NCBI RefSeq assembly: GCF_040436405.1
Contig: NZ_AP031575.1
Span: 2,841,501-2,905,500 of the forward strand
From: Marinomonas sp. THO17
GTDB lineage: Bacteria; Pseudomonadota; Gammaproteobacteria; Pseudomonadales; Marinomonadaceae
DNA: 64,000 nucleotides
Reading direction: 5' to 3'
Shown: positions 1 to 64,000 of the stretch, in pieces
Layout: each line of letters opens with the position of its first letter
Position numbering within the stretch: position 1 is the stretch's first letter
The notes under the pieces: generated by a model
What the model saw: the letters and a program-made list of their open reading frames with translations, nothing else
What the model was told of the DNA's origin: nothing
Databases searched by the model: none
Position numbers and translations under genes: made by a program

Positions 1-79
1 ACCCAAAGGCTTGATTGGTCTATACGGACAGCTTAAATCGAAACGCCAAACCCTACCGACACAGGAGGCGTCATCATGA
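1..79 (+). CDS. urtC: UrtC, urea ABC transporter permease (C-terminal end only)
   Basis: From base 2 an open frame runs into the window and ends with TGA at 77-79, giving about 25 residues that begin PKGLIGLYGQ. The PKG(I/L)xGL segment followed by a basic tail is what the C-terminus of the urea ABC permease UrtC looks like. The stop overlaps the urtD start (ATGA), as expected for translationally coupled urt genes. The rest lies outside the window. The identification rests mainly on position immediately upstream of urtD. Confidence 0.75.
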   Translation, partial: PKGLIGLYGQLKSKRQTLPTQEASS

Positions 80-933
80 ATGCCATAGATCAATCACTAC
101 AAAGTCTAAGGGACACCTTCCGTCGTGATCAGGTATGGCCATTTTTAGCGCCAGAACAAGGGACTAAAGTGGATGTTTCAAATCAGATGATTCTTTATGT
201 AGAAGGCTTGAATTTAAGCTTTGATGGCTTCAAGGCGTTGAACGACTTAAATTTGTATGTGAAAGACGGAGAGCTGCGTTGCCTGATTGGTGCCAATGGC
301 GCGGGCAAAACCACTTTGATGGATGTGATTACCGGCAAATCTCAGCCCGATTCTGGTTCGGTGTTTTTTGGTCAAACCCATAACTTGCTGAGCAAAGACG
401 AAGCGGACATAGCCCAGTTGGGGATTGGACGTAAGTTCCAGAAACCTACGGTATTTGAAGAGCAAAGTGTGTTTGACAACTTAGAGTTGTCTTTGAAAAC
501 GGATAAGCGAGTACTACAGACTCTATTTTCTCGATTGTCACCCAGTGAAATTGATCGTATCGATGAGGTGCTGAAAATCATAGGTTTGAGTGAGCAGCGT
601 TTTATGCAAGCTGGCGCTTTGTCTCATGGGCAGAAGCAATGGTTGGAAATAGGCATGCTTCTTGTATCCGATCCTAGACTTTTACTGATTGATGAACCCG
701 TAGCTGGCATGACGGCTCAGGAAACGGAACGCACCGCGGAGTTGCTGACGTCCTTAGCCGGAGAACGTACCGTTATTGTGGTGGAGCATGATATGGAGTT
801 TGTGCGCAGTATTGCTCGCACTGTGACTGTGCTGCATCAAGGCTCTGTGTTAGCAGAAGGCACCATGGATCAGATTCAGAACAATAAAGACGTCATTGAA
901 GTCTATTTAGGCGAAGAAGCGGTGGAGGCCTAA
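76..933 (+). CDS. urtD: UrtD, urea ABC transporter ATP-binding protein
   Basis: A 285-residue ABC ATPase of the branched-chain amino acid/urea class. Walker A GANGAGKTT lies at about residues 72-80, the ABC signature is the variant LSHGQKQWLEIG, and Walker B is LLLIDEPVAGM. The TAQETERTAELL segment after Walker B is typical of UrtD and LivG. It should energise high-affinity urea import with UrtE, the UrtB/UrtC permeases and the UrtA binding protein. AGGAGG at 63-68 fits the ATG at 76, which overlaps the stop of urtC by four bases. The N-terminal extension of about 40 residues before the ABC domain is longer than in LivG and usual for UrtD. Confidence 0.95.
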   Translation: MNAIDQSLQSLRDTFRRDQVWPFLAPEQGTKVDVSNQMILYVEGLNLSFDGFKALNDLNLYVKDGELRCLIGANGAGKTTLMDVITGKSQPDSGSVFFGQTHNLLSKDEADIAQLGIGRKFQKPTVFEEQSVFDNLELSLKTDKRVLQTLFSRLSPSEIDRIDEVLKIIGLSEQRFMQAGALSHGQKQWLEIGMLLVSDPRLLLIDEPVAGMTAQETERTAELLTSLAGERTVIVVEHDMEFVRSIARTVTVLHQGSVLAEGTMDQIQNNKDVIEVYLGEEAVEA

Positions 934-937
934 CCCT

Positions 938-1627
938 ATGATCAGCATGAAAAAAGTCAGCCAATTGTATGGTGGAACACAAATTTTATGGGATCTGGAT
1001 TTAGACATAGTACCAGGCTCCATTACATGCATTATGGGCCGCAACGGTGTGGGCAAGACCACCTTGATGAAAGCCATTATGGGTTTGTTGCCCATTAAAA
1101 GCGGTGAAATTTTACTGAACCAGCAAGCCTTGCATAAACAAAGTGCAGAACGACGTGCTTACGCAGGCATTGGCTATGTACCTCAAGGCCGTGATATTTT
1201 TCCCATGTTAACGGTGGAGGAAAATTTGCGTATTGGCCTGCCAGTACAAAAGAAAAAAGCCATACCGGAAAAAGTCTTTGAACTCTTTCCGGTATTGAAA
1301 GAAATGTTGCATCGTCGTGGTGGCGATTTGTCGGGTGGTCAGCAGCAGCAATTGGCCATTGGGCGGGCTTTGGTATTGGAGCCAAAAGTTTTAATCTTGG
1401 ACGAACCAAATGAGGGGATCCAACCTAATATTGTTAAACAAATAGGCGATGTGATTCTTAAACTGAATGAGGAAGAAGGTTTAACCGTGATCCTAATCGA
1501 ACAAAAATTGGGCTTTGCCCGTCGCGTGGGCAAGGAGTTTCGTCTCATGGAAAAAGGTCGAATTGTCGCCGCAGATAAGATGGAAAACTTGAACGATGAT
1601 CTCATTAAACAGTATTTAGCCGTATGA
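938..1627 (+). CDS. urtE: UrtE, urea ABC transporter ATP-binding protein
   Basis: A 229-residue LivF-type ABC ATPase, the second nucleotide-binding subunit of the urea importer. Walker A GRNGVGKTT is at residues 34-42, the Q-loop region reads GYVPQGRDIF, the signature is LSGGQQQQLAIG and Walker B is VLILDEPNEGIQP. The NEGIQP sequence is characteristic of UrtE. The gene starts only four bases after urtD stops, and its own stop overlaps the ureD start (ATGA). Uptake and hydrolysis of urea are therefore probably transcribed and translated as one unit. Confidence 0.95.
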   Translation: MISMKKVSQLYGGTQILWDLDLDIVPGSITCIMGRNGVGKTTLMKAIMGLLPIKSGEILLNQQALHKQSAERRAYAGIGYVPQGRDIFPMLTVEENLRIGLPVQKKKAIPEKVFELFPVLKEMLHRRGGDLSGGQQQQLAIGRALVLEPKVLILDEPNEGIQPNIVKQIGDVILKLNEEEGLTVILIEQKLGFARRVGKEFRLMEKGRIVAADKMENLNDDLIKQYLAV

Positions 1628-2496
1628 CCCTCGCTCTGAGTCGTCCCAGTAATGAGCAAACAGCCAGTCAATGGCAAGCCTATTTGCGCTTGGGGTTTGC
1701 ATATGGCGCTCGTGGAACTGTACTGAAAACCTGTGATCATAAAGGGCCTTTGTATGTGCAAAAGCCTTTCTATCCTGAAGGCCAAGACACGGCACATGTG
1801 TATTTGCTGCACCCACCAGGCGGCTTGGTGTCGGGGGATGAATTGGTCATTGAATCACGTCAACAGCCGCATACTCATGTATTGATCACCACACCCGGAG
1901 CGGGTCGGGTTTACCGTGCTCGGCCAGACAAATTATTACAGCGTCAAACAACCCATTTGCACGTACCAAACCACGCCATCATGGAGTGGTTGCCACAAGA
2001 AACCATACTGTACCCCGATGCCAATACAGCGTTAGTGAATCAGATTCACCTTGACTCTGGGGCGCGTTTTATCGGTTGGGAAATCACCTGTTTTGGCTTG
2101 CCCGCTAATCAATTGGACTTTGCTCAAGGACGCGCTAACCAAAGTTTTCAGATCAATGTGGATGGTCGTATCAGGCTGCGCGAGCGGTTACGCATTGATA
2201 AAGATTCCGCAGCGGTAATGAATTCGGCGGCTGGCTTACAAGGACAAGCGGTAAATGGTTTGTTGGTGGCTGGGCCTGTTACGGATTTATCAGACGAGGC
2301 CTTAACTGTCATACGTGACTTATGTGCCGAATTTTCTGGATTAGCAGGCGTGTCTTTGGTGGATGAGTTTATTTTGGTGCGCGCTGTGCATGGTGACAGC
2401 GAGCAAATGAAACATTTGTTTATTCAGTGTTGGCAACAATTGCGACCTGAACTGATGCAGCGCAATGCCTGTGCGCCACGTATTTGGGCGACCTAA
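1624..2496 (+). CDS. ureD: UreD (UreH) urease accessory protein
   Basis: A 290-residue urease maturation scaffold that binds apo-urease and helps UreF and UreG deliver nickel to the active site. Family hallmarks are visible: [14 protein letters not shown] near residues 60-75, [10 protein letters not shown] around 90-100, and [16 protein letters not shown] around 120-135. The ATG overlaps the urtE stop by four bases. ureD precedes the structural genes ureABC, the common order in gammaproteobacterial urease loci. Confidence 0.95.
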
Positions 2497-2515
2497 TGAT
2501 GAAGAGGCTTTGAAT

Positions 2516-2818
2516 ATGGAATTACTACCAAGAGAAAAAGACAAACTGCTGGTGTTTACCGCTGCCTTATTGGCTGAACGTCGCTTAAATCGCGGCTTAA
2601 AACTCAATTATCCTGAAGCCATGGCCTATCTCACTATGGAGATTATCGAAGGCGCGAGGGATGGTAAAAGTGTTGCAGAATTAATGGCTTACGGTAAAAC
2701 CTTATTGAGCGCAGAGCAGGTTATGGATGGCGTAGCGGATTTGATTCATGAGGTTCAGGTTGAGGCAACCTTTCCTGATGGTACTAAGCTGGTAACGGTT
2801 CACAACCCGATCAATTAA
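2516..2818 (+). CDS. ureA: UreA, urease gamma subunit
   Basis: A 100-residue urease gamma subunit starting [11 protein letters not shown], which matches the usual family length and N-terminus. A longer in-frame reading from 2465 would extend back into ureD and add residues foreign to the family, so the ATG at 2516 is chosen. GAAGAGG about ten bases upstream can serve as ribosome site. Motifs include [14 protein letters not shown] and the C-terminal [16 protein letters not shown]. It assembles with UreB and UreC into the nickel urease trimer-of-trimers. Confidence 0.97.
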
Positions 2819-2833
2819 CTGGGGAGAAGCAAG

Positions 2834-3157
2834 ATGATTCCAGGAGAAATACAGGTTAGCGAAGGCGACATTGTACTGAATCAAGGACGCAAAACCTTGA
2901 GAGTTCGAGTGGAAAACACGGGGGATCGCCCAGTGCAGATAGGTTCCCATTACCATTTTTATGAGGTGAATCCAGCGTTAGTCTTTGATCGACCTGCCAC
3001 CAAAGGCTATCGCCTTAATATTGCTTCCGGGACGGCGGTGCGCTTCGAACCCGGTCAGGGACGAGAAGTAGAACTGGTGGCATACGCTGGCAGCAAAAGC
3101 ATTTATGGTTTTCGTGGTGATGTGATGGGCAAACTGGCGACAGAGGAGACAGACTGA
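2834..3157 (+). CDS. ureB: UreB, urease beta subunit
   Basis: A 107-residue urease beta subunit beginning [13 protein letters not shown]. Conserved segments are [21 protein letters not shown] and [16 protein letters not shown], followed by [27 protein letters not shown] lies just before the start at 2834. Its TGA overlaps the ureC ATG by one base (TGATG), a coupling that helps keep subunit stoichiometry. It is a structural subunit of cytoplasmic urease. Confidence 0.97.
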
Positions 3158-4863
3158 TGGCAAGCATGGACCGACAAAGTTACGCACAAATGTTTGGCCC
3201 GACCACTGGCGACAGAGTGCGGTTAGGCGACACCGACTTATGGATTCAAGTGGAGCAGGATTTCACTACCTATGGGGATGAAGTGAAATTTGGCGGCGGC
3301 AAGGTCATTCGTGATGGTATGGGGCAAAGTCAGTTGACCAATGAGGTCGCCGTTGATTTGGTGATTACCAATGCCTTGGTACTGGATCATTGGGGCATAG
3401 TCAAAGGCGATGTTGGGGTCAAAAACGGCCGTATCTTCAAAGTGGGTAAAGCCGGTAACCCAGATGTACAAGATAATGTGGACATTGTCATTGGCCCAGG
3501 TACTGAAGTCATTGCTGGGGAAGGTTCTATTCTTACCGCGGGCGGTATCGACGCGCACATTCACTTCATTTGTCCACAACAGATTGAAGAAGCCCTTACC
3601 TCAGGTGTGACCACCATGATAGGTGGTGGTACGGGTCCGGCGACGGGCACCAATGCCACTACCTGTACGCCGGGGCCTTGGTATTTGGGCAAAATGCTGC
3701 AAGCCACCGACAGTATGCCAATGAATTTGGGCTTCTTAGGAAAGGGCAATGCCAGCTTACCTGAGGCCCTTGAGGAACAATTAGAGGCGGGTGCCTGTGG
3801 CTTGAAATTGCATGAAGATTGGGGCACCACACCTGCGTCTATCGATTGTTGTTTGTCGGTCGCGGAAAAATACGATGTACAGGTAGCGATTCATACCGAT
3901 ACCTTGAACGAATCAGGCTTTGTCGATAGCACCTTGAGCGCCTTTAAAGACAGAGTGATTCACACTTATCACACGGAAGGGGCGGGTGGCGGTCATGCGC
4001 CGGACATTATTCGTGCTGCTGGACGGGCTAATGTACTACCATCTTCGACCAATCCGACCCGTCCTTATACCCAAAATACCGTCGATGAACATCTGGACAT
4101 GCTGATGGTATGTCATCATTTAGACAGTAATATCCCTGAAGACGTGGCCTTTGCCGACTCTCGTATCCGTAAGGAAACCATTGCCGCGGAAGACATTTTC
4201 CATGATCGTGGTGCTTTCTCCATGATCTCATCCGATTCACAAGCCATGGGACGAGTGGGTGAAGTGGTCACTCGAACTTGGCAGACTGCGCACAAAATGA
4301 AGCAGCAATTCGGCTTGTTACCAGAGGATACGGCATTAGGCGCGGACAATTTTCGCGCCAAACGCTATATCGCTAAATACACCATTAACCCTGCCATTGC
4401 GCATGGTGTCAGTCATGAAGTGGGCTCCATTGAAGCGGGTAAATTGGCGGACCTGGTATTGTGGAAGCCAGCGTTTTTTGCGGTTAAACCCTCTTTAATT
4501 ATCAAGGGCGGCATGATTGCCAATGCGCCCATGGGGGACCCCAATGCATCGATACCCACACCGCAGCCTGTGCATTATCGTCCTATGTTTGGCTCCTTTG
4601 GCAAGGCCAGTGCGGCAACCTCGGTGACCTTTGTATCACAGGCCTCATTAGACAATGGGATTAAGCAAAGTTTGGGATTAGAACGCAGTTTAGTGGCCTG
4701 CAAAAACACCCGCAACATTGGTAAATCTGACATGGTCCACAATGACTGGATGCCGGAGATTACCGTGGATCCCCAGACTTATGAAGTCAGGGCGGATGGC
4801 GAGTTACTGACTTGTGAACCGGCCAAAGAGCTGCCTTTAGCGCAGCTTTATAACTTGTTTTAG
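3157..4863 (+). CDS. ureC: UreC, urease alpha (catalytic) subunit
   Basis: A 568-residue catalytic subunit that hydrolyses urea to ammonia and carbamate. All active-site residues sit at the same numbers as in the Klebsiella enzyme: nickel ligands H134 and H136 (DAHIHF), the carbamylated lysine K217 ([10 protein letters not shown]), H246 and H272, the flap histidine H320 (MVCHHLD) and the nickel ligand D360 (SSDSQAMG). The gene therefore looks fully functional. Its start overlaps the ureB stop. About 90 bases separate it from ureE, the longest gap in the ureDABCEF run. Confidence 0.98.
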
Positions 4864-4952
4864 CTTGTCCAGAGCAAGGTGAAAATTTTGAGTGTCTTTA
4901 TAGCCTTTTATAAAACATCGCTAATAAAAAGGCGTGGAGAGGAGAAACGAAT

Positions 4953-5393
4953 TTGGATATTTATACGCGTTTAGGAACCCATTGCCATGACCCTGTGTTT
5001 ACTACAGTCACCTTGGATGCTGAGCAGCGTGAGCGTGGTCGCCTGAAGTTAACGGGTGCCAATGGTGACACGGTTCGAGTCTTTTTGGAGCGGGGTAAAC
5101 CTTTATTGGTCGGGGAATTTTTGCGTTCTGAGTGTGGCAAGATCATTCAAGTAGAAGGTGCGTTAGAAGCTGTTGCCCATGCCAGTTGCGACAATTGGAC
5201 GGTATTTTCTAAAGCCTGTTATCACTTGGGCAACCGTCATACCAAGGTAGAAGTGGGTGAACGTTGGTTACGCATTAAGCCGGATCATGTATTAGAAGAC
5301 ATGTTGCATTTATTGGGCTTAGTGGTTAGCCATGAAGAAGCGGTGTTTAATCCAGAATCTGGAGCTTACAGTCATGGTCATCACCACCACTGA
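4953..5393 (+). CDS. ureE: UreE, urease nickel metallochaperone
   Basis: A 146-residue nickel-binding urease accessory protein. GERWLRIKPDHVLEDML is the typical C-domain segment, and the protein ends in a short His-rich tail (SHGHHHH). The best start is TTG at 4953, eight bases after GGAGAGGAG; no ATG fits, and the N-terminus DIYTRLGTHCHDP matches the family. The tail codons overlap the beginning of ureF. It should donate nickel to UreG during activation. Confidence 0.92.
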   Translation: MDIYTRLGTHCHDPVFTTVTLDAEQRERGRLKLTGANGDTVRVFLERGKPLLVGEFLRSECGKIIQVEGALEAVAHASCDNWTVFSKACYHLGNRHTKVEVGERWLRIKPDHVLEDMLHLLGLVVSHEEAVFNPESGAYSHGHHHH

Positions 5394-6051
5394 TCAGTCC
5401 TTGCTACGCTTGCTGCAGTTAAGCAGTGTCAGCTTGCCCGTGGGTGGTTACGCCTTTTCTCAAGGCTTGGAATACGCGATTGAGAAAGCTTGGCTGAGCA
5501 AACAAGCGGATGTGGCACAGTGGACGCAAGTGCAATTATTGCATGCTTTTGCTCGGGTGGATTTGCCTATTTTACGTTTGGCCATGGCCGCTTGGTATGA
5601 GCAAGATGACAGCAAGCTGGTGGCCTTGAACGACTTGGTATTGGCTTGTCGCGAGACCAAAGAACTGAGATTAAACGATACTGCCATGGGGGAAGCCTTA
5701 GCGCGTCTGATGCGCAGCTTGTCGATTGCAACCCCGTTTCAGCGCATTGAGCAAGTCAGTTTTGTGATCTTGTTTGCGGTGGCCGCCTGCCACTGGAAAA
5801 TCGAGTTCGATACCGCGGCATTGGGTTTTACTTGGTCTTGGCTGGAAAACCAAATTGCGGCGGCTACTAAGTTAGTTCCTTTAGGGCAAACGCAAGCGCA
5901 ACAATTGTTAGGTGAGTTACAACCCGTGATCTCAGAGGCGATTCAGATAGCAAAACACATAGAGGAAGATGACATAGGGGCAGGTTTACCCGCTTTGGCC
6001 ATCGCCAGTAGTTTGCACGAAACCCAATACACAAGGTTGTTTCGTTCATGA
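5374..6051 (+). CDS. ureF: UreF urease accessory protein
   Basis: A 225-residue accessory protein that couples UreG GTP hydrolysis to nickel insertion in the UreDFG complex. The family motif LPVGGYAFSQGLEYAIE follows a short N-terminus. The ATG at 5374 lies inside the end of ureE with a 20-base overlap. A reading from 5332 would add foreign residues, so 5374 is preferred and gives the usual length. Downstream is an unusual tandem-repeat spacer before ureG. Confidence 0.93.
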   Translation: MVITTTDQSLLRLLQLSSVSLPVGGYAFSQGLEYAIEKAWLSKQADVAQWTQVQLLHAFARVDLPILRLAMAAWYEQDDSKLVALNDLVLACRETKELRLNDTAMGEALARLMRSLSIATPFQRIEQVSFVILFAVAACHWKIEFDTAALGFTWSWLENQIAAATKLVPLGQTQAQQLLGELQPVISEAIQIAKHIEEDDIGAGLPALAIASSLHETQYTRLFRS

Positions 6052-6072
6052 CTTAGGATTGGGCTGCGAAAC

Positions 6073-6160
6073 TTAGCCATTTAAATAGATTAGCCGTTTA
6101 AATAGATTTAGCCGTTTAAATAGATGTAGTCGCTTAAATTGATAAAGCCGTTTAAATAAA
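6073..6160 (+). repeat. Five imperfect 17-18 bp tandem repeats between ureF and ureG
   Basis: The spacer holds five head-to-tail copies of a unit close to TAGCCGTTTAAATAGAT, at about 6073-6090, 6091-6107, 6109-6125, 6127-6143 and 6144-6160. Each contains TTTAAAT or TTAAAT. The middle copies are nearly identical and the outer ones diverged. No such array is expected in a urease operon. It could be slippage-derived filler, a protein-binding array, or an element affecting ureG expression; nothing in the sequence decides this. Confidence 0.85.
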
Positions 6161-6197
6161 AAGTGCTCAGATAAGCGCACAAAAGAGGACGTATTTT

Positions 6198-6845
6198 ATG
6201 ACAAAACCAAAACAAACTCTGCGGGTGGGTGTGGGTGGCCCTGTGGGGTCAGGAAAAACCGCCTTGTTACGCTCTTTGTGTTCTGCCATGCGTGAGCATT
6301 ATCAGATCGCAGTGGTCACCAATGATATTTATACACAAGAAGACGCGAAATTTTTGACGCGCCATGAAGCCTTAGAGGCGGATCGTATTATTGGTGTGGA
6401 AACGGGAGGATGTCCACATACGGCCATTCGCGAAGATGCTTCTATGAATCTGGCGGCCATTGATGAATTGGTTGAACGTCACGGTGAGTTGGATGTGGTG
6501 TTTGTGGAATCGGGTGGGGACAACTTGAGTGCCACTTTCAGTCCTGAATTATCTGATTTAACCCTGTATGTGATCGATGTGTCAGCAGGCGATAAAATTC
6601 CCCGTAAAGGTGGCCCTGGCATTACCAAATCGGATCTTTTGATCATCAATAAGATAGATTTAGCGCCATTAGTCGGTGCCTCTTTAGAGGTGATGGACAA
6701 AGATGCCAAGGCGCAGCGCGGTGCTCGTCCTTTTGTCTTTTCAAACTTAAAAGCGGCTCAAGGTCTGGACGACATTATTCAATTCATTGTCTCAGAAGGC
6801 ATGTTGGAAGCGAAAAGCTTGCCACCTGCCAAAGCGGTTGTGTAA
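6198..6845 (+). CDS. ureG: UreG, urease accessory GTPase
   Basis: A 215-residue SIMIBI-class GTPase of the HypB/UreG family. The P-loop is GGPVGSGKT (residues 13-21), the metal-binding Cys-Pro-His motif is at C72-H74 ([11 protein letters not shown]), and FVESGGDNL and the base-recognition segment IINKIDLAP follow. It binds nickel at its dimer interface and drives transfer into apo-urease with UreD and UreF. AAGAGGA precedes the ATG. It is separated from ureF by a 146-base repeat-bearing spacer and followed closely by hupE. Confidence 0.96.
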
Positions 6846-6858
6846 GGGGAGAAACATT

Positions 6859-7443
6859 ATGAAATATCTCATCTCGAAATCTTGTGTGGCCTTGGTTCTG
6901 GTTTTGTCGACAAACCTGACATTAGCGCATTCGGGGCATGGCGAAGGCATGCTTGGATTAGCTGGTTTTGTGCATCCTTTTACCGGCTTGGATCACTTAT
7001 TGGCCATGTTTGCCGTGGGCGTTTGGGCGACAAATTTGGGTGGCCGTGCCTTGTGGGCGGTGCCTTTGTCTTTTATAGCAATGATGTTGGGCGGTGGAGT
7101 ATTGGCTTTCATGGATGTGAATGTGCCTTTCATTGAGCAAGGCATTGTGATGTCGGTGATGGTATTCGGTATCTTGTTGCTTGCCGCTAAACATTTACCT
7201 TTATGGTGCAGTCTTCTACTTACCGCCAGTTTTGCCGTATGCCACGGTGCGGCACATGGTTTGGAAATGCCAGTGACGGCTTCTGCTGGCTCCTATACTT
7301 TGGGCTTTGTTTTAGCAACGGCTTTGATTCAGGCTGTTGGCCTAGGGGTTGGGCGCTGGTTTCAGCAACAGGGTATGCAGCGGCTTAATCAAGTATTAGG
7401 TGGCGTTATTGCGGGGACCGGTATGGCTTTGGCTATTATTTAA
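6859..7443 (+). CDS. hupE: HupE/UreJ family nickel transport membrane protein
   Basis: A 194-residue membrane protein with an N-terminal signal-like segment ending LTLAHSGHGEG and about six transmembrane helices. The first-helix motif GFVHPFTGLDHLLAMFAVGVWA with its conserved His and Asp is the HupE/UreJ nickel-binding signature, and a second His-rich segment reads CHGAAHGLEMP. The start at 6859 follows AGGGGAG and lies 13 bases after ureG. It probably supplies nickel to urease and is the last structural gene of the urease set. Confidence 0.9.
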   Translation: MKYLISKSCVALVLVLSTNLTLAHSGHGEGMLGLAGFVHPFTGLDHLLAMFAVGVWATNLGGRALWAVPLSFIAMMLGGGVLAFMDVNVPFIEQGIVMSVMVFGILLLAAKHLPLWCSLLLTASFAVCHGAAHGLEMPVTASAGSYTLGFVLATALIQAVGLGVGRWFQQQGMQRLNQVLGGVIAGTGMALAII

Positions 7444-7481
7444 CACAGTAATTATAACAGCTACCATTTTACACAGGGATT

Positions 7482-10400
7482 ATGACAGCTACGCAGAAAA
7501 TCTATAAGGTACGGCGACACTACAACAAGTGGGTCGCTGACCAAACATTGGAAGATTATGCTTTGCGTTATACTGCGAAGGGTGGTCATACCATGAGCAT
7601 CGAAAGGGTGGGGCATACCGCATTGGGAGCCGCCGCCTTTTTGGCGTTAGAAGGATTGGCTGCGGTGATCACCCTAGGCTATGGCTTTACCAATGCGGTA
7701 GCGGCCATTTTGGTAGTGCTGGCGGTGTTTTTTGTTACCGGTTTTCCGATTGCCTATTATTCGGCAAAACATGGCTTAGACATTGACTTACTGACTCGCG
7801 GAGCGGGTTTTGGTTATCTTGGTTCCACCATCACCTCGCTTATTTATGCCACCTTTACCTTTATCTTCTTTGCCATTGAGGCGGCCATTTTGGCGTCGGC
7901 TTTGGAAGTGTTATTAGGGATTCCATTGGCTTTGGGTTATGCCTTGTCTGCCTTGTTTGTCATCCCCATTGTGACGCATGGTATTCGCGCCATCAGCCGT
8001 TTTCAGAATGGCACACAATGGATCTGGTTGGTGTTGCAAGTGGCTGCTATTGGTGTGGTGGTAAGTCAGGAGTACCAAAATTTTTCTGGCTGGTCTGAGT
8101 TTGTTCCGCAACATTTACCTCAATCGACCCAGTTTGATTGGGTACTGTTTGGTGCGGCGGCGTCGGTATTGTTTGCCTTGATGGCGCAAATAGGCGAACA
8201 AGTGGATTACCTGCGTTTTTTTCCGAAGAAGGACATAAGTAATCGTCGTCGTTGGTGGTTTTGGTTGATTTTGGCTGGCCCAGGTTGGGTGTTTATTGGC
8301 GCCATTAAAATGCTGTTGGGATCCTTCTTGGCGTATTTGGCCATTACCGATGGGGCCACTGCTGTGCAAGCCACCGACCCAACCTATCTGTATCAGCGCA
8401 TCTTTTTGTTTCTTACCACGCCTTCTACGGCATTGATTCTCGCCGCTGTATTTGTGTTTATTTGTCAGATGAAGATCAATTTGACCAACGCTTATGCCGG
8501 TTCCATTGCTTGGTCGAATTTCTTTTCCCGATTAACTCATTCTCACCCCGGTCGAGTGGTTTGGCTGGTGTTTAATGTGACCATTGCTTTGTTATTAATG
8601 GAGCTGGGTATTTATCAAGCGCTTGGGGCTATTTTGAGCGTGTTTGCCATCAGTGCGGTGAGTTGGTTGTCGAGCTTGTCTGCGGATTTGCTGATTAACA
8701 AACCATTAGGTTTGAGCCCCAGTGATGTGGAATTCAAACGCGCCCATTTGTATGACATTAATCCTGTGGGTACTGGCTCTATGTTGGTGGCGACCAGCTT
8801 AGGCCTATTGTGCTATCTGGGCTTGTTTGGTGAGGTGGCGAAGAGCTTGTGTCATTTCATTTCCATTGCCACCTGCTTTGTATGTGTGCCACTGATTGCT
8901 TGGTTGACTAAGGGCAAGTATTACATTGCGCGACAGAGTCCAGAATTGGTGCCTTTGGTGGAAGCGGCAAAACCTCGTCACAGTTTAGTGTGCGGTATTT
9001 GTGAGAATGCCTTTGAAGTAGAAGACATGAGTTATTGTTCGGCTTATCAGCTACCCATTTGTTCTCTCTGTTGCTCTTTGGATGCTAGATGTTTGGACAG
9101 TTGTAAGCCGAAAGCCAATATTTCCCAGCAGAGTGATTATTTTCTCAAATTATTTTTACCTAGGCGTATGGCCAAGGCCATCAGTAGCCGTTTGGGACGT
9201 TTCGCTTCCTTGTTGATCATGATCAACATCATCAATGGTGCTTTGATGATGCTGATTTATCGCCAAATGTCGCCCACTAATGACAGCGAAGCCCTGTTGT
9301 TGCAAGAGACCATGTGGGCGTTGTTTTTTACCTTGTTGATTGTGTCTGGTGTATTGTCGTGGCTGTTTTTATTAGCCCATGAAAGTCGTGTGGTGGCGCA
9401 GAAAGAATCCAACCGTCAAACACGCAAACTGACACGAGAAATTGAGGCGCACCAAGAAACGGATCGAGCGTTACAAGGGGCGAAGGAACAAGCCGAGCAA
9501 GCGAATGAGGCCAAAAGTCGTTATCTGAGTGGGATCAGCCACGAATTACGCACGCCGTTACAGTCTATTATTGGTTATGCGCAATTGTTGTCAGACAAAC
9601 AAGACACCCCATCTGGGCATCAAAATGGCTTGGATATTATTCAACGTAGTGGTTTGTATCTTGCTGATTTGATTGAAGGTTTACTGGATATATCGAAGAT
9701 AGAAGCAGGCCGTTTTGATTTGTATCGTAATACGGTGAACCTGCCCAAACTGATTGATGAACTGAACAGTGTGTTTGCTATGCAGGCGCGCGCCAAAGGC
9801 ATTCAATTCCAGTCGAAAATTCTTGCTCCATTACCCAATCACGTGGTGACGGATGAAAAACGACTCCGTCAAATACTGATTAATCTGCTTTCTAATGCAG
9901 TCAAATACACGCCGCAAGGCAGTGTGCAGTTTGAAGTGAATTATCGTAATCAGGTGGCGGAGTTTGTGATACGTGATACTGGGTTGGGCATTAAGCAAGA
10001 GCATTTGCAGCGGATTTTTGATCCTTTTGAGCGCGTTCGTGATTTGTCTACGGCTAACCTGCCGGGTACGGGCTTGGGTCTGACGATAGTGAAACTCTTA
10101 TCAGAGATTATGGGCGGAGATTTGCAAGCCAAGTCGATACCGGGTGAAGGCAGTGAATTTAAAGTATCGCTGATGTTGCCTTGGGTCAGTGAAGGGGATG
10201 TCGGTTTGACTTCCAATCGTCGTATTGTGGGTTATCAGGGCTATCAACGCAGTATCTTGTTGGTGGACGATGATCCCGTTGTGCGTGGCTTATTGTCGGA
10301 TATTTTGTCGCCATTAGGCTTTCATGTACAAGAAGCGCCGGACGCAGAAACCTGTTTGCGAGACTTAGCAAACACTTCACCAGACCTGTTTATTTTGGAT

Positions 10401-10886
10401 GTTTCCATGCCGGGAATGGATGGACTCAGTCTGGCCAAGGAGTTGCGCCAGCAAGGGTATTTGGTGCCTATTATTATGCTGTCAGCGGATGTTCAGGAAA
10501 GTCAGCGTCAGCCTGATGAACAAAGGGTATTCAATCAATATTTAGTGAAACCGATTAAAAATACCGATTTGTTGGAGGCCATTCAAGATTGGCTAGCGGT
10601 TCAGTGGATTTATCAAGATACTGATCAATTATCGTCATTAACTGATACACTGAGTCAGCAGCAAACCATGGAAGTATCCAGTGAAACGCCCATTGAAGAT
10701 CATGAAAGCATACGTGAACTGATCGCTTTTGCTCAAATGGGTTACAAAAAAGGCGTGCGCGAATGCCTTGATCAGATTACCACAGAGGACAGATTAGACG
10801 CCCACCATTTGGCGCAATTGGAACTGTTATATCAAGGCTTCCAGTTTGATGGCATTGCGCACTATATACAACAGCGAAGTATATGA
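7482..10886 (+). CDS. NCS1-type permease fused to hybrid sensor histidine kinase
   Basis: A 1134-residue fusion. Residues about 40-475 form a polytopic domain resembling NCS1 purine/pyrimidine permeases (MSIERVGHTALGA, GEQVDYLRFFPK, MKINLTNAYAGS). Residues 504-541 carry a cysteine cluster (CGIC, YCS, CSLCC, CLDSC), probably metal binding. Two more helices lie at about 573-594 and 611-632, then a coiled segment. HisKA has phospho-acceptor H687 (SGISHELRTP); the ATPase has NLLSNAVKYTP, RDTGLGI and GTGLGLTIVK. A receiver follows with D929-D931, phospho-acceptor D973 and K1023, and about 100 extra residues resemble a phosphotransfer region. It lies 38 bases after hupE and likely senses a urea- or purine-related nitrogen compound. 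Confidence 0.88.
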   Translation: MTATQKIYKVRRHYNKWVADQTLEDYALRYTAKGGHTMSIERVGHTALGAAAFLALEGLAAVITLGYGFTNAVAAILVVLAVFFVTGFPIAYYSAKHGLDIDLLTRGAGFGYLGSTITSLIYATFTFIFFAIEAAILASALEVLLGIPLALGYALSALFVIPIVTHGIRAISRFQNGTQWIWLVLQVAAIGVVVSQEYQNFSGWSEFVPQHLPQSTQFDWVLFGAAASVLFALMAQIGEQVDYLRFFPKKDISNRRRWWFWLILAGPGWVFIGAIKMLLGSFLAYLAITDGATAVQATDPTYLYQRIFLFLTTPSTALILAAVFVFICQMKINLTNAYAGSIAWSNFFSRLTHSHPGRVVWLVFNVTIALLLMELGIYQALGAILSVFAISAVSWLSSLSADLLINKPLGLSPSDVEFKRAHLYDINPVGTGSMLVATSLGLLCYLGLFGEVAKSLCHFISIATCFVCVPLIAWLTKGKYYIARQSPELVPLVEAAKPRHSLVCGICENAFEVEDMSYCSAYQLPICSLCCSLDARCLDSCKPKANISQQSDYFLKLFLPRRMAKAISSRLGRFASLLIMINIINGALMMLIYRQMSPTNDSEALLLQETMWALFFTLLIVSGVLSWLFLLAHESRVVAQKESNRQTRKLTREIEAHQETDRALQGAKEQAEQANEAKSRYLSGISHELRTPLQSIIGYAQLLSDKQDTPSGHQNGLDIIQRSGLYLADLIEGLLDISKIEAGRFDLYRNTVNLPKLIDELNSVFAMQARAKGIQFQSKILAPLPNHVVTDEKRLRQILINLLSNAVKYTPQGSVQFEVNYRNQVAEFVIRDTGLGIKQEHLQRIFDPFERVRDLSTANLPGTGLGLTIVKLLSEIMGGDLQAKSIPGEGSEFKVSLMLPWVSEGDVGLTSNRRIVGYQGYQRSILLVDDDPVVRGLLSDILSPLGFHVQEAPDAETCLRDLANTSPDLFILDVSMPGMDGLSLAKELRQQGYLVPIIMLSADVQESQRQPDEQRVFNQYLVKPIKNTDLLEAIQDWLAVQWIYQDTDQLSSLTDTLSQQQTMEVSSETPIEDHESIRELIAFAQMGYKKGVRECLDQITTEDRLDAHHLAQLELLYQGFQFDGIAHYIQQRSI

Positions 10887-10897
10887 GATAACAGTTG

Positions 10898-11812
10898 ATG
10901 AAGAGTGAGAATCATAACAATGACATAGTGCTGGTCGTAGATGACTCGCCTGATGCATTAAGTTTGATACACGATACCCTCGAACAAGCTCATATGGATG
11001 TACTGGTTGCCCTAGAGGGAAAGCAAGCTTTAACAATCGCCAAGCGTATTCGTCCAGATATTATTTTAATGGATGCCATCATGCCAGTAATGGATGGTTT
11101 TACGGCCTGTAAAGCCCTCAAGCAAGATCCCGCCTTAGCGAATATCCCGGTGATCTTTATGACGGGCTTGAATCATACGGATGACATAGTGCGAGGCTTG
11201 GAAGCGGGTGGCGTAGATTATCTCACCAAGCCCATTCAGCCTAATGAATTGCTGGCGCGTATGAAGGTGCATTTATCGAACGCACGCTTAAGCAATAATG
11301 CCCAGTTTGCTTTAGACAGCATGGGTCAAAATTTGATGACTTTTGACCGTACCGGTGCCATTGCGTGGGCCACACCACAGACCCACGCCTTGATGGCCAA
11401 AGCTCGACTTACACCAGATTGGCAGCAGGATCAGCTGAGTCATCTGGTAAAAGATTGGTTGCTTCACTCACCACAAGAAGGCAATCGATTGCCTTTATCC
11501 CACCTCGATTACCCTTTGACACTGAAGTTTCTGGGTATGACGGAACAGGGTGAAGCGCTGGTGAAACTGGAAGATGGTGAGCGCTTATCGGGGGCGGAAC
11601 TGTTGCGTAACCGTTTGTCGTTAACCGAGCGTGAATCGCAAGTATTACATTGGATCGCTAATGGCAAAACCAATCGTGAGATTGGCGAGATTCTGGCCAT
11701 GAGCCCGCGTACGGTAAACAAGCATCTAGAACAAATTTTTCCCAAGCTTGGGGTAGAAAATCGAACTTCGGCAGCCGGAGTGGCGCTCCGTATTCAAGCT
11801 AACGCCGAATAA
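10898..11812 (+). CDS. Response regulator, receiver plus LuxR-type HTH
   Basis: A 304-residue response regulator. The receiver occupies residues about 10-128 with acidic residues in VVDDSP, phospho-acceptor D59 (LMDAIMPVMDG) and the lysine of YLTKPI. A middle region of about 90 residues resembles a degenerate PAS-like linker (FDRTGAIAWATP). The LuxR/GerE HTH near residues 235-290 reads LTERESQVLHWIANGKTNREIG. ATG 10898 is preferred over the TTG one codon earlier. It begins 11 bases after the hybrid kinase, so the two form a two-component pair that may control the adjacent urea genes; the target is inference. Confidence 0.9.
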   Translation: MKSENHNNDIVLVVDDSPDALSLIHDTLEQAHMDVLVALEGKQALTIAKRIRPDIILMDAIMPVMDGFTACKALKQDPALANIPVIFMTGLNHTDDIVRGLEAGGVDYLTKPIQPNELLARMKVHLSNARLSNNAQFALDSMGQNLMTFDRTGAIAWATPQTHALMAKARLTPDWQQDQLSHLVKDWLLHSPQEGNRLPLSHLDYPLTLKFLGMTEQGEALVKLEDGERLSGAELLRNRLSLTERESQVLHWIANGKTNREIGEILAMSPRTVNKHLEQIFPKLGVENRTSAAGVALRIQANAE

Positions 11813-11828
11813 ATTGAGCCGATTTCGC

Positions 11829-12914
11829 TCAAAACAAGCCAAGTTGATCGCCAGTTTTGGGCGGTAGGCTGAACCTAGAGCAATCTAAATAACCATGACG
11901 CTGATCACTCAAGCCGTGTTTGTTGCGAGCGATACGAAAGCGCTGGCGAATAATATCAGCAAATAAACCATCTCCTGTCATACGTTTGCCAAATCGACTG
12001 TCGTATAGCTTGCCACCGCGCATGTCCATAATACGTTGTAATACATGGTCTGCCCGTTGTGGAAAATGTTGCTGCAACCATTCCTCAAACAGCGGCGCCA
12101 CTTCGTAAGGCAAACGCAGCATGATGTAATGAATAGAGTGAGCGCCAGCCTGCGCACTCGCGGCCACTATGCTTTCCAGCTCATGATCATTAATAAAGGG
12201 AATCACTGGTGCGGCCAGTACAGTAACAGGAATGCAAGCCTCGGTGAGTGCCCTAATGACGTCTAGGCGCTTACTGCCAGAGGCCGTTCTGGGCTCTAAA
12301 ATCCGTTTCAAATCCTTATCTAAGGTAGTCACACTGATGGCAACATGAACCAGTCGGTGTTTTGCCATTGTCGCTAAGATGTCTATGTCGCGAAGAATCA
12401 AGGCGCTTTTGGTGATCAAGGAAATGGGTTGTTTGTGCGCTAAGGCCACTTCCAGCAAAGCACGGGTGAGTTTTAAGTCTTTTTCAATGGGTTGATAGGC
12501 ATCGGTATTGATGCCCAAGGCAATGGGTTCACATTGATAGTTAGGGTGAGCTAACTCTTTTGCTAATAATTCAGCGGCGTTGGTTTTTGCCACCAATTTG
12601 GTTTCAAAGTCCAAGCCTGGAGACAAATCCAGATAGGCGTGAGTAGGTCGTGCAAAACAATAAATACAGCCATGTTCGCAACCTTGGTAAGGATTGATAG
12701 AAAGATTGAAAGGCACATCGGGTGAGTGGTTGCGACTGATGATGCTGTTGGCTTTGGAGAAGTGTACTTGAGTCTGCGGATGCCATGACTCACGAGCGAT
12801 TAGCGTCTCCTCGTTAATGTCTTGACTAAGCTTTTGTTTGCTAAAGCGCCCGGCCATAAGATTACTGGTGCCGTAGCCTTTTAGAGGTGAATTTAATGGG
12901 TTTGAGGACGACAT
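11829..12914 (-). CDS. Radical SAM protein, PA0069/SplB-related family
   Basis: A 361-residue radical SAM enzyme with the cluster-binding cysteines C79, C83 and C86 in PYQGCEHGCIYCFARP, a CX3CX2C spacing. The N-terminal PLKGYGTSN and the whole length match the family named after PA0069, distantly related to spore photoproduct lyase. Substrate is unknown. It is convergent with the response regulator, 16 bases from its stop. Upstream, 14 bases before the start codon, lies a textbook LexA box, implying SOS induction and a possible role in DNA damage. No strong ribosome site is visible, but the N-terminus fits the family. Confidence 0.88.
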   Translation of the reverse strand: MSSSNPLNSPLKGYGTSNLMAGRFSKQKLSQDINEETLIARESWHPQTQVHFSKANSIISRNHSPDVPFNLSINPYQGCEHGCIYCFARPTHAYLDLSPGLDFETKLVAKTNAAELLAKELAHPNYQCEPIALGINTDAYQPIEKDLKLTRALLEVALAHKQPISLITKSALILRDIDILATMAKHRLVHVAISVTTLDKDLKRILEPRTASGSKRLDVIRALTEACIPVTVLAAPVIPFINDHELESIVAASAQAGAHSIHYIMLRLPYEVAPLFEEWLQQHFPQRADHVLQRIMDMRGGKLYDSRFGKRMTGDGLFADIIRQRFRIARNKHGLSDQRHGYLDCSRFSLPPKTGDQLGLF

Positions 12915-12917
12915 AGC

Positions 12918-12959
12918 AAAGCCTAAAATACTGTTTATATATACAGTATTTTAGGCTTT
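12918..12959. promoter_or_regulatory. LexA (SOS) box within a 42 bp inverted repeat
   Basis: TACTGTTTATATATACAGTA at 12929-12948 matches the gammaproteobacterial LexA consensus CTGT-N8-ACAG, including the flanking TA and the AT-rich core. It is centred in a longer inverted repeat, 12918-12959, whose arms AAAGCCTAAAATACTGT pair perfectly except for one central position. The T-run on the plus-strand side also gives it some look of a terminator hairpin. It sits directly upstream of the radical SAM gene on the minus strand, so repression by LexA is the most likely role. Confidence 0.8.
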
Positions 12960-13067
12960 TTCAGTGTGTTTGCAAGGGATCATAAATTGATTGTTAACAG
13001 CAGTCATCTTGATCATGCAGACATCCGGCGTTGCGTTACGCTTCATCAGACTCTGGGTTATGCTAAG

Positions 13068-13096
13068 CCAACTGACGATCAGGAGTCGTCGGTTGG
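13068..13096. other. 11 bp stem-loop downstream of a chemoreceptor gene
   Basis: CCAACTGACGA (13068-13078) and TCGTCGGTTGG (13086-13096) pair over 11 positions with one G-T wobble around a 7-base loop. It lies between the radical SAM gene's control region and the stop of the chemoreceptor at 13132. No T-run follows on the minus strand, so a factor-independent terminator is doubtful; an mRNA-stabilising hairpin or small repeat is possible. Confidence 0.5.
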
Positions 13097-13131
13097 CGAA
13101 TGGTCGAGCAGTAACTGTGTCGAGTAGAAGT

Positions 13132-14751
13132 TTAGACAGTAAAACGCTTCACTCTACCAGCCAGTTCGTTTGAATTGGATAAGGTCTCATTGACCGAGTG
13201 ACTGATACGTCGCGATACTTGCATAACTTCTTTCGACATATCGGATAAGGCGGATAAATTTTCATTGATTTCATCGGTCACCTTACTTTGTTGTTCGGTC
13301 GCGCTGGCAGTCTGTGTGGTAAAGTCATAGATGCGATCGGCTGATTGTTTAACTGTATTGATGGCCGCCATGGTTTGATGGGACAGACTTGCGCTAGATC
13401 CCGCCATTTCAACACTTTCTCCAATGACTTTAACTGCATTGTTAACGCCTGATTGTAGATCGCTTATCATGCTTTGGATGTCTTCGGTAGAGGCTTGGGT
13501 CTTGCTAGCTAACTCACGAACTTCATCTGCTACAACGGCAAAGCCTCGTCCTTGTTCTCCTGCTCTGGCGGCTTCAATAGCGGCATTTAATGCCAATAGA
13601 TTAGTCTGTTCTGAAATGCCCAGTATTACATCAAGCACAGAAGCAATGCGATCTGATCGCATAGACAGCTGATCAATTACTGAAGCTGCACCTTTGATTT
13701 GTTCTGCTAAGGAATCTAACTGTTGAATTGCTTGGTTCAATTGTGCAACGCCATGATCAGCAGACTTATTTAGGTCTTGTACTTCGGTGACCGTTTGGTT
13801 GGCATTTTGTGCCACATCACGAGTGGCGCCTCCCATTTCTTCCACCGCCGTGACGACAAAGTCCAGAGATTGATGTTGACGTTCACTGAGATCGGCTGAT
13901 TCAGTTGCAGATTGACCAAGATGAGCCATTTCTTCACGAATGTGCTCACAACCAGAGCGAACTTCTCCTATAAGATTGCCAAGTTTGCCGACGAACATAT
14001 CCAGTTCACGACTGAGTTCACCGGTTTCATCTTTTTTGTTGCTGTTGATGCGCCGGGTCAGGTCGCCATCACCAGCGCTGATTTCATGAACACCAATAGT
14101 GACACGTTTAATCGCATTGGAAATATTGCGGGGAGCAAACCAAGCTAAACCAATACTTAAGGTCAGAACAAAGATGGCAAGAATCGCGACAAAGAGTTTA
14201 AAATTTTCTACATAGACATGAATTTCTTGTTGTTCGATTGCCGAGATTTTGGAAATTAAGCTTTCAGATTCATCATAAAGGTTACGTAATACAGAGAAGC
14301 TTTGCTGATTTTCTCTCGTTAATTTTACACTAGCGGTTTCATACTGATATTGTTTGGTGAGCAGTATGATGAACTCAACTTGTTCAAACCATAGTTGATA
14401 TTGTGCCTCGAAATTTGACAAGAGTTCGTTGACCTCATCAATCTCCATGGTCAGAGATTGAAATTTTTTCATTCTATCGTAGGCTTGCTGAGCATTTTCC
14501 ATGACAGCTCTTTCTTTGTCTGCCACATCCACACCATGTTTTGCAAAAACCATGGAGGCCAAAGCCAATCTGGATTGATAAAGATCTCGGTCAGCGTTTT
14601 GTATGAGAGAAGCGCCATTGGCATATTTTCCCATATTGTTTTGTAGATAGTGCACTAGTCCTTCCGCTGTAATGACTACCATTAAAAAGGTGATGGCCAA
14701 GCCGCCAAAAGCACAGGTATAACGTCCACGAATTGTCTGGAATAGCATCAT
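13132..14751 (-). CDS. Methyl-accepting chemotaxis protein (paralog 1)
   Basis: A 539-residue transmembrane chemoreceptor. TM1 is at about residues 11-33, a helical periplasmic region of roughly 150 residues follows, TM2 is near 187-210 ([10 protein letters not shown] at its end), then HAMP with [15 protein letters not shown]. The signalling tip is [20 protein letters not shown] and [18 protein letters not shown]. No C-terminal CheR-docking pentapeptide is present. The start MMLF at 14751 follows AAGGATG and aligns with paralog 2; longer readings add foreign residues. It shares near-identical architecture with the receptor at 15376-16995, so the two are a tandem duplication with a repeat element between them. 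Confidence 0.93.
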
Positions 14752-14791
14752 TGGATCATCCTTTAGTATAAAACTTAGATAAGTCAAAAGA

Positions 14792-14907
14792 TTAAGGAAG
14801 GTGCGAATAAGTCTTCTGAACGACCCGAAGGAGACCTACATGGATGTAGGGGGAGCAACGCAGGAGCAGCTTGCCCTAGTCAGTGTACTTGTTCGTAACT
14901 TCCTTAA
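14792..14907. repeat. MITE-like repeat, complete copy (about 116 bp)
   Basis: The segment begins TTAAGGAAGGTGCGAATAAG and ends CTTGTTCGTAACTTCCTTAA, so the two ends form imperfect terminal inverted repeats (about 17 of 23 matching beyond TTAA). TTAA sits at both ends and may be a target duplication. Inside are a perfect CCTACAT..ATGTAGG hairpin and a block (GGGAGCAACGCAGGAGCAGC) that recurs at 17141. It carries no coding capacity and lies about 40 bases upstream of chemoreceptor paralog 1, where it may affect the promoter. From 14908 to 15206 the sequence is AT-rich with only a short ATCTCG..CGAGAT hairpin near 14933-14947. Confidence 0.75.
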
Positions 14908-15192
14908 CTTCCTTGCTATACAACTGTCTTTACATCTCGGGGCGAGATAATTAAAAACATTAGAGGATTTTATAAAGGTGGCTGGGGTTTTATGAATGTG
15001 CAGAAAAAGATTGTAACTTTTTTTTAACATAACTTTTCATAAGACGAGTTGATTGTCATAAATTAAACTTAAATCATTGTTTTAAATTGTAAAAATAAGT
15101 TCAATATGGCCAGCTTTATTGCAAACAGTTATTTTTGTAAAAAAGGAATAATGTGTTTTTTTGCTTGTATATTGCATGTTCAACAATAAATA

Positions 15193-15277
15193 TGCGGATA
15201 TTGTGTAAAGGAAGGTGCGAATAAATCTTCTGAACATCTTGGCAATATGCTTATTGGAAAGCAGGCCAATATCCGCA
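15193..15277. repeat. Left end of the MITE-like repeat inside an inverted repeat
   Basis: Bases 15207-15235 repeat the left end of the element at 14792 almost exactly (GGAAGGTGCGAATAAATCTT), but the match stops after CTGAAC. The fragment lies between perfect 11-base inverted repeats, TGCGGATATTG at 15193-15203 and CAATATCCGCA at 15267-15277. A second imperfect hairpin follows at 15319-15364 (AAGACTGATT..AATCAGTCTT) before the end of chemoreceptor paralog 2. No gene is visible between 15278 and 15375. Confidence 0.65.
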
Positions 15278-15375
15278 GATCTGATTGAGAAATTAAGAAG
15301 GGTATATAGCTATCAGCTAAGACTGATTGATGTGAGTATCCTATACTGTGATCAAATCAGTCTTTGGTCGATTTT

Positions 15376-16995
15376 TTATAGGGTAAAGCGCTTAACGAGA
15401 TTAGACAGATCGTTGGAGTTGTTTAAGGTATTAGTGACGGAATCACTAATACGTTTGGATACGTCCATAACTTGTCGCGACATATTAGAAAGCGCAAATA
15501 AGTTTTCATTGATCTCATAGGTAACTTTATTTTGTTGTTCCGTCGCGCTGGCGGTTTGCGCAGCAAAATCGTAAATCTGGTTAGCAACTTGAGTGACGGA
15601 ACGTATGTTTTTCATTGAGTCTTGAGTCAAATCAACGCTTGTATTTGCTATTTCTACCGTTTTATTAATGGCTTTAACTGCGTTTTTCACTCCGGATTGT
15701 AAGTCATTAATCATGACATGGATGTCTTCGGTTGAAGCTTGAGTTTTGTTTGCTAACTCACGAACTTCATCGGCGACAACAGCAAAACCTCGACCTTGCT
15801 CACCAGCTCTGGCAGCTTCAATAGCAGCATTTAAGGCCAATAAATTGGTTTGTTCTGAAATGCCCAAAATCACATCCAGTACTGAAGTAATTTGCTCAGA
15901 ATGAGTTGATACTTGGTTGATAGTGGAAGCCGCTCCTTGGATTTGCTCTGTCAGTAACTGCAATTGTTCAATGGAGAGGATGAGTTGGTCTGAGCCATGC
16001 TTTGCGGTTTGATTCAAGTTTTGTACTTCATTTACCGTTAGTGCAGCATTTTGTGCCACTTCTTTGGTTGACCCTCCCATTTCTTCCACGGCTGATACCA
16101 CAAAGTTGAGCGCTTGGTTTTGATCTTCACTTAATTGGGCTGATTCGGTTGCGGAAGAACCAAGCTCTGTCATCTCTTTTTTTATATCTTCGCTGCCAGA
16201 GCGAATTTCACCGATTAGACTGGCAAGTTTGTCGACAAAATGATCTAGCTCTCGACTCAGTTCACCCGTTTCATCTTTTTTAGGGCTATTGATACGACGG
16301 GTTAAATCACCGTCTCCTGCACTGATTTCATGGACACCTGAAGTGACAAGCTTGATGGCGCGAGAAATATTACGTGGAGCAAACCAAGCAAGTGACACAC
16401 TGAGCAAGATAACAACAATAGCAAAAATCAAGGTGGCTAATTTAAAGTTCTCGGTAAAGTTATGAATATCTTGTTGTTCTTGTGAAGAATACTTATTAAT
16501 AAGTTCTTCAGAATGGTCGTATAGGCTTCTTAATTCAACAAAGTCAGTGTGATTTTGAGCAGATAATTCTGCGCTTGCTAGATCGAGCTTATCTTGCTCA
16601 ACCAATTTAATAATGTTTAAGGTTTGTTGGTACCAATGCTGATATTCGCTCTCATAGTTTTTAAGTAAGGTATTAACTTCCTGAATGTCTGAGGCGATCT
16701 TTTGAAAACCCTTCATTCGATCATACGCTTGTTGTGCATTTTCTAAGATTGCCGATTTAAGCTCTGCTGGTGATCCGTTTTGGGGTAGTAAGACAAAAGA
16801 AATTAATGCGATACGAGACTGGTATAAATCTCGATCTGCATTCTGTATTAAGGAAATGCCTGGTGAGTATTTTCCCAAGTGATTTTGCAGGTAATTAATC
16901 AGTCTTTCGGAGCTTATTATAACAGCGATAAAAGTAAGGGCTAATGCGCTAAAGGTAAAGGTATACCGTCCTCTTATGGTCTTAAAAAATGCCAT
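15376..16995 (-). CDS. Methyl-accepting chemotaxis protein (paralog 2)
   Basis: A 539-residue chemoreceptor, the same length and layout as the receptor at 13132-14751: TM1 at about 10-32, a helical periplasmic domain ([24 protein letters not shown]), TM2 near 187-210, HAMP with [15 protein letters not shown], and the tip [20 protein letters not shown]. The periplasmic domain has diverged more than the cytoplasmic half, as expected for receptors evolving different ligands. Start MAFF at 16995 follows AAGGATT; upstream in-frame residues are discarded. Fragments of a short repeat flank the gene on both sides (15207-15235 and 17141-17220). Confidence 0.93.
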   Translation of the reverse strand: MAFFKTIRGRYTFTFSALALTFIAVIISSERLINYLQNHLGKYSPGISLIQNADRDLYQSRIALISFVLLPQNGSPAELKSAILENAQQAYDRMKGFQKIASDIQEVNTLLKNYESEYQHWYQQTLNIIKLVEQDKLDLASAELSAQNHTDFVELRSLYDHSEELINKYSSQEQQDIHNFTENFKLATLIFAIVVILLSVSLAWFAPRNISRAIKLVTSGVHEISAGDGDLTRRINSPKKDETGELSRELDHFVDKLASLIGEIRSGSEDIKKEMTELGSSATESAQLSEDQNQALNFVVSAVEEMGGSTKEVAQNAALTVNEVQNLNQTAKHGSDQLILSIEQLQLLTEQIQGAASTINQVSTHSEQITSVLDVILGISEQTNLLALNAAIEAARAGEQGRGFAVVADEVRELANKTQASTEDIHVMINDLQSGVKNAVKAINKTVEIANTSVDLTQDSMKNIRSVTQVANQIYDFAAQTASATEQQNKVTYEINENLFALSNMSRQVMDVSKRISDSVTNTLNNSNDLSNLVKRFTL

Positions 16996-17140
16996 AATCT
17001 TAATCCTTTGTAGTTTTGTAATTTTTTGTAATTTAGTTCGGATTTTATACATTGACCTGCTTTTATCTCAATAGATAATGTGTAAACAAGATGAAATGAA
17101 ATGAGTATAATTTTTAACGGAATACAAAGGACAATGAACT

Positions 17141-17220
17141 AGGGCAACGCAGGAGCACGTTGCCCTAGTCAGTGGACTTGTTCGTACCTTTCCTAGGACA
17201 ACGCAGTAGCACCTTGCCCA
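17141..17220. repeat. Right-end fragments of the MITE-like repeat
   Basis: AGGGCAACGCAGGAGCACG at 17141 onward forms a hairpin with CGTTGCCCT and continues through AGTCAGTGGACTTGTTCGTA to CCTTTCCT near 17194, matching the right half of the copy at 14792-14907. A second, worn copy of the core (GGACAACGCAGTAGCACC) follows at about 17195-17220. The left half is missing here, but a left-end fragment lies on the far side of chemoreceptor paralog 2 at 15207. The block ends just before the stop of the GlcG-like gene. Confidence 0.7.
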
Positions 17221-17233
17221 ACTTGCTTGTAGC

Positions 17234-17764
17234 TTATTTAACTTTTTTCTTCTTTATCACTTTTTGAATTGCTGCTTCTGCGCATGCTACATCTAGGTGA
17301 CCGCCTGGGGCGCCACCAATACCAATACCACCGACAATTTGGCCATCAATTGTGATTGGCAGACCGCCTGCTAGGAACAATAAGTTTTCATCCATATTTT
17401 GTAATGGTGCAAGGACTAGCTGATCTTGAATTAACTTGGCTAGATTTTCTGTCGTACGCTTCATACTAACGGCGGTAAAGGCTTTTTGGCGAGAGCTTTC
17501 AAGACTGTGTGTGGTCGCATTATTGTCTCTAAGTTGAACCAGTACACGGCCTGATAAATCGACCACAGTGGTTGTCACGTTATAGCCATCTCGGGCGCAT
17601 TCCTCCACAGCGGCAACTGCTAGATCCTTGGCCGTCAAATAGGATATCTGGGTGAAAGTGTGAGTGTATTTTGACGTAGGAGTGTATTGTGACTCTTGCC
17701 CTATGGTTAGACCTGACATGAGAGCGAGAGACACGCCTGTAATTTGCTTGATGATTGATTTCAT
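17234..17764 (-). CDS. GlcG/HbpS family (DUF336) protein, exported
   Basis: A 176-residue protein with an N-terminal signal peptide (KQITGVSLALMSGLTIGQ) and a GlcG/HbpS domain: LTAKDLAVAAVEECARDGYNVTTTVVD, then FTAVSMKRTTENLA, GGLPITIDGQIVGGIGIGGAPG and ACAEAAIQ. Family members bind haem or cobalamin-like ligands, and HbpS works with a two-component system in Streptomyces. Here it is divergent from an OmpR-type two-component pair, which makes a similar accessory sensing role plausible but unproven. ATG 17764 is chosen over the ATG three codons upstream, where the AGAGGA site would be too close. Confidence 0.85.
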   Translation of the reverse strand: MKSIIKQITGVSLALMSGLTIGQESQYTPTSKYTHTFTQISYLTAKDLAVAAVEECARDGYNVTTTVVDLSGRVLVQLRDNNATTHSLESSRQKAFTAVSMKRTTENLAKLIQDQLVLAPLQNMDENLLFLAGGLPITIDGQIVGGIGIGGAPGGHLDVACAEAAIQKVIKKKKVK

Positions 17765-17921
17765 ATGACACATTTCCTCTTAAAGTGTGTATTGCTTTGA
17801 CCTCGGTACCCAGTCTATCTGGCTCAACTTGCAACCACCTTGCAGTAAGATTGCAGCTTTGTAATGCAGGGATTGGCTTGAGGCGTGTTAGTCTTAGAGG
17901 TTGCTGAGAAAGAGAGAATCT

Positions 17922-18596
17922 ATGCGAATTTTAGTGATTGAAGATAACCCACATATCAGGAATTTTTTACAACTCGGCTTCGAAGAGCTCAACTACCAAG
18001 TAACCGTGTGCGCTGATGGTTATGAAGGTTACCAGTTAGCAAATAGTGAAGAGTATGATTTGCTCATTTTAGATTTAATGGTGCCAACTTGGAGTGGTGA
18101 GAAAGTATTGAGGTATTTAAGAGGAGAAGGTCATGACATTCCTATTATCATTCTCAGCGCAAAACATACAGTTGAAGAGAGAGTAAAAGGCTTAGAGTCT
18201 GGTGCTGATGACTATCTCATCAAACCTTTTGCGTTTGCCGAATTAGTCGCCCGTTGCCACATCTTATTGACCCGACAAAAAAAAGGACAAGTGACCAATC
18301 AGCTTGTTTATCATGGGCTTAGGCTAGATCTTTTGAGTCGTAAAGTATATCGAGATGAGAAGGAAATTGTTCTCAAGCAAAGAGAGTTTGCTTTGATGCA
18401 GTTATTTTTACAGCAACCAGAGCGAGTATTTTCAAAAACTATGATTTTAGAAAGCATATGGGGGTATCGATTTGACCCTCAAACCAATGTAGTGGATGTG
18501 CTGGTTTGTAGGCTCAGAGCTCAGTTAGATAAAGATTTTGACTCTTCTATGATTCATACCATTAGAGGCGTGGGTTATGTCCTTAAAAAAAACTAG
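17922..18596 (+). CDS. OmpR-family response regulator
   Basis: A 224-residue response regulator. The receiver has IEDNP at its N-terminus, phospho-acceptor D51 (LILDLMVPTWSG) and the lysine of YLIKPFAFAEL. The C-terminal winged helix (residues about 125-222) includes LKQREFALMQLFLQQPERVFSK and TNVVDVLVCRLRAQLDK, ending in the usual IRGVGYVL. The start at 17922 follows AGAGAGAA. Its last codons overlap the histidine kinase gene by 20 bases. It is divergent from the GlcG-like gene. Confidence 0.94.
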   Translation: MRILVIEDNPHIRNFLQLGFEELNYQVTVCADGYEGYQLANSEEYDLLILDLMVPTWSGEKVLRYLRGEGHDIPIIILSAKHTVEERVKGLESGADDYLIKPFAFAELVARCHILLTRQKKGQVTNQLVYHGLRLDLLSRKVYRDEKEIVLKQREFALMQLFLQQPERVFSKTMILESIWGYRFDPQTNVVDVLVCRLRAQLDKDFDSSMIHTIRGVGYVLKKN

Positions 18597-20160
18597 GGGT
18601 GAGGATGTAAACCAAGGTGGCATTGAAACAACGACTCGTCTCGCCCAAAGACAATTATTCTCACGTTTTGTACTCACTATGATATTTTGCTTTGTTGTTA
18701 TTCAGGGATTAGTGATGGCGCTATTAATCTATCAACAAAACGTCCAAGCTAATCAAATGATGACAAGTCTTAAAGCTGAGTATCAAAGATTTTTGATTTT
18801 TGAATCCAGCGATGAACTTGAACAGGTCCTGTTAAGTTATCCGGAAAAGCTGATCGACAATGGCTTAAGCGTCATTAAGCGGACTGGCCAAGCTAACCAA
18901 GACTTTATTGCAGGTTTGGCTGTTGATCAAACGCCTGTTTCTCTCGACGAGTTTCTTTTATCTGATTCCAGTTGGTTAGATTTTCTGCTTGCTCAACCTT
19001 ATTTGTCGATGAAATTAAGTCCCGAAAAAGCGTCATTTGAAGAAGGCAAGCAACAGCTAAATGATGCTGAATACTGGTTGGTTTTAAATGTGCCCGCTAA
19101 GCTTTCAGCCTTAATTGAAAAGTGGGTGTTTGTCGGCTTGATACTAGCGTTACTATCCATTTTTATTAGCTTTATTGTGTGGCGTTTAATTGGCGATACT
19201 TTACAACCTCTACATGCTTTAGCCAAAGGCTTGGATAATCATAAAGTAGGGCAAGGCATATCAGAACAAGAAGTAGAACAAGAAGTAGAGCAAGAAGCGC
19301 TTTTAGATAGGTCCGTTTTTTCTGATGAGGTTAAATTAGAAGCGAAACAACGTCACCATACTAACAAAGGATTGGAGGCGCTAAACCAAGGGGTTAACCA
19401 AGTTATGTATAGCTTAAAGGAGGCAAACTTAAGTATGTCTCATACTTTAGACGCGATCGCACATGACTTAAGGACGCCACTGTCTAGGATATTACTGAGC
19501 ACGGAAAAAGCCTTAGCTGCTCCTCTTTCCGATCTTTCAGATGAAACTGAGTATCACAAAGAGGAGATTTCACGGCTGGTTACTGCTTTATCTGATTGCG
19601 CTGAATCGGCATCACAAGCAACTGGGTTGCTAACGACTTTGATGAAAATTAACGATGAAGCCATAGGTCGGCATGAGATAGTAAAAGAAAACATCTCTTT
19701 AAAAGAGCTAAGCTTAAATGTTATCTCCTGGTATCAAGAAATAGCAGAAGAAAAGGGCATTGGACTAGGTGCTCATCAATCGCCTGATATTGTTTGTTTT
19801 ACAGATCCAAAACGCTTAACGCAAATACTGGTTAACCTGGTCGATAATAGTATTAAGTACAGTGAAAAAGGCGATGAGATTCAATTGTGCTGGGGTATGA
19901 CAGGCCATGATTGTTTTATTAGCGTGAAAGACACAGGTATCGGCATTGAAGCTGATAAACAAGCAGCGATATTTGAGCGCTTGTATCGAGTAGACCACAG
20001 CCGTTCACAGGCGGGTTATGGTCTTGGGCTGGCCATGGTTAAGGTTATGCTGGATAGCTTAAATGCCAGTATTAGCGTTTCATCAGAGTTGGGGAAAGGG
20101 AGTGAGTTTTGCGTTTTGCTTACTCAGCCAGCCAGCCAGCCAGCCTCACTCACTAGCTAG
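18577..20160 (+). CDS. Two-component sensor histidine kinase
   Basis: A 527-residue membrane kinase. TM1 is at about residues 30-52 and TM2 at 183-203, bounding a periplasmic sensor of about 130 residues. A linker with the repeat EQEVEQEVEQEA (12-base DNA repeats) leads to HisKA with H296 (DAIAHDLRTPLSR). ATPase motifs are NLVDNSIKYSE, KDTGIGIEAD and GYGLGLAMVK. It pairs with the overlapping OmpR-type regulator upstream. The last residues, QPASQPASLTS, are encoded by runs of tetranucleotide repeats, so the C-terminus may vary between strains. Confidence 0.92.
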   Translation: MSLKKTRGEDVNQGGIETTTRLAQRQLFSRFVLTMIFCFVVIQGLVMALLIYQQNVQANQMMTSLKAEYQRFLIFESSDELEQVLLSYPEKLIDNGLSVIKRTGQANQDFIAGLAVDQTPVSLDEFLLSDSSWLDFLLAQPYLSMKLSPEKASFEEGKQQLNDAEYWLVLNVPAKLSALIEKWVFVGLILALLSIFISFIVWRLIGDTLQPLHALAKGLDNHKVGQGISEQEVEQEVEQEALLDRSVFSDEVKLEAKQRHHTNKGLEALNQGVNQVMYSLKEANLSMSHTLDAIAHDLRTPLSRILLSTEKALAAPLSDLSDETEYHKEEISRLVTALSDCAESASQATGLLTTLMKINDEAIGRHEIVKENISLKELSLNVISWYQEIAEEKGIGLGAHQSPDIVCFTDPKRLTQILVNLVDNSIKYSEKGDEIQLCWGMTGHDCFISVKDTGIGIEADKQAAIFERLYRVDHSRSQAGYGLGLAMVKVMLDSLNASISVSSELGKGSEFCVLLTQPASQPASLTS

Positions 20161-20166
20161 CTAGCT
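20125..20166 (+). repeat. Tetranucleotide repeat runs over the kinase stop codon
   Basis: Five CAGC units at 20125-20144 are followed by two CTCA-type units and three overlapping CTAG units (ending near 20166). The kinase stop codon TAG lies within the CTAG run. Slippage of one unit would shift the frame and change only the last residues, with further stops in the CTAG run close by, so large phase-variable effects on the kinase core are unlikely. Confidence 0.8.
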
Positions 20167-20195
20167 TATAGAAAGACAAAGATAAAACGAGAGCT

Positions 20196-20236
20196 AAAAA
20201 AAACCGCCAAAACGTAGAAAGTTTGCGCGGTTTTTA
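20196..20236. terminator. Bidirectional terminator
   Basis: AAAAACCGC at 20199-20207 pairs with GCGGTTTTT at 20227-20235, with A-rich sequence on one side and T-rich on the other. It lies between the convergent kinase and GST genes and can end transcripts from both. Confidence 0.75.
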
Positions 20237-20251
20237 GACCATTGCAATGGT

Positions 20252-20863
20252 TTATCTTTGAGAAATAGGAATAAACCATTCTTGCTTCTGAATGCTTTCT
20301 ATCCAGCGCTGGATGTTTGGGTAATGGGATAGTTGATAAGCGCCGCCTTCTTCTGCGACATGGGTATAGGCAAACAGACAAATATCCGCCAGTGTTAGTT
20401 GGTCACCCGCTAAAAAAGTGTGTTTTGCAAGCTGTTCATCCATGAGTTTGAGTGCGGCGTTACCTTGTGCAATGCGTTCTGGCAACATACTTTCTTTCAA
20501 CTTTGTCATGGCGTTATGGGTCAACCAAAAACGTACGGCTGCAATATTGGGCTCATGGCTGTATTGCTCCCAAAATAGCCATTTATACACTTCTGCTTTC
20601 TGTAAGGGGTCTGATGGCAAAAGGTCGCTATGATATGTTTCCGCTAAATATAAGATGATGGCATTACTTTCACTTAAGCTGTGACCACTATCCAATTGCA
20701 AAAAGGGAATTTTACCGTTTGGGTTGAGTGCTAGAAATGCCTCGGTACGAGTTTCACCTTTAGTAATGTCGTATTCTTTTAATTCGTAACTGAGTCCCAG
20801 ATGAGCGCAGGTAAGGCGAATCTTATAACCGTTCCCAGATGGTAAAAAATCGTGCAATATCAT
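20252..20863 (-). CDS. Glutathione S-transferase family protein
   Basis: A 203-residue GST. The N-terminal thioredoxin-like domain begins MILHDFLPSGNGYKIRL and contains NPNGKIPFLQLD and the glutathione-contact motif LSESNAIILYLAE near residues 64-76. The C-terminal helical domain has the conserved GDQLTLADICLFAYTH near 150-165. The ATG at 20863 follows GGAG seven bases upstream; an extension from 20902 adds unrelated residues. It is divergent from a LysR gene, a common pairing suggesting local control. Substrate unknown. Confidence 0.9.
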   Translation of the reverse strand: MILHDFLPSGNGYKIRLTCAHLGLSYELKEYDITKGETRTEAFLALNPNGKIPFLQLDSGHSLSESNAIILYLAETYHSDLLPSDPLQKAEVYKWLFWEQYSHEPNIAAVRFWLTHNAMTKLKESMLPERIAQGNAALKLMDEQLAKHTFLAGDQLTLADICLFAYTHVAEEGGAYQLSHYPNIQRWIESIQKQEWFIPISQR

Positions 20864-21005
20864 ACTAATACTCCATAAAGTGAAACTGTAAGCTGGCTTC
20901 ATGATGGCGTGAGCCGAGATGAATGAAAAGCGAATTTTATTGATGCTACAGTTAAGTCATTTTGATGTGTTGTTGGTGACAATAAGGCGTAAATAGAGGT
21001 AAATA

Positions 21006-21848
21006 GTGGATACGGAATTACTCAAAACCTTAGTGGCGATTGTCGATCATGGCAGTTTTCAGCGTGCAGCCATGCAGACTTTTCGAACGCCTTCTGCCAT
21101 CAGTATGCAAATGAAGCGTTTGGAAGAGCAAGCGGGTACGCCTTTGTTTATCAAACAAGGTCGTGAGCAAGTACTGACAGAAGATGGACAGCGTTTAGTG
21201 CATTACGCAAGGCGCATTTTGCAGCTTCAGGAGCAGGCCTTACTGTCACTCAAAGGCCCACAACAAGGTGTATTGATTAACCTTGGTTGTCCAAATGATT
21301 ATGTGGCGAATTTATTGCCTTTGATCATGGCGACCATGGAAGAGATGGTACCAAAACTCAGATTTCGTATTCGCACTGGTACTTCCATTGAGTTGCGAGA
21401 CATGATGGACAAGGGAGAAGTGGATCTGGCTTTGGTGACGCGCACCCCAGGCAGTGATGAAGGGTTATCCTTGTATCAAGATACGGGGGTATGGGTGGCC
21501 AAAAAAGGCTTTGATTGGCAAAAACATCTGTCGCCATTGAGTTTGGCCTTGTACGAGCCAGGGTGTAAATTTCACTCCAGTGCCATCGATGGTTTGCAAA
21601 AGAAAGGTGTTGATTATCACCTGTATTGTGTCACTTCTAATCTGGCGTTAATCGAAAGTTTATTGGTCGCTGAAAAAGCCATTTCCGCCATTGCGAGTGT
21701 CAGTGTTAGCGATCAGCTAGAAATCATTGATAGCGATGTATTACCGCATTTACCTGCCATTGAAATCGCTTTCAGTCGCTCGGCAGCGGCACCAGAGTGG
21801 CTCACCATCAAATGGATTGAAGAAGTCATCGTCAAGATACAATCTTAA
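21006..21848 (+). CDS. LysR-family transcriptional regulator
   Basis: A 280-residue LysR regulator: N-terminal winged HTH MDTELLKTLVAIVDHGSFQRAA with SAISMQMKRLEEQAGTPLF, then a periplasmic-binding-like effector domain. Translation probably starts at GTG 21006, preceded by AGAGGT. It is divergent from the GST gene (142 bases between starts) and followed after 21 bases by a DJ-1-like gene, so either or both may be targets. Confidence 0.9.
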   Translation: MDTELLKTLVAIVDHGSFQRAAMQTFRTPSAISMQMKRLEEQAGTPLFIKQGREQVLTEDGQRLVHYARRILQLQEQALLSLKGPQQGVLINLGCPNDYVANLLPLIMATMEEMVPKLRFRIRTGTSIELRDMMDKGEVDLALVTRTPGSDEGLSLYQDTGVWVAKKGFDWQKHLSPLSLALYEPGCKFHSSAIDGLQKKGVDYHLYCVTSNLALIESLLVAEKAISAIASVSVSDQLEIIDSDVLPHLPAIEIAFSRSAAAPEWLTIKWIEEVIVKIQS

Positions 21849-21869
21849 TATTGAGGCAAAAGGGTTACT

Positions 21870-22463
21870 GTGAAGAGCATTAAAGTAGGCATTTATCTGT
21901 ATGAATGGGCTGAGGTGTTGGACTTTTCTGGCCCATTCGAGGTGTTCACCACCGCATCCAGAGTCAGTAAAGAGACGCCTTTTGAGGTGTATCTTATTAG
22001 TGAAGATGGGCAAAGGGTTTCTGCCCGAGCAGGTTACAAGGTGCTAGCGGATTATAGTATTGAAAATCATCCTGAGCTGGATGTACTGATCGTCGTGGGA
22101 GGGGATCATACTCAGGAAATGCATAAAACCCCTGTGCTGGAATGGATAGCACAGCAAGCATCGCAAGTGACTTGGCTAGCTTCTGTGTGTACGGGGGCGT
22201 TTCTATTGGCCAATGCGGGGGCGTTACGGGATAACAAGGTTACCACCCATTGGGATGATATTGCGGACTTACGCAAATTGCATCCACAGCTTGAGGTAAT
22301 AGAAGGTGTGCGTTGGGTGCAGCAGGGCAAACAGCTAACCTCAGCGGGCATTTCCGCTGGTATCGACATGAGTTTGCAGATGGTTAGCTTGTTACACAGT
22401 GAAGCATTGGCCGAAAAAACCGCTCGAGTGATGGACTTTGACTGGACAAAAAATGCTCGCTAA
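21870..22463 (+). CDS. DJ-1/PfpI family protein
   Basis: A 197-residue protein of the DJ-1/PfpI class I glutamine-amidotransferase-like fold. The nucleophile-elbow cysteine is C107 in WLASVCTGAFLLANAGAL, and the conserved early segment is LDFSGPFEVFTTA with VLIVVGG before the elbow. The closest class resembles isonitrile hydratase and the N-terminal part of GlxA-type AraC regulators, but no HTH is present. It starts with GTG at 21870. Possible roles are detoxification or small-molecule hydrolysis. Confidence 0.85.
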   Translation: MKSIKVGIYLYEWAEVLDFSGPFEVFTTASRVSKETPFEVYLISEDGQRVSARAGYKVLADYSIENHPELDVLIVVGGDHTQEMHKTPVLEWIAQQASQVTWLASVCTGAFLLANAGALRDNKVTTHWDDIADLRKLHPQLEVIEGVRWVQQGKQLTSAGISAGIDMSLQMVSLLHSEALAEKTARVMDFDWTKNAR

Positions 22464-22467
22464 TGAA

Positions 22468-22749
22468 TTACTCACTGTGTGAAACACTATAAAAACGTTC
22501 CACATTACGGGCAACGTCTCCCCAGTGAGATTCTTTGACGCGGGCCTGATGAAGGTCAAAAGCGGCCTGATCAATAAATTCTTCATAGACCTCGTAACGC
22601 AACGGATTATGTTGATTAGGGGTGACCTTAAACGTCAGGCAGCCAGCTTCTTCTCTTGTTAGCTTAATGTGTTCTTCTAAGGCTTGTTGTACATCTGCTA
22701 AATCTTGTTGTGGCACTAAGATGTGCCCTGATAATGTAATTTTTGTCAT
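22468..22749 (-). CDS. Antibiotic biosynthesis monooxygenase (ABM) domain protein
   Basis: A 93-residue single-domain protein of the ABM/YgiN class: ITLSGHILVPQQDLADVQQAL, then EEAGCLTFKVTPNQHNPLRYEVYEEF and a C-terminal helix. Such proteins are cofactor-free quinol monooxygenase-like dimers. The gene converges on the DJ-1-like gene with a four-base gap and diverges from ohrR. AGGT precedes the ATG. Function beyond family membership is not evident. Confidence 0.82.
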   Translation of the reverse strand: MTKITLSGHILVPQQDLADVQQALEEHIKLTREEAGCLTFKVTPNQHNPLRYEVYEEFIDQAAFDLHQARVKESHWGDVARNVERFYSVSHSE

Positions 22750-22854
22750 TTTGATACCTATTTATTCTTACTCTTCATTCTAATGCGTCGACATGAAAGT
22801 TTCGTTAAACTTACTATTCTTATTGCAATAACTGACGATAAAATTTGAGTATCA

Positions 22855-23289
22855 ATGAAATCAGATAACCCATTATTACTGGATAATCAGCTGTGTTTCG
22901 CCTTGTATTCTACGTCTCTGGCGATGACTCAGTTCTATAAAGAGCCCTTGGCTAAGATAGGATTAACCTATCCACAATACACCATAATGCTGATTTTGTG
23001 GGAACAAGATGGTGTTAGCTTGAAACACATTGGGCAAGCATTAGGACAGAAATCTGGTGCGCTGACTCCCGTGATTAAGCGTATGGAAGCCGATGGCTTG
23101 GTAAAGCGTTTACGTGGTGTTGAGGACGATCGCAGCCTGAGTATCGCCCTTACAGAAAAAGGTATTGCCTTACGTGAACAAGGTTTGGAAGTGAATCGAT
23201 GTGTCGCAGAAGCTTGCGGCATTGAAATGCGTGAAGTGATTGCCTTGCGAGAGCAGTTAAATCGATTAAAAGCACAATTAATAAAATAA
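22855..23289 (+). CDS. ohrR: OhrR, MarR-family organic peroxide sensor
   Basis: A 144-residue MarR regulator of the OhrR type. The peroxide-sensing cysteine is C14 in NQLCFALYSTS, and the winged HTH contains GVSLKHIGQALGQKSGALTPVIKRMEADGLVKR. Position next to ohr and the presence of two identical palindromes in the intergenic region support the call. Oxidation by organic hydroperoxides should release it from DNA and induce ohr. Confidence 0.92.
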   Translation: MKSDNPLLLDNQLCFALYSTSLAMTQFYKEPLAKIGLTYPQYTIMLILWEQDGVSLKHIGQALGQKSGALTPVIKRMEADGLVKRLRGVEDDRSLSIALTEKGIALREQGLEVNRCVAEACGIEMREVIALREQLNRLKAQLIK

Positions 23290-23306
23290 AGGTTGTGTGA
23301 TTATGA

Positions 23307-23318
23307 TTATCGCGATAA
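23307..23318. promoter_or_regulatory. Candidate OhrR operator 1
   Basis: A perfect 12-base palindrome TTATCGCGATAA lies 18 bases after ohrR. An identical copy occurs at 23366-23377, before ohr. The duplication in the ohrR-ohr spacer makes these likely operator sites. Confidence 0.6.
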
Positions 23319-23330
23319 CATAAATCCATT

Positions 23331-23355
23331 AGCTCAACTTTTGAGCTTTTATTTT
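23331..23355 (+). terminator. Terminator after ohrR
   Basis: AGCTCAA (23331-23337) and TTGAGCT (23341-23347) form a 7-base stem with a 3-base loop followed by TTTATTTT. It separates ohrR from ohr and lies between the two palindromes. Confidence 0.6.
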
Positions 23356-23365
23356 ACACTTATTA

Positions 23366-23377
23366 TTATCGCGATAA
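23366..23377. promoter_or_regulatory. Candidate OhrR operator 2 (ohr promoter)
   Basis: The second TTATCGCGATAA palindrome, 56 bases upstream of the ohr start and 59 bases from the first. Its placement fits repression of the ohr promoter. Confidence 0.65.
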
Positions 23378-23432
23378 CTATTTTTGAGATAACCATTTCT
23401 AGATAGTTTTTTCTTAATTAAGGAGTCATGTT

Positions 23433-23855
23433 ATGCAAGCAGTATATAAAGCAACAGCTGTTACTACCGGTGGTCGTGATGGCCGTTCGGTCTCTTCTGA
23501 TAACCGTCTTGATGTCGCCTTGAGCACACCAAAAGAATTGGGTGGTGCTGGTGGTGAGGGTACTAATCCAGAGCAATTGTTTGCGGCGGGTTACTCAGCT
23601 TGTTTTATTGGGGCATTAAAGTTAGTTGCCGGTCAGCAAAAAGTGGCATTGCCAGCAGATTTAACGGTGACAGCCACCATTGGTATTGGTCCAAATACCA
23701 AAGGCGAAGGTTTTAGCATCAGTGCTGATATGGAAGTTAATCTTCCCGGCATCGCAAAAGACCTTGCTGAGCAATTAGTGGAATCGGCTCATAAAGTATG
23801 TCCTTACTCTAACGCGACACGTGGCAACATTGATGTGAATTTTGACATCAAATAA
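23433..23855 (+). CDS. ohr: Ohr, organic hydroperoxide resistance peroxidase
   Basis: A 140-residue Ohr/OsmC-fold thiol peroxidase. The catalytic cysteine pair is C57 ([10 protein letters not shown]) and C123 ([11 protein letters not shown]); the N-terminal [11 protein letters not shown] and [16 protein letters not shown] are family signatures. It reduces organic hydroperoxides to alcohols in the cytoplasm. AAGGAG precedes the ATG. It is regulated by the adjacent OhrR. Confidence 0.97.
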
Positions 23856-23882
23856 GACTTCGATGTCTTTAACATCCCTCTT

Positions 23883-23918
23883 AAAATCCCCTAAGAACTC
23901 ACCTTCTTAGGGGATTTT
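23883..23918. terminator. Bidirectional terminator
   Basis: A perfect 15-base stem, AAAATCCCCTAAGAA (23883-23897) with TTCTTAGGGGATTTT (23904-23918), around a 6-base loop. A-run and T-run flanks let it serve both ohr and the convergent XRE-like gene. Confidence 0.9.
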
Positions 23919-23923
23919 AGCGA

Positions 23924-24697
23924 TCATTTTTGATTTAAAATGGCTTTTAAATCGTCACTGGAGGTCGGAACTAAAGACACTTTGAGCTGAAACGGTTTAA
24001 ACATCTTATTGATGATTTCCGCTGTATAGTTGCCTTTATCGTTTTCCACTTCTGATAGGGTCTTACGTGAGACACCGGTTAATTCAGTGTAGGCTTCTTG
24101 TCTTAAACCTAAGACTTTAACGCGCAATTCTCTTAAGGCTTTACCTTGGCTGATATCACCTGTGAGTAAACGCCTTACTATATCTTGTGTGGCAATGCTT
24201 TGTTCTTGCTCTGTTAAGGCGGCTAAATTTTTGGAAGCCCGTTGGCGATTGGCATTGTCCACCAAGGCTTGAATATCCTCGACCGTTGGCTTGCGACGAG
24301 AACGGCGGACGGTTCGACGAGGTGAGCTTGTTTCATTAGTAGAGGTGGTCTCATTCGCAGAGGTAGCCAAGTTTTTATCCACTTGAATGGGTTCCGCGGT
24401 ATGATCGACCACCTCGATAGCAGGTGCATCCTTGTCGTTTATTACTGGTGTGTTTGTGGTGGTCAGGAGCGGTTTGTCTTGTGGTGTAGCTTGGCTTGGC
24501 TTGGCTTTTTTGTTTTTTTTATGGGATGCCGTGGTATTTTTTACCGCTGACTTTTTTTCTTTATCCGCCTTTTTAGCCTTTTCTTCTTTTTTGGCTTTCA
24601 GCTTGGCTTGTTTCTTTTTCTTCACTTCTGCCTTTTTGCTTTTGACTTTTGGCTTTTTCATCGGCTGAGGGCTATCGAGTTGATCTTTCATTTTCAT
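23924..24697 (-). CDS. XRE-family HTH protein with long lysine-rich N-terminus
   Basis: A 257-residue protein in three parts. Residues 1 to about 70 are extremely basic, with about 28 lysines in KKK, AKK and EKK patterns like a histone H1 tail. Residues 70-135 are a low-complexity Thr/Asn/Glu linker ending in an RRTVRRSRRKP patch. The C-terminal part has a helical segment and an XRE/HipB-like HTH (LRQEAYTELTGVSRKTLSEVENDKG, split here as LRQEAYTELTG then VSRKTLSEVEND). The HTH alone would be an ordinary regulator; the tail suggests non-specific DNA binding or compaction. Not assigned to a named family. Confidence 0.8.
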   Translation of the reverse strand: MKMKDQLDSPQPMKKPKVKSKKAEVKKKKQAKLKAKKEEKAKKADKEKKSAVKNTTASHKKNKKAKPSQATPQDKPLLTTTNTPVINDKDAPAIEVVDHTAEPIQVDKNLATSANETTSTNETSSPRRTVRRSRRKPTVEDIQALVDNANRQRASKNLAALTEQEQSIATQDIVRRLLTGDISQGKALRELRVKVLGLRQEAYTELTGVSRKTLSEVENDKGNYTAEIINKMFKPFQLKVSLVPTSSDDLKAILNQK

Positions 24698-24804
24698 ACT
24701 TGCTGCACTCCATTCAGATGGTTTAATTACCTAAGGCTAAAAGAATAAGATGACAAATAAGTAACAAAACAAAGTATATATCATGAAAAAAATCTTGCTC
24801 ATTA

Positions 24805-24828
24805 CGTCCTTGATCCTGATTTAGGACG
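24805..24828. promoter_or_regulatory. Candidate AraC-type operator upstream of hydrolase gene
   Basis: A 24-base site with CGTCCT at its left, ATCCTGAT in the middle and AGGACG at its right. All but four positions recur at 27070-27093, upstream of the membrane AraC gene and of the DUF805 gene. It lies about 75 bases before the hydrolase start and probably binds that AraC regulator. Confidence 0.6.
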
Positions 24829-24900
24829 TCAGATAGGATTTTTCACATCATATTCCTCCTATTCATGAAGAGTTTGGTGATGTTTTTAAGAGGGCATGTG

Positions 24901-25914
24901 ATGAAAACGATAACCTGTGTAATTGCAATTTTAATCTCGAGTCTGGCTTTTGCTAAGGGCTCAATAGCCGTTGGATTTGATCAGATCATTTTGTATGCAG
25001 ACAGTGATAGACCATTAAAAACCAGCCTTTGGTATCCAACCACTGAGTCCTTTCCAAAGGACTTGATTGCGGATAATAGAGCGTTTGCTGGTACTAGGGT
25101 GGTGCGTATTGGTCAACCAGCGAATGGCTCTTATCCTTTGGTGGTCATGTCACATGGTTATCGGGGCAATTGGCGCAATCAGAACTGGTTGGCTATGAAG
25201 TTGGTGCAAGCGGGTTATATCGTTGCGGCAGTAGACCATCCGGGCACGACATCCTTTAATCATGATCCCAACTTGGCTAAGCAATGGTGGGCAAGACCCG
25301 GTGATATCTCGCGCTTGTTGGATTGGTTATTAGAGCGTTCGGATTTAAGGCGTCATCTTGATCCTCAACGTATTTCAGCTATTGGGCATTCATTAGGCGG
25401 TTGGACCGTGATGGCATTAGCGGGGGCTAAAGTTGATATTGAGCAACTTGCTGAGGCTTGTCGGCCAACTCCAAATTCTCGTGTTTGTGGTTTGCGTGGC
25501 GAGTTTGGCATGTTGGAAGCTTCAGAGTCGGCTCATAATAACTTGAAAGACTCGCGCATAAAAAAACTTGTGTCGCTGGATTTGGGCTTAGCAAAAAGCT
25601 TTTCTTTACAAAGTTTGTCCGAGCTAACAAGACCAACGCTTATTTTGGCCGCGGGTATCGACATAGGGGATTTGCCCCAGCAGCAAGAATCGGGTTTTTT
25701 GGCCCAGTACTTACCACAACAAACGACCCAATATAAGGTGTATTCAAACGCCTCGCATTTTAGTTTTATGCAGTTGTGTAAACCCGGTGCGATTGAGTTA
25801 CTGGAAGAGGAAGTGCCCGGTGACGGTATTATTTGTTTAAATGAGCCGAATACCTCGCGTGAGGCGTTACACGATACTATTTTCCAAGACATATTGGCCT
25901 TCCTGTCTTCTTGA
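24901..25914 (+). CDS. Exported alpha/beta hydrolase (dienelactone hydrolase/PAF-AH-like)
   Basis: A 337-residue secreted or periplasmic hydrolase. The signal peptide is MKTITCVIAILISSLAFAKG. The alpha/beta hydrolase core shows PLVVMSHGYRGNWRNQ (oxyanion region), the nucleophile elbow AIGHSLGGWTVM, and a late SNASHFSFMQLC carrying the probable catalytic His. The overall pattern (LYADSDRPLKTSLWYPT near the N-terminus) matches predicted dienelactone hydrolases related to PAF acetylhydrolases. The ATG at 24901 follows AGAGGG; a longer reading from 24865 would hide the signal peptide. Converges with the AraC gene and shares its operator motif. Confidence 0.82.
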   Translation: MKTITCVIAILISSLAFAKGSIAVGFDQIILYADSDRPLKTSLWYPTTESFPKDLIADNRAFAGTRVVRIGQPANGSYPLVVMSHGYRGNWRNQNWLAMKLVQAGYIVAAVDHPGTTSFNHDPNLAKQWWARPGDISRLLDWLLERSDLRRHLDPQRISAIGHSLGGWTVMALAGAKVDIEQLAEACRPTPNSRVCGLRGEFGMLEASESAHNNLKDSRIKKLVSLDLGLAKSFSLQSLSELTRPTLILAAGIDIGDLPQQQESGFLAQYLPQQTTQYKVYSNASHFSFMQLCKPGAIELLEEEVPGDGIICLNEPNTSREALHDTIFQDILAFLSS

Positions 25915-25930
25915 TCATCCTTTTACCTGA

Positions 25931-27010
25931 TTAGTTTGGGCTTGCCTCATCATCCAGTGAACATGAGCGTCGAAAGGCGCTTGGTGTTTGCTGAGTCACC
26001 CGAGCAAATTCCCGATTAAAGTTGGATTTGGTTTGAAAGCCAGAGTCCAGATAAACCTGAGTAATGCTCTTATCGCTTTCCAGTAATAATTGCTTGGCTC
26101 GTTCAATGCGATATTCATTGACTACCTGCGAGACATTGCGGCCATGTATTTGATTCACCGCCATGGAAATCTGTCGCGCAGGTATCACCATCTTTCGTGC
26201 CAACCTATCCAGTGTTAAATCAGGATCCAGAAAACTTTGTTGAGAGGCAAAAAGAGCATCGAGCTGATCAACTATCTTTTGTGCCTCTGCTGAGGTCAAA
26301 CTCAACGCGGTTTTTTCTTTCTCATTAGCTTGACCTGTTTCCGTATTGGGTGCTGACTTGACGTCCTGCTCATTGGTGTTGGTTACCATACTTTGGCTGA
26401 ATAAAATCACTGAACAGGCCAAAATAGGCAGCAAGGTAGCGTGACCAATGGAGAGAATAACAATGGCATGCTGGCCTTGAAACAGGACGAAATCGAGTGC
26501 CAAGGCGGCGTCGATGCAGGCCGATATTAATAGCATGATACCTGCTGCACGTTCTGCCCCTATGGCTTTACTCATATCGGAAAAGCGCACTTGTTGCGGG
26601 AGGTCATTTGATGACAGCGACCTTCTTAATAAAGCAATGCCATAGACACAATATAAAAAGGTTAGAAATGGGTCGATCGGTACGTGCCAAGCGGGATAAC
26701 CAAATGATGCCATTGATACTAACACTGGAGGTAGTAAATGTAGCCATGTTGTAAAACGAGGCGGGTTCTGTCCAAAGCGACGAAAACAAAACCAGGCTGT
26801 CATGGGAATACAAGCTGCCAAAATGGGTTGCAGTAGACGAAAAATTGGCCATTCGAAGGTCCATCGTAAACCGACGATTGTGGTGGTGACGGCACACAAG
26901 CTGACAAAGATAAAAGCCAACCCAGTGGTGTCTTCCCGTCGAATAAACAGCAAGATGGCCAGTATGCCCAGCAAAAGAGCAACAACAAAGGGTAATGGTA
27001 TCGCAATCAT
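25931..27010 (-). CDS. AraC-family regulator with seven-helix membrane N-terminus
   Basis: A 359-residue protein. Residues 1 to about 205 contain roughly seven hydrophobic helices (LPFVVALLLGILAILLFI onward). A polar linker follows, then a cytoplasmic AraC HTH at about 260-350: LTLDRLARKMVIPARQISMAVNQIHG and ITQVYLDSGFQTKSNFNREFARVTQQTPSAFR. Membrane-anchored AraC proteins probably sense signals at the inner membrane directly. Sites in front of the hydrolase (24805) and behind its own start (27052-27093) suggest it controls the hydrolase, itself and the DUF805-lipoprotein genes. Confidence 0.88.
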   Translation of the reverse strand: MIAIPLPFVVALLLGILAILLFIRREDTTGLAFIFVSLCAVTTTIVGLRWTFEWPIFRLLQPILAACIPMTAWFCFRRFGQNPPRFTTWLHLLPPVLVSMASFGYPAWHVPIDPFLTFLYCVYGIALLRRSLSSNDLPQQVRFSDMSKAIGAERAAGIMLLISACIDAALALDFVLFQGQHAIVILSIGHATLLPILACSVILFSQSMVTNTNEQDVKSAPNTETGQANEKEKTALSLTSAEAQKIVDQLDALFASQQSFLDPDLTLDRLARKMVIPARQISMAVNQIHGRNVSQVVNEYRIERAKQLLLESDKSITQVYLDSGFQTKSNFNREFARVTQQTPSAFRRSCSLDDEASPN

Positions 27011-27051
27011 CTCTTATTTCCCAGGTGACATCAGATGATGGCCATTATGAC

Positions 27052-27093
27052 CTAAAACCTGATTCAGTACGTCCTAAATCCTGATCTAGGACG
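27052..27093. promoter_or_regulatory. Tandem 21 bp direct repeats, candidate AraC operator
   Basis: Two direct repeats of about 21 bases begin CCTAAAACCTGATTCAGTAC (27052) and CCTAAATCCTGATCTAGGAC (27073). The 21-base period is two helical turns, as for AraC-type activators. The second repeat is contained in the 24-base motif also seen at 24805-24828. The site lies between the divergent membrane AraC and DUF805 genes. Confidence 0.6.
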
Positions 27094-27200
27094 CCTAACG
27101 CACTCTGTCTCCTTATCTTTTAGTGACACCAGCAAGCCAAAGCGTGTTTGTCACCAAGGTGTTGCTGATGATTCTACTTTGTTTGTTAAGGAGAAGAAAA

Positions 27201-27566
27201 ATGCTGTCTTTTTATTTTGATGCTTGGGTTAAATACTGTGACTTTTCTGGCAAAGCATCACGTCAGGCGTTTTGGATGTTTGTCTTAGTAAATCTAATGA
27301 TTTCTGCTGTGCTGAGTTTGTTGGAATGGACTTGGCCATCCGCTTGGCGATTAGAGGCGCTTTATGGTCTGGCTATTTTTCTGCCTATGTTGGCCATTAC
27401 CGTTAGAAGATTAAGAGATACCCAACGTTCGGCTTGGTGGTTGGCCGTGATCATGATACCTGCATTTGGCATGCTCATATTGTGGATACTTCTGGCCATG
27501 CCCGGTCAGTCTGACTCAGCAAAGCCTAAGCAAGATACTTTTCCACAAAATTCGTCTGTTCAGTAA
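27201..27566 (+). CDS. DUF805 membrane protein
   Basis: A 121-residue membrane protein with three or four helices. The N-terminal WVKYCDFSGKASRQAFWMFVLVN and the later VRRLRDTQRSAWWL are diagnostic of DUF805. Function is unknown. AAGGAGA lies just before ATG 27201, and a reading from 27123 adds unrelated residues. It is followed after ten bases by a lipoprotein gene and sits beyond the tandem repeats described at 27052, so it may belong to the membrane-AraC regulon. Confidence 0.85.
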   Translation: MLSFYFDAWVKYCDFSGKASRQAFWMFVLVNLMISAVLSLLEWTWPSAWRLEALYGLAIFLPMLAITVRRLRDTQRSAWWLAVIMIPAFGMLILWILLAMPGQSDSAKPKQDTFPQNSSVQ

Positions 27567-27576
27567 GGAGGCTATT

Positions 27577-28125
27577 ATGTTTTATGTGAACAAAAGTGCC
27601 CACTTATCCACTCGGTTATTCTCTATTTTTCTATTAATTGGGCTAACGGCTTGCCAAGCTGAGAGTGACACGGCATTGGTAGAAAAAACATTTCAAAATC
27701 CACAACTGCAAGCTGTGATTCATATTCCTGAACCTAAGATGGGCAGCTTGTTCAACTTACGAGGTATGGCCGGAAAAGGGGAGTTAATTGCCAGAAGCAT
27801 TTCACAGACGTGTGTAGCCATGCCAGTGCGATTTGCCGCTGGAGATTTTGGCGGTAACACTGTGTCCGTTGCACAGGGACAAAATTTAGAACTGCACATT
27901 TACGATAGAGAATTGGTTGCTAAACTGTTGGCGGGCAATAAAATCACCAGTGAAGATTATCACCTGACCGCAGCAAGCGATCCTCATAGTATACAAACAG
28001 GAATGCAGATAGAAGCAGGCATAAGCAGAGATTTTGGCTTTGTCATTAACCCTAGGAAATGGTCTTGGACTGGCTTATTTGGCATTAATAAGCGATCAGT
28101 CTCCTGTGAGCAATTATCGTTTTAA
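27577..28125 (+). CDS. Putative lipoprotein of unknown function
   Basis: A 182-residue protein with a lipoprotein signal: hydrophobic stretch LFSIFLLIGLTAC with the lipobox ending at the cysteine of LTACQAES. The mature part has no family recognised here (LRGMAGKGELIARSISQTCVAMPVRF, then a CEQLSF C-terminus; the two remaining cysteines may pair). AAGGAGG precedes ATG 27577, and the gene is ten bases after DUF805, suggesting co-transcription. Confidence 0.78.
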   Translation: MFYVNKSAHLSTRLFSIFLLIGLTACQAESDTALVEKTFQNPQLQAVIHIPEPKMGSLFNLRGMAGKGELIARSISQTCVAMPVRFAAGDFGGNTVSVAQGQNLELHIYDRELVAKLLAGNKITSEDYHLTAASDPHSIQTGMQIEAGISRDFGFVINPRKWSWTGLFGINKRSVSCEQLSF

Positions 28126-28164
28126 CTCAATTATCGTCTTAAGTCTGGTAAATAGGCGTTGAAC

Positions 28165-28190
28165 ATAAGCCATTATGATTGATGGCTTAT
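28165..28190 (+). terminator. Probable terminator after the lipoprotein gene
   Basis: ATAAGCCAT (28165-28173) pairs with ATGGCTTAT (28182-28190), followed by a short T/A-rich stretch. The weak T-run makes it moderate as a terminator. Confidence 0.45.
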
Positions 28191-28280
28191 TTATCATAAT
28201 CTCCCCGCCCATATGTACGGTGCTTTTCTTTGGTTGCTTGGGTATGCTGGAAGGGAATTTCTTAGTCATTAGGTGACAAG

Positions 28281-29273
28281 ATGTCCACAAATCAAGACAA
28301 CAAAACCCTATCCGCTGAGCATTTGTCTGCGTTCAGTACGTGTGTGTTTGATTTCTATCAGATTGCCAGACAAGTGCCATGCGATGAGTTTCAACATGTG
28401 GTGTTGCAACGATTATCCAAATTAGTAAATTTCAGTTCCGCATGGTGGGGAAGAAGTAATGTCTTGATGGATCGACCTCGTTATTTACACAGTGCTTTTC
28501 TTTATGCGCTACCGGATTCTTACCTAGATGATTGGGAGAGGATTCAGCAGTATGACGCGACGATTGACCGTGCATTTGAACAGCCTGAGAAAGCGATTTT
28601 CATTGATTTAGCAAACGACACGTCTATCTCATCGGAATTGGTTGCATTAGGGAAATGTCATGGTTTTGATCAGATTGCTTGCGTTATGCAATTTGAGGAA
28701 TTGATGTTGAATACCCGTCATTTAAGTTTATATCGAAAGGGAGATGCTTTCTCGACAGAAGAATTAGGCTTGATTGAAAACCTTATGCCTCATTTGATCT
28801 TAGCCTTAGAGATGAATCAGATACGAAGCACTTATATGTCGGTATTAAGTGCCAATCAGCGTTCGCCTGTGGCCCTAGCAGTCACTTCCCCAGAAGGTCT
28901 GCTACAAAGCGCAGAACCTTCTTTTATACAAGCACTTCGAGGCGAATGGCCAAATTGGCGTGGGCCAAGATTGCCATTTTCCATTGAGTTAACCAAGTAC
29001 CGTGGCAACACTTTATCTATTGATATTAAGCATACAGAAGAGCATTGCTTATTGCTTATTCGAATACATGAGATGGTAGAAAGGTTGAGCCAGCGAGAAT
29101 TAGATGTGGCGCGTCTTTTTTCGTCGGGACGGACTTATAAAGAGATTGCTTCAGTACTGAGTTTGTCACCACATACTGTGCGTTACTACCTAAGGAATAT
29201 ATACAGCAAATTAAATGTGAATGGCAAAGCGGATCTGGTTCGTTTGATGGTGACTAAGGACGCTCTGCAGTAA
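28281..29273 (+). CDS. LuxR-family transcriptional regulator
   Basis: A 330-residue regulator with an N-terminal sensory region of about 250 residues of no clear named fold (perhaps GAF/PAS-like, FDFYQIARQVPCDEFQHVVLQ) and a C-terminal LuxR/GerE HTH: LSQRELDVARLFSSGRTYKEIA with LSLSPHTVRYYLRNIYSKL. No receiver domain. It is 61 bases upstream of the deacetylase-like gene in the same direction and may control it. Confidence 0.86.
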   Translation: MSTNQDNKTLSAEHLSAFSTCVFDFYQIARQVPCDEFQHVVLQRLSKLVNFSSAWWGRSNVLMDRPRYLHSAFLYALPDSYLDDWERIQQYDATIDRAFEQPEKAIFIDLANDTSISSELVALGKCHGFDQIACVMQFEELMLNTRHLSLYRKGDAFSTEELGLIENLMPHLILALEMNQIRSTYMSVLSANQRSPVALAVTSPEGLLQSAEPSFIQALRGEWPNWRGPRLPFSIELTKYRGNTLSIDIKHTEEHCLLLIRIHEMVERLSQRELDVARLFSSGRTYKEIASVLSLSPHTVRYYLRNIYSKLNVNGKADLVRLMVTKDALQ

Positions 29274-29334
29274 AGGGTCTTACTAATTTATGGTTTTTTA
29301 TTAACAATTAAAAAAGTAAAAGGAATCGATAGAC

Positions 29335-30459
29335 ATGTCTACAGAAACGGGTTTTTTTAGTGATGAAAAATGTTTTTGGCACATTGGCGGAAATTTTGTT
29401 GAAGTGTTACCTGTTGGTGGTTGGGTGCAACCTTCGTCGGGAAGCGGTTTGGCTGAGGCGCCAGAGACAAAACGTCGTTTTCGTAATCTATTGGAAACCA
29501 GTGGTTTACTAGAAAAGCTTGTTACAGGAAAAGCGGCTCCTTTGAATCAAGAAGATTTATTACGAGTACATACCAAACGATACTTAGATGAATTTAAAAC
29601 ATTAAGTGATCAAGGCGGTGGTGTACTTGATCCAACGGCTCCGATGGGGCCGGGAAGTTTTGAGATTGCAAAAACGTCAGCAGGATTGGTTTATGCGGCT
29701 GTTGAGTCTGTTATGAGAGGACAGTTAGCGAATGCTTACGCACTGTCGAGGCCCCCAGGTCATCACTGTTTACCGGATCAAGCAATGGGTTTTTGCTTTT
29801 TATCAAATATTGCCGTAGCAATTGAGAAAGCCAAAGCAGACTTAGGGCTACAAAAGGTCGCTGTTATAGATTGGGATGTGCATCATGGAAATGGTACACA
29901 AGCAGCTTTTTATGAGCGTGCGGATGTGTTCACTGTTTCCATTCATCAAGATGCTTGTTTCCCACCAGGTTACAGTGGTGATAAGGAATTTGGGGAAGGA
30001 GCTGGCAAGGGTTATAACCTGAATATTCCGCTTCAGCCTGGTGCAGGTCATGAGGTTTATCAATACGCATTTGAAACTATGATACTGCCTGCTTTGCGTG
30101 AGTATAAGCCAGATTTGATTTTGGTTGCTTCTGGTTTTGATGCCAGTGGTTTGGATCCATTAGCAAGAATGTTATTGCACAGTGAATCTTATCGCTGGAT
30201 GACTGAAGCAGTAAAATCAGTTGCTGAGGAAGTGTGTAACGGACGCTTAGTGATCGCTCATGAAGGTGGCTATTCTGAAGCCTACGTGCCTTTTTGTGGA
30301 TTGTCTGTTGTAGAAACATTAGCGAACACAAAAACACAAGTAGAAGACCCGGCTTTAGCATTGCTGAAATTGCAACAGCCGAGTGACCGTTTTAATCGCT
30401 TTCAAAAAGACTTGCTTGATGAGCAAGTAAAACATTGGCAGGCGGTTAAATTCGGTTAA
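29335..30459 (+). CDS. Class II histone deacetylase-like amidohydrolase
   Basis: A 374-residue zinc amidohydrolase of the HDAC/acetylpolyamine amidohydrolase superfamily, close to bacterial HDAH enzymes. Catalytic histidines H143/H144 are in RPPGHH; zinc ligands D181 and H183 in DWDVHHGNGT and D269 in ASGFDASGLDPLARM; the transition-state tyrosine is Y313 in HEGGYSEAY. All key residues are kept. The opening GFFSDEKCFWHIGGNF is a class II feature. Likely substrates are acetylated polyamines or other small acylamides, or acetyl-lysine; the sequence does not decide. AAAAGGA precedes the ATG. Confidence 0.92.
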   Translation: MSTETGFFSDEKCFWHIGGNFVEVLPVGGWVQPSSGSGLAEAPETKRRFRNLLETSGLLEKLVTGKAAPLNQEDLLRVHTKRYLDEFKTLSDQGGGVLDPTAPMGPGSFEIAKTSAGLVYAAVESVMRGQLANAYALSRPPGHHCLPDQAMGFCFLSNIAVAIEKAKADLGLQKVAVIDWDVHHGNGTQAAFYERADVFTVSIHQDACFPPGYSGDKEFGEGAGKGYNLNIPLQPGAGHEVYQYAFETMILPALREYKPDLILVASGFDASGLDPLARMLLHSESYRWMTEAVKSVAEEVCNGRLVIAHEGGYSEAYVPFCGLSVVETLANTKTQVEDPALALLKLQQPSDRFNRFQKDLLDEQVKHWQAVKFG

Positions 30460-30472
30460 AGACGAAAGAAGG

Positions 30473-30516
30473 CGCGAACAAGGTCATCAGACTTGTTCGC
30501 GTAATCCTGCCCTTTT
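30473..30516 (+). terminator. Hairpin after the deacetylase gene, repeat-like
   Basis: CGCGAACAAG (30473-30482) and CTTGTTCGCG (30492-30501) form a perfect 10-base stem; a T-run begins about ten bases later. The arms resemble the outer ends of the MITE-like repeats (GTGCGAATAAG and CTTGTTCG), so it may be a worn repeat acting as a terminator. Confidence 0.5.
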
Positions 30517-30580
30517 TTAATGCATCTCAAAAGAGCCATTAGAGGTGGCTTACCTGTGTTGGCTGTATGTGGCTTTTCTT

Positions 30581-30695
30581 ATGGTAAAACCATAGCCATT
30601 TTGTTGCAGAGTCTTGTACTCCTTCAAGGGAATCAAACAACCCATCCATATCTTGCCGTTCGATTATATTGCTGAGCATTTTGCTGAGGATTATC
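30581..30695 (-). pseudogene. IS3-family transposase (OrfB) remnant
   Basis: On the minus strand two short frames in succession read DNPQQNAQQYNRTARYGW and, after a frameshift and small deletion, GLFDSLEGVQDSATKWLWFYH. Both match the C-terminal end of IS3-type integrase-core transposases (typically NPQQNAYIERYNRT... then LFDSLEEVQDYATKWLW). Only about 38 codons survive, so this is a dead fragment. The rest of the 565-base gap 30460-31024 shows no gene; 30720-31000 is very AT-rich and probably holds the porin promoter. Confidence 0.7.
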
Positions 30696-30820
30696 TGCCT
30701 GAATAAGACAAAGGGTAGCTGAATTTTTATGTTTCTTTAATGAATTTACACCGAATTTTAAGTGAAAAAATTAATTTACTTTATATTGTGAATTAAAAAA
30801 TTCAGTACTGATCAAATAAA

Positions 30821-30839
30821 TAATGAGAATGATTGATAT
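30821..30839. promoter_or_regulatory. Possible Fur box upstream of porin gene
   Basis: The 19 bases TAATGAGAATGATTGATAT and the preceding AA resemble the Fur consensus of three GATAAT-like hexamers (about 13 of 19 in the best register, by eye). It lies about 190 bases before the porin start in AT-rich sequence where chance matches are common. Confidence 0.25.
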
Positions 30840-31024
30840 TAAATTTGTTTTAACTTCATGGTTTACTTATGTTTTTAACTTTTAGCCATTAAAAATTTCA
30901 AATTATTATATTAATGAACATAACCTAATATAAAAATTACATTTATTATCCATGTTTTTGCACTATCTATACTAAACTCAAAGTGGAAATTATCAAAAAC
31001 CATTATAGCTTAGGAGTTAAGCTC

Positions 31025-32083
31025 ATGGATAAAAGAAACTTGAAAAGACTGGTTACACTTTTGAGCGTCCCTCTCGTATGCAGTCTTCCAATTAATGTTA
31101 CTGCTTCAGATAAAATAATTTGGGGTGGCTACTTTTCTGCTGGTGTTGGTAAAACAAATAAAGAGGATACTTCTTATAATACTCCCGTCGGTGGTACCGA
31201 TTTTGATGACAGTGTGTCATTTGAACCGCTCACCAGAATAGGTTTACAAGGCATTATACCTATCGATGATAATATGAGAGGAACTTTTCAGATAACGGGT
31301 CGTAACGACAGTGTTACCAGTACTTCTAGCACGAATGGCAAGAAATTTAATGCGGAGTTTGAGTGGGCAAATATCACATATGATGTTTCTGATGAATTAT
31401 CTCTCCAAGCGGGTAAGTTTGTCTTGCCAGTTTATTACTATTCCGATTTCTATAATGTGGGCTTGGCTTACGATTGGGTTGCACCACCTGCAGAAGTGTA
31501 TGTAGCTCCCAGTGCAACGGAAGGTGTATTAGCTCGTTACAGCACTTATGTGGGGGATTATGAACTCACTGCACAGGCCTGGAGCAGTGCTTACACAGGT
31601 GTCGGTATTCAAGAGAGAGATGTCCTTGGTATGGCTTTATCCTTTGGGAAAGAGGAGTTGTTATTCAGATTTATGACGCTTGAGGGCGAACTGAAATTTA
31701 ACGCTGCCGGTGATTATACTGATTTTCAATATACAGCATTTGCTCTTGTATCAGAAATCGGCAATTTTAGATTTGTGAGTGAACTTGCAACGGCTGATGT
31801 TGATAATAATACAGACGCAAGAGACAGTTGGTATGCATCCGTAGCTTATCGTTTGGGTAAATTTACCCCTGTCCTAACTTACAGCACTAATGAAGATAAT
31901 CCTTTCTTAAGCTCTCAATCACCTTCTTATTTTTATGCTAAAGAGGCTTACACTTATGGTTTATCTTATGAGTTATCAATACAGTCCAAGCTTAAGCTAG
32001 AGTACAAAGATATTAAGATGGATGATGAATCGGAAAATGCATCGCATAATTTGATTTCAGCTTCTATTGATACAGTATTTTAA
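31025..32083 (+). CDS. Porin-like outer membrane beta-barrel protein
   Basis: A 352-residue protein with a signal peptide (LVTLLSVPLVCSLPINVTAS) and alternating hydrophobic strands typical of a beta-barrel, starting IIWGGYFSAGVGKT and ending in NLISASIDTVF, with the C-terminal phenylalanine favoured by the BAM complex. Segments such as ANITYDVSDELSLQAGKFVLP look like the putative-porin class found with small periplasmic binding proteins. TAGGAG precedes ATG 31025. It is 15 bases upstream of the PstS-like gene. Its cargo is unknown. Confidence 0.82.
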   Translation: MDKRNLKRLVTLLSVPLVCSLPINVTASDKIIWGGYFSAGVGKTNKEDTSYNTPVGGTDFDDSVSFEPLTRIGLQGIIPIDDNMRGTFQITGRNDSVTSTSSTNGKKFNAEFEWANITYDVSDELSLQAGKFVLPVYYYSDFYNVGLAYDWVAPPAEVYVAPSATEGVLARYSTYVGDYELTAQAWSSAYTGVGIQERDVLGMALSFGKEELLFRFMTLEGELKFNAAGDYTDFQYTAFALVSEIGNFRFVSELATADVDNNTDARDSWYASVAYRLGKFTPVLTYSTNEDNPFLSSQSPSYFYAKEAYTYGLSYELSIQSKLKLEYKDIKMDDESENASHNLISASIDTVF

Positions 32084-32098
32084 AGGGAGGGGGGAAAA

Positions 32099-32533
32099 AT
32101 GAATAAGTTTAAATTAAGCTGTTATTCAATAGTAGTCAGCGCTGCACTTACTGTTTTTTCAACATTTAGCTTTGCTGAGGTTGTGGTGATTGTAAATCAA
32201 AATAACGCCAATACCCTAAGTGAATCTGATGTTGAAAAACTATTTTTAGGTAAAACAAAGAGATACCCAAGTGGTGACACAGCTATTCCAATTAACCTTC
32301 CTGAAGGCAGTGCTAACAGAAGCTTTTTTAACAATAAGCTTATTGGCAAATCGGATAGTCAAATGAAGTCATATTGGTCAAAAATGGTATTTTCAGGTAA
32401 GGCCGTTCCACTCACAGAAGTGGACACGGATAAAGAAGTTGTTGATCTTGTCCAGTCTAATCCAAATGCTATTGGTTACATTGATTCTGCTAGTGTGACG
32501 GACGGTGTTAAAGTTGTCTTATCACTAGAATAA
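32099..32533 (+). CDS. Short PstS-like periplasmic protein
   Basis: A 144-residue protein with a signal peptide ending STFSFAEVV. The mature part resembles one lobe of phosphate ABC binding proteins: LSESDVEKLFLGKTKRYPSGDTAIPINLPEGS, RSFFNNKLIGKSDSQMKSYWSKMVFSG and VQSNPNAIGYIDSAS. It is about half the length of PstS and no pst permease genes are nearby, so import is unlikely. GGGAGGGG precedes the ATG. It sits between a porin and a chemoreceptor gene in the same direction; a ligand-presenting role is possible. Confidence 0.83.
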   Translation: MNKFKLSCYSIVVSAALTVFSTFSFAEVVVIVNQNNANTLSESDVEKLFLGKTKRYPSGDTAIPINLPEGSANRSFFNNKLIGKSDSQMKSYWSKMVFSGKAVPLTEVDTDKEVVDLVQSNPNAIGYIDSASVTDGVKVVLSLE

Positions 32534-32540
32534 CAGAATG

Positions 32541-32687
32541 TTAAAGAAAGGTGCGCATAAGTCGTCTAAGCTCGTTTTATTCTTTGTTAAGTGACTCGTA
32601 AATATGTTCAATATTTACGAGTCACTTGCTTCGAATAAAACAAATTATCCACACGCTGCAGAAAGAGGCTTATTCTCACCTTCCTAA
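32541..32687. repeat. MITE-like repeat with long perfect hairpin
   Basis: The segment opens TTAAAGAAAGGTGCGCATAA and closes TTATTCTCACCTTCCTAA, giving terminal inverted repeats of the same type as at 14792-14907. Its interior differs: a 17-base perfect stem AAGTGACTCGTAAATAT (32589-32605) and its complement (32611-32627) with a 5-base loop, flanked by a second pair GTTTTATTC/GAATAAAAC. It separates the PstS-like gene from the chemoreceptor and would fold strongly in RNA. Confidence 0.75.
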
Positions 32688-32762
32688 ATATGAAAGCGAA
32701 GGGATTTGCCAAGCACTTATGGATTTATCAAGTGCCCAAGGAATATTGTATAAGGTTACGAT

Positions 32763-34382
32763 ATGTTGTTATTTAATAAGTTATCAATATCAAAGAAATT
32801 GTTGATTATCCCATTGTTAGGTTCATTAACATTTTTGATTTATCTTGGTGTGATTACTCAAAGTTCGCTAGCAAATATTGCGCTTTTAAAAAACGTAGCC
32901 GATGTCGAGTATCCAGCATTAATGGATAGTAAAAATGTACTCTTTCAATTGGAGAAGGTGAGAGATAATTTAAGTAATGCGGCGATTACTGGAGATGAAG
33001 ATACATTAGCCACAGCGGCGGAACAAGCCGAACAGATTCGATCCATGCTAAGTGGTATAAAACAGATTAACCCGTCATTAGTATCAGGGGCAGATTTGTT
33101 GCTAGAAGACTTTGCCAAGTATTACGACTTAGCATATGGCGTGTCTGACGCTATGGTACAAAACACGTTTGACTTTGCCGAAGGCCAACAGCAAATTCAA
33201 GCCATGAATCAGAACTATGACTCGATTTATCAGGCTGTACAGGCATTTCAGGATGAACGCTTGAATTCGTTTCAGTCCTCCATTGCTGCCACTGAAAAGG
33301 CCAGTGAACGAATGATCATAGTCGGAGTCATTATGGCCGTCATAACCATGGCGATCATGTTTGGTGCCTCTATACCCATAGTTGCTAGTCTGAAAACCAA
33401 TCTCAATAAATTGGTTAAATCCCTCAAAGATATTGCCCAAGAAGATGGTGATTTAACGGTTCGGTTAAAAACACGCAGTAAAGATGAACTTGGGGATCTT
33501 GTTTATTGGTTCAATCAGTTTATGGGGAAATTACAGGGCGTTGTTAAAGATATTGTGGATACGACCGCGCCGCTTTCTAACCTAGCTGCTAATCTGCATT
33601 CATTAACTCGTTCCGCTCAACAGACAGTGGATATTCAACGAGAGTCTACTCGTAATGCGAAAAAAGCGGTCGATGACATGAATGAAAGTGTGGCCAGTAT
33701 TGCTGAAAATGCGAATATTGCGACTCAGGCAACAGGTGATGCTTCTAAAGCGACGGATGAAGGACAACAAACGGTTAAAAAAACCATCGATCAAATTTTA
33801 GAATTGGATAAAAATATTACGGAAACAGAAGCAACGGTAAAACAACTTGAAGCGGGTTCAAACCAAGTTGGGGACGTGTTAGATGTGATTAAAAGCATTG
33901 CTGAGCAAACCAATTTGCTGGCGCTAAATGCTGCCATTGAAGCTGCCAGAGCGGGTGAGTCTGGTCGTGGTTTTGCAGTTGTTGCCGATGAGGTGAGAAA
34001 TTTAGCCTCAAAAACACAGGAATCAACGGATCAAATACAAGATACCATTCAGCAACTCCAGTCAGCCGCAATGACAGCAACAAATGGAATTACACAAAGC
34101 TCTAAGTACGCAAGTTCAAGTGTCGAAACCGTTAATATGGCGGGCGACAGTCTTGAACAGATTACAGAGTATATGGGCAAAGTAGCTTCTGTTAACAAAC
34201 AGATATTTACATTGACTGCTCAGCAGCAGAATGTTGCAAAACTGATTAATGACAGTGTGGATGATATTGACAGTCGTACCAAAGAAACCTCGCGCAGTTC
34301 AAGCGAATTGTCGTCATTAGGGGCGGAACTTGCTGAATATGCGAAACACTTAGACCATGTTGCTGGCCAATTCAAAGTATAG
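32763..34382 (+). CDS. Methyl-accepting chemotaxis protein
   Basis: A 539-residue chemoreceptor. TM1 is at about residues 12-31, the periplasmic helical region spans to about 185, TM2 is near 186-208 and HAMP follows ([26 protein letters not shown]). The signalling tip is [20 protein letters not shown] and [20 protein letters not shown]. The periplasmic part resembles four-helix-bundle sensors rather than those of the receptors at 13132 and 15376. It follows the porin and PstS-like genes with a hairpin repeat between. No C-terminal CheR-docking peptide. Confidence 0.93.
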
Positions 34383-34417
34383 GGTTTGATCTAATAAAGT
34401 GGGCTCAACCCATCTGC

Positions 34418-34467
34418 GTGAGACTGAAACCAACATCTAGTTTATTGGTTTCAGTCTCACCGTTTTT
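34418..34467. terminator. Bidirectional terminator
   Basis: GTGAGACTGAAACCAA (34418-34433) and TTGGTTTCAGTCTCAC (34445-34460) form a perfect 16-base stem followed by CGTTTTT. It lies between the convergent chemoreceptor and ABC ATPase genes. Confidence 0.88.
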
Positions 34468-34473
34468 GGTTAG

Positions 34474-35202
34474 TTACAAAACCGCGCCAATAAATTGTTT
34501 TAGCTCATCCGTTTGTGGACTAGACAATAATTGCTTGGAATCGCCTTCTTCCCATACTTTACCTTGATGCATAAAGACGACTCGGTTGCCCACATCACGT
34601 GCAAAGTTCATTTCATGGGTGACCAAAATCAGCGTCATACCCTCTTCAGCCAGTTGTTCCAATACCTTTAATACTTCACCAACTAATTCAGGATCAAGGG
34701 CTGAAGTGATCTCATCACACAGTAAGACTTTGGGAGACATGGCAAGCGCCCGAGCGATGGCAACACGTTGCTGTTGACCCCCAGACAGCTTCTCTGGATA
34801 GCTGTCGAACTTCTCGGCTAAGCCCACTTTTTCAAGCATGGCTTTAGCGATTGCAGCGGCTTGTGTTTTACTTTTCTTCAAGACAATGGTTGGCGCTAAC
34901 ATAATGTTCTCACCGACTGTCATATGTGGAAAAAGGTTAAAGTTTTGGAAGATCATCCCCACACTCAAGGCCAAACGACGAACTTGAATGTCTTCGCTGG
35001 TGACTTCATTGCCATCAAGGGTGATGCCACCTTGTTGGTATTCTTCTAGCCCATTGATGCAGCGTAATAAGGTGCTTTTGCCGGAGCCGCTTTTGCCTAT
35101 GATGGACACCACTTCACCCGCTTGAATATCGAGATCAATGCCTTTAAGAACATGGTTGTCACCATAATATTTATGGACCTGGTGCAAATTAACGAGAGAC
35201 AT
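34474..35202 (-). CDS. Polar amino acid-type ABC transporter ATP-binding protein
   Basis: A 242-residue ATPase of the GlnQ/HisP class. Walker A is GKSGSGKST, the signature is LSGGQQQRVAIARAL and Walker B is VLLCDEITSALDP, followed by H-loop VTHEMNFARDVG. ATG 35202 follows GGAG and overlaps the upstream permease gene by 14 bases. With two permeases and a binding protein it forms one importer. Linkage to the ureide genes across a divergent promoter suggests allantoin, allantoate or a related ureide as substrate, like HpxFGHI in Klebsiella; that is inference. Confidence 0.93.
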   Translation of the reverse strand: MSLVNLHQVHKYYGDNHVLKGIDLDIQAGEVVSIIGKSGSGKSTLLRCINGLEEYQQGGITLDGNEVTSEDIQVRRLALSVGMIFQNFNLFPHMTVGENIMLAPTIVLKKSKTQAAAIAKAMLEKVGLAEKFDSYPEKLSGGQQQRVAIARALAMSPKVLLCDEITSALDPELVGEVLKVLEQLAEEGMTLILVTHEMNFARDVGNRVVFMHQGKVWEEGDSKQLLSSPQTDELKQFIGAVL

Positions 35203-35839
35203 GGAATTTTTTCTCCAAATGCTTGCTGTACAGAGAAAGTGGGTAGCAAAGGGCAAAATAAATCAGTGCCACAAGAGCAAACACTTTAAAAGGTTCGAAG
35301 GTCGCATTATTGAGCATGGTACCAACCTTGGTGAGCTCAACGAAACCGATAATGGACGCCAAGGCTGTGCCTTTTATGACCTGCACAGAAAAGCCAACTG
35401 TAGGCGCTAAAGCCACACGAATGGCTTGTGGTAAGATAATAAAACGCAAGGTTTGTAAGAAACTCAATCCTAAACAGCGACTGGCTTCCCATTGACCTTT
35501 GGGTAAGGTATCGATGCATCCTCGCCATATCTCCACCAAAAAGGCGCTGGTGAAGAGGGTTAAAGAAAGAATCGCTGCGCTCCAAGCAGATATTTCGTAG
35601 CCCAGCATAGATAAGCCGAAGAAGCAGAGAAACATCTGCATCAATAGAGGCGTGCCTTGGAATAGCTCGACATACAGGTGAACGCACTTTTGTACCAGTG
35701 AGTTACGCGTTAATCGTGCGGCAGTGAGTGCTAGGGCCACACTGGTGCCACCCACAAAGGCCGCTAATGACAGCAAGATGGTCCATTGGGTTGCGAACAA
35801 CAAATTGCTAATGATGTCGTAATTCGAGAACTGAATCAT
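35189..35839 (-). CDS. ABC transporter permease (HisMQ/GlnP class), second subunit
   Basis: A 216-residue inner-membrane permease with about five helices. The N-terminal class motif is YVELFQGTPLLMQMFLCFFGL, and the cytoplasmic EAA-type loop reads GQWEASRCLGLSFLQTLRFIILPQAIR. The ATG overlaps the stop of the preceding permease (ATGA), and its end overlaps the ATPase. It pairs with the permease at 35836 to make the heterodimeric channel. Confidence 0.92.
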   Translation of the reverse strand: MIQFSNYDIISNLLFATQWTILLSLAAFVGGTSVALALTAARLTRNSLVQKCVHLYVELFQGTPLLMQMFLCFFGLSMLGYEISAWSAAILSLTLFTSAFLVEIWRGCIDTLPKGQWEASRCLGLSFLQTLRFIILPQAIRVALAPTVGFSVQVIKGTALASIIGFVELTKVGTMLNNATFEPFKVFALVALIYFALCYPLSLYSKHLEKKFHVSR

Positions 35840-36498
35840 TTCACCTCCCGATACGCAAACAAGCGTTTGCCAATTTGATTGAAGATAAAACGTAGAGCAA
35901 TGGCGAGCACCAAATACAGCAGGGCGGTGACTAAATAGCTTTCGAAAGCTCGAAAGTTACGCGATTGCACCAAATTGGCTGCGTAAGTTAGATCTTCTAC
36001 CGAAATTTGTGAAATGACCGCGGAACCTAGCATCACAATGATGCATTGACTGGTGAGAGCAGGGTAAATTTTCTCAAACGCGGGAGTGAAAATAACCCGA
36101 GTCAGGGTTTGTCGAAAATTCATGCCCAACACCTTAGCGGCTTCGATTTGGCCTTTAGGAATACTACTCAGGCCAGCACGAATAATTTCTGTGCTGTAAG
36201 CCCCGAGATTGATGGTCAAGGCGATCATACTGGCTTGCCAAGGGGTCAATTTTAGACCAATGGCGGGTAAACCAAAGAAAATAAAGAAAAGTTGTACAAT
36301 AAAAGGTGTATTACGAATTAATTCAACGTAAACGGCAACAGTACGCTGGCTGACTTTGTGGCCGTATTGGCGAATGGCTGCGCAGCCCGTACCGAGTGCA
36401 ATGCCTAACGCTGTGGTTAAAATGGTGAGTTCAACAGTGGTCAAAAGACCACTGAGGAACACGTCTGTGTATTGCAATAGGTCAGAAAAATGCAACAT
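35836..36498 (-). CDS. ABC transporter permease (HisMQ/GlnP class), first subunit
   Basis: A 220-residue permease with LIRNTPFIVQLFFIFFGLP near the N-terminus and the EAA loop GQIEAAKVLGMNFRQTLTRVIFTPAF. About five membrane helices. It follows the binding protein gene by nine bases and overlaps the next permease by four, so all four transporter genes are one transcript running leftward from the 37303-37626 control region. Confidence 0.92.
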   Translation of the reverse strand: MLHFSDLLQYTDVFLSGLLTTVELTILTTALGIALGTGCAAIRQYGHKVSQRTVAVYVELIRNTPFIVQLFFIFFGLPAIGLKLTPWQASMIALTINLGAYSTEIIRAGLSSIPKGQIEAAKVLGMNFRQTLTRVIFTPAFEKIYPALTSQCIIVMLGSAVISQISVEDLTYAANLVQSRNFRAFESYLVTALLYLVLAIALRFIFNQIGKRLFAYREVK

Positions 36499-36507
36499 GT
36501 CTGAACC

Positions 36508-37302
36508 TTAAGCACCAAAACCTTTTGGCAGTGGGGCTTTAAGCCATTTCATGGAGATTTTATCCAATTCACCTGAGACTAGGGCTTGTTGAATCAGTTC
36601 ATTCACTTTCGCTTGTAGAGCGGTTTCACCTTCGGCCATACCGATATAGCAAGGAGAATCTTTCAACATGAATTTGGCTTCAGGGGCTTTGCTTGGTTGA
36701 CGTTTTGCGATTTCTGTTGCAACCAAGTTGCCCGTGGCAATCAGGCTTACCTGACCGGATAAGTAGGCGGTTAGGGTTGTGTTGTTGTCCTCAAAACGAC
36801 GAATGTTTACCGACTTAGGTGCATTTTTTTCCAATTCCAAGTCTTCAACTGAGCCGCGCGTTACGCCCACCGTTTTCCCTGCTAGGCCGGCCATGTTGTC
36901 GACCATTACCTTTTTGTCACCAAATACGCCTAGGAAGAAAGGGGCATAAGGAGTAGAGAAGTCGATGGCTTTTTCACGTTCAGGGTTTTTGCCTAAACTG
37001 GAAATCACCAAATCCACTTTTTTAGTTTGTAGATAAGGGATACGGTTCGCACTGGTGACGGGAATAATTTCCAGTTTCACATCAAGTTGGTCGGCAATGT
37101 AGTTTGCCATGTCTACATCTATGCCTTGTGGTTTTAGGTCCGTACCAATGGAGCCAAATGGCGGAAAGTCTTGTGGTACGGCAATACGAATGGTGTTGCG
37201 CTCTTGAATATCTTGCAGCACATCTGCATTCGCAATAATAGCGGTGCTAAAACAAGCGGTTAGAAAAAAGGTTTTACTAAGTAATTTAACAATGCGTTTC
37301 AT
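36508..37302 (-). CDS. Periplasmic solute-binding protein (family 3 type)
   Basis: A 264-residue binding protein with a signal peptide (FFLTACFSTAIIANA). The mature protein has the family 3 features IRIAVPQDFPPFGSIG, GIDVDMANYIADQLDV and the hinge-region DLVISSLGKNPEREKAIDFSTPY. It should deliver the substrate to the two downstream permeases. First gene of the leftward operon. A TGAAAC-type motif that also precedes the divergent catabolic genes lies 77 bases upstream of its start. Confidence 0.92.
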   Translation of the reverse strand: MKRIVKLLSKTFFLTACFSTAIIANADVLQDIQERNTIRIAVPQDFPPFGSIGTDLKPQGIDVDMANYIADQLDVKLEIIPVTSANRIPYLQTKKVDLVISSLGKNPEREKAIDFSTPYAPFFLGVFGDKKVMVDNMAGLAGKTVGVTRGSVEDLELEKNAPKSVNIRRFEDNNTTLTAYLSGQVSLIATGNLVATEIAKRQPSKAPEAKFMLKDSPCYIGMAEGETALQAKVNELIQQALVSGELDKISMKWLKAPLPKGFGA

Positions 37303-37378
37303 GGATTAGGGGTCCTTATTTAGTTTTGTTTCAGTTGATTGAATGCCTGAAACGCAATTTGCAACACTTGTGCCAAAG

Positions 37379-37394
37379 TGAAACAAAAGTTTCT
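37379..37394. promoter_or_regulatory. Candidate RpiR operator in transporter/regulator spacer
   Basis: TGAAACAAAAGTTTCT is a near-perfect dyad, TGAAAC-N4-GTTTC, matching the site at 38506-38521. A further GTTTCA lies at 37328-37333 and TGAAAC at 37348-37353. The 324-base spacer 37303-37626 between the divergent binding-protein and RpiR genes holds these sites and no gene. Confidence 0.6.
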
Positions 37395-37626
37395 TAAAAC
37401 TTGGTTTCTGTAACAACATCATCATTTTTGTTTTTAACAAAACCAATAAAGTGCGGTCTCATGGTCTGATTTGAGCCCTTAATAGGTGGTTTTTGAGTTT
37501 TATTGGTGCGCATGGCTTTAAAATGGTGCAGATTCTTTTAAGGCGATTTAAAGTCTGTCTTGTTGTTGGCAGTCAAACGAGAATCGATTAACTTATTGGC
37601 AATATTGATAAGATTGAGGTGTCCAA

Positions 37627-38445
37627 GTGACCACAAAGCAGGATGTATTATCCCTGATCGAAAAGAATTATCCTTCGTTATCATCGTCGGCTCGTGCCAT
37701 TGCCAATTACCTTCAACAAAATCCCTTGGCAATTGTGAGTCAAACCTCTGCCGAGATTGCGGACAATACCAACACCTCAAAAGCCACCGTCAGTCGTTTC
37801 TTTCGTCAGCTTGGTTATGATTCACATCAAAGTGCCAAGCAGGCGCAATTGGCTTTGCGTGAAAGTGGCGTCCCCATTTTTACCCAAGGCTCGTCGCTGG
37901 ATCAGACGGAACAAGAGCTGAAAAATTTGTCTTTGACCTTTGAGGGGTTGCGTTCGGAAAGCTTAAACGAGATTTGTCATCGTCTTGCGCATGCCAGTCG
38001 CGTTACCTTGATTGGTTTTCGAAATGCTTATCCACTGGCGCTGCATTTTCGTCAGCAACTGCAGCAAGTACGTCAATCGGTACGTTTATTGCCTCAGCCT
38101 GGACAAACCTTGGGTGAAGATCTGCAAGACATTCTTGATGATGAAGTCATTGTGTTGCTTGGTTTTCGTCGTCGAACCCGTCAGTTCAAACAGATAGTCG
38201 ATGCATTAGAAGGTCGAACAACGCTTTTGATTACGGATCCGACTGGGCAAATTTATAATCAGCAGGTGACGCATGTGTTGGTGTGTCATTTGGGTAATGA
38301 GAGTCCGTTCGACAGCTATGCGGCGCCCATGAGCTTGATTTCCATGCTGTGCAATCGGGTGTATGCCAGTTTAGGCGATCATGCCCGTAAACAGACTAAA
38401 GACATTTCTGCCTTATATGAAAAGCTCGATGAACTGGAGCCTTAA
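37627..38445 (+). CDS. RpiR/MurR-family transcriptional regulator
   Basis: A 272-residue regulator: N-terminal RpiR HTH (LSSSARAIANYLQQNP, then TSAEIADNTNTSKATVSRFFRQLGYDS) and a C-terminal SIS phosphosugar-type domain (VTLIGFRNAYPLALHFRQQL, DEVIVLLGFRRRTRQ). Start is GTG 37627 after GAGGTG. It sits between the ABC importer and the catabolic genes; the Klebsiella hpx system, as I recall, is also linked to an RpiR-type gene. The TGAAAC-N4-GTTTCA sites on both sides are its likely targets. Confidence 0.9.
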   Translation: MTTKQDVLSLIEKNYPSLSSSARAIANYLQQNPLAIVSQTSAEIADNTNTSKATVSRFFRQLGYDSHQSAKQAQLALRESGVPIFTQGSSLDQTEQELKNLSLTFEGLRSESLNEICHRLAHASRVTLIGFRNAYPLALHFRQQLQQVRQSVRLLPQPGQTLGEDLQDILDDEVIVLLGFRRRTRQFKQIVDALEGRTTLLITDPTGQIYNQQVTHVLVCHLGNESPFDSYAAPMSLISMLCNRVYASLGDHARKQTKDISALYEKLDELEP

Positions 38446-38505
38446 TTCTTTGCTGACGAAACAGTAAAAGTGATTAAGAGGTTTTCGTTTCAGTTGACAA
38501 ATCTC

Positions 38506-38521
38506 TGAAACGATTGTTTCA
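38506..38521. promoter_or_regulatory. Candidate RpiR operator before the catabolic operon
   Basis: TGAAACGATTGTTTCA is a perfect dyad with a four-base centre. A further GTTTCA lies at 38487-38492, and a TTGACA -35-like hexamer at 38494-38499 lies between them, so a repressor bound here would cover the promoter of the amidase operon, whose ATG is at 38548. Confidence 0.65.
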
Positions 38522-38547
38522 TAGATTCTATAGTTAAGAGGAAAGCT

Positions 38548-39747
38548 ATGAAACATTTCATTGTACCAAATCCATTTCTAGACCTAGACGAAAGTGCTTT
38601 TGTCGCGCCTGAAAACAGAGTCGGTCAAGGTATTTTGTCGGGTCTGAAGCTGGCTGTGAAAGACTTGTTTCATATGCAAGGATTGCCGACTACGGCAGGC
38701 AATCCGACTTGGCTGGCAACTCATCCTATTGCCGATAAAACCGCTTCCAGTGTGAGTCAATTATTAGCTCATGGCGCGCAATTTGTCGGCAAAACCATTA
38801 CTGACGAATTGGCATACAGTCTCAATGGACAAAATATTCATTACGGTACGCCAGAAAATCCGCTGAGTCCTAATCGTTTACCCGGAGGTTCCAGTTCTGG
38901 TTCGGCGGTTGCCGTGAGTCTAGGTTTGGCCGACATAGGTTTGGGGACGGATACTGGCGGATCCATTCGAGTTCCAGCCAGCTATCAAGGTTTGTTTGGT
39001 TTACGACCAACGCATGGTGTGATTGCGGCGGATAACATGGTCGCCTTAGCGCCCTCGTTTGATACTGTGGGTTGGGTGTGCAAGTCTTTGAATGTTATGA
39101 TAAAAACAACCCAAGTCTTGCTGCCAAAAAGTGCTCAAACTCTCACCGATAAATCCGCCTTTAAAGGCATCTTGATCGCCGATAATTTGCTGCAACAAGC
39201 GGCTCATCATGACGCGTTACAAACCTGTCTACAAACTTGGCGCGATGCGGGTAAATTACCCACCGAAGACAATATTGAAATTGACACGCAAACTTGGCAA
39301 GCCAGCGCTACCTTTCGCACCTTGCAAGGGGCGGAAATTCGTCAAGAGCACAGCCAATGGATTGACGATGTAAAACCTGTGTTTGCCCCGGATGTGGCAG
39401 GGCGTTTTGCATGGTGTGACACCTTATCTGAGAAAGAAATTGAACAAGCTAACAAGCAACGAACCGCGTTTTCTGAGTGCTTGTGTCAGCAGCTAGAAAA
39501 TAAGGTGTTGATGCTTCCCACAACGCCGGGTCTGGCGCCATTATTTTCCGCTTCAGATCAAGAGCTTGCAGATTACCGTAATCAATTAATGGATCTGACT
39601 GCCATTGCAGGGTTAGCGGGTTTACCGCAATTGCATTTGCCGGTATGTGAACTGGATGGTGCACCTTGTGGCTTGTCTTTAGTTGGCCCGAAAGGTAGTG
39701 AGCTTGCTCTTATCGACATGGCACAGTATTTATTGGAGACACAATAA
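38548..39747 (+). CDS. Amidase-signature hydrolase (HpxY/AtzF-type role likely)
   Basis: A 399-residue amidase-signature enzyme. The Ser-Ser-Lys catalytic set is visible: K38 (GLKLAVKDLF), the serine-rich PGGSSSGSAVAV around 112-123 and the nucleophile S139 in GTDTGGSIRVPAS. It is shorter than GatA, so not a tRNA amidotransferase. In the Klebsiella hpx pathway a related amidase is thought to act at the oxalurate step; the neighbours here suggest the same. The small HpxX/AtzG-like partner found in some clusters is not seen. GAGGAAAG precedes the ATG. Confidence 0.85.
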   Translation: MKHFIVPNPFLDLDESAFVAPENRVGQGILSGLKLAVKDLFHMQGLPTTAGNPTWLATHPIADKTASSVSQLLAHGAQFVGKTITDELAYSLNGQNIHYGTPENPLSPNRLPGGSSSGSAVAVSLGLADIGLGTDTGGSIRVPASYQGLFGLRPTHGVIAADNMVALAPSFDTVGWVCKSLNVMIKTTQVLLPKSAQTLTDKSAFKGILIADNLLQQAAHHDALQTCLQTWRDAGKLPTEDNIEIDTQTWQASATFRTLQGAEIRQEHSQWIDDVKPVFAPDVAGRFAWCDTLSEKEIEQANKQRTAFSECLCQQLENKVLMLPTTPGLAPLFSASDQELADYRNQLMDLTAIAGLAGLPQLHLPVCELDGAPCGLSLVGPKGSELALIDMAQYLLETQ

Positions 39748-39749
39748 CA

Positions 39750-41327
39750 ATGACAAGATCTCAAGTTGCCTTTACCGCCCCGCATTTTAAAGCGGCTCAG
39801 GCAGGTCAAAATATTCTTCAGCAAGGCGGCACAGCAATCGAAGCCATGGTCGCCGCTGCCGCTACGATAGCTGTGGTCTACCCTCACATGAATGGTTTAG
39901 GCGGTGATGGTTTCTGGTTAATCAGTGAACCAGGTAAAGAGCCCATTGCCATTGATGCGGCCGGCGTATCGGCGCAGCTGGCAACAAGAGACTTTTATCA
40001 AGGTGAGCATGTTATTCCAAGTCGAGGGGGTAAAGCGGCTTTGACTATGGCTGGTGCTGTGGCAGGTTGGCAAGAAGCCTTAACCATGAGTGCTAATTGG
40101 CAAGCGAGTTTGCCCTTAGAGGCTTTGTTGGCGGATGCCATTCATTGGGCTAAAGCGGGCAGTGAGGTCACTGAGAGTTATGTGGCCGCTGGTAATAAAA
40201 CCCATGCCGATTTATCACCTTTTGCAGATTTTGCTGCTTTTTTAAAGCAAGGTGAAAAGTATGAAGTGGGCGATTTGTTATGCATGCCCAAACTGGCTGA
40301 AACCTTAGAAACCTTGGCAGCAAAAGGTTTAAGCGATTTTTATCAAGGAGAGATTGCAGCGTCTTTGGCGAAAGACCTAGAAGCAGCGGGTTCTCCAATT
40401 CGTTTGGCCGATTTTCACCAATACCGCGCTCAGCGAGTGACACCTTTGAGCGTAACGACCAGTCAAGGTAAGTTATACAACTTACCTGCACCCACCCAAG
40501 GCATTGCCTCGCTGTTAATTCTCGCCTTGTATGATCGTTTGTATGAGCAAGCCAATGACGATGTTGATATGGCGCATTTGCTGATCGAAGCCACCAAACA
40601 AGCCTTTATCGCTCGTAATAATAATGTGACCGATGTAACGCGCGTACCTACTGACTTAGCCACAATGTTAAGCGAAGCGTCATTAGAGACCATGTTACAG
40701 GAAATCGCTTTAAACAAAGCGCAAGCTTGGCCCCATGTAGCCAAACCGGGTGACACCATTTGGATGGGCGCATGCGACAGTGAAGGACGCATGGTGAGTT
40801 ACATCCAAAGTTTGTATTGGGAATTTGGCAGCGGGGTAGTAAGCCCTGCCACGGGGATTGTTTGGAATAATCGTGGCTCATCTTTTTCTTTAGACGCAAA
40901 TTCGTTGCAAGCTCTTGGCCCTAATTTGAAACCTTTCCATACATTGAACCCTGCTTTTGCTGAGTTGAAGGATGGTCGTCGTATTAGCTATGGCACCATG
41001 GGAGGAGAGGGGCAACCACAAACCCAAGCGGCCTTGTTTAGTCGCTATGTGTATCATCATTTGCCTTTGGAGCAGGCCATTAGCCAAGGTCGCTGGTTGT
41101 TAGGGCGCACTTGGGGAGACGAAAGTCATAACTTAAAACTAGAACAGGATTTTGCTAACCGTGCTGCCAGTATCTTAGAAGATCGCGGTCATGATCTGGT
41201 TGTGGTGGAATCTTGTAATGAATTAATGGGGCACGCTGGTGCCGTGGTATTACACCCAAGTGGTGATGCTGAAGCCGCGACAGACCCAAGAAGTGATGGC
41301 CGCGCCATTGTTAGTAATTTAGCTTAG
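39750..41327 (+). CDS. Gamma-glutamyltransferase-family Ntn hydrolase, HpxW-like
   Basis: A 525-residue member of the GGT Ntn-hydrolase superfamily. The nucleophile is probably T336 in PGDTIWMGACDSEG, where autocleavage would create the two subunits. The N-terminal part has the family segment VVYPHMNGLGGDGFW, and the C-terminal part has GTMGGEGQPQTQ. No signal peptide, so it acts in the cytoplasm, unlike classical GGT. HpxW of Klebsiella, an oxamate amidohydrolase of this family, sits with the same neighbours, so oxamate hydrolysis to oxalate and ammonia is the favoured role. It starts two bases after the amidase stop. Confidence 0.85.
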   Translation: MTRSQVAFTAPHFKAAQAGQNILQQGGTAIEAMVAAAATIAVVYPHMNGLGGDGFWLISEPGKEPIAIDAAGVSAQLATRDFYQGEHVIPSRGGKAALTMAGAVAGWQEALTMSANWQASLPLEALLADAIHWAKAGSEVTESYVAAGNKTHADLSPFADFAAFLKQGEKYEVGDLLCMPKLAETLETLAAKGLSDFYQGEIAASLAKDLEAAGSPIRLADFHQYRAQRVTPLSVTTSQGKLYNLPAPTQGIASLLILALYDRLYEQANDDVDMAHLLIEATKQAFIARNNNVTDVTRVPTDLATMLSEASLETMLQEIALNKAQAWPHVAKPGDTIWMGACDSEGRMVSYIQSLYWEFGSGVVSPATGIVWNNRGSSFSLDANSLQALGPNLKPFHTLNPAFAELKDGRRISYGTMGGEGQPQTQAALFSRYVYHHLPLEQAISQGRWLLGRTWGDESHNLKLEQDFANRAASILEDRGHDLVVVESCNELMGHAGAVVLHPSGDAEAATDPRSDGRAIVSNLA

Positions 41328-41357
41328 TAATTATTTGATTTAGGAGTAAAGAGCAAA

Positions 41358-42176
41358 ATGTCATTCATAATGGAAAACTATGCCATGATTCTCGCCATGA
41401 TGGCCACGGGTGTAGTGGGCGGAATTTTAGCCGGTCTACTGGGGGTTGGTGGCGGTATTGTCATAGTGCCGGTGTTGTTCTTTCTCTATCAAGGGTTAGG
41501 TGTCAGCGCTGATACAGCTATGTTGGTCGCTACCGCCACCTCCTTGGCCACCATTATTCCGACTTCCATCAGTTCGATTCGCGCTCACAAAGCAAAAGGT
41601 AATGTGGATTTTGATCTGTTAAAACGCTGGGGATTCTTTATTTTTGCCGGTGTTATGGTGGGCAGTTTCTTAGTGACTCGTGTCGAGGGGGAATGGTTAA
41701 CCCTCTTGTTTGGCGTGATCGCCACCTTGTCAGCGTTGAACATGCTATTGGGCAAAAAAGACAGCCTGTTTAAATCCTTGCCGGGTACGGCAGGTCAAAG
41801 TGTCATGGCCACCTGTGTTGGCTTTTTCAGTTCTATGGTAGGGATTGGCGGCGGTACGCTTACTGTGCCTATGCTGACGTTTTGTAATTACCCTGCGCAT
41901 CGTGCGGTTGGTACGGCGGCAGCAGTGGGTTTGATTATTTCCTTGCCAGCCGCATTAACCATGTTGATCTTTGGCCAAACGCCTATCGACTCGCCGTTCG
42001 GTACCGTGGGATTGGTAAATCTTATTGGTGCGGCTTGTATCATTCCGCTGACTGTCTTGTTCGCGCCTGTTGGTGCTGGTTTGGCCCATCGTTTGGACGC
42101 CGCTAAATTGAAGAAAGTATTCGCCATCGTGCTGATTTTTACTGGCATCAAGATGCTTTACCAAGTTTTGGTGTAG
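41358..42176 (+). CDS. TauE/SafE-family membrane permease
   Basis: A 272-residue polytopic protein with about eight helices. It carries two related motifs of the family, GGILAGLLGVGGGIVIVPVLFF near the N-terminus and VGFFSSMVGIGGGTLTVPMLTF at about 150-172. TauE/SafE proteins move organic sulfonates, sulfite or other small anions. In this operon an oxalate or other carboxylate end product, or a ureide intermediate, is a reasonable guess. AGGAG precedes the ATG. Confidence 0.9.
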   Translation: MSFIMENYAMILAMMATGVVGGILAGLLGVGGGIVIVPVLFFLYQGLGVSADTAMLVATATSLATIIPTSISSIRAHKAKGNVDFDLLKRWGFFIFAGVMVGSFLVTRVEGEWLTLLFGVIATLSALNMLLGKKDSLFKSLPGTAGQSVMATCVGFFSSMVGIGGGTLTVPMLTFCNYPAHRAVGTAAAVGLIISLPAALTMLIFGQTPIDSPFGTVGLVNLIGAACIIPLTVLFAPVGAGLAHRLDAAKLKKVFAIVLIFTGIKMLYQVLV

Positions 42177-42185
42177 GAGTTTATT

Positions 42186-43418
42186 ATGCAACCTTTGACG
42201 CTTCCTCCTAGATTGTTAATGGGCCCAGGCCCAATCAATTGTTATCCGCAAGTCTTGTCGGCGATGTCGACGCAACTGGTTGGTCAGTACGATCCGACCA
42301 TGACTCGCTATATGAATGAAGTCATGTCCTTGTATCGTCAGGTTTTTAACACGCAAAATGAGCAGACTTTTTTGATTGATGGTACGTCTCGCGCAGGGAT
42401 TGAAGCGGCTTTGGTGTCTTGTCTTGAACCGGGCGATAAGGTGTTGATTCCGATTTTTGGCCGCTTTGGACATTTATTGGCGGAAATCGCAGAGCGCGCC
42501 GATGCGCAAGTGCACACCATTGAAGTACCTTGGGGGCAGGTATTTGACCCTCAACACATTGAAGATGCCATTAAGCGAGTGAAGCCTAAGCTGTTGGCCA
42601 TAGTGCAAGGTGATACTTCCACGACAATGTTGCAGCCTTTGGAAGAACTGGGTGCGATTTGTCGTGCCCACGATGTGTTGTTTTATACGGATGCCACCGC
42701 GTCTATTGCAGGCAATCCATTTGAGACCGATGCTTGGCAAGTGGATGCGGTCACCGTGGGTTTGCAGAAATGCCTGGGCGGCCCTTCTGGCAGTGCGCCA
42801 ATCTCCATGAGTGAGCGCTTTGTGGATGTGGTGCGTAAGCGTCATCATGTGGAAGCGGGCATTCGAGACAGTCACCATCAAGATGCGCAAGGCCCGCGCA
42901 TCCGATCTAACTACTTTGATCTCTCTATGATTATGGATTATTGGGGTGAAGAGCGTCTTAATCATCATACCGAAGCGGCAACCATGCTGTTTGGTTCCCG
43001 CCAATGTGCCATTGAGTTGCTGCGTGAGGGGCAAGATGCTGTGTTGAAACGCCATCAAGTGGCAGGCGATGCTATGTTGCAAGGCATTCAAGCTATGGGG
43101 TTGCAAGCTTATGGGGATTTGCAGCACAAGATGAGTAACGTGGTTGGGGTTCATATTCCTGAAAAAGTCGATGGGGAACGCATCCGTCATGACATGTTGC
43201 AGATTTTCAACATCGAAATTGGCACCAGCTTTGGCCCGCTAAAAGGCAAGGTATGGCGCATTGGCACCATGGGTTATAACGCCCGCCAAGACGCTGTATT
43301 GCATACCTTGCAGTCTTTGGAGACCGCATTGCGTCGCGCTGGCTTTGGTCTTGTTGCTGGCGCGGGTGTGGATGCAGCCATGGCCGTTTATGCCGCGCAA
43401 ACTCATGGAGAAGCGTGA
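42186..43418 (+). CDS. pucG: Ureidoglycine-glyoxylate aminotransferase (PucG/HpxJ-like)
   Basis: A 410-residue class V PLP aminotransferase. The PLP lysine is K195 in VGLQKCLGGPSGSAP, with D169 in FYTDATAS contacting the cofactor ring. MGPGPINCYPQVL and the QYDPTMTRYMNEV segment mark the serine-glyoxylate aminotransferase group that includes PucG and HpxJ. Next to allantoate amidohydrolase it should convert ureidoglycine and glyoxylate to oxalurate and glycine. A general alanine- or serine-glyoxylate enzyme cannot be excluded from sequence alone. The stop overlaps the allC start. Confidence 0.88.
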   Translation: MQPLTLPPRLLMGPGPINCYPQVLSAMSTQLVGQYDPTMTRYMNEVMSLYRQVFNTQNEQTFLIDGTSRAGIEAALVSCLEPGDKVLIPIFGRFGHLLAEIAERADAQVHTIEVPWGQVFDPQHIEDAIKRVKPKLLAIVQGDTSTTMLQPLEELGAICRAHDVLFYTDATASIAGNPFETDAWQVDAVTVGLQKCLGGPSGSAPISMSERFVDVVRKRHHVEAGIRDSHHQDAQGPRIRSNYFDLSMIMDYWGEERLNHHTEAATMLFGSRQCAIELLREGQDAVLKRHQVAGDAMLQGIQAMGLQAYGDLQHKMSNVVGVHIPEKVDGERIRHDMLQIFNIEIGTSFGPLKGKVWRIGTMGYNARQDAVLHTLQSLETALRRAGFGLVAGAGVDAAMAVYAAQTHGEA

Positions 43419-44650
43419 TGATGGATTATGCCAAAATCGCTGAGCAAGTGATGTTGCGTTGCGATGAACTTGGTAAGATCAGTCAATCGGATGAGTATTT
43501 GGATCGTCGTTATCTGACGACTCAACACCAGCAAGCGAATGATTTGGTGGCGAGCTGGATGCAGCAAGCTGGCATGAGTACTTGGCAAGATGCGGCGGGT
43601 AATTTGTGTGGTCGATTGGCATCGAAACAGCCAGATGCCCCTACTTACTTGTTAGGCAGTCATTTGGACACGGTTCCCAATGGTGGTAAGTACGATGGCA
43701 TGTTGGGGGTGTTGGCACCACTTTGTTTGCTGCAGGCTTGGCATCAAGCGGGTGTAGAGCTGCCTTTTCATTTGGACTTAGTCGGTTTTGGTGACGAAGA
43801 GGGCACGCGTTTTCGTTCTACCCTGTTGGGCAGTCGTGCTTTAACTGGCCAATGGCCTGAGAGTTGGGCTGAGTTGACCGATCAAGATGGCATTAGTCTG
43901 CGTCAGGCCATGCAAGCGTTTGGCTTGGCGTTTGATCAGGTACATCAAGCCAAGATCGACACAACATCTTTATTAGGCTACTTGGAATTACATATTGAAC
44001 AAGGCCCTGTGTTGGAAGACAAAAATCTGCCTGTTGGCGTGGTAACCGCCATTGCTGGTGCCAAGCGTTATGCGTTAACTGTCACTGGGATGGCGGGACA
44101 TGCAGGCACAGTCCCTATGGCCTTGCGTCAAGATTCTTTGTGTGCGGTCAGTGAAATGATCTTGACGGTAGAAAAAATTGCTCTGCAACATGGCATAGTG
44201 GCGACGGTCGGACAAATTAACAATCGCCCTAATGGTGTTAATGTTATCTCAGGTTCGACGCAGTTTTCCCTCGATATCCGCAGTGAATTTGATGATCAGC
44301 GTGATGCAGCTCTACAGCAGATTATGACAGCAATGGAAGCCATTGCGGCACGACGTAAAGTGCAACTCAGTATGGAGCAAACTCATGCGGCCAACGCCGT
44401 ACATTGTGATCCAAGATTACAAGATGTTTTGTCGAACGCTATTCAAGCAACAGGCTACGAGGCGCTTACTTTGCCTTCAGGCGCTGGGCATGATGCCATG
44501 GCCATTGCGGATATTTGCCCGGTCGCTATGTTGTTCATGCGTTGCGATAAAGGGATCAGCCATCATCCGGCTGAAGCCGTTTTAGAGGAAGACGTGGCCG
44601 TGACCCTTGCCGTCTTAGATAAGGCTATTCGACAATTACCCATTGAGTAA
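43418..44650 (+). CDS. allC: Allantoate amidohydrolase (M20-type), AllC/HpxK
   Basis: A 410-residue zinc/manganese hydrolase of the M20 carbamoylase group. Metal-site motifs are GSHLDTVPNGGKYDG, GFGDEEGTRFRST and LELHIEQGPVLE, and the lid-region GAKRYALTVTGMAGHAGTVP is typical; SGAGHDAMAI carries the final ligand. It should release ammonia and CO2 from allantoate to give ureidoglycine. ATG 43418 overlaps the pucG-like stop (TGATG); GTG one codon upstream is possible. Related enzymes act on N-carbamoyl amino acids, but the neighbours favour allantoate. Confidence 0.88.
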   Translation: MMDYAKIAEQVMLRCDELGKISQSDEYLDRRYLTTQHQQANDLVASWMQQAGMSTWQDAAGNLCGRLASKQPDAPTYLLGSHLDTVPNGGKYDGMLGVLAPLCLLQAWHQAGVELPFHLDLVGFGDEEGTRFRSTLLGSRALTGQWPESWAELTDQDGISLRQAMQAFGLAFDQVHQAKIDTTSLLGYLELHIEQGPVLEDKNLPVGVVTAIAGAKRYALTVTGMAGHAGTVPMALRQDSLCAVSEMILTVEKIALQHGIVATVGQINNRPNGVNVISGSTQFSLDIRSEFDDQRDAALQQIMTAMEAIAARRKVQLSMEQTHAANAVHCDPRLQDVLSNAIQATGYEALTLPSGAGHDAMAIADICPVAMLFMRCDKGISHHPAEAVLEEDVAVTLAVLDKAIRQLPIE

Positions 44651-44676
44651 ATTGGCTTTTTTAAATAGGAGTTTTT

Positions 44677-45045
44677 ATGAAGATCACGCGAATTTTTCAT
44701 CAAGACGATGGTAAAAGTGAGTTTGCTGAATTGGCTATTGCCTTGCAAGACGGCGGCCCAATCGGTTTCCTGTCCGAGCGCTTTCCTGCGGGTGAGATTT
44801 TATTTCGTGAAACCCCCGGTGATTATGATTTTAAATGGCACCCCGCTCCGCAAAGACAATTACTCTTCATTATCAAAGGGCGTTGCGAGTTCATGGTTTC
44901 ATCGGGTGAAACCCGCCAATTTGGCGCGGGAGATGTCTTGTTATTAGAGGATACGCAAGGACAAGGGCATTGCAGTAAGGCCCTTAATAATGAAGTTAGA
45001 CACTCCATTTTCGTGACCTTGCCGGACGATATTGAACTGGTTTGA
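44677..45045 (+). CDS. Small cupin-domain protein
   Basis: A 122-residue single cupin. The barrel motif region reads WHPAPQRQLLFIIKGRCEFMVSSGE and FGAGDVLLLEDTQGQGHCSKAL; few metal-ligand histidines are obvious (WHPA, GHCS). It is last in the catabolic operon, 26 bases after allC, with TAGGAG before the ATG. In ureide pathways a cupin enzyme (ureidoglycine aminohydrolase) acts on the product of allantoate amidohydrolase, but this protein is much shorter than that bicupin. A helper or regulator role is equally possible. Confidence 0.8.
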   Translation: MKITRIFHQDDGKSEFAELAIALQDGGPIGFLSERFPAGEILFRETPGDYDFKWHPAPQRQLLFIIKGRCEFMVSSGETRQFGAGDVLLLEDTQGQGHCSKALNNEVRHSIFVTLPDDIELV

Positions 45046-45070
45046 GTCATGAAATATGACCATGTCTATT

Positions 45071-45102
45071 TAGGATAGAAACACCAAAGGTTTTCTATCC
45101 TA
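45071..45102. terminator. Bidirectional terminator
   Basis: TAGGATAGAAA (45071-45081) pairs with TTTCTATCCTA (45092-45102) over 11 bases. It lies between the convergent cupin and soluble chemoreceptor genes. Confidence 0.75.
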
Positions 45103-45114
45103 TTCCTAGAATGG

Positions 45115-46200
45115 TTATGTAATCTGACTCAAAATATAATTCTGTGTAGTCTCTAAACTCCTTTCAATGCTTTGCATTTGTGTTGCAAAGCTTTCTTCTA
45201 AAGCCATGATCTTATCTTTATCTTGCGATGGCTCAGTCATTTCTTTCATCAAACTATTTATGTGTGAAAGTTGGTCGCCAAGTTCAATAAAACTGGTGTG
45301 TTGACGAAAGTTAAATTCGTTGTCTGTGCCATTATAATACCAATCCCCTAGATACGTGGTTTTAATATCAATAACCTGATCCCTTGATGACTGCTGCCAA
45401 GCGCCGATGAACATTTGGTTATGCCATAAGGTTAAGTCCAATATACTGGTGGCAAGGTGTGCATGCGCCATGGATTGATAGCCAGAACTCATCAATTTTT
45501 GCGAATGTTGAGCGGTATGTTGAAACGACTCACTTAATTTTTCACATGATTGATTGGTGGCTAAGCTATCCGTATACAGTGCATCAATTTGTTGTCCGAC
45601 TAGGTTGGTATGAGAATCAATTTTTTGCACTAGGGTAGAGATGTGTTCACTGGACTCACGTGCCTTATTGGCCAAAGTCCGAACTTCATCGGCAACTACG
45701 GCAAAACCTCGGCCATGTTCACCAGCTCTTGCTGCTTCAATGGCCGCATTTAATGCTAACAGATTGGTTTGTTCTGAGATGCTTTGAATGATATCGGTGA
45801 AGCTTTTGATCTCATTAGCGGTATGACGTAAGCCATTTACATCATCTAAGCTTTTTTGCGTCTTTTCAGCAATATGACTAATTGACGTTTTGAGCTGATG
45901 AATATCAGAGGTGTTTTGCTGTATTAATTTATCAGTACCTTCCGATTCGCTCATAGGTTCAAATAGCAGATCCAATATTTTGTTGTTCGCTTGTAATACA
46001 AAAGAAAAGCTTGGTTGAAGGTTTTTAAGTAGTCGAGGTGCTTCATCTGGCTGGGGTTTTTCAGCGCGAAGCGTGTGATTTTTTAGACGGCTAAGCTCAG
46101 TCTTGAGCTCGTTTAACTGTATTTCTAAGTGGTATTTTTCTGAATCGGATTTGGCTAGGGCATCTTCAAGTGCAAGCTGTTTTTTCTTTCCAAACATCAT
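45115..46200 (-). CDS. Soluble chemoreceptor with degenerate CZB-like C-terminus
   Basis: A 361-residue cytoplasmic receptor with no membrane helix. Residues 1-60 are a coiled coil, the signalling tip is [21 protein letters not shown] with [18 protein letters not shown]. The C-terminus resembles a zinc-binding CZB domain ([34 protein letters not shown]). By eye, all four zinc ligands are replaced: the first His by Leu, the Cys before LGxW by Thr, and the two late His by Leu and Asn. It should therefore not bind zinc in the usual way. Partners in the chemotaxis array are not in the window. Confidence 0.88.
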
Positions 46201-46240
46201 AGGAATAATGTCTCCATTTTGGGATGACGAGAAAATTAAA

Positions 46241-46271
46241 ACTAAAACAGCACCTACATTGAGGTGCTGTT
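46241..46271 (-). terminator. Terminator of the amine operon
   Basis: On the minus strand AACAGCACCT and AGGTGCTGTT form a 10-base stem with a 6-base loop, followed by TTAGTTTT. It lies downstream of the APC permease stop at 46299. Confidence 0.8.
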
Positions 46272-46298
46272 AACCATGAGGCTAAACTTAAACTTGAG

Positions 46299-47696
46299 TT
46301 AGTTCATATCGGCTTCAAATAGACCGCGTTTCATAAAGAACTTCACCCAAATGGCACCAATAATGGCGAGCAAAAGCAAGATACCTCCGGTAATGCTGTA
46401 TACCATTTGTGTCATTTCAGGCGTCGGTGAGTTATTCAGAGCAATGTAAAGCATGCCTAATACACCGAGTATCTGTGGCAAGGGATAGAAAGGAGTGCGA
46501 TAGGGGCGATTGTGATTAGGTAAACGTTTACGCAACACCATCACATTGATGTGTGCAACGCAGTACGCGAGAAGCCAGCTGGTGGTGGCTGCGATGACTA
46601 AAACAATCAGAGAGTCAATGCCAAATACAAAGAAAGGAATACTCGCTCCAATGGCAAGCATCAAAATGGCTACCCAAGGTGCATCAAATTTGTTTGTTGC
46701 TTTAAGCTGAGGGAATGCCTGACCTTGCTCGGCCATACCTTGAAGCATACGCGGCACTGCAGCAAGAACTGTATTCATGGTACTGCAAGTGGCGGCCAGT
46801 GCCATGATGGTGGCGATGATTAGTCCTGCTTGACCAAACACTGCATTAGCATAGTCAAGGTAAGGCAGCGGTGATTCTAAAAGACTGGGTATATCAAGAT
46901 ATAAACTTGCGCCATAAGTAAAGGCGAGGAAAATGAAAAAGATCATGAACAAAGATAAATGCATGGCGCGCGGGATATTTTTGTTCGGGCTTTTAACATC
47001 CTTTATCAATGGACAAATAAATTCCACACCAACCATAGTCCATAGGGCTAAGCCAACCAGACCAATAAAACTGCCATCCAGTACACCGCCAAAGCTCCAA
47101 TCGACACTGGGCCCTGTTAGGGATGGTTGGGGCTCTCCAGTACCTGTAATGGCTACTAAGCCAATTAAAATCAGCGCACTGATCAGAACGAATGCGAGTA
47201 AATTTTGTACCTTCGCGAAGACGTCTGTACCAATCAAATTGGTAATGGTAAACAATCCTAATATCAGCAAAGGAGCTACTTTTTCAGGCAACAGTCCCGG
47301 CAATAACTGACCTAACATGGCGTCGACCAGAAACATTTCTACCGGCAGAGCTAAAATAGCAACCACAACGTAACCTGCGAATACAGAAACAATTGCAGGA
47401 AAGTGGCCGATGGCTTTTTGAGTGTAGGTGGCTAATGTGCCTTTCTCAGGAAACATCAAAGACAGTTCGGCAAAGCTCATGGCATTAAATTGCGCGAGAA
47501 TCAAGGCAGTGATCATGGCGGCAATGAAGGCCATGCCACCAATTCCTGTGCCTTGTAAAGCCGAAATCATAGCACCTTGCACTATGACCAAACCAACACA
47601 AATCCCCATCATTGTTGGTAGGCCGAGTTTTTTTACTGAGTGAGTGGCGGCCGAAGCCGCGCTACTAACCGTTTGAGATTGAGAGAGATCTGACAT
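46299..47696 (-). CDS. APC-family amino acid/amine permease
   Basis: A 465-residue transporter with about twelve helices. The first helices read LGLPTMMGICVGLVIVQGAMISAL and FAELSLMFPEKGTLATYTQ, the latter being the APC signature region; LRKRLPNHNRPYRTPFYPLPQ is the usual loop before the last helices. It is last in a leftward run with an FAD oxidase, RidA and an OCD-like protein, so it probably imports the amino acid or amine those enzymes degrade. GAGGAAC precedes the ATG. Confidence 0.9.
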   Translation of the reverse strand: MSDLSQSQTVSSAASAATHSVKKLGLPTMMGICVGLVIVQGAMISALQGTGIGGMAFIAAMITALILAQFNAMSFAELSLMFPEKGTLATYTQKAIGHFPAIVSVFAGYVVVAILALPVEMFLVDAMLGQLLPGLLPEKVAPLLILGLFTITNLIGTDVFAKVQNLLAFVLISALILIGLVAITGTGEPQPSLTGPSVDWSFGGVLDGSFIGLVGLALWTMVGVEFICPLIKDVKSPNKNIPRAMHLSLFMIFFIFLAFTYGASLYLDIPSLLESPLPYLDYANAVFGQAGLIIATIMALAATCSTMNTVLAAVPRMLQGMAEQGQAFPQLKATNKFDAPWVAILMLAIGASIPFFVFGIDSLIVLVIAATTSWLLAYCVAHINVMVLRKRLPNHNRPYRTPFYPLPQILGVLGMLYIALNNSPTPEMTQMVYSITGGILLLLAIIGAIWVKFFMKRGLFEADMN

Positions 47697-47716
47697 TTTT
47701 TGTTCCTCTTATGGTT

Positions 47717-47732
47717 AAGCGTTTAAACGCTT
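47717..47732. promoter_or_regulatory. 16 bp palindrome before the APC permease gene
   Basis: AAGCGTTTAAACGCTT is perfectly self-complementary and lies 21 bases upstream of the permease start, between it and the FAD gene. A T-run follows on the plus strand only, so it is not a good terminator for the leftward operon. It may be an operator or an RNA hairpin tuning permease expression. Confidence 0.5.
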
Positions 47733-47748
47733 TTTTTAGATATATTGT

Positions 47749-49041
47749 TTACAATCGATCAAATCGATAGGGTTTCGGGTCTATCAGGGGCGTAGCATTG
47801 GTGACTAAGTCCGCAGCAACCTGCCCGGCGGCTGGACCAGTACCAAATCCATGACCGGAAAAACCTGTTGCTATGGTTAAGCCTGGAAGAGCGTCAATAC
47901 GATCAATAACTGGGTTTGAGTCTGGTGTGACGTCAATCAGTCCTGCCCAGGCTTCTTCTACTTCTGCTTCGGCAAATGCAGGCCATGCTTTGGTTAAATT
48001 ATCCAAAGCATCTTGGTTGAGTTTGGGATTAAACTTGGGATTTCTGGTTCGAATTTTTTCGAAAGGCGATACTTGATTTGCTTTCCAGTGTTTTGGAAGC
48101 ATTAATTCTTTGAAAAAATCTTTGCCAAAGGACACATTTAAAAAGCCGCCTTGGGCTTTTAATTGCTCCAAGTATTTGTGCCCAATAAGCAAGTGATCAA
48201 AGGTGATAGGCGCATCTAATTTGCCACGCTGGGTAATGATAAAGCCGCCATCTTTGTGTTTGCGAAAGGAAAAGTCTGGGCCGCCCACCGCGATATCGGT
48301 TGGCCCTTCCATAGGCTTGGTACGTAAGACGGAACAGATTAATGGTAAAGTCGGCAGAGCAATGCCATGATTACCAAGGAAACGACGAGACCAAGCGCCA
48401 CCTGTGAGTAATACTTGGTCGCATTGTATTTCACCATGTTCAGTCACGACACCACTCACTTTTCCTGTGCTGGTGATCAAACTGCGGACCGCGCATTGTT
48501 GGATTAAGATTGCGCCTTTTTCAATGGCAGCTTTGGCCATAGCGCTTGTTGCAATGGCTGGTTCAGCACGACCATCGGAAGGCGTATAAATGCCACCTTG
48601 CCAATCGGCTTGCCCACCTGGTACATGTTGATCAATCTCTTTTGCGCTGAGCATTTTAGAGTCGAGATCTAAATGCTCAACAGATTTTAGCCAGCCTTCA
48701 TGCATAGCGACTTGTTCTTCAGTTTTAGCAAGAAATAAAATACCGGATTGTTTATAACCTACTTCTTGCCCGATACGTTCAGGCATTTCTGCCCAAAGTT
48801 TGTCTGCGGCTGAGGCAAGAGGAACATCCGCTGCATGGCGACTGGTTTTACGAATCCAGCCTAAATTTCGAGACGATTGCTCTCCTGCAATGTGACCTTT
48901 TTCCAGCAGAACAACAGGAATATTGCGTTCTGCCAATGTCAGTGCGGCACTGATACCAACGATGCCGCCACCGATAATCACCACGGAGGTAGATTTAGGG
49001 ATCTTGACTCCAGTGACAACAGTATCGAGAAGTTTTGTCAT
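47749..49041 (-). CDS. FAD-dependent amine/amino acid oxidoreductase (DAO family)
   Basis: A 430-residue flavoprotein. The dinucleotide-binding motif is VVIIGGGIVGISAALTLAER (residues about 20-39) and the C-terminal FAD contact is GLTIATGFSGHGFGTGPAAG. It belongs to the D-amino acid/sarcosine/glycine oxidase superfamily, close to DadA-like and gamma-glutamylputrescine oxidase-like enzymes. Such enzymes form imines that RidA proteins hydrolyse, and a RidA gene is directly upstream. The substrate is unknown. Confidence 0.88.
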   Translation of the reverse strand: MTKLLDTVVTGVKIPKSTSVVIIGGGIVGISAALTLAERNIPVVLLEKGHIAGEQSSRNLGWIRKTSRHAADVPLASAADKLWAEMPERIGQEVGYKQSGILFLAKTEEQVAMHEGWLKSVEHLDLDSKMLSAKEIDQHVPGGQADWQGGIYTPSDGRAEPAIATSAMAKAAIEKGAILIQQCAVRSLITSTGKVSGVVTEHGEIQCDQVLLTGGAWSRRFLGNHGIALPTLPLICSVLRTKPMEGPTDIAVGGPDFSFRKHKDGGFIITQRGKLDAPITFDHLLIGHKYLEQLKAQGGFLNVSFGKDFFKELMLPKHWKANQVSPFEKIRTRNPKFNPKLNQDALDNLTKAWPAFAEAEVEEAWAGLIDVTPDSNPVIDRIDALPGLTIATGFSGHGFGTGPAAGQVAADLVTNATPLIDPKPYRFDRL

Positions 49042-49091
49042 ATGTGTTTACCTTGCAATGACGAGGCTGTCAGGTAATCCCTCATCAGAGA

Positions 49092-49508
49092 TTAAAGAGA
49101 AATTCTTTGGGTTGGCGCTTTATCGGCACCGCGATAAGCCGTTACTTCCAGTTCAACCTTGTATTGTGTTGAGCCGAGTGGCGGGCAAGTTACCGTGGTC
49201 GCTGGATCAATGCCTTGAAATTTAGAGCCTACGAACTCCATGACTTTGTGCGTGTCGGCTGGGTCTTGAATAAAAACGCGCGACATGACAACGTCAGCAA
49301 GACAGGAATCAACCGCTTCGAGTGCTGTTTCTATGTTGTTAAAAACTTGCTCAGCTTGCTCTAATACGTCGACTGGGATTTCTTTAGTAATAGGATTTCG
49401 TCCCGCGGAGTTAGAGACAAATATCCAATTGTCGACGGCGACAACACGTGAATAACTGCCGATTTCTTCGAACTTGGAACCTGTTTTTAGCTTGATGATG
49501 TTTGCCAT
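49092..49508 (-). CDS. RidA/YjgF family protein
   Basis: A 138-residue Rid protein that would hydrolyse reactive imines or enamines made by the adjacent FAD enzyme. Features include SRVVAVDNWIFVSNSAGRNP, the middle helix EQAEQVFNNIETALEA and VVMSRVFIQDPAD. The arginine that defines active RidA (R105 in the enteric protein) aligns with leucine in CPPLGSTQYKVELEV, so it is of one of the other Rid subgroups. GAGGC precedes the ATG. Confidence 0.88.
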   Translation of the reverse strand: MANIIKLKTGSKFEEIGSYSRVVAVDNWIFVSNSAGRNPITKEIPVDVLEQAEQVFNNIETALEAVDSCLADVVMSRVFIQDPADTHKVMEFVGSKFQGIDPATTVTCPPLGSTQYKVELEVTAYRGADKAPTQRISL

Positions 49509-49569
49509 TGTATTGCCTCAATATCGAAAAAGTGCTTCCTTGGCATGGGTTTGCCAAGGAAGGTAAAAA

Positions 49570-50709
49570 TTATCTAAGTACTGGGGTATCCCAAAGATTG
49601 AGTTTGACGCCGATGCCTTTTTCTAAAGCGTTACGATAGATTTTGGTTGCCCAAGCAACGTCTTCTACAGGCATGCCGCCGACAGATAGAATGATGATTT
49701 CTTCATCGTTTTGGCGGCCCTGAGTGTCCCCTGCGACGATAGCGCCAAGGTCTTCAAGATCGTCTTTAGTGATTAATCCTTGCTCTACCATGTCCATAAA
49801 ACGCACACCAGGTAGAGGAATGTGGTTGTGGGCAGGTTTGGGAACTTCTTCAAACCAAGCTTCATAAAGACCGGTATTGTCTAGTACTTTGCGCACGTCT
49901 TTACGTTCCATGTCTTCATCTAGGCTGCAGTAAGCTGGCATGGCTAAATAGGTGCCAGGTTTCACCCATTCACGCTTAACAAGAGGGTATTTAGATGGGT
50001 CACCGGTTTCACCAGAGTTGCAGTAAGTGACGATGTCAGAACCGCGTACCACTTCTTCTATGGTGTCTACCACTTCAATCTTGGTGACTTGTGGGTAGTT
50101 TTCTTGTGCCCAAGTAATGAAGTCGTCAATGCTTTTCTGACTGCGCCCTTTTACTTTGATGGTGTCAATTAGTGGGCAGGCGGCGATAAAGGCGGCTACT
50201 GATGTTTTACCCATCACACCTGGGCCAAGTAAACCCACTACTTTGGAATCTTTGCGCGCCAAATGGCGAGCGCCCACACCCGGAATGGCACCAGTACGGT
50301 AAGCGGAAAGCAAGTTGGCTGACATGTAGGCAAGAGGAGCACCAGTGTCTATGTCGTTCAAGATCATCATAAGAATTGAACGTGGTAGACCTTTTTCACG
50401 GTTAGCAATATTAGAGCCGTACCATTTGACACCACAGGTTTGAAAGTCTCCACCAAGGTAAGCTGGCATGGCCATCAAGCGGCGGTCAGCAGTTGGTTTA
50501 GGCATATTTGGAAAAGGAGATTCTTCTGGAAAGGTGATCATGGCACCGTGAGAATCACTGTTTGGGCCTGCCATGCGGTAATCACCTGTATGCAGCAGTG
50601 CAAACATTTCTTCCATGGTGTCTACGCATTTTGGCATGTCCGTTACGCCAGCTTTAATCATGTCTTGTTCAGAAAGATAGATAAAATCAATTTTAGTATT
50701 GTCTGACAT
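49570..50709 (-). CDS. Ornithine cyclodeaminase/mu-crystallin family protein
   Basis: A 379-residue NAD(P)-dependent protein of the OCD/mu-crystallin family. The Rossmann motif is VVGLLGPGVMGKTSVAAF; substrate-site residues lie in CGVKWYGSN and LLSAYRTGAIPGVGARHLAR. It is longer than classical OCD and resembles a subgroup that databases, as I recall, call tyramine oxidase subunit B. First gene of the leftward run with RidA, FAD oxidase and permease, divergent from an AraC gene. Imine reduction or cyclodeamination fits the context. Confidence 0.82.
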   Translation of the reverse strand: MSDNTKIDFIYLSEQDMIKAGVTDMPKCVDTMEEMFALLHTGDYRMAGPNSDSHGAMITFPEESPFPNMPKPTADRRLMAMPAYLGGDFQTCGVKWYGSNIANREKGLPRSILMMILNDIDTGAPLAYMSANLLSAYRTGAIPGVGARHLARKDSKVVGLLGPGVMGKTSVAAFIAACPLIDTIKVKGRSQKSIDDFITWAQENYPQVTKIEVVDTIEEVVRGSDIVTYCNSGETGDPSKYPLVKREWVKPGTYLAMPAYCSLDEDMERKDVRKVLDNTGLYEAWFEEVPKPAHNHIPLPGVRFMDMVEQGLITKDDLEDLGAIVAGDTQGRQNDEEIIILSVGGMPVEDVAWATKIYRNALEKGIGVKLNLWDTPVLR

Positions 50710-50950
50710 TAAAGATGCCTCGGTTGAAAAAGTGTTGTATTGATATCGCTCAGGCTAGTTTTAATAAGCGAATAGGCCGCTATTAATGACCTAAGAGGTA
50801 AAAAAGACAGCGGATTCTTTTAATGTAAATTCATATTTGTCATTCGTATTGAACTTTTGCGACATTATCATTACATTCCTTTTCAACTGAATATTGGCGT
50901 TATTTTTGCTTTACATTTAGACTGACTTACCTTCAACAGAGGTCTGAATT

Positions 50951-51784
50951 GTGCCGCCAACTTCTATTATTGATCGAGTTTCATGTATCCATTCGAAACA
51001 GCCTTGGTTTGTCTTGAGTGCTGCGCAGGATTTTTCTGTCAGTCCTTCTATGCGCCCTGAAATTTCTCATTACTACAGTTTTGAGGCCGATAAATCAGCC
51101 GAGTCCGCTTTTGCGATTCCAGATGGGTGTGTTGATATTGTGTTCGATTGCGATGAGTCAAACCCTGTTGCGAATGTTTGTGGTACCGCATTGGAAGCTA
51201 CTAACCCATGTTTTATTCATCGCCATAAATATTTTGGCGTGCGTTTTGCGACGGGAGTGATTTCAGAGTTGTTTGATGTGTGCGCGGAGGATTTGGTTCA
51301 GCATCAATATAATTTGTTGGATATGGCACCTAAAGCAAAACAAATGTTTGAGCAAGTTGTTGATGAGCAATGTTTTTCTAAGCAGGTATCCATTGCTGAG
51401 AGATTTTTTACTGGTCAAGGAGCGCGTGAATTTTCTGCATTGACGGCTATGGTTGTTCAGCATATCTGTGAGCAAAAAGGTAATTTAAGAATGGAAGAAC
51501 TGGAGTGTTTGACCGGTTATACCTTACGTACGATACAGCGTATATTTCGTGATGAAGTTGGTATGTCACCAAAAATGTTTTGTCGCATTGTGCGCTGCCA
51601 ATCGGCGATCTACGATATTAACCATAATGATGATGTCACTTTTTCAGATCTAGCGTGTGATCTAGGGTTTAGTGATCAATCTCATTTCCTGCGCGAATTT
51701 AAAAGATTGGTAACAGCGACGCCGTTAAATTACCAGCATCAAGTCAAAAGCGACTCTTACCAGAATCGCATTCGTTATTATTAA
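50951..51784 (+). CDS. AraC-family transcriptional regulator
   Basis: A 277-residue regulator. The N-terminal part (MRPEISHYYSFEA, FAIPDGCVDIVFDCDE) resembles the DUF6597-type sensing domain of soluble AraC proteins. The C-terminal HTH pair is LECLTGYTLRTIQRIFRDEVG and FSDLACDLGFSDQSHFLREFKR. GTG 50951 is the likely start. It is divergent from the OCD-like gene by 241 bases, a spacer with no gene and probably both promoters, so it likely controls the amine operon. Confidence 0.88.
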   Translation: MPPTSIIDRVSCIHSKQPWFVLSAAQDFSVSPSMRPEISHYYSFEADKSAESAFAIPDGCVDIVFDCDESNPVANVCGTALEATNPCFIHRHKYFGVRFATGVISELFDVCAEDLVQHQYNLLDMAPKAKQMFEQVVDEQCFSKQVSIAERFFTGQGAREFSALTAMVVQHICEQKGNLRMEELECLTGYTLRTIQRIFRDEVGMSPKMFCRIVRCQSAIYDINHNDDVTFSDLACDLGFSDQSHFLREFKRLVTATPLNYQHQVKSDSYQNRIRYY

Positions 51785-51800
51785 AACAGTTTTCGTGATC

Positions 51801-51849
51801 CAAAAAAGGGCAAAATGTCATTTTTAAAGCCCTTTTTTGATGCTCAAAA
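51801..51849. terminator. Bidirectional terminator
   Basis: CAAAAAAGGGC (51801-51811) and GCCCTTTTTTG (51839-51849) pair perfectly over 11 bases, with the A- and T-runs forming part of the stem. It lies between the convergent AraC and puuE genes. Confidence 0.8.
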
Positions 51850-51859
51850 GGTGAGAATA

Positions 51860-52795
51860 CTAGTTCTTTTGCGGTGGGTGGTGTTCGATCCAATGGTTGG
51901 CAATGTCACAGCGGCGGGTGATCCAGACCTTGTCATGAGACTGAACATAATCAAGGAATTTCTTTAGGGCCATAAAACGACTGGGCTTACCAAGTGTACG
52001 ACAGTGCATACCAATGGACATCATTTTAGGGGTTGTTTGGCCTTCTTCGTAAAGACAATCAAAGTTGTCTTTTAAGTATTGGAAAAATTCCTCTCCATGA
52101 CTGAAACCATAAGGTGACGAAAAGCGCATGTCGTTGCAATCTAATGTGTAAGGCACAATAAGATGCGGTTTCGTCTGACTGGCGTCTTCATGGTGTGGGA
52201 CTTTGACCCAATAGGGCAGATCGTCACCATAATTGTCGGAGTCGTATTTTAGCTGTGTATGTTCGGCAACCAGTGCACGGGTATTGGGCGAATCTCGTCC
52301 TGTATACCAACCCATTGGTTTGACGCCTGTGAGGTTTTCGATCAGCGCTAAGGCTTCCTGCATATGGCGTCTTTCTTCTTCGATTGGCATCTCTTGATAA
52401 TGAATCCATTTTAATCCATGACAGACAATCTCATGATTGGCATCGACAATGGCTTGTGCCACTTCAGGATTACGTTGCAGAGCGGTGGAAACCGCAAAGA
52501 TGGTGAGTGGTAGGTCACGGCGTCTAAACTCATTGAGAATCCGCCAAACCCCAGCACGAGAGCCGTACTCGTACAGAGATTCCATACTCATGTGCCTGTC
52601 TTTATAGGCTTGAGCGCCAAACATTTCAGATAAGAAGGTTTCAGAATGCTCGTCACCATGCGCCACACAGTTTTCACCGCCTTCTTCAAAATTTAGTACA
52701 AACTGAACGGCAATACGGGCGTCATTTGGCCAATTGACCTTGGGTAACTGATCGCGACCGTAACCTGCAAAATCTCTTTCTAAATAATGTTTCAT
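51860..52795 (-). CDS. puuE: PuuE-type allantoinase (polysaccharide deacetylase fold)
   Basis: A 311-residue protein of the polysaccharide-deacetylase fold. Length and segments match the PuuE allantoinases of pseudomonads: RDFAGYGRDQLPKVNWPNDARIA (given here in part), QFVLNFEEGGENCVAHGD, YEYGSRAGVWRIL, EIVCHGLKWIHYQ and GWYTGRDSPNTRALV. It hydrolyses allantoin to allantoate, the substrate of the allC product in this window, so it joins the ureide pathway although it is a separate transcript 7 kb away. Uricase and the two urate-processing enzymes are not in the window. Confidence 0.9.
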   Translation of the reverse strand: MKHYLERDFAGYGRDQLPKVNWPNDARIAVQFVLNFEEGGENCVAHGDEHSETFLSEMFGAQAYKDRHMSMESLYEYGSRAGVWRILNEFRRRDLPLTIFAVSTALQRNPEVAQAIVDANHEIVCHGLKWIHYQEMPIEEERRHMQEALALIENLTGVKPMGWYTGRDSPNTRALVAEHTQLKYDSDNYGDDLPYWVKVPHHEDASQTKPHLIVPYTLDCNDMRFSSPYGFSHGEEFFQYLKDNFDCLYEEGQTTPKMMSIGMHCRTLGKPSRFMALKKFLDYVQSHDKVWITRRCDIANHWIEHHPPQKN

Positions 52796-52900
52796 GTGTT
52801 GTGAGCTACCTAAATGAATCAGTTAATAGAGGATACTTAGATTGTATGCAAAAACTTTGCTAATTTTGACCTTTCGGTTGAATTTTTAGCAGACAAACAA

Positions 52901-52934
52901 AAACGCCCCCATGACATTCGTCATGGGGGCGTTT
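52901..52934. terminator. Strong terminator after amt and its small partner
   Basis: A perfect 15-base GC-rich stem, AAACGCCCCCATGAC (52901-52915) and GTCATGGGGGCGTTT (52920-52934), with a 4-base loop. On the minus strand it is followed by a T-rich run (TTGTTTG), so it ends the amt transcript. Confidence 0.92.
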
Positions 52935-52959
52935 ATTTACCTTAGCTAATCAGTCAATG

Positions 52960-53124
52960 TTATTTATGATTATCAAAGGCTTTTGTTTCATGCTTCATAA
53001 TGAAACGAATAAGACCAACAACAATGCCAGCCACGCCTAGGCTGAATAGCATTAACAAAATTGGGCTATCAGCAAAAGTAAAGTAAGCTGATACGTTTTC
53101 CCATGAAGTAATTGATGTACCCAT
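52960..53124 (-). CDS. Small single-helix membrane protein (54 aa) downstream of amt
   Basis: An uncounted short gene of 54 residues starting MGTSITSWENVSAYFTFADS, with one membrane helix (ILLMLFSLGVAGIVVGLIRF) and a basic C-terminal tail KHETKAFDNHK. Its ATG is three bases after the amt stop, AGGAGC lies upstream within the end of amt, and a strong terminator follows it, so translation as part of the amt operon is likely. It looks like small DUF3149-type proteins, but the link is by eye. It may bind and tune the ammonium channel. Confidence 0.75.
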   Translation of the reverse strand: MGTSITSWENVSAYFTFADSPILLMLFSLGVAGIVVGLIRFIMKHETKAFDNHK

Positions 53125-53126
53125 AA

Positions 53127-54485
53127 TTAAGCTCCTTTCGCTTCTAGATCACCAGATTCAGTTGTGTTGCCTTTAGCAGGTACGCTCTCTGGATAAGGGT
53201 GAGCTAAGATTTCAACTTCGTCCAGACCCAATACTTCTACATTTTCTGGCACACGTAGTACGTTGAATTTCTTCAAGATGTAAGACACAAGGTAACCAGG
53301 AACAAAACCAAGTACCGCCATCACAATGGCACATACTGTTTGGCCGTATAGGCTGATTGCTGGGTTGCCACCAACGTTTGGCGTACCGCCTGCAAATACC
53401 CCTACTAGGATGACCGCAACCACACCAGTTACACCGTGAACGGAAACGGCGCCAACAGCATCATCAATGCCTTTTTTCTCAAGGAATTTGGCTGCACCAA
53501 CCGCAATGAAGCTTACGCAAGTTGCGATGATGAAGGCCAAACCTGGATCGTATAGATCAAGACCTGCGGCAACAGAAATGATACCAACCAGACCACCAGA
53601 CATGGTCCAGAAAGGATCGCGAGTTGCGATGTAACAACCGATTACGCCACCTGCAAAGCCCATTAGAGTATTGAACGCAAAAGCAGACAAGTTAGTTGGG
53701 TTGTTGTAGATGGTTGTCCAGCCAGTGTCGCCACCGTTGAAGATGATACAACCGCCTAGGAAACCGAAGAAACCAAAGATGATCATCATCAAACCAATCA
53801 GGGTCATTGGTAGGTTATGAGCACGGATTTGTTGTGGTACACCATTGATGAATTTGCCCACACGAGGTCCTAGATTGATTAGAACACCCAAAGTAAAGAA
53901 GCCGGCAATAGCGTGTACAACACCAGATGCACCTACGTCATGGTAACCCATTTCTGTCAGCATCCAGCCGTCTGGGTGCCAGCCCCAAGCGCCAGCAAGA
54001 ATCCACACAGCACTACCAAGGATAACGGTTAGGATAAGGAAAGCACTAACGCGAATACGCTCGATTACTGCACCAGACATGATAGAGCCAGTCGTTGCAC
54101 CAAATAGTGCGAAGGCAGCCCAGAAGATACCTGTGCCCATGTCTTGAACGTCAGGCCCCATGCTTTGTGACCAAGGCAAAGCGCCAGACGCTTCTGCTGG
54201 AATGATACCACCAGGGAAAGCATTGTAGATCCACCAGCCAAATAGGTAGAAAGTTGGGATGATAACGGCCAAGGCTAAGATGTTTTTGACACCAGCTGCA
54301 AGGGCGTTTTTACTACGAGACGCACCCATTTCGTAGGCTAGGAAGCCTGCGTGAATCATTACCATGATGGCGGTACACCACCAGTAGAAAACTTCTACAT
54401 TCATGGATTGGTGCATATTAAAGATCGCTTGCTGAGCATCGAGAGACGCTTGCAAGGACTCCAGAGTTGGGGTTTCTGTTGCCAT
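53127..54485 (-). CDS. amt: Ammonium transporter (Amt family)
   Basis: A 452-residue ammonium channel. The pore histidines sit in VVHAIAGFF and SVHGVTGVV, and DDAVGAVSVHG and SFIAVGAAKFLEKKGIDD are family segments; RDPFWTMSGGLVGIISVAAGLDLY is the late conserved stretch. The N-terminus is a long extracellular helix rather than a classic signal. ATG 54485 follows AAAAGGA; a longer reading from 54536 is discarded. No glnK gene is adjacent. It would recover ammonia lost from urea, ureide and ethanolamine breakdown. Confidence 0.94.
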   Translation of the reverse strand: MATETPTLESLQASLDAQQAIFNMHQSMNVEVFYWWCTAIMVMIHAGFLAYEMGASRSKNALAAGVKNILALAVIIPTFYLFGWWIYNAFPGGIIPAEASGALPWSQSMGPDVQDMGTGIFWAAFALFGATTGSIMSGAVIERIRVSAFLILTVILGSAVWILAGAWGWHPDGWMLTEMGYHDVGASGVVHAIAGFFTLGVLINLGPRVGKFINGVPQQIRAHNLPMTLIGLMMIIFGFFGFLGGCIIFNGGDTGWTTIYNNPTNLSAFAFNTLMGFAGGVIGCYIATRDPFWTMSGGLVGIISVAAGLDLYDPGLAFIIATCVSFIAVGAAKFLEKKGIDDAVGAVSVHGVTGVVAVILVGVFAGGTPNVGGNPAISLYGQTVCAIVMAVLGFVPGYLVSYILKKFNVLRVPENVEVLGLDEVEILAHPYPESVPAKGNTTESGDLEAKGA

Positions 54486-54592
54486 AGTTTTCTTCCTTTT
54501 AGTGAAGTAGTTAGCTTTATAAGTGACCAAAGTCATTATTTATACAACGTCTTAGTGCGCTGCTTTTTTATATGTCAATCCATGATATTTCG

Positions 54593-54630
54593 GTTTGTCT
54601 AAGACAAACTTCTACTGTTTTACCAGTAGA
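54593..54630. other. Two small hairpins between eutC and amt
   Basis: GTTTGTC/GACAAAC (54593-54609) and TCTACTG/CAGTAGA (54611-54630) are adjacent perfect 7-base stems in the gap after eutC and before amt on the minus strand. T-runs are short; they may be weak terminators for eutC or leader structure for amt. Confidence 0.4.
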
Positions 54631-54646
54631 GTCCTTGGACGTTTCT

Positions 54647-55501
54647 TTATGAAACTAAAAAGTTCTCCGTTGATTGGGCGTTATGCTCAAGTAAATCGTC
54701 ATCCGATCTGTCTTTTAGTTTGACGCCGGATAATTTTAGTGTGCGTGCTTCGTTTAACAGATAAAAAGCTTTCCGTGCTGCTTCTGCATAAATCAGGCCA
54801 GCTGGACGAATATTAGAAATACAGTTGCGGTAAGCGTCTGTGTAACCCACTTTTCCACCCCAGGTTAAATACAGGCCTAAACTGTCTGGAGAGCTTAATC
54901 CAGGGCGTTCACCAATGAGCACGATGACGCACTTAGCATTCAGCCTTTCGCATATGTCATCGCCGATGGCAACACGGCCTTGTTCTACAAAACAAAGGGG
55001 GGCAATTGACCAGTCTTGCTGATTAAGTGGATTTTGAGGCGATAAATAACCAAATAATGCTTCTAAAAAGGGCATGGTATTTTGTTCGACTGCTAAAGAT
55101 GACAATCCATCCACGACGGCAATAGCCAAATCGTATTCTGTTTTTGCTGTTTGAAAGTGTTGATCTAAGCGCTCAGCTGACGCTTGATCTAAGCGACGAC
55201 CAAAATCGGGTCGCTGTAAATAAGTAGCGCGGTCCATCGCGCGACTGTGCAAGAATAGGGGGGCACAGTTTGGGGCCCAATCCTGAGCCATAATTTTTTG
55301 CGCGAGCTGTGGTGCATTAAGTTGGGTATGCACTGCATCAATGGCTTGTGCATGAGCCAGTTGAAAGGCCAATAAATGCTGGGTTGGTGTACTGACTCCT
55401 GAGCGGCCAAGGCCAACACGCGCATCGGTAAAGGTCTTAAGCTTTTGCCAGCTGTTTTCCGTCACGGCGCTTTCTTGTTGAGGTGATTTATCTTGCGCCA
55501 T
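54647..55501 (-). CDS. eutC: EutC, ethanolamine ammonia-lyase small subunit
   Basis: A 284-residue small subunit of adenosylcobalamin-dependent ethanolamine ammonia-lyase. The conserved pieces are FTDARVGLGRSGVSTPTQHLLAFQLAHAQA near the N-terminus (shown in parts), DYDLA-like DLAIAVVDGLSSLAV, VIVLIGERPGLSSPDSLGLYLTW and NCISNIRPAGL. Its ATG overlaps the eutB stop by one base. It helps hold the B12 cofactor. The lyase converts ethanolamine to acetaldehyde and ammonia. Confidence 0.96.
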   Translation of the reverse strand: MAQDKSPQQESAVTENSWQKLKTFTDARVGLGRSGVSTPTQHLLAFQLAHAQAIDAVHTQLNAPQLAQKIMAQDWAPNCAPLFLHSRAMDRATYLQRPDFGRRLDQASAERLDQHFQTAKTEYDLAIAVVDGLSSLAVEQNTMPFLEALFGYLSPQNPLNQQDWSIAPLCFVEQGRVAIGDDICERLNAKCVIVLIGERPGLSSPDSLGLYLTWGGKVGYTDAYRNCISNIRPAGLIYAEAARKAFYLLNEARTLKLSGVKLKDRSDDDLLEHNAQSTENFLVS

Positions 55502-56919
55502 TACAGACCTCCTATTAAGCGTTGAAGGGAAGGCTGGAAGGCTGATGGTAATGTTGAATTCAAAGTGAACTGTTCGTTATTCTTGAAGATTTCCATCTTG
55601 GCTAACCATGCATCGAACTCAGGTGCGGGCTTTAGGCCTAAGGCGCGTCTTGCATAAAGGGCATCATGAAAAGAGGTGGTTTGATAGTTGAGCATGATGT
55701 CGTCAGAACCGGGAATGCCCATAATAAAAGTACAGCCTGAAACCCCTAATAACGTCAGCAAGTTATCCATGTCATTTTGATCGGCTTCGGCATGATTGGT
55801 GTAGCAAACATCGCAGCCCATTGGTAGACCTAGTAATTTTCCACAAAAATGATCTTCTAGGCCGGCACGAGTGATTTCTTTACCATCATATAAATATTCA
55901 GGGCCGATAAAGCCAACCACAGTGTTCACTAATAAAGGATCAAATTTACGTGCTACAGCGTAGGCACGGACTTCGCAGGTTTGTTGGTCTAAGCCATGAT
56001 TCGCGTTAGCGGACAAGGCGCTGCCTTGGCCGGTTTCAAAATACATGACGTTGTTGCCAACCGTGCCTCGTTTTAAGGACAGGGCGGCGTCCTGAGCTTC
56101 GGCTAAGGTGGCGAGATTGAAGCCAAAACTGTCGTTAGTGGCTTGCGTACCGCCAATGGATTGAAACACCAGATCCACGGGCGCATCTTGTTCAATGCAC
56201 TCAATAGTATTGGTGACGTGAGTCAGTACGCAGGATTGTGTCGGAATGTCATAATGCTGGATGACCTCATCCATCATCTTGATTAATCTTGTGGCTTGTT
56301 GAACATTGTCTGTCGCTGGGTTTATGCCAATTACTGCATCACCGTTAGCGTACAATAAACCGTCTAACATGCTGGCGGCGATGCCGGTTAAGTCATCGGT
56401 TGGATGGTTGGGCTGCAAGCGGGTAGAAAGGTGGCCCGGTAAGCCTATGGTATTGCGAAAAGCCGTACGCACATGACACTTCTTCGCCACTATAATGAGA
56501 TCCTGATTACGCATGATTTTGCTTACCGCGGCGGCCATTTCTGGTGTTACGCCAGCCCGAATCGTTTTCAGCATCTCTGGGCTGGCCAAGTCACTTAATA
56601 ACCAATCACGAAAACCGCCAACGGTAAGATGGGAGATAGGTGCAAAGGCTGTTTTGTCATGCTCGTCTATAATTAAGCGTGTGATTTCGTCGTCTTCGTA
56701 GGGAATCAAGGGTTGTTCAAGAAACAGTGTTAATGGCACGTCAGCCAAGGTCATTTGTGCGACGGCGCGTTGTTCAGCGGTTTCTGCACTGACCCCAGCC
56801 AAACGATCACCTGAACGTGCAGGTGTTGCTTTGGCCATAAGGTCTGCAAGATCAGCGAAGGTGAAGGTGCGCTCACCCAAAATATGACGAAATTGCGGTG
56901 CTTTGCGGTTTGGGCTCAT
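55501..56919 (-). CDS. eutB: EutB, ethanolamine ammonia-lyase large subunit
   Basis: A 472-residue large subunit carrying the substrate site in a TIM barrel. The N-terminal FADLADLMAKATPARSGD, the segment PLTLFLEQPLIPYEDDEITRL and the late VGFIGPEYLYDGKEITRAGLEDHF are typical. Key substrate contacts fall in FETGQGSALSANAN and the LMGCDVCYTNHAEADQ region. No eutA reactivase, microcompartment or permease genes accompany it here, so it is the short non-compartment type. Divergent from an AraC gene that likely activates it. Confidence 0.96.
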   Translation of the reverse strand: MSPNRKAPQFRHILGERTFTFADLADLMAKATPARSGDRLAGVSAETAEQRAVAQMTLADVPLTLFLEQPLIPYEDDEITRLIIDEHDKTAFAPISHLTVGGFRDWLLSDLASPEMLKTIRAGVTPEMAAAVSKIMRNQDLIIVAKKCHVRTAFRNTIGLPGHLSTRLQPNHPTDDLTGIAASMLDGLLYANGDAVIGINPATDNVQQATRLIKMMDEVIQHYDIPTQSCVLTHVTNTIECIEQDAPVDLVFQSIGGTQATNDSFGFNLATLAEAQDAALSLKRGTVGNNVMYFETGQGSALSANANHGLDQQTCEVRAYAVARKFDPLLVNTVVGFIGPEYLYDGKEITRAGLEDHFCGKLLGLPMGCDVCYTNHAEADQNDMDNLLTLLGVSGCTFIMGIPGSDDIMLNYQTTSFHDALYARRALGLKPAPEFDAWLAKMEIFKNNEQFTLNSTLPSAFQPSLQRLIGGL

Positions 56920-57122
56920 GTATCGGCTCTTTAAACGGGTTTACTCACTGCTAAAAAACATAACACTGCTTTATTACGATGACGTGTAGAAAAGGCACAG
57001 GTTTTGCTCTTATCTACTTTATGGAAATTGCCGAAAAGGCGTTATCAAATAATGGCAAAATTAAATAACTATTAAAAATCAAATAGTTATTGGTTTTTCT
57101 GGATATGGAAGATGAGGTCGAT

Positions 57123-58103
57123 ATGTTAACCACAAACCCAATTGCACCAAATTGGAGCGGAAAAGTCCGGGTTTCTGAAGCGTATGATGCCGATTTGCAT
57201 GCCAGTAACCTGACTGATTGGCAGCAAGAATACGATCAAACCAGTCGTGGTAACTTTTATGGCAGTATTGTCGAGTTGCCTTTTGATGGTTTGCAAGTAT
57301 TTCGTGAGCATACCAGCCAAGCATTACAGCAAAAGTGTGTTGTCTGGCCGGACTCTGTTTGGTTAGGTATTCCTTTTGAAGCTCAGAAGGTCAGCCGTAT
57401 CAATGGGTTAACCATTCATCCTAATACTATTATGTGTCGACCTGGTGACTGTGAGTTCCAGCTTTCAACGCCAGAAGAATATGATTTGTTTGGTTTGGTT
57501 GTGGATCAAGGTGTTTTAATGAAAGTCGCAGACATTCATGGCCTGGACTTGAATTGGAAGGAACTTACCGAGCATGGTCGTCTTGGTGTGCCAAACAAAA
57601 CCTTAGAAGAAGTGCGTTTTTTACTGCAACGTTTGTTGTCGGTGGAGCAAAATGAAACCCCATCACGTCTGCAAAAAGATGTCGTCTTAATGGCCTTGCT
57701 GGAAGTGTTGAAGGTTGAGACCCCGCAACCTGCGCGAACACAAAGTTATCATAATCGTAAAAAAGTTGTGGATTGCGCCCGCAGTTTTTTGGATCAGCAT
57801 ATGGATGCACCGGTTACCGTTACGCAACTTTGTGAAGTAGCAAATGTAAGCCGCCGTACTTTGCAATACAGTTTTGAAAGTATTCTTGGAATGAGTCCAA
57901 TTCAATATCTGCGTTTGTCACGCTTAAATGGTGTCCGTCGTGATCTTGTAAAAACCAGTTTGGCGAGCACAACGCAAAGGGTCAATATTAGTCAGGTAGC
58001 CGCGCAATGGGGATTTTGGCATCTTAGTCAATTTGCTAAAGACTATAAGCAACTGTTTGGAGAACAGCCTTCCCAAACACTGAACTGGCGGCACATAAGC
58101 TAA
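57123..58103 (+). CDS. AraC-family regulator, EutR-like
   Basis: A 326-residue regulator with an N-terminal sensing domain (NLTDWQQEYDQTSRGNFYGSI, GIPFEAQKVSRING) and C-terminal HTH pair VTQLCEVANVSRRTLQYSFESILG and ISQVAAQWGFWHLSQFAKDYKQLFGE. ATG 57123 follows GAGGT; starts at 57090 or 57105 are less well placed. It is divergent from eutB over about 200 bases, the same arrangement as EutR-type activators, which respond to ethanolamine and cobalamin. Confidence 0.88.
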   Translation: MLTTNPIAPNWSGKVRVSEAYDADLHASNLTDWQQEYDQTSRGNFYGSIVELPFDGLQVFREHTSQALQQKCVVWPDSVWLGIPFEAQKVSRINGLTIHPNTIMCRPGDCEFQLSTPEEYDLFGLVVDQGVLMKVADIHGLDLNWKELTEHGRLGVPNKTLEEVRFLLQRLLSVEQNETPSRLQKDVVLMALLEVLKVETPQPARTQSYHNRKKVVDCARSFLDQHMDAPVTVTQLCEVANVSRRTLQYSFESILGMSPIQYLRLSRLNGVRRDLVKTSLASTTQRVNISQVAAQWGFWHLSQFAKDYKQLFGEQPSQTLNWRHIS

Positions 58104-58345
58104 GCAGATTGATCTTGGCGAAAATTATACTTGTCTATACATTTTACACCCTTCTTAAGTTCATCAAATCACTTCATATATCTTATTTAAATTTTCATAT
58201 GAGTTATAAATAAAAGTTATCGCATTATAGCTTTTTTTCATTAAGTAAAAATAAGAATCAATAGTATCTTTGTTGTCTCTTTGCGATTTTTTTGCATTTT
58301 TTATAATAACAAAATACTCAGCGTGAGTATGACTAGAGGTTCAAT

Positions 58346-59743
58346 ATGAAAAATAAATGGGTTTCATCTTTGCTGATGTTAAGTATGGCAGGAGCCGCAC
58401 AGGCAGCAAAACCAACCTATGAATTTGGCATTACTTTAAAGGACTATCAGGGCGATAAAACAAGCTCAGTGTCATATGGCGGACAAATTGCGCGTCACGC
58501 ATTGCATAACTCAATCAAGGTATTGAGTAAGCAAGGCAATGGGAAAGAGAATCAAGCTTTGCTGGATAACTTGAATCTGTATTTTTCAGGTACAGCGGCA
58601 GGTCGTGACATTATCGATCCTGTTACTAAGAAAGGTTTTGCGATCAAACAAAGCAAAATTGATGAATTGTCCTCCGGTAAAGACTTAGCAACCAGTGCCT
58701 ATAAAGGTGTGGTCACTGGTTGGCCAGGTAATATGACGGCGGCGGAAGTACTGAACAGTATGATAGTACAAGCGGCGAAAACCAAAGGGGGCTTTGATCC
58801 AGTTAATGGCTATGACTATATCCAATTGATCTCGAAATTCTCTATGGGTGCTGTTTTCTATAATAAAGCGGTTAACCATTACTTGGATGAGAAATTAGGT
58901 GCCGATGTTCACCCTAATGATCAAGCCTATAAAGATGGCGTTGCTTACACAGGTAAAGAGCATGTTTGGGATGAAGCTTTTGGTTACTTTGGCGCGCCGA
59001 TTCACGCTTTGAATTTAACGCCGCAAGAGGTTGTCGACATCACTAAAATGAAGCCAGAGGTGTTTGCTAAGGCGGATTACAACAAGGATGGCGTGATAGA
59101 TCTTAAATCTGAGATGGCATTTGCTCACGCCTATTATGCCGCCAGTGTGGATGCGTCAGGTGGTACTCAATACTTCCAGACCATTATGCAAGCTTTCTAT
59201 GATGGTCGTAAGCTGATACAAGATGCACAAGGAGAGAAACTCTCTACTGCTGAGCGTCAAAAGTTGCAGGCCTATGCTAAGGTCATTGCCGACAACTGGC
59301 AGAAAGTCATTGCAGAAGCGGCGTTTAAATACGCGGGCAGTGTCTACAAAGATATTGAAGCACTGCAACAAGCGGAAAAATCCAATGGTGATATTGCTAA
59401 GCCTTACCGTAACTATGTGAAACATTGGGGGGAGTTGAAAGGCTTCACCTTGTCATTGCAAGCGGCAGGCCGCGAATTGGGTGAAACGCAAGTTCAGTTG
59501 AATCGTTTGACGGGGTTCAGCCCAGTATTGTTTGGTGATTCACAAGTGGTTGCCGTAGGTGCTGATGGTGCATTCATTCAGGGTAAGAGTATTTCCATGA
59601 ATGAGTACAAATTGAACATGCTGAAACTGCAAGTGCACTTGGCTGAGAAATTTGCGCTTAAAGCCAAGCTGAGTGACCGTACGGCAGGTATTTCCGATCT
59701 GATGGAAAACCTAAATACAGGCGTGAGTGCTGAAAACGACTAA
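58346..59743 (+). CDS. DUF4856-domain exported protein
   Basis: A 465-residue protein with a clear signal peptide (MKNKWVSSLLMLSMAGAAQA, cleavage before AKPTYEF). The mature protein is a DUF4856 type: YGGQIARHALHNSIKVL near 45, KEHVWDEAFGYFGAP near 204-218, and an EF-hand/dockerin-like calcium loop at D244-E256 (DYNKDGVIDLKSE). Function unknown; related proteins occur next to metal and haem uptake genes in some bacteria. The 242 bases upstream (58104-58345) are AT-rich with no gene and probably hold its promoter. It is followed by a strong terminator, so monocistronic. Confidence 0.85.
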   Translation: MKNKWVSSLLMLSMAGAAQAAKPTYEFGITLKDYQGDKTSSVSYGGQIARHALHNSIKVLSKQGNGKENQALLDNLNLYFSGTAAGRDIIDPVTKKGFAIKQSKIDELSSGKDLATSAYKGVVTGWPGNMTAAEVLNSMIVQAAKTKGGFDPVNGYDYIQLISKFSMGAVFYNKAVNHYLDEKLGADVHPNDQAYKDGVAYTGKEHVWDEAFGYFGAPIHALNLTPQEVVDITKMKPEVFAKADYNKDGVIDLKSEMAFAHAYYAASVDASGGTQYFQTIMQAFYDGRKLIQDAQGEKLSTAERQKLQAYAKVIADNWQKVIAEAAFKYAGSVYKDIEALQQAEKSNGDIAKPYRNYVKHWGELKGFTLSLQAAGRELGETQVQLNRLTGFSPVLFGDSQVVAVGADGAFIQGKSISMNEYKLNMLKLQVHLAEKFALKAKLSDRTAGISDLMENLNTGVSAEND

Positions 59744-59754
59744 GGTCGAACCAT

Positions 59755-59797
59755 GATAAGAGAAGGCATTTTGCTTTCTCTTATCGTCATTTTTTTT
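59755..59797 (+). terminator. Terminator after the DUF4856 gene
   Basis: GATAAGAGAA (59755-59764) pairs with TTCTCTTATC (59776-59785), followed by an eight-T run. Confidence 0.9.
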
Positions 59798-59816
59798 CGT
59801 TTTTTCTTATGTTTTT

Positions 59817-60824
59817 ATGACCTATCTTGATTGGTTGTTGAGTGTGTTGCTGCAGACGTTTGCCGATTTGCAAAGCGTGCAGAAGCGGGTATCTATTTGG
59901 TATTTGATGTCAGCTTTATTGGTGGCAATGGTGTTTTTTGGGTGGCGTTATCCCGGTCAAGTAAAAGCACGTCTACAACAATGCCTTTCGCCGACGATTT
60001 GGTGGCATAAATCCGCGCAAACAGATTACATAGTGTTTTTGATCAATCGCTTTTTAATGGCTCTGTTAACGCCTAGATTACCATCAAGTGTGTTATTAAC
60101 GACTTGGGTCTACTACCAATGTCAATCCTTTATGCTGGAGATGTCTCCAATCAGACTGTCGACCAGTCTTGTGGTGGCGTTATTTACCGTGAGTTATTTT
60201 TTGCTCGACGACTTTAGTCGTTTTTATCTCCATCGCCTGTTGCATAAATGGCCCATTCTTTGGGCTTTTCATCGAGTTCACCACAGTGCCAAAGTGCTTA
60301 CCCCCATGACGGTGTTTCGTACGCACCCAGTAGAAGGCATGCTGTTTTTCTTACGTGCCTCTTTGGTTCAAGCGGTTTGTATTGGCGTTTTTGTTGTGCT
60401 GTTTCCTGATCAGGTTTCCCTTTACACGGTTTGGGGAGTGTCTATTTTTACCTTTTTATTCAATCTGTTTGGCGCAAACTTGAGACATTCGCCTGTGGTA
60501 TTAAGTTATGGAAAATGGGAGAAGTGGCTTATATCACCTGCTCAGCATCAGCGTCACCATTCTTCCAATATTGAGGATTATGACTGTAACTTTGGCGTGG
60601 TTTTAGCGGTTTGGGACAGGATGCTTGGGTCTTGGAAACAGGCCAGTAGTGATCAGACATTGTCCTTTGGAACCAATACTGCATTCGATCAACATCGTTT
60701 TGTTGGTCTATATCTTATACCTTGTTATCAGGTTTTGATGAGCCTTATGATAACAGGCAAAAGGATTGTACATCGCTTTCATTGGGTTATATTGTCAGTT
60801 GCATCGTTTTTATACGCGGCTTAA
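59817..60824 (+). CDS. Sterol desaturase/fatty acid hydroxylase-family membrane protein
   Basis: A 335-residue membrane di-iron oxygenase. The histidine boxes are HRLLH, HRVHH and QHQRHH, the last within SPAQHQRHHSSNIEDYDCNFG, and the loop KVLTPMTVFRTHPVEG sits between boxes as usual. About five helices. Substrate is unknown; family members act on sterols, ceramides or alkyl chains. The ATG at 59817 has a poor ribosome site and follows the terminator closely, so the start is less certain than the gene. Confidence 0.88.
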   Translation: MTYLDWLLSVLLQTFADLQSVQKRVSIWYLMSALLVAMVFFGWRYPGQVKARLQQCLSPTIWWHKSAQTDYIVFLINRFLMALLTPRLPSSVLLTTWVYYQCQSFMLEMSPIRLSTSLVVALFTVSYFLLDDFSRFYLHRLLHKWPILWAFHRVHHSAKVLTPMTVFRTHPVEGMLFFLRASLVQAVCIGVFVVLFPDQVSLYTVWGVSIFTFLFNLFGANLRHSPVVLSYGKWEKWLISPAQHQRHHSSNIEDYDCNFGVVLAVWDRMLGSWKQASSDQTLSFGTNTAFDQHRFVGLYLIPCYQVLMSLMITGKRIVHRFHWVILSVASFLYAA

Positions 60825-60881
60825 ATGAGCTGCTGAGCAGTGAATGCTCTGTGTGTTTTAAGCCAATAAGGAACCGGTTTT

Positions 60882-61781
60882 ATGCAATTGCTCTCCATAT
60901 CAAGAACACAATTTGCGTCGGCGGTTGTGTTTATTGCCGCCTCTTTTTGGGGAATTTACTGGATGCCATTGAGATATTTAGAATCTCGAGGGGTAGATGG
61001 TATGACGGCTGTCGCCTTGTTAAATCTTCCTGCTATTTTGCCCTTGCTGTTATTGGTTGGGCTGACTTGGCGACAGTACCGCCCCTATTGGCGTCAAACT
61101 CTGTTGGTCGGTTTTTGCACTGGAATGGGTATTGCCTTGTATTCATCCGGTGTTATTTACTCCTCAGTCGTTCGGGCCACTTTGTTATTTTATTTAACCC
61201 CTGTTTGGGCCACTTTAATCGAAATTGTTTGGTTAAAAGAGCGGGTTGTATGGTCCCGTTGGTTGGCGGTTTTTATCGGCCTTTCAGGTATGGTCTTGTT
61301 GCTTTCGGAAGGTGATCTTGGTTCGCAGGGGAAAGGCGATTTACTGGCGTTTTTATCTGGTATCTTTTGGGCATTGGGTGCCTCAATGGTTCGACGTTAT
61401 GATCAGATACCGATAGCAGGTATGGCATTGGGACAATTTTCTTTCACCGCATTAGGAGCCTTAGTCATTGGTTATCTGTTTGCCCCTCTCGCTCTGCTGC
61501 ATCTTGAACTCACGCCTTCTATTGTTTTGGTGACCTGCTTGGTCTCCTTGTTGATTTTTATGCCGGTCGTAACCGCTATTTTTTGGGGGCAGAAGTTAAT
61601 TAATCCAGGCCGAGCAGGTTTGCTTATGATGTCGGAGGTGGTGGTGGCGGTGACTTCCGCGAGCATCATTTTACCTGAAGAACGTATGGGAGTAATTGAA
61701 TATATGGGGGCTCTCTTTATTATTAGTGCCTGTATTATAGAGGTTTTTTTGGCGATTCAGCCTAAACCCCGTCTTGTCTAA
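60882..61781 (+). CDS. EamA/DMT-superfamily transporter
   Basis: A 299-residue membrane protein with ten predicted helices in two EamA repeats: FWGIYWMPLRYLESRGVDGMTA in the first, GKGDLLAFLSGIFWALGASMVRRYD opening the second, and GLLMMSEVVVAVTSASIILPEERMG near the end. Likely an exporter of a small metabolite. AAGGAACC precedes the ATG. A second EamA gene lies about 1 kb downstream beyond the NAT gene. Confidence 0.86.
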   Translation: MQLLSISRTQFASAVVFIAASFWGIYWMPLRYLESRGVDGMTAVALLNLPAILPLLLLVGLTWRQYRPYWRQTLLVGFCTGMGIALYSSGVIYSSVVRATLLFYLTPVWATLIEIVWLKERVVWSRWLAVFIGLSGMVLLLSEGDLGSQGKGDLLAFLSGIFWALGASMVRRYDQIPIAGMALGQFSFTALGALVIGYLFAPLALLHLELTPSIVLVTCLVSLLIFMPVVTAIFWGQKLINPGRAGLLMMSEVVVAVTSASIILPEERMGVIEYMGALFIISACIIEVFLAIQPKPRLV

Positions 61782-61841
61782 AAATGAGAGAAGGTTTGAA
61801 TCAGTCCGTCGTTTTGCCTGCGTAGAAAAATTTGCGCCTTC

Positions 61842-61855
61842 TTAACCTAGGTTAA
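61842..61855. promoter_or_regulatory. 14 bp palindrome upstream of the NAT gene
   Basis: TTAACCTAGGTTAA is perfectly palindromic and lies 61 bases before the NAT start at 61916. A role as operator of that gene is possible. No other copy was noticed in the window. Confidence 0.4.
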
Positions 61856-61915
61856 TTCTTCTATTTTTCTTTCTCTGTATGATCCACTTTATTGCGAAAT
61901 ACAAAGGGAATCACC

Positions 61916-62761
61916 ATGTCAGATTTACAGGCTTATTTAGACGATTTACAACTTACTGTTCCGACTAGCCAATCTTTGGACTTTGTTTGCTCCTTACAAT
62001 CTCATCATATTGCACAGTACAGCTTTAATAATTTGGCCGTGTTATTGGGTGAGGACATTTCTTTAAATCTATCCCATATTCTCGACAAGATAGTCATCCA
62101 GGGGTTTGGTGGATATTGTTTTGAGCACAATAAATTGGCTTTTGAATTCTTGTCCCATCTTGGTTATGACGTACGATTGGTGATGGCGCGGGTATTAAAT
62201 GGTCAATTATTAGATCGTCCGCGTACTCACAGAATTACTTTGGTCAGCATACAAGATGATGTGTATCTGGTTGACATGGGATTTGGAGCAGATTGTCCTA
62301 CGCAACCATTGCGCTTAGAGCCAGACATAGAACAAACCATTGCAACGGATACCTACCGTATTGTGAAGAGTGCGGATGGGGAATTCGATTTGCAAATTTG
62401 GAAGCCGCAATCTAAGCAGTTTTATACCCTATATCGCTTTGATTTGGCCCATTACACAGATGAAGATTGTGTCTTGGGAAACTTCTATTCTTCAAAACAT
62501 CCTAAAGCTGTCTTCGTGAATAATTTGGTAGCCAGTATTAAGGATGATAAGCGTACGGCGGGGATTCGTAATCATGTGTACTTTATCCGTCAAAACGGTA
62601 CTGAAACCGAGTGTCTGATAGAGTCCGCTGAAGCATTACATAAGCTATTGGCTGAGGCCTTTCATATTCATGTAGAAAGCGTCATTGCAGAACATTTATT
62701 TGATCGTTTTATCGCTCCGAAACTAGCAGAAGTACATGCTTGTAATGCCATCAATCCATAG
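61916..62761 (+). CDS. Arylamine N-acetyltransferase
   Basis: A 281-residue NAT with the complete catalytic triad: C68 in GFGGYCFEHN, H105 in DRPRTHRITLV and D120 in YLVDMGFGAD. These residues are at the usual numbers for the family. It transfers acetyl groups from acetyl-CoA to arylamines or hydrazines, or acts in secondary metabolism. ATG 61916 follows AAAGGGAA; a longer reading from 61892 is not supported. Flanked by two EamA permeases that may export products. Confidence 0.93.
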   Translation: MSDLQAYLDDLQLTVPTSQSLDFVCSLQSHHIAQYSFNNLAVLLGEDISLNLSHILDKIVIQGFGGYCFEHNKLAFEFLSHLGYDVRLVMARVLNGQLLDRPRTHRITLVSIQDDVYLVDMGFGADCPTQPLRLEPDIEQTIATDTYRIVKSADGEFDLQIWKPQSKQFYTLYRFDLAHYTDEDCVLGNFYSSKHPKAVFVNNLVASIKDDKRTAGIRNHVYFIRQNGTETECLIESAEALHKLLAEAFHIHVESVIAEHLFDRFIAPKLAEVHACNAINP

Positions 62762-62784
62762 TCACTAAGACAAGGACCTTTGTT

Positions 62785-63714
62785 ATGAACCCGCTGATTA
62801 TGCTCTTTGTATGGGCCTTATTGATGGCATCATCTTTTGTGGTGTCGGGCAATATGGTGATGTACGCCAGCCCGATTGCGACAGCATTTTTTCGTTTTGT
62901 TTTTGCTCTAGTGTTGATGGCAGGTATCTTGTTCTTTAAGAAATATCTTGTTAAGACCGAGCATCATTTTCTGTTGCAGATGAAAGCCTTGTTTAAAGGG
63001 CCAACGATGTGGCATTACGCAATGATTAGTGGTTCTTTGGTTGGCTTTTTTATTGGTATGTTTATCGCTTTGCAATCGACAACGCCATTGCATACGTCCG
63101 TGCTTTATACTCTGGTCCCTTTAATGGGCGTGTTGATCGCTAAGTTCTGGTTAGATGAAGCAATGTCACCCGTTAAGGTATTTGGTTTTGTGCTGGGCTC
63201 TTTTGGGGCTATTTTAGTGTTGTTGGCGACACAAGGAAGTGGACCGTTTGTTTGGCACAAAGGTGACTATATTTTTCTTGCAGCCTCTGTTTTATTGGCC
63301 TTTCATGTGGTGTCGGTACAAAAATGGGGGAAATCCGTCGAGGCATTTGAAGGCGCCTTTCTGATCATGTTGTTTGGTTCTATATGGTTATTGCCCATTG
63401 TCTTGTGGTGGGGCGATCTGGCTAATGTGGCTTGGGGACAGCTAGGCTTTTGGCTAAACGCTTTATATCTCACGATTTTCACCACTCTGTTTACCTTTAT
63501 GCTGCAACAGATATTGGTGCGTCGTGTGGGAGCGAATCGCATACTGGCTGCGTCTTATACTATTCCTGTTTGGGTTGCAGTTTATTTAGTCTTGACGACT
63601 TGGAACTGGTCTTTGCTACTGAATATGGGGTTTGCATTGGGGCTGGTGTGTTTGCTAGTGGCTTTGTATTTGATTGATCAACAAACTAAAATCAAACCAT
63701 TGGTAGAAGGGTAA
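62785..63714 (+). CDS. EamA/DMT-superfamily transporter
   Basis: A 309-residue protein with ten predicted helices in two EamA repeats (SSFVVSGNMVMYASPIATAFFRF early, then VLYTLVPLMGVLIAKFWLDEAMSP ending repeat one). The last repeat contains ILVRRVGANRILAASYTIPVW. Likely a metabolite exporter. AAGGACC precedes the ATG, 23 bases after the NAT stop, so the two are probably co-transcribed. Confidence 0.87.
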   Translation: MNPLIMLFVWALLMASSFVVSGNMVMYASPIATAFFRFVFALVLMAGILFFKKYLVKTEHHFLLQMKALFKGPTMWHYAMISGSLVGFFIGMFIALQSTTPLHTSVLYTLVPLMGVLIAKFWLDEAMSPVKVFGFVLGSFGAILVLLATQGSGPFVWHKGDYIFLAASVLLAFHVVSVQKWGKSVEAFEGAFLIMLFGSIWLLPIVLWWGDLANVAWGQLGFWLNALYLTIFTTLFTFMLQQILVRRVGANRILAASYTIPVWVAVYLVLTTWNWSLLLNMGFALGLVCLLVALYLIDQQTKIKPLVEG

Positions 63715-63766
63715 ACTTTTATCTAATCATATTAGCCTAATGATATTTAGACGCAGTGGAAAGGGT

Positions 63767-64000
63767 ATGGACAAGGCGCAACTAGAGATCGAGTTTCAAC
63801 GTCACTTTACTGAGCAGGGTTTTGAGATCGATTGGCAAAGACTGTCTTTGCCGATGAGCTTTCATGCTGTGGCAAAAGGGGATTTTCTGTTTCGCCAAGG
63901 GGACTATGCTCAACGACTTTTCTTTTTGCATAAAGGTCTGGTGCGTTATGTGAAGATTTCCCAAGATGGCAAAGAATTTACTAAGGCCTTTGTACGAGCA
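63767..64000 (+). CDS. Crp/Fnr-family regulator (N-terminal part)
   Basis: The first 78 codons of a cyclic-nucleotide-binding-fold protein that runs off the window. The start is MDKAQLEIEFQRHFTEQG after GAAAGGG. Next come AKGDFLFRQGDYAQRLFFLHKGLVRYVKIS, the front half of a Crp-type effector domain (given in parts: FLFRQGD, FLHKGLVRY), and DGKEFTKAFVR. The HTH and the effector class cannot be judged here. Confidence 0.8.
   Translation, partial: MDKAQLEIEFQRHFTEQGFEIDWQRLSLPMSFHAVAKGDFLFRQGDYAQRLFFLHKGLVRYVKISQDGKEFTKAFVRA

Follow-up and report, generated by a model that had tools for sequence, protein, structure and literature searches.

Urea and formamide serve as important sources of nitrogen, and our search of the open-access literature revealed no dedicated substrate sensor for gene sets that pair UrtABCDE with urease or with formamidase. 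In Marinomonas sp. THO17 a urease locus is followed by the genes of a sensor kinase and a response regulator, which raises the question of what this pair perceives and which genes it governs. We addressed this question for a 64-kb stretch of DNA (the window; all features described lie on its plus strand) and for homologous loci elsewhere.

Domain order of the sensor and its partner regulator

The sensor gene (7482..10886) encodes a protein of 1134 amino acids, in which an NCS1-type permease domain (residues about 40-483; 7599..8930) is followed by an 8-cysteine module (C504-C541; 8991..9104), two additional membrane helices (about residues 570-633; 9189..9380), HisKA and HATPase_c domains (residues 677-898; 9510..10175), a receiver domain (residues 925-1035; 10254..10586) and a helical tail (residues about 1042-1134; 10605..10883). 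The two helices were delineated from the secondary structure of an AF2 model, the end of the second one approximately, and the kinase and receiver domains by Pfam. The protein is a hybrid histidine kinase, with H687 and D973 present in 160/160 full-length homologs. These homologs were retained from 173 permease frames after removal of frames that did not exceed 1050 amino acids or ran off a contig end, and of two proteins with another domain plan (L210, L211); kinase and permease active-site residues are invariant in all 160. Open reading frame, Pfam, AF2 and homologs confirm the architecture proposed in the initial annotation, apart from the suggestion that the tail might serve phosphotransfer. 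The sensor yields no Hpt match in Pfam, the tail matches no Pfam family above cut-off, and residues 1040-1134 lack a conserved histidine among the 160 proteins, so that an Hpt identity was rejected; W1042, L1080 and G1087 are conserved in this region.

The separate LuxR-type regulator noticed initially is encoded at 10895..11812 (likely start codon ATG at 10898), directly downstream of the sensor gene here and in 154/160 homologs. It belongs to the LuxR/NarL type: as in NarL/FixJ-type proteins, Pfam recognizes a receiver and a GerE helix-turn-helix, and D16, D17, D60 and K112 are invariant among 50 aligned regulators. The middle domain may be PAS-like, judging from the order of strands and helices alone, which a structure-list comparison barely tested.

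Both the profile search and the structure prediction bear out the NCS1-like nature of the permease domain. Its AF2 model (pLDDT 80.6) finds its best PDB matches, and hence its closest solved structures, in CodB and Mhp1, with which it shares the LeuT-type fold, and hhalign relates it to NCS1 proteins at 99.7% (E 3e-27, 428 columns), versus 0.2% in a control comparison with a set of SSS proteins. This low value and the lack of a PF00474 (SSS) match in the sensor led us to reject an SSS/SLC5 identity; a PF00474 search of the sensor's own genome returned other frames only. Since PF02133 matched neither the sensor up to E 10 nor 31 family members up to E 1, we term the permease "NCS1-type", a divergent branch and not a filed NCS1 member, an assignment based on fold and profile-profile comparison.

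Several positions set the domain apart from CodB and Mhp1. The sodium site of Mhp1, which we take to comprise A38, I41, A309, S312 and T313, is not reproduced: in one low-identity alignment, S312 is paired with K331 and T313 with I332. K331 is invariant among the 160 sensors, and its replacement of the Na2-site serine makes sodium coupling doubtful. Likewise by low-identity alignment, F129 and M234 stand in place of the two tryptophans that form the aromatic pair of Mhp1, and Gln121 is exchanged for Glu133. At aligned substrate positions, E133, N333 and N336 are invariant in the 160 sensors.

All eight cysteines of the adjoining module are conserved in 160/160 sensors. One standalone permease possesses the module but no kinase, so the module is not specific to signaling. 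A profile search of the PDB returned only CRIPT (E 0.7). Nickel, required for urease, was rejected as its ligand, because formamidase-linked sensors harbor the module as well.

Urea and amide genes near the sensor

Sensor and regulator close a single collinear run, urtABCDE-ure-sensor-regulator. The putative targets within the window are urtD and urtE (76..1627; UrtD by TIGR03411 and UrtE by TIGR03410, both above cut-off) and ureD-A-B-C-E-F-G-J (1624..7443), where UreA, B, C, E and G were assigned by NCBIfam above cut-off, UreJ by Pfam, and UreD and UreF by 32% matches in L296, whose urease cluster is annotated.

This linkage is widespread. Among 158 unique sensors, 34 with less than 7 kb on one side were excluded; 114 of the 124 unique loci with at least 7 kb on both sides have urease/urea-transport genes or a UrtABCDE-formamidase set no more than 12 kb away. 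The loci form a non-random sample (order and class draws, the best 80 of 595 genome-contig relatives and chosen plasmid records), and neighbors were called by fixed identity cut-offs for urea/formamide genes only. The homologs are thus tied to urea genes, as had been anticipated, and not scattered. Most counted loci contain the UrtABCDE set, and more than half carry a formamidase-type set, for which reason the ligand class is better described as urea/short-chain amide. In sister clades, the urt-fmd genes are divergent from the sensor gene. At the genome level, urtA was found above cut-off in 61/65 sensor genomes versus 57/179 others (hand count; Fisher test, whose p-value overstates the significance because the genomes are related). 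Exceptions to the gene linkage are L110 and L111, with no urea/amide gene within the stretch read, and G379, which has two family proteins, one of them not a kinase, and yielded neither a urease alpha subunit nor a formamidase nor a complete urea carboxylase. Similar associations are shown by the family's standalone permeases, which are located directly upstream of ureEFGJDABC in Acinetobacter and directly upstream of a formamidase gene in G504.

A candidate operator upstream of urtA

Upstream of urtA we found a palindrome, TACGTCA-N2-TGACGTA (16 bp), which constitutes a candidate operator. It was derived from 47 dereplicated sequences out of 95 short regions among 115 and matches at least 12/14 positions in 33/47 of these sensor-urtA intergenic regions, as compared to 1/470 shuffled sequences. 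Among urtA promoters outside the motif derivation, the site is present in 18/20 sensor genomes and in 0/20 sensor-less genomes with urtA, which supports the proposed control of the urt-ure genes. The former set comprises genomes whose urtA lies outside the motif-deriving loci (at least one further eligible genome, G088, was left out), and the latter was drawn from the upper part of the urtA list; as the window's genus accounts for 10/20 sensor genomes and 0/20 sensor-less ones, lineage and sensor are partly confounded in this comparison. The two sensor genomes G212 and G152 have no site at urtA, and L057 and L059, around these two promoter misses, contain no 15-bit site. A site of 15.8 bits in G048 was equalled by 1/100 shuffles.

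In 8/10 genomes, exactly one perfect site exists, and it lies upstream of urtA. In three of these genomes (G233, G172, G238), urtA is unlinked to the sensor, at a distance of 200 kb or on a different contig. The palindrome also occurs between divergent genes of a sensor and a standalone permease, once where the permease gene precedes fmdA/fmdB (20.7 bits) and once in A. baumannii (15.5 bits). The window itself contains 0 matches; its urtA promoter lies upstream. There, the site has two mismatches (18.8 bits) and is weaker than elsewhere; as 2-mismatch sites are not rarer than chance across this genome (9 vs 8 in the control), it is supported only by its position and by the score of 18.8 bits relative to shuffled promoter sequence. 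Another 2-mismatch site, 474 bp before the Pfam match of the NCS1 gene at G000:C1:2211907, sits within the upstream open reading frame and was taken as a chance occurrence.

Proposed mechanism, alternatives and related systems

Gene linkage, NCS1-like fold and promoter palindrome support the original overall reading of the pair as a nitrogen-source sensor that controls urt-ure. We consider it likely that the two proteins form a two-component system with a permease-type detector of urea (in sister clades, of formamide or related short-chain amides), which drives urtABCDE-ure or urt-fmd through the palindrome; ligand and direction of control are predictions. Ligand binding near E133, N333 and N336 would change the conformation of the permease, and this change would be relayed via the cysteine module and the last helices to the dimerized HisKA domain. 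H687 may then donate phosphate to D973, directly to the regulator's D60, or to both, and the regulator in its phosphorylated form would bind the palindrome and activate urtA. Activation of the collinear urtABCDE-ure-sensor-regulator run would generate positive feedback, and in sister clades the phosphorylated regulator would activate the divergent urt-fmd genes. A named candidate sensor, a regulator and a 16-bp operator are now open to direct testing, and the entries that hundreds of records list as "ATP-binding protein" or "hypothetical protein" receive a suggested function.

The closest functional parallels are CbrA, CrbS and RpuS, sensor kinases described as carrying an SLC5 sodium-solute-symporter domain and a STAC domain (PMC5715377, PMC9100948). 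A transporter-like input fused to a kinase is common to all of them, CrbS and RpuS are also hybrid kinases with a LuxR-type partner, and the regulation of uptake and utilization genes via a promoter repeat motif is likewise shared, being a prediction for the system described here. Unlike the SLC5/STAC kinases, the present sensor combines an NCS1-type permease with the cysteine module and two helices, and has urea/amide genes as neighbors. By its predicted features it is a sensor that works like CrbS, yet its permease is not of the SLC5/STAC class; NCS1 would be a second transporter family, besides SLC5, among transporter-kinases. CbrA has been studied for transport as well as kinase activity (PMC7096432), and the retained residues at NCS1 substrate positions would also suit a kinase that transports urea or amides itself, with signaling following flux. 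This variant, compatible with the preferred reading, is possible but doubtful, given that most counted loci already possess UrtABCDE and that K331 occupies the Na2 position.

AmsSR of A. baumannii is described as a hybrid kinase with 14 predicted N-terminal transmembrane helices, no Hpt and a LuxR-type regulator directly downstream (PMC10112286). The A. baumannii X4-300 member of the family (L295) has HisKA, HATPase and receiver domains and a receiver-GerE regulator; its neighbor is a standalone permease, the 26 kb read contain no urease genes, and the SSF proteins of this record are standalone-sized (501-585 amino acids). AmsSR (ABUW_2427/ABUW_2426 of AB5075) probably belongs to the family, as judged from architecture and species. 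The supposition of an undescribed signaling system therefore holds in part: the open-access literature yielded no other functional description of the family, but the system is not wholly undescribed if AmsSR is a member. CCCP induces AmsSR, and mutants in the system show altered membrane energetics; one conserved cysteine is discussed in comparison with ArcB (PMC10112286). The CCCP response, the altered energetics and the invariance of the eight cysteines would fit a pair that controls urt-ure while reading nitrogen, energy or redox/metal state, e.g., through the cysteine module, and not urea. We regard this as unlikely, in view of the conserved E133, N333 and N336, the standalone relatives beside urease and formamidase genes and the presence of the module in a permease without a kinase. 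The broad metabolic phenotypes reported for AmsSR mutants, and a main text in which the word urea is absent, weigh against the urea reading; formamide, NCS1 and permease are likewise absent as terms from the main text on AmsSR, which was published without a ligand (PMC10112286). Urea/amide sensing provides a testable candidate.

Neighborhood alone cannot show control, and the pair might be conserved beside urt-ure without acting on it; this is very improbable, because the palindrome marks urtA even where urtA is unlinked to the sensor and is absent from urtA of 20 sensor-less genomes. Least probable is the purine or uric-acid ligand that NCS1 membership might suggest and that had been considered alongside urea: the best-matching carriers of solved structure transport cytosine and hydantoins, but the Mhp1 aromatic pair is lost (F129, M234), and no purine gene is listed in eight annotated stretches around family members.

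Extending the urea/amide reading, the permeases may represent an unrecognized NCS1 branch of urea/formamide permeases that lacks the sodium site and bears a cytosolic, zinc-ribbon-like cysteine module. Encoded in operons for urease or formamidase, such proteins would act as transporters; equipped with the eight cysteines, they would act as general plug-in sensors for hybrid kinases, orthodox kinases and PAS-GGDEF-EAL output, thereby supplying the missing substrate sensor of urt-ure/urt-fmd regulons across Proteobacteria through one conserved operator, and explaining AmsSR. We judge the prospects of this broader proposal to be evenly balanced.

The fmd-type sensor loci carry genes comparable to Methylophilus fmdCABDEF, a formamide- and urea-inducible set of genes for formamidase and amide/urea uptake whose regulator is described only as a putative positive regulator (PMC10781810). 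The same kind of UrtABC/formamidase set constitutes the plasmid-borne urea transport cluster "UTS" of K. pneumoniae (PMC5506382, PMC13060141). The term "two-component" is absent from the main text of both reports, and their passages on the cluster do not mention the adjacent sensor and regulator, which lie beside such a set in L104. The viral contigs scanned contained no relative. Matches that cover at least 80% of the query exist in 507 plasmid records.

Gene neighbourhood and distribution of the sensor

The window covers positions 2841501-2905500 of the 3.92-Mb, single-contig genome of Marinomonas sp. THO17. In it, urtD, urtE and the urease set lie ahead of an open reading frame of 1134 residues (7482-10886) with Pfam HisKA, HATPase_c and receiver domains, which is followed by a LuxR-type response regulator (10895-11812; receiver and GerE). 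The hybrid kinase and LuxR regulator noticed in the initial annotation at the end of the urt-ure locus hold up. Sensor residues 1-483 give no hit in Pfam at E values as high as 10, nor in NCBIfam at values as high as 1; the C-terminal tail (10605-10883) conserves W1042, L1080 and G1087 and contains no known domain. Downstream of the regulator, a PA0069-family radical SAM gene precedes two adjacent MCP genes (13132-17052; HAMP and MCP signalling domains), whose closest NCBIfam model, CtpM, scores under its cut-off.

Our survey yielded 173 permease frames, of which 160 are full-length hybrids (158 unique); 124 of the unique ones have at least 7 kb on each side. The frame is broken in L035 (Halomonas plasmid) and L124 (Cellvibrionaceae MAG). 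The regulator comes after the sensor in 154 of the 160 hybrids. Homologs scattered with no link to urea genes were the outcome that the initial annotation set against its own proposal; urea or amide genes lie within 12 kb of the sensor in 114 of the 124 unique loci. These comprise 41 urease/urea-transport loci, 71 with a UrtABCDE/formamidase-type set and two with both. Among the ten remaining loci, L053 has urtC/D/E in range and urtA approximately 10 kb from the sensor, just beyond the stretch read. In genomes G048, G111 and G198, urtA and ureC are about 14-25 kb off on the same contig (L118 and L049, noted with this group, are identical in sequence), and in G233, G172 and G238 they are located elsewhere in the genome. 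In G044 a genome search matched neither urtA nor formamidase, and nothing reached the cut-off for the urease alpha subunit; a full urea carboxylase is present (1767 bits). L110 and L111 are the last two.

Within the order, 65 of 244 genomes contain the N-terminal part (657-aa query); one of these, G039, shows just a 90-residue piece. By hand count, urtA exceeds the cut-off in 61 of the 65 sensor genomes versus 57 of the 179 others. A tree of 109 permease domains requires 24 changes of neighbour label, where label shuffling gives 47 on average. A 26-member clade with support 100 contains 16 urease-linked sensors and ten that lack a counted neighbour; formamidase-linked sensors are absent from it, and urease linkage turns up again in further clades. 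The N-terminal part also matches 532 plasmid records, in 507 cases with 80% or more of the query covered; Klebsiella accounts for 342 of the 532. On one K. pneumoniae plasmid (L104) the sensor adjoins UrtABCDE/formamidase genes, near resistance and heat-shock genes.

An operator-like palindrome at urtA

The consensus TACGTCA-N2-TGACGTA comes from words common to 47 sensor-urtA intergenic regions after dereplication (41 of the formamidase type, six of the urease type). It is matched at 12 or more of 14 positions in 33 of these, compared with 1 of 470 shuffled regions. Among urtA promoters outside the motif derivation, the site lies 5' of urtA in 18 of 20 sensor genomes (15.8-27.9 bits; not in G212 and G152) and in none of 20 sensor-less genomes (best 5.2 bits), whose UrtA is 71-84% identical to the query protein. 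Lineage and sensor presence are partly confounded here, since ten of the sensor genomes and none of the sensor-less ones belong to Marinomonas; the site is found in 10/10 genomes of this genus and in 8/10 of other genera. Gene linkage fails to explain the operator, because G233, G172 and G238 carry the site at urtA with the sensor 200 kb distant or on another contig.

In a whole-genome search of ten sensor genomes, eight hold exactly one perfect site, placed 5' of urtA, and one has a 1-mismatch site 5' of urtA. The THO17 site (2837321-2837336, 144 bp ahead of the urtA start) has two mismatches; the reversed control contains two-mismatch sites just as often, so that alone it is not significant and its position carries the weight. 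In L213 (20.7 bits) and A. baumannii (15.5 bits), the motif also occurs in the interval separating the sensor from the standalone permease. Some promoters (L241, L242, L078, L084, L145 and L060) combine one perfect TACGTCA half-site with another half like CCCCA/TGGGG, which looks like an operator built from half-sites of two kinds. A second, 1-mismatch copy away from urtA (G097:C1:3221014-3221029, L288) possibly marks a further target.

Permease module, outputs and ligand

Some permeases of this type stand alone. In L213 of genome G504, the sensor diverges from a 559-aa permease with a complete eight-cysteine module (Cys8); formamidase and an fmdB match come next after this permease, and the 20 kb contain no urt gene. 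Acinetobacter sp. NEB149 encodes a 535-aa permease in the same orientation as ureEFGJDABC and 407 bases 5' of it; the sensor-regulator pair of A. baumannii X4-300 diverges from a 548-aa permease. An Arthrobacter permease (39%) likewise stands alone, among different neighbours. Cysteines number one in the Arthrobacter permease, four (CxxC-CxxC) in both Acinetobacter proteins and eight in the G504 permease and the sensors, a gradation which makes the module part of the permease. As a separate query, the Cys/2TM part matched 17 of the 274 genomes surveyed in the class; the permease is present in 15 of 16 fetched loci having the cysteines (the exception, L225, runs off the contig end), and in the seventeenth, L226, the match is limited to the helices. 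The sensors may derive from such standalones, two of which (L106, L213, the only ones in the permease tree) are placed by the tree beside the outgroup, on long branches that make their position unsure.

The permease module is also joined to an orthodox kinase that lacks a receiver (L212), a PAS-kinase-receiver (L211) and, with Cys8, PAS-GGDEF-EAL (L210, 7851-11519), the last possibly giving a c-di-GMP output. In L105 (Paracoccus seriniphilus) the kinase, of 874 aa, has no receiver, and its neighbours are formamidase, an AmiS/UreI-type protein and separate regulators. Such a range of outputs is to be expected of a sensor module. Genome G379 contains both L210 and L211; searches of it for a urease alpha subunit, formamidase and full urea carboxylase gave nothing. 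In L105, the histidine-degradation genes hutI, formimidoylglutamate deiminase and HutD (1-2482) lie near the formamidase-linked sensor and are a possible internal source of formamide. L224 (4914-6770) encodes, directly 5' of the sensor, a 618-aa protein without Pfam match and not homologous to the permease.

The substrates common to the counted neighbours are urea and short-chain amides, from which we infer the ligand. The urea-linked sensing of the initial annotation stands, now with short-chain amides included in the ligand class and a specific operator added. Comparison establishes the architecture, fold, gene linkage and promoter element; direction of control and phosphoflow we likewise infer. 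Three groups of urease-linked sensors have Ala at permease position 232 (24/25, 18/18, 3/3), next to the Mhp1 G219/W220 stretch, and a fourth has Pro in 6/7; of 86 formamidase-linked sensors, 76% carry Ser. The groups were hand-set from the permease tree, and the column is one of six passing the filter. As a mark of ligand class this residue is only suggestive, because a urease-linked standalone permease has Ser.

Relation to described systems

The system is a variant among the transporter-kinases. CrbS and RpuS, SLC5/STAC kinases which regulate acetate and pyruvate genes via LuxR-type partners (in the parts of PMC5715377 and PMC9100948 consulted), work in a like mode, but the sensor does not pass the permease test by which that family is defined. 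The published description of AmsS in A. baumannii is of a 14-TM hybrid kinase that lacks an Hpt and has a LuxR-type regulator directly 3' (PMC10112286). AmsSR is most likely a member of the sensor family, because the A. baumannii record we analysed encodes a single kinase of the family, of the same plan, and SSF proteins of 501-585 aa only. Induction by CCCP and broad metabolic effects are reported for AmsSR; the words urea, formamid-, NCS1 and permease are absent from the main text of that paper (PMC10112286).

Excerpts of a genome paper place a LuxR two-component pair, with no function assigned, next to a second urtABCDE set (PMC13296017). The Klebsiella plasmid urea transport cluster is named, with no mention of the adjoining kinase in the sections consulted (PMC5506382, PMC13060141). 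For the formamidase genes of Methylophilus, a review, seen in part, gives formamide and urea as inducers (PMC10781810).
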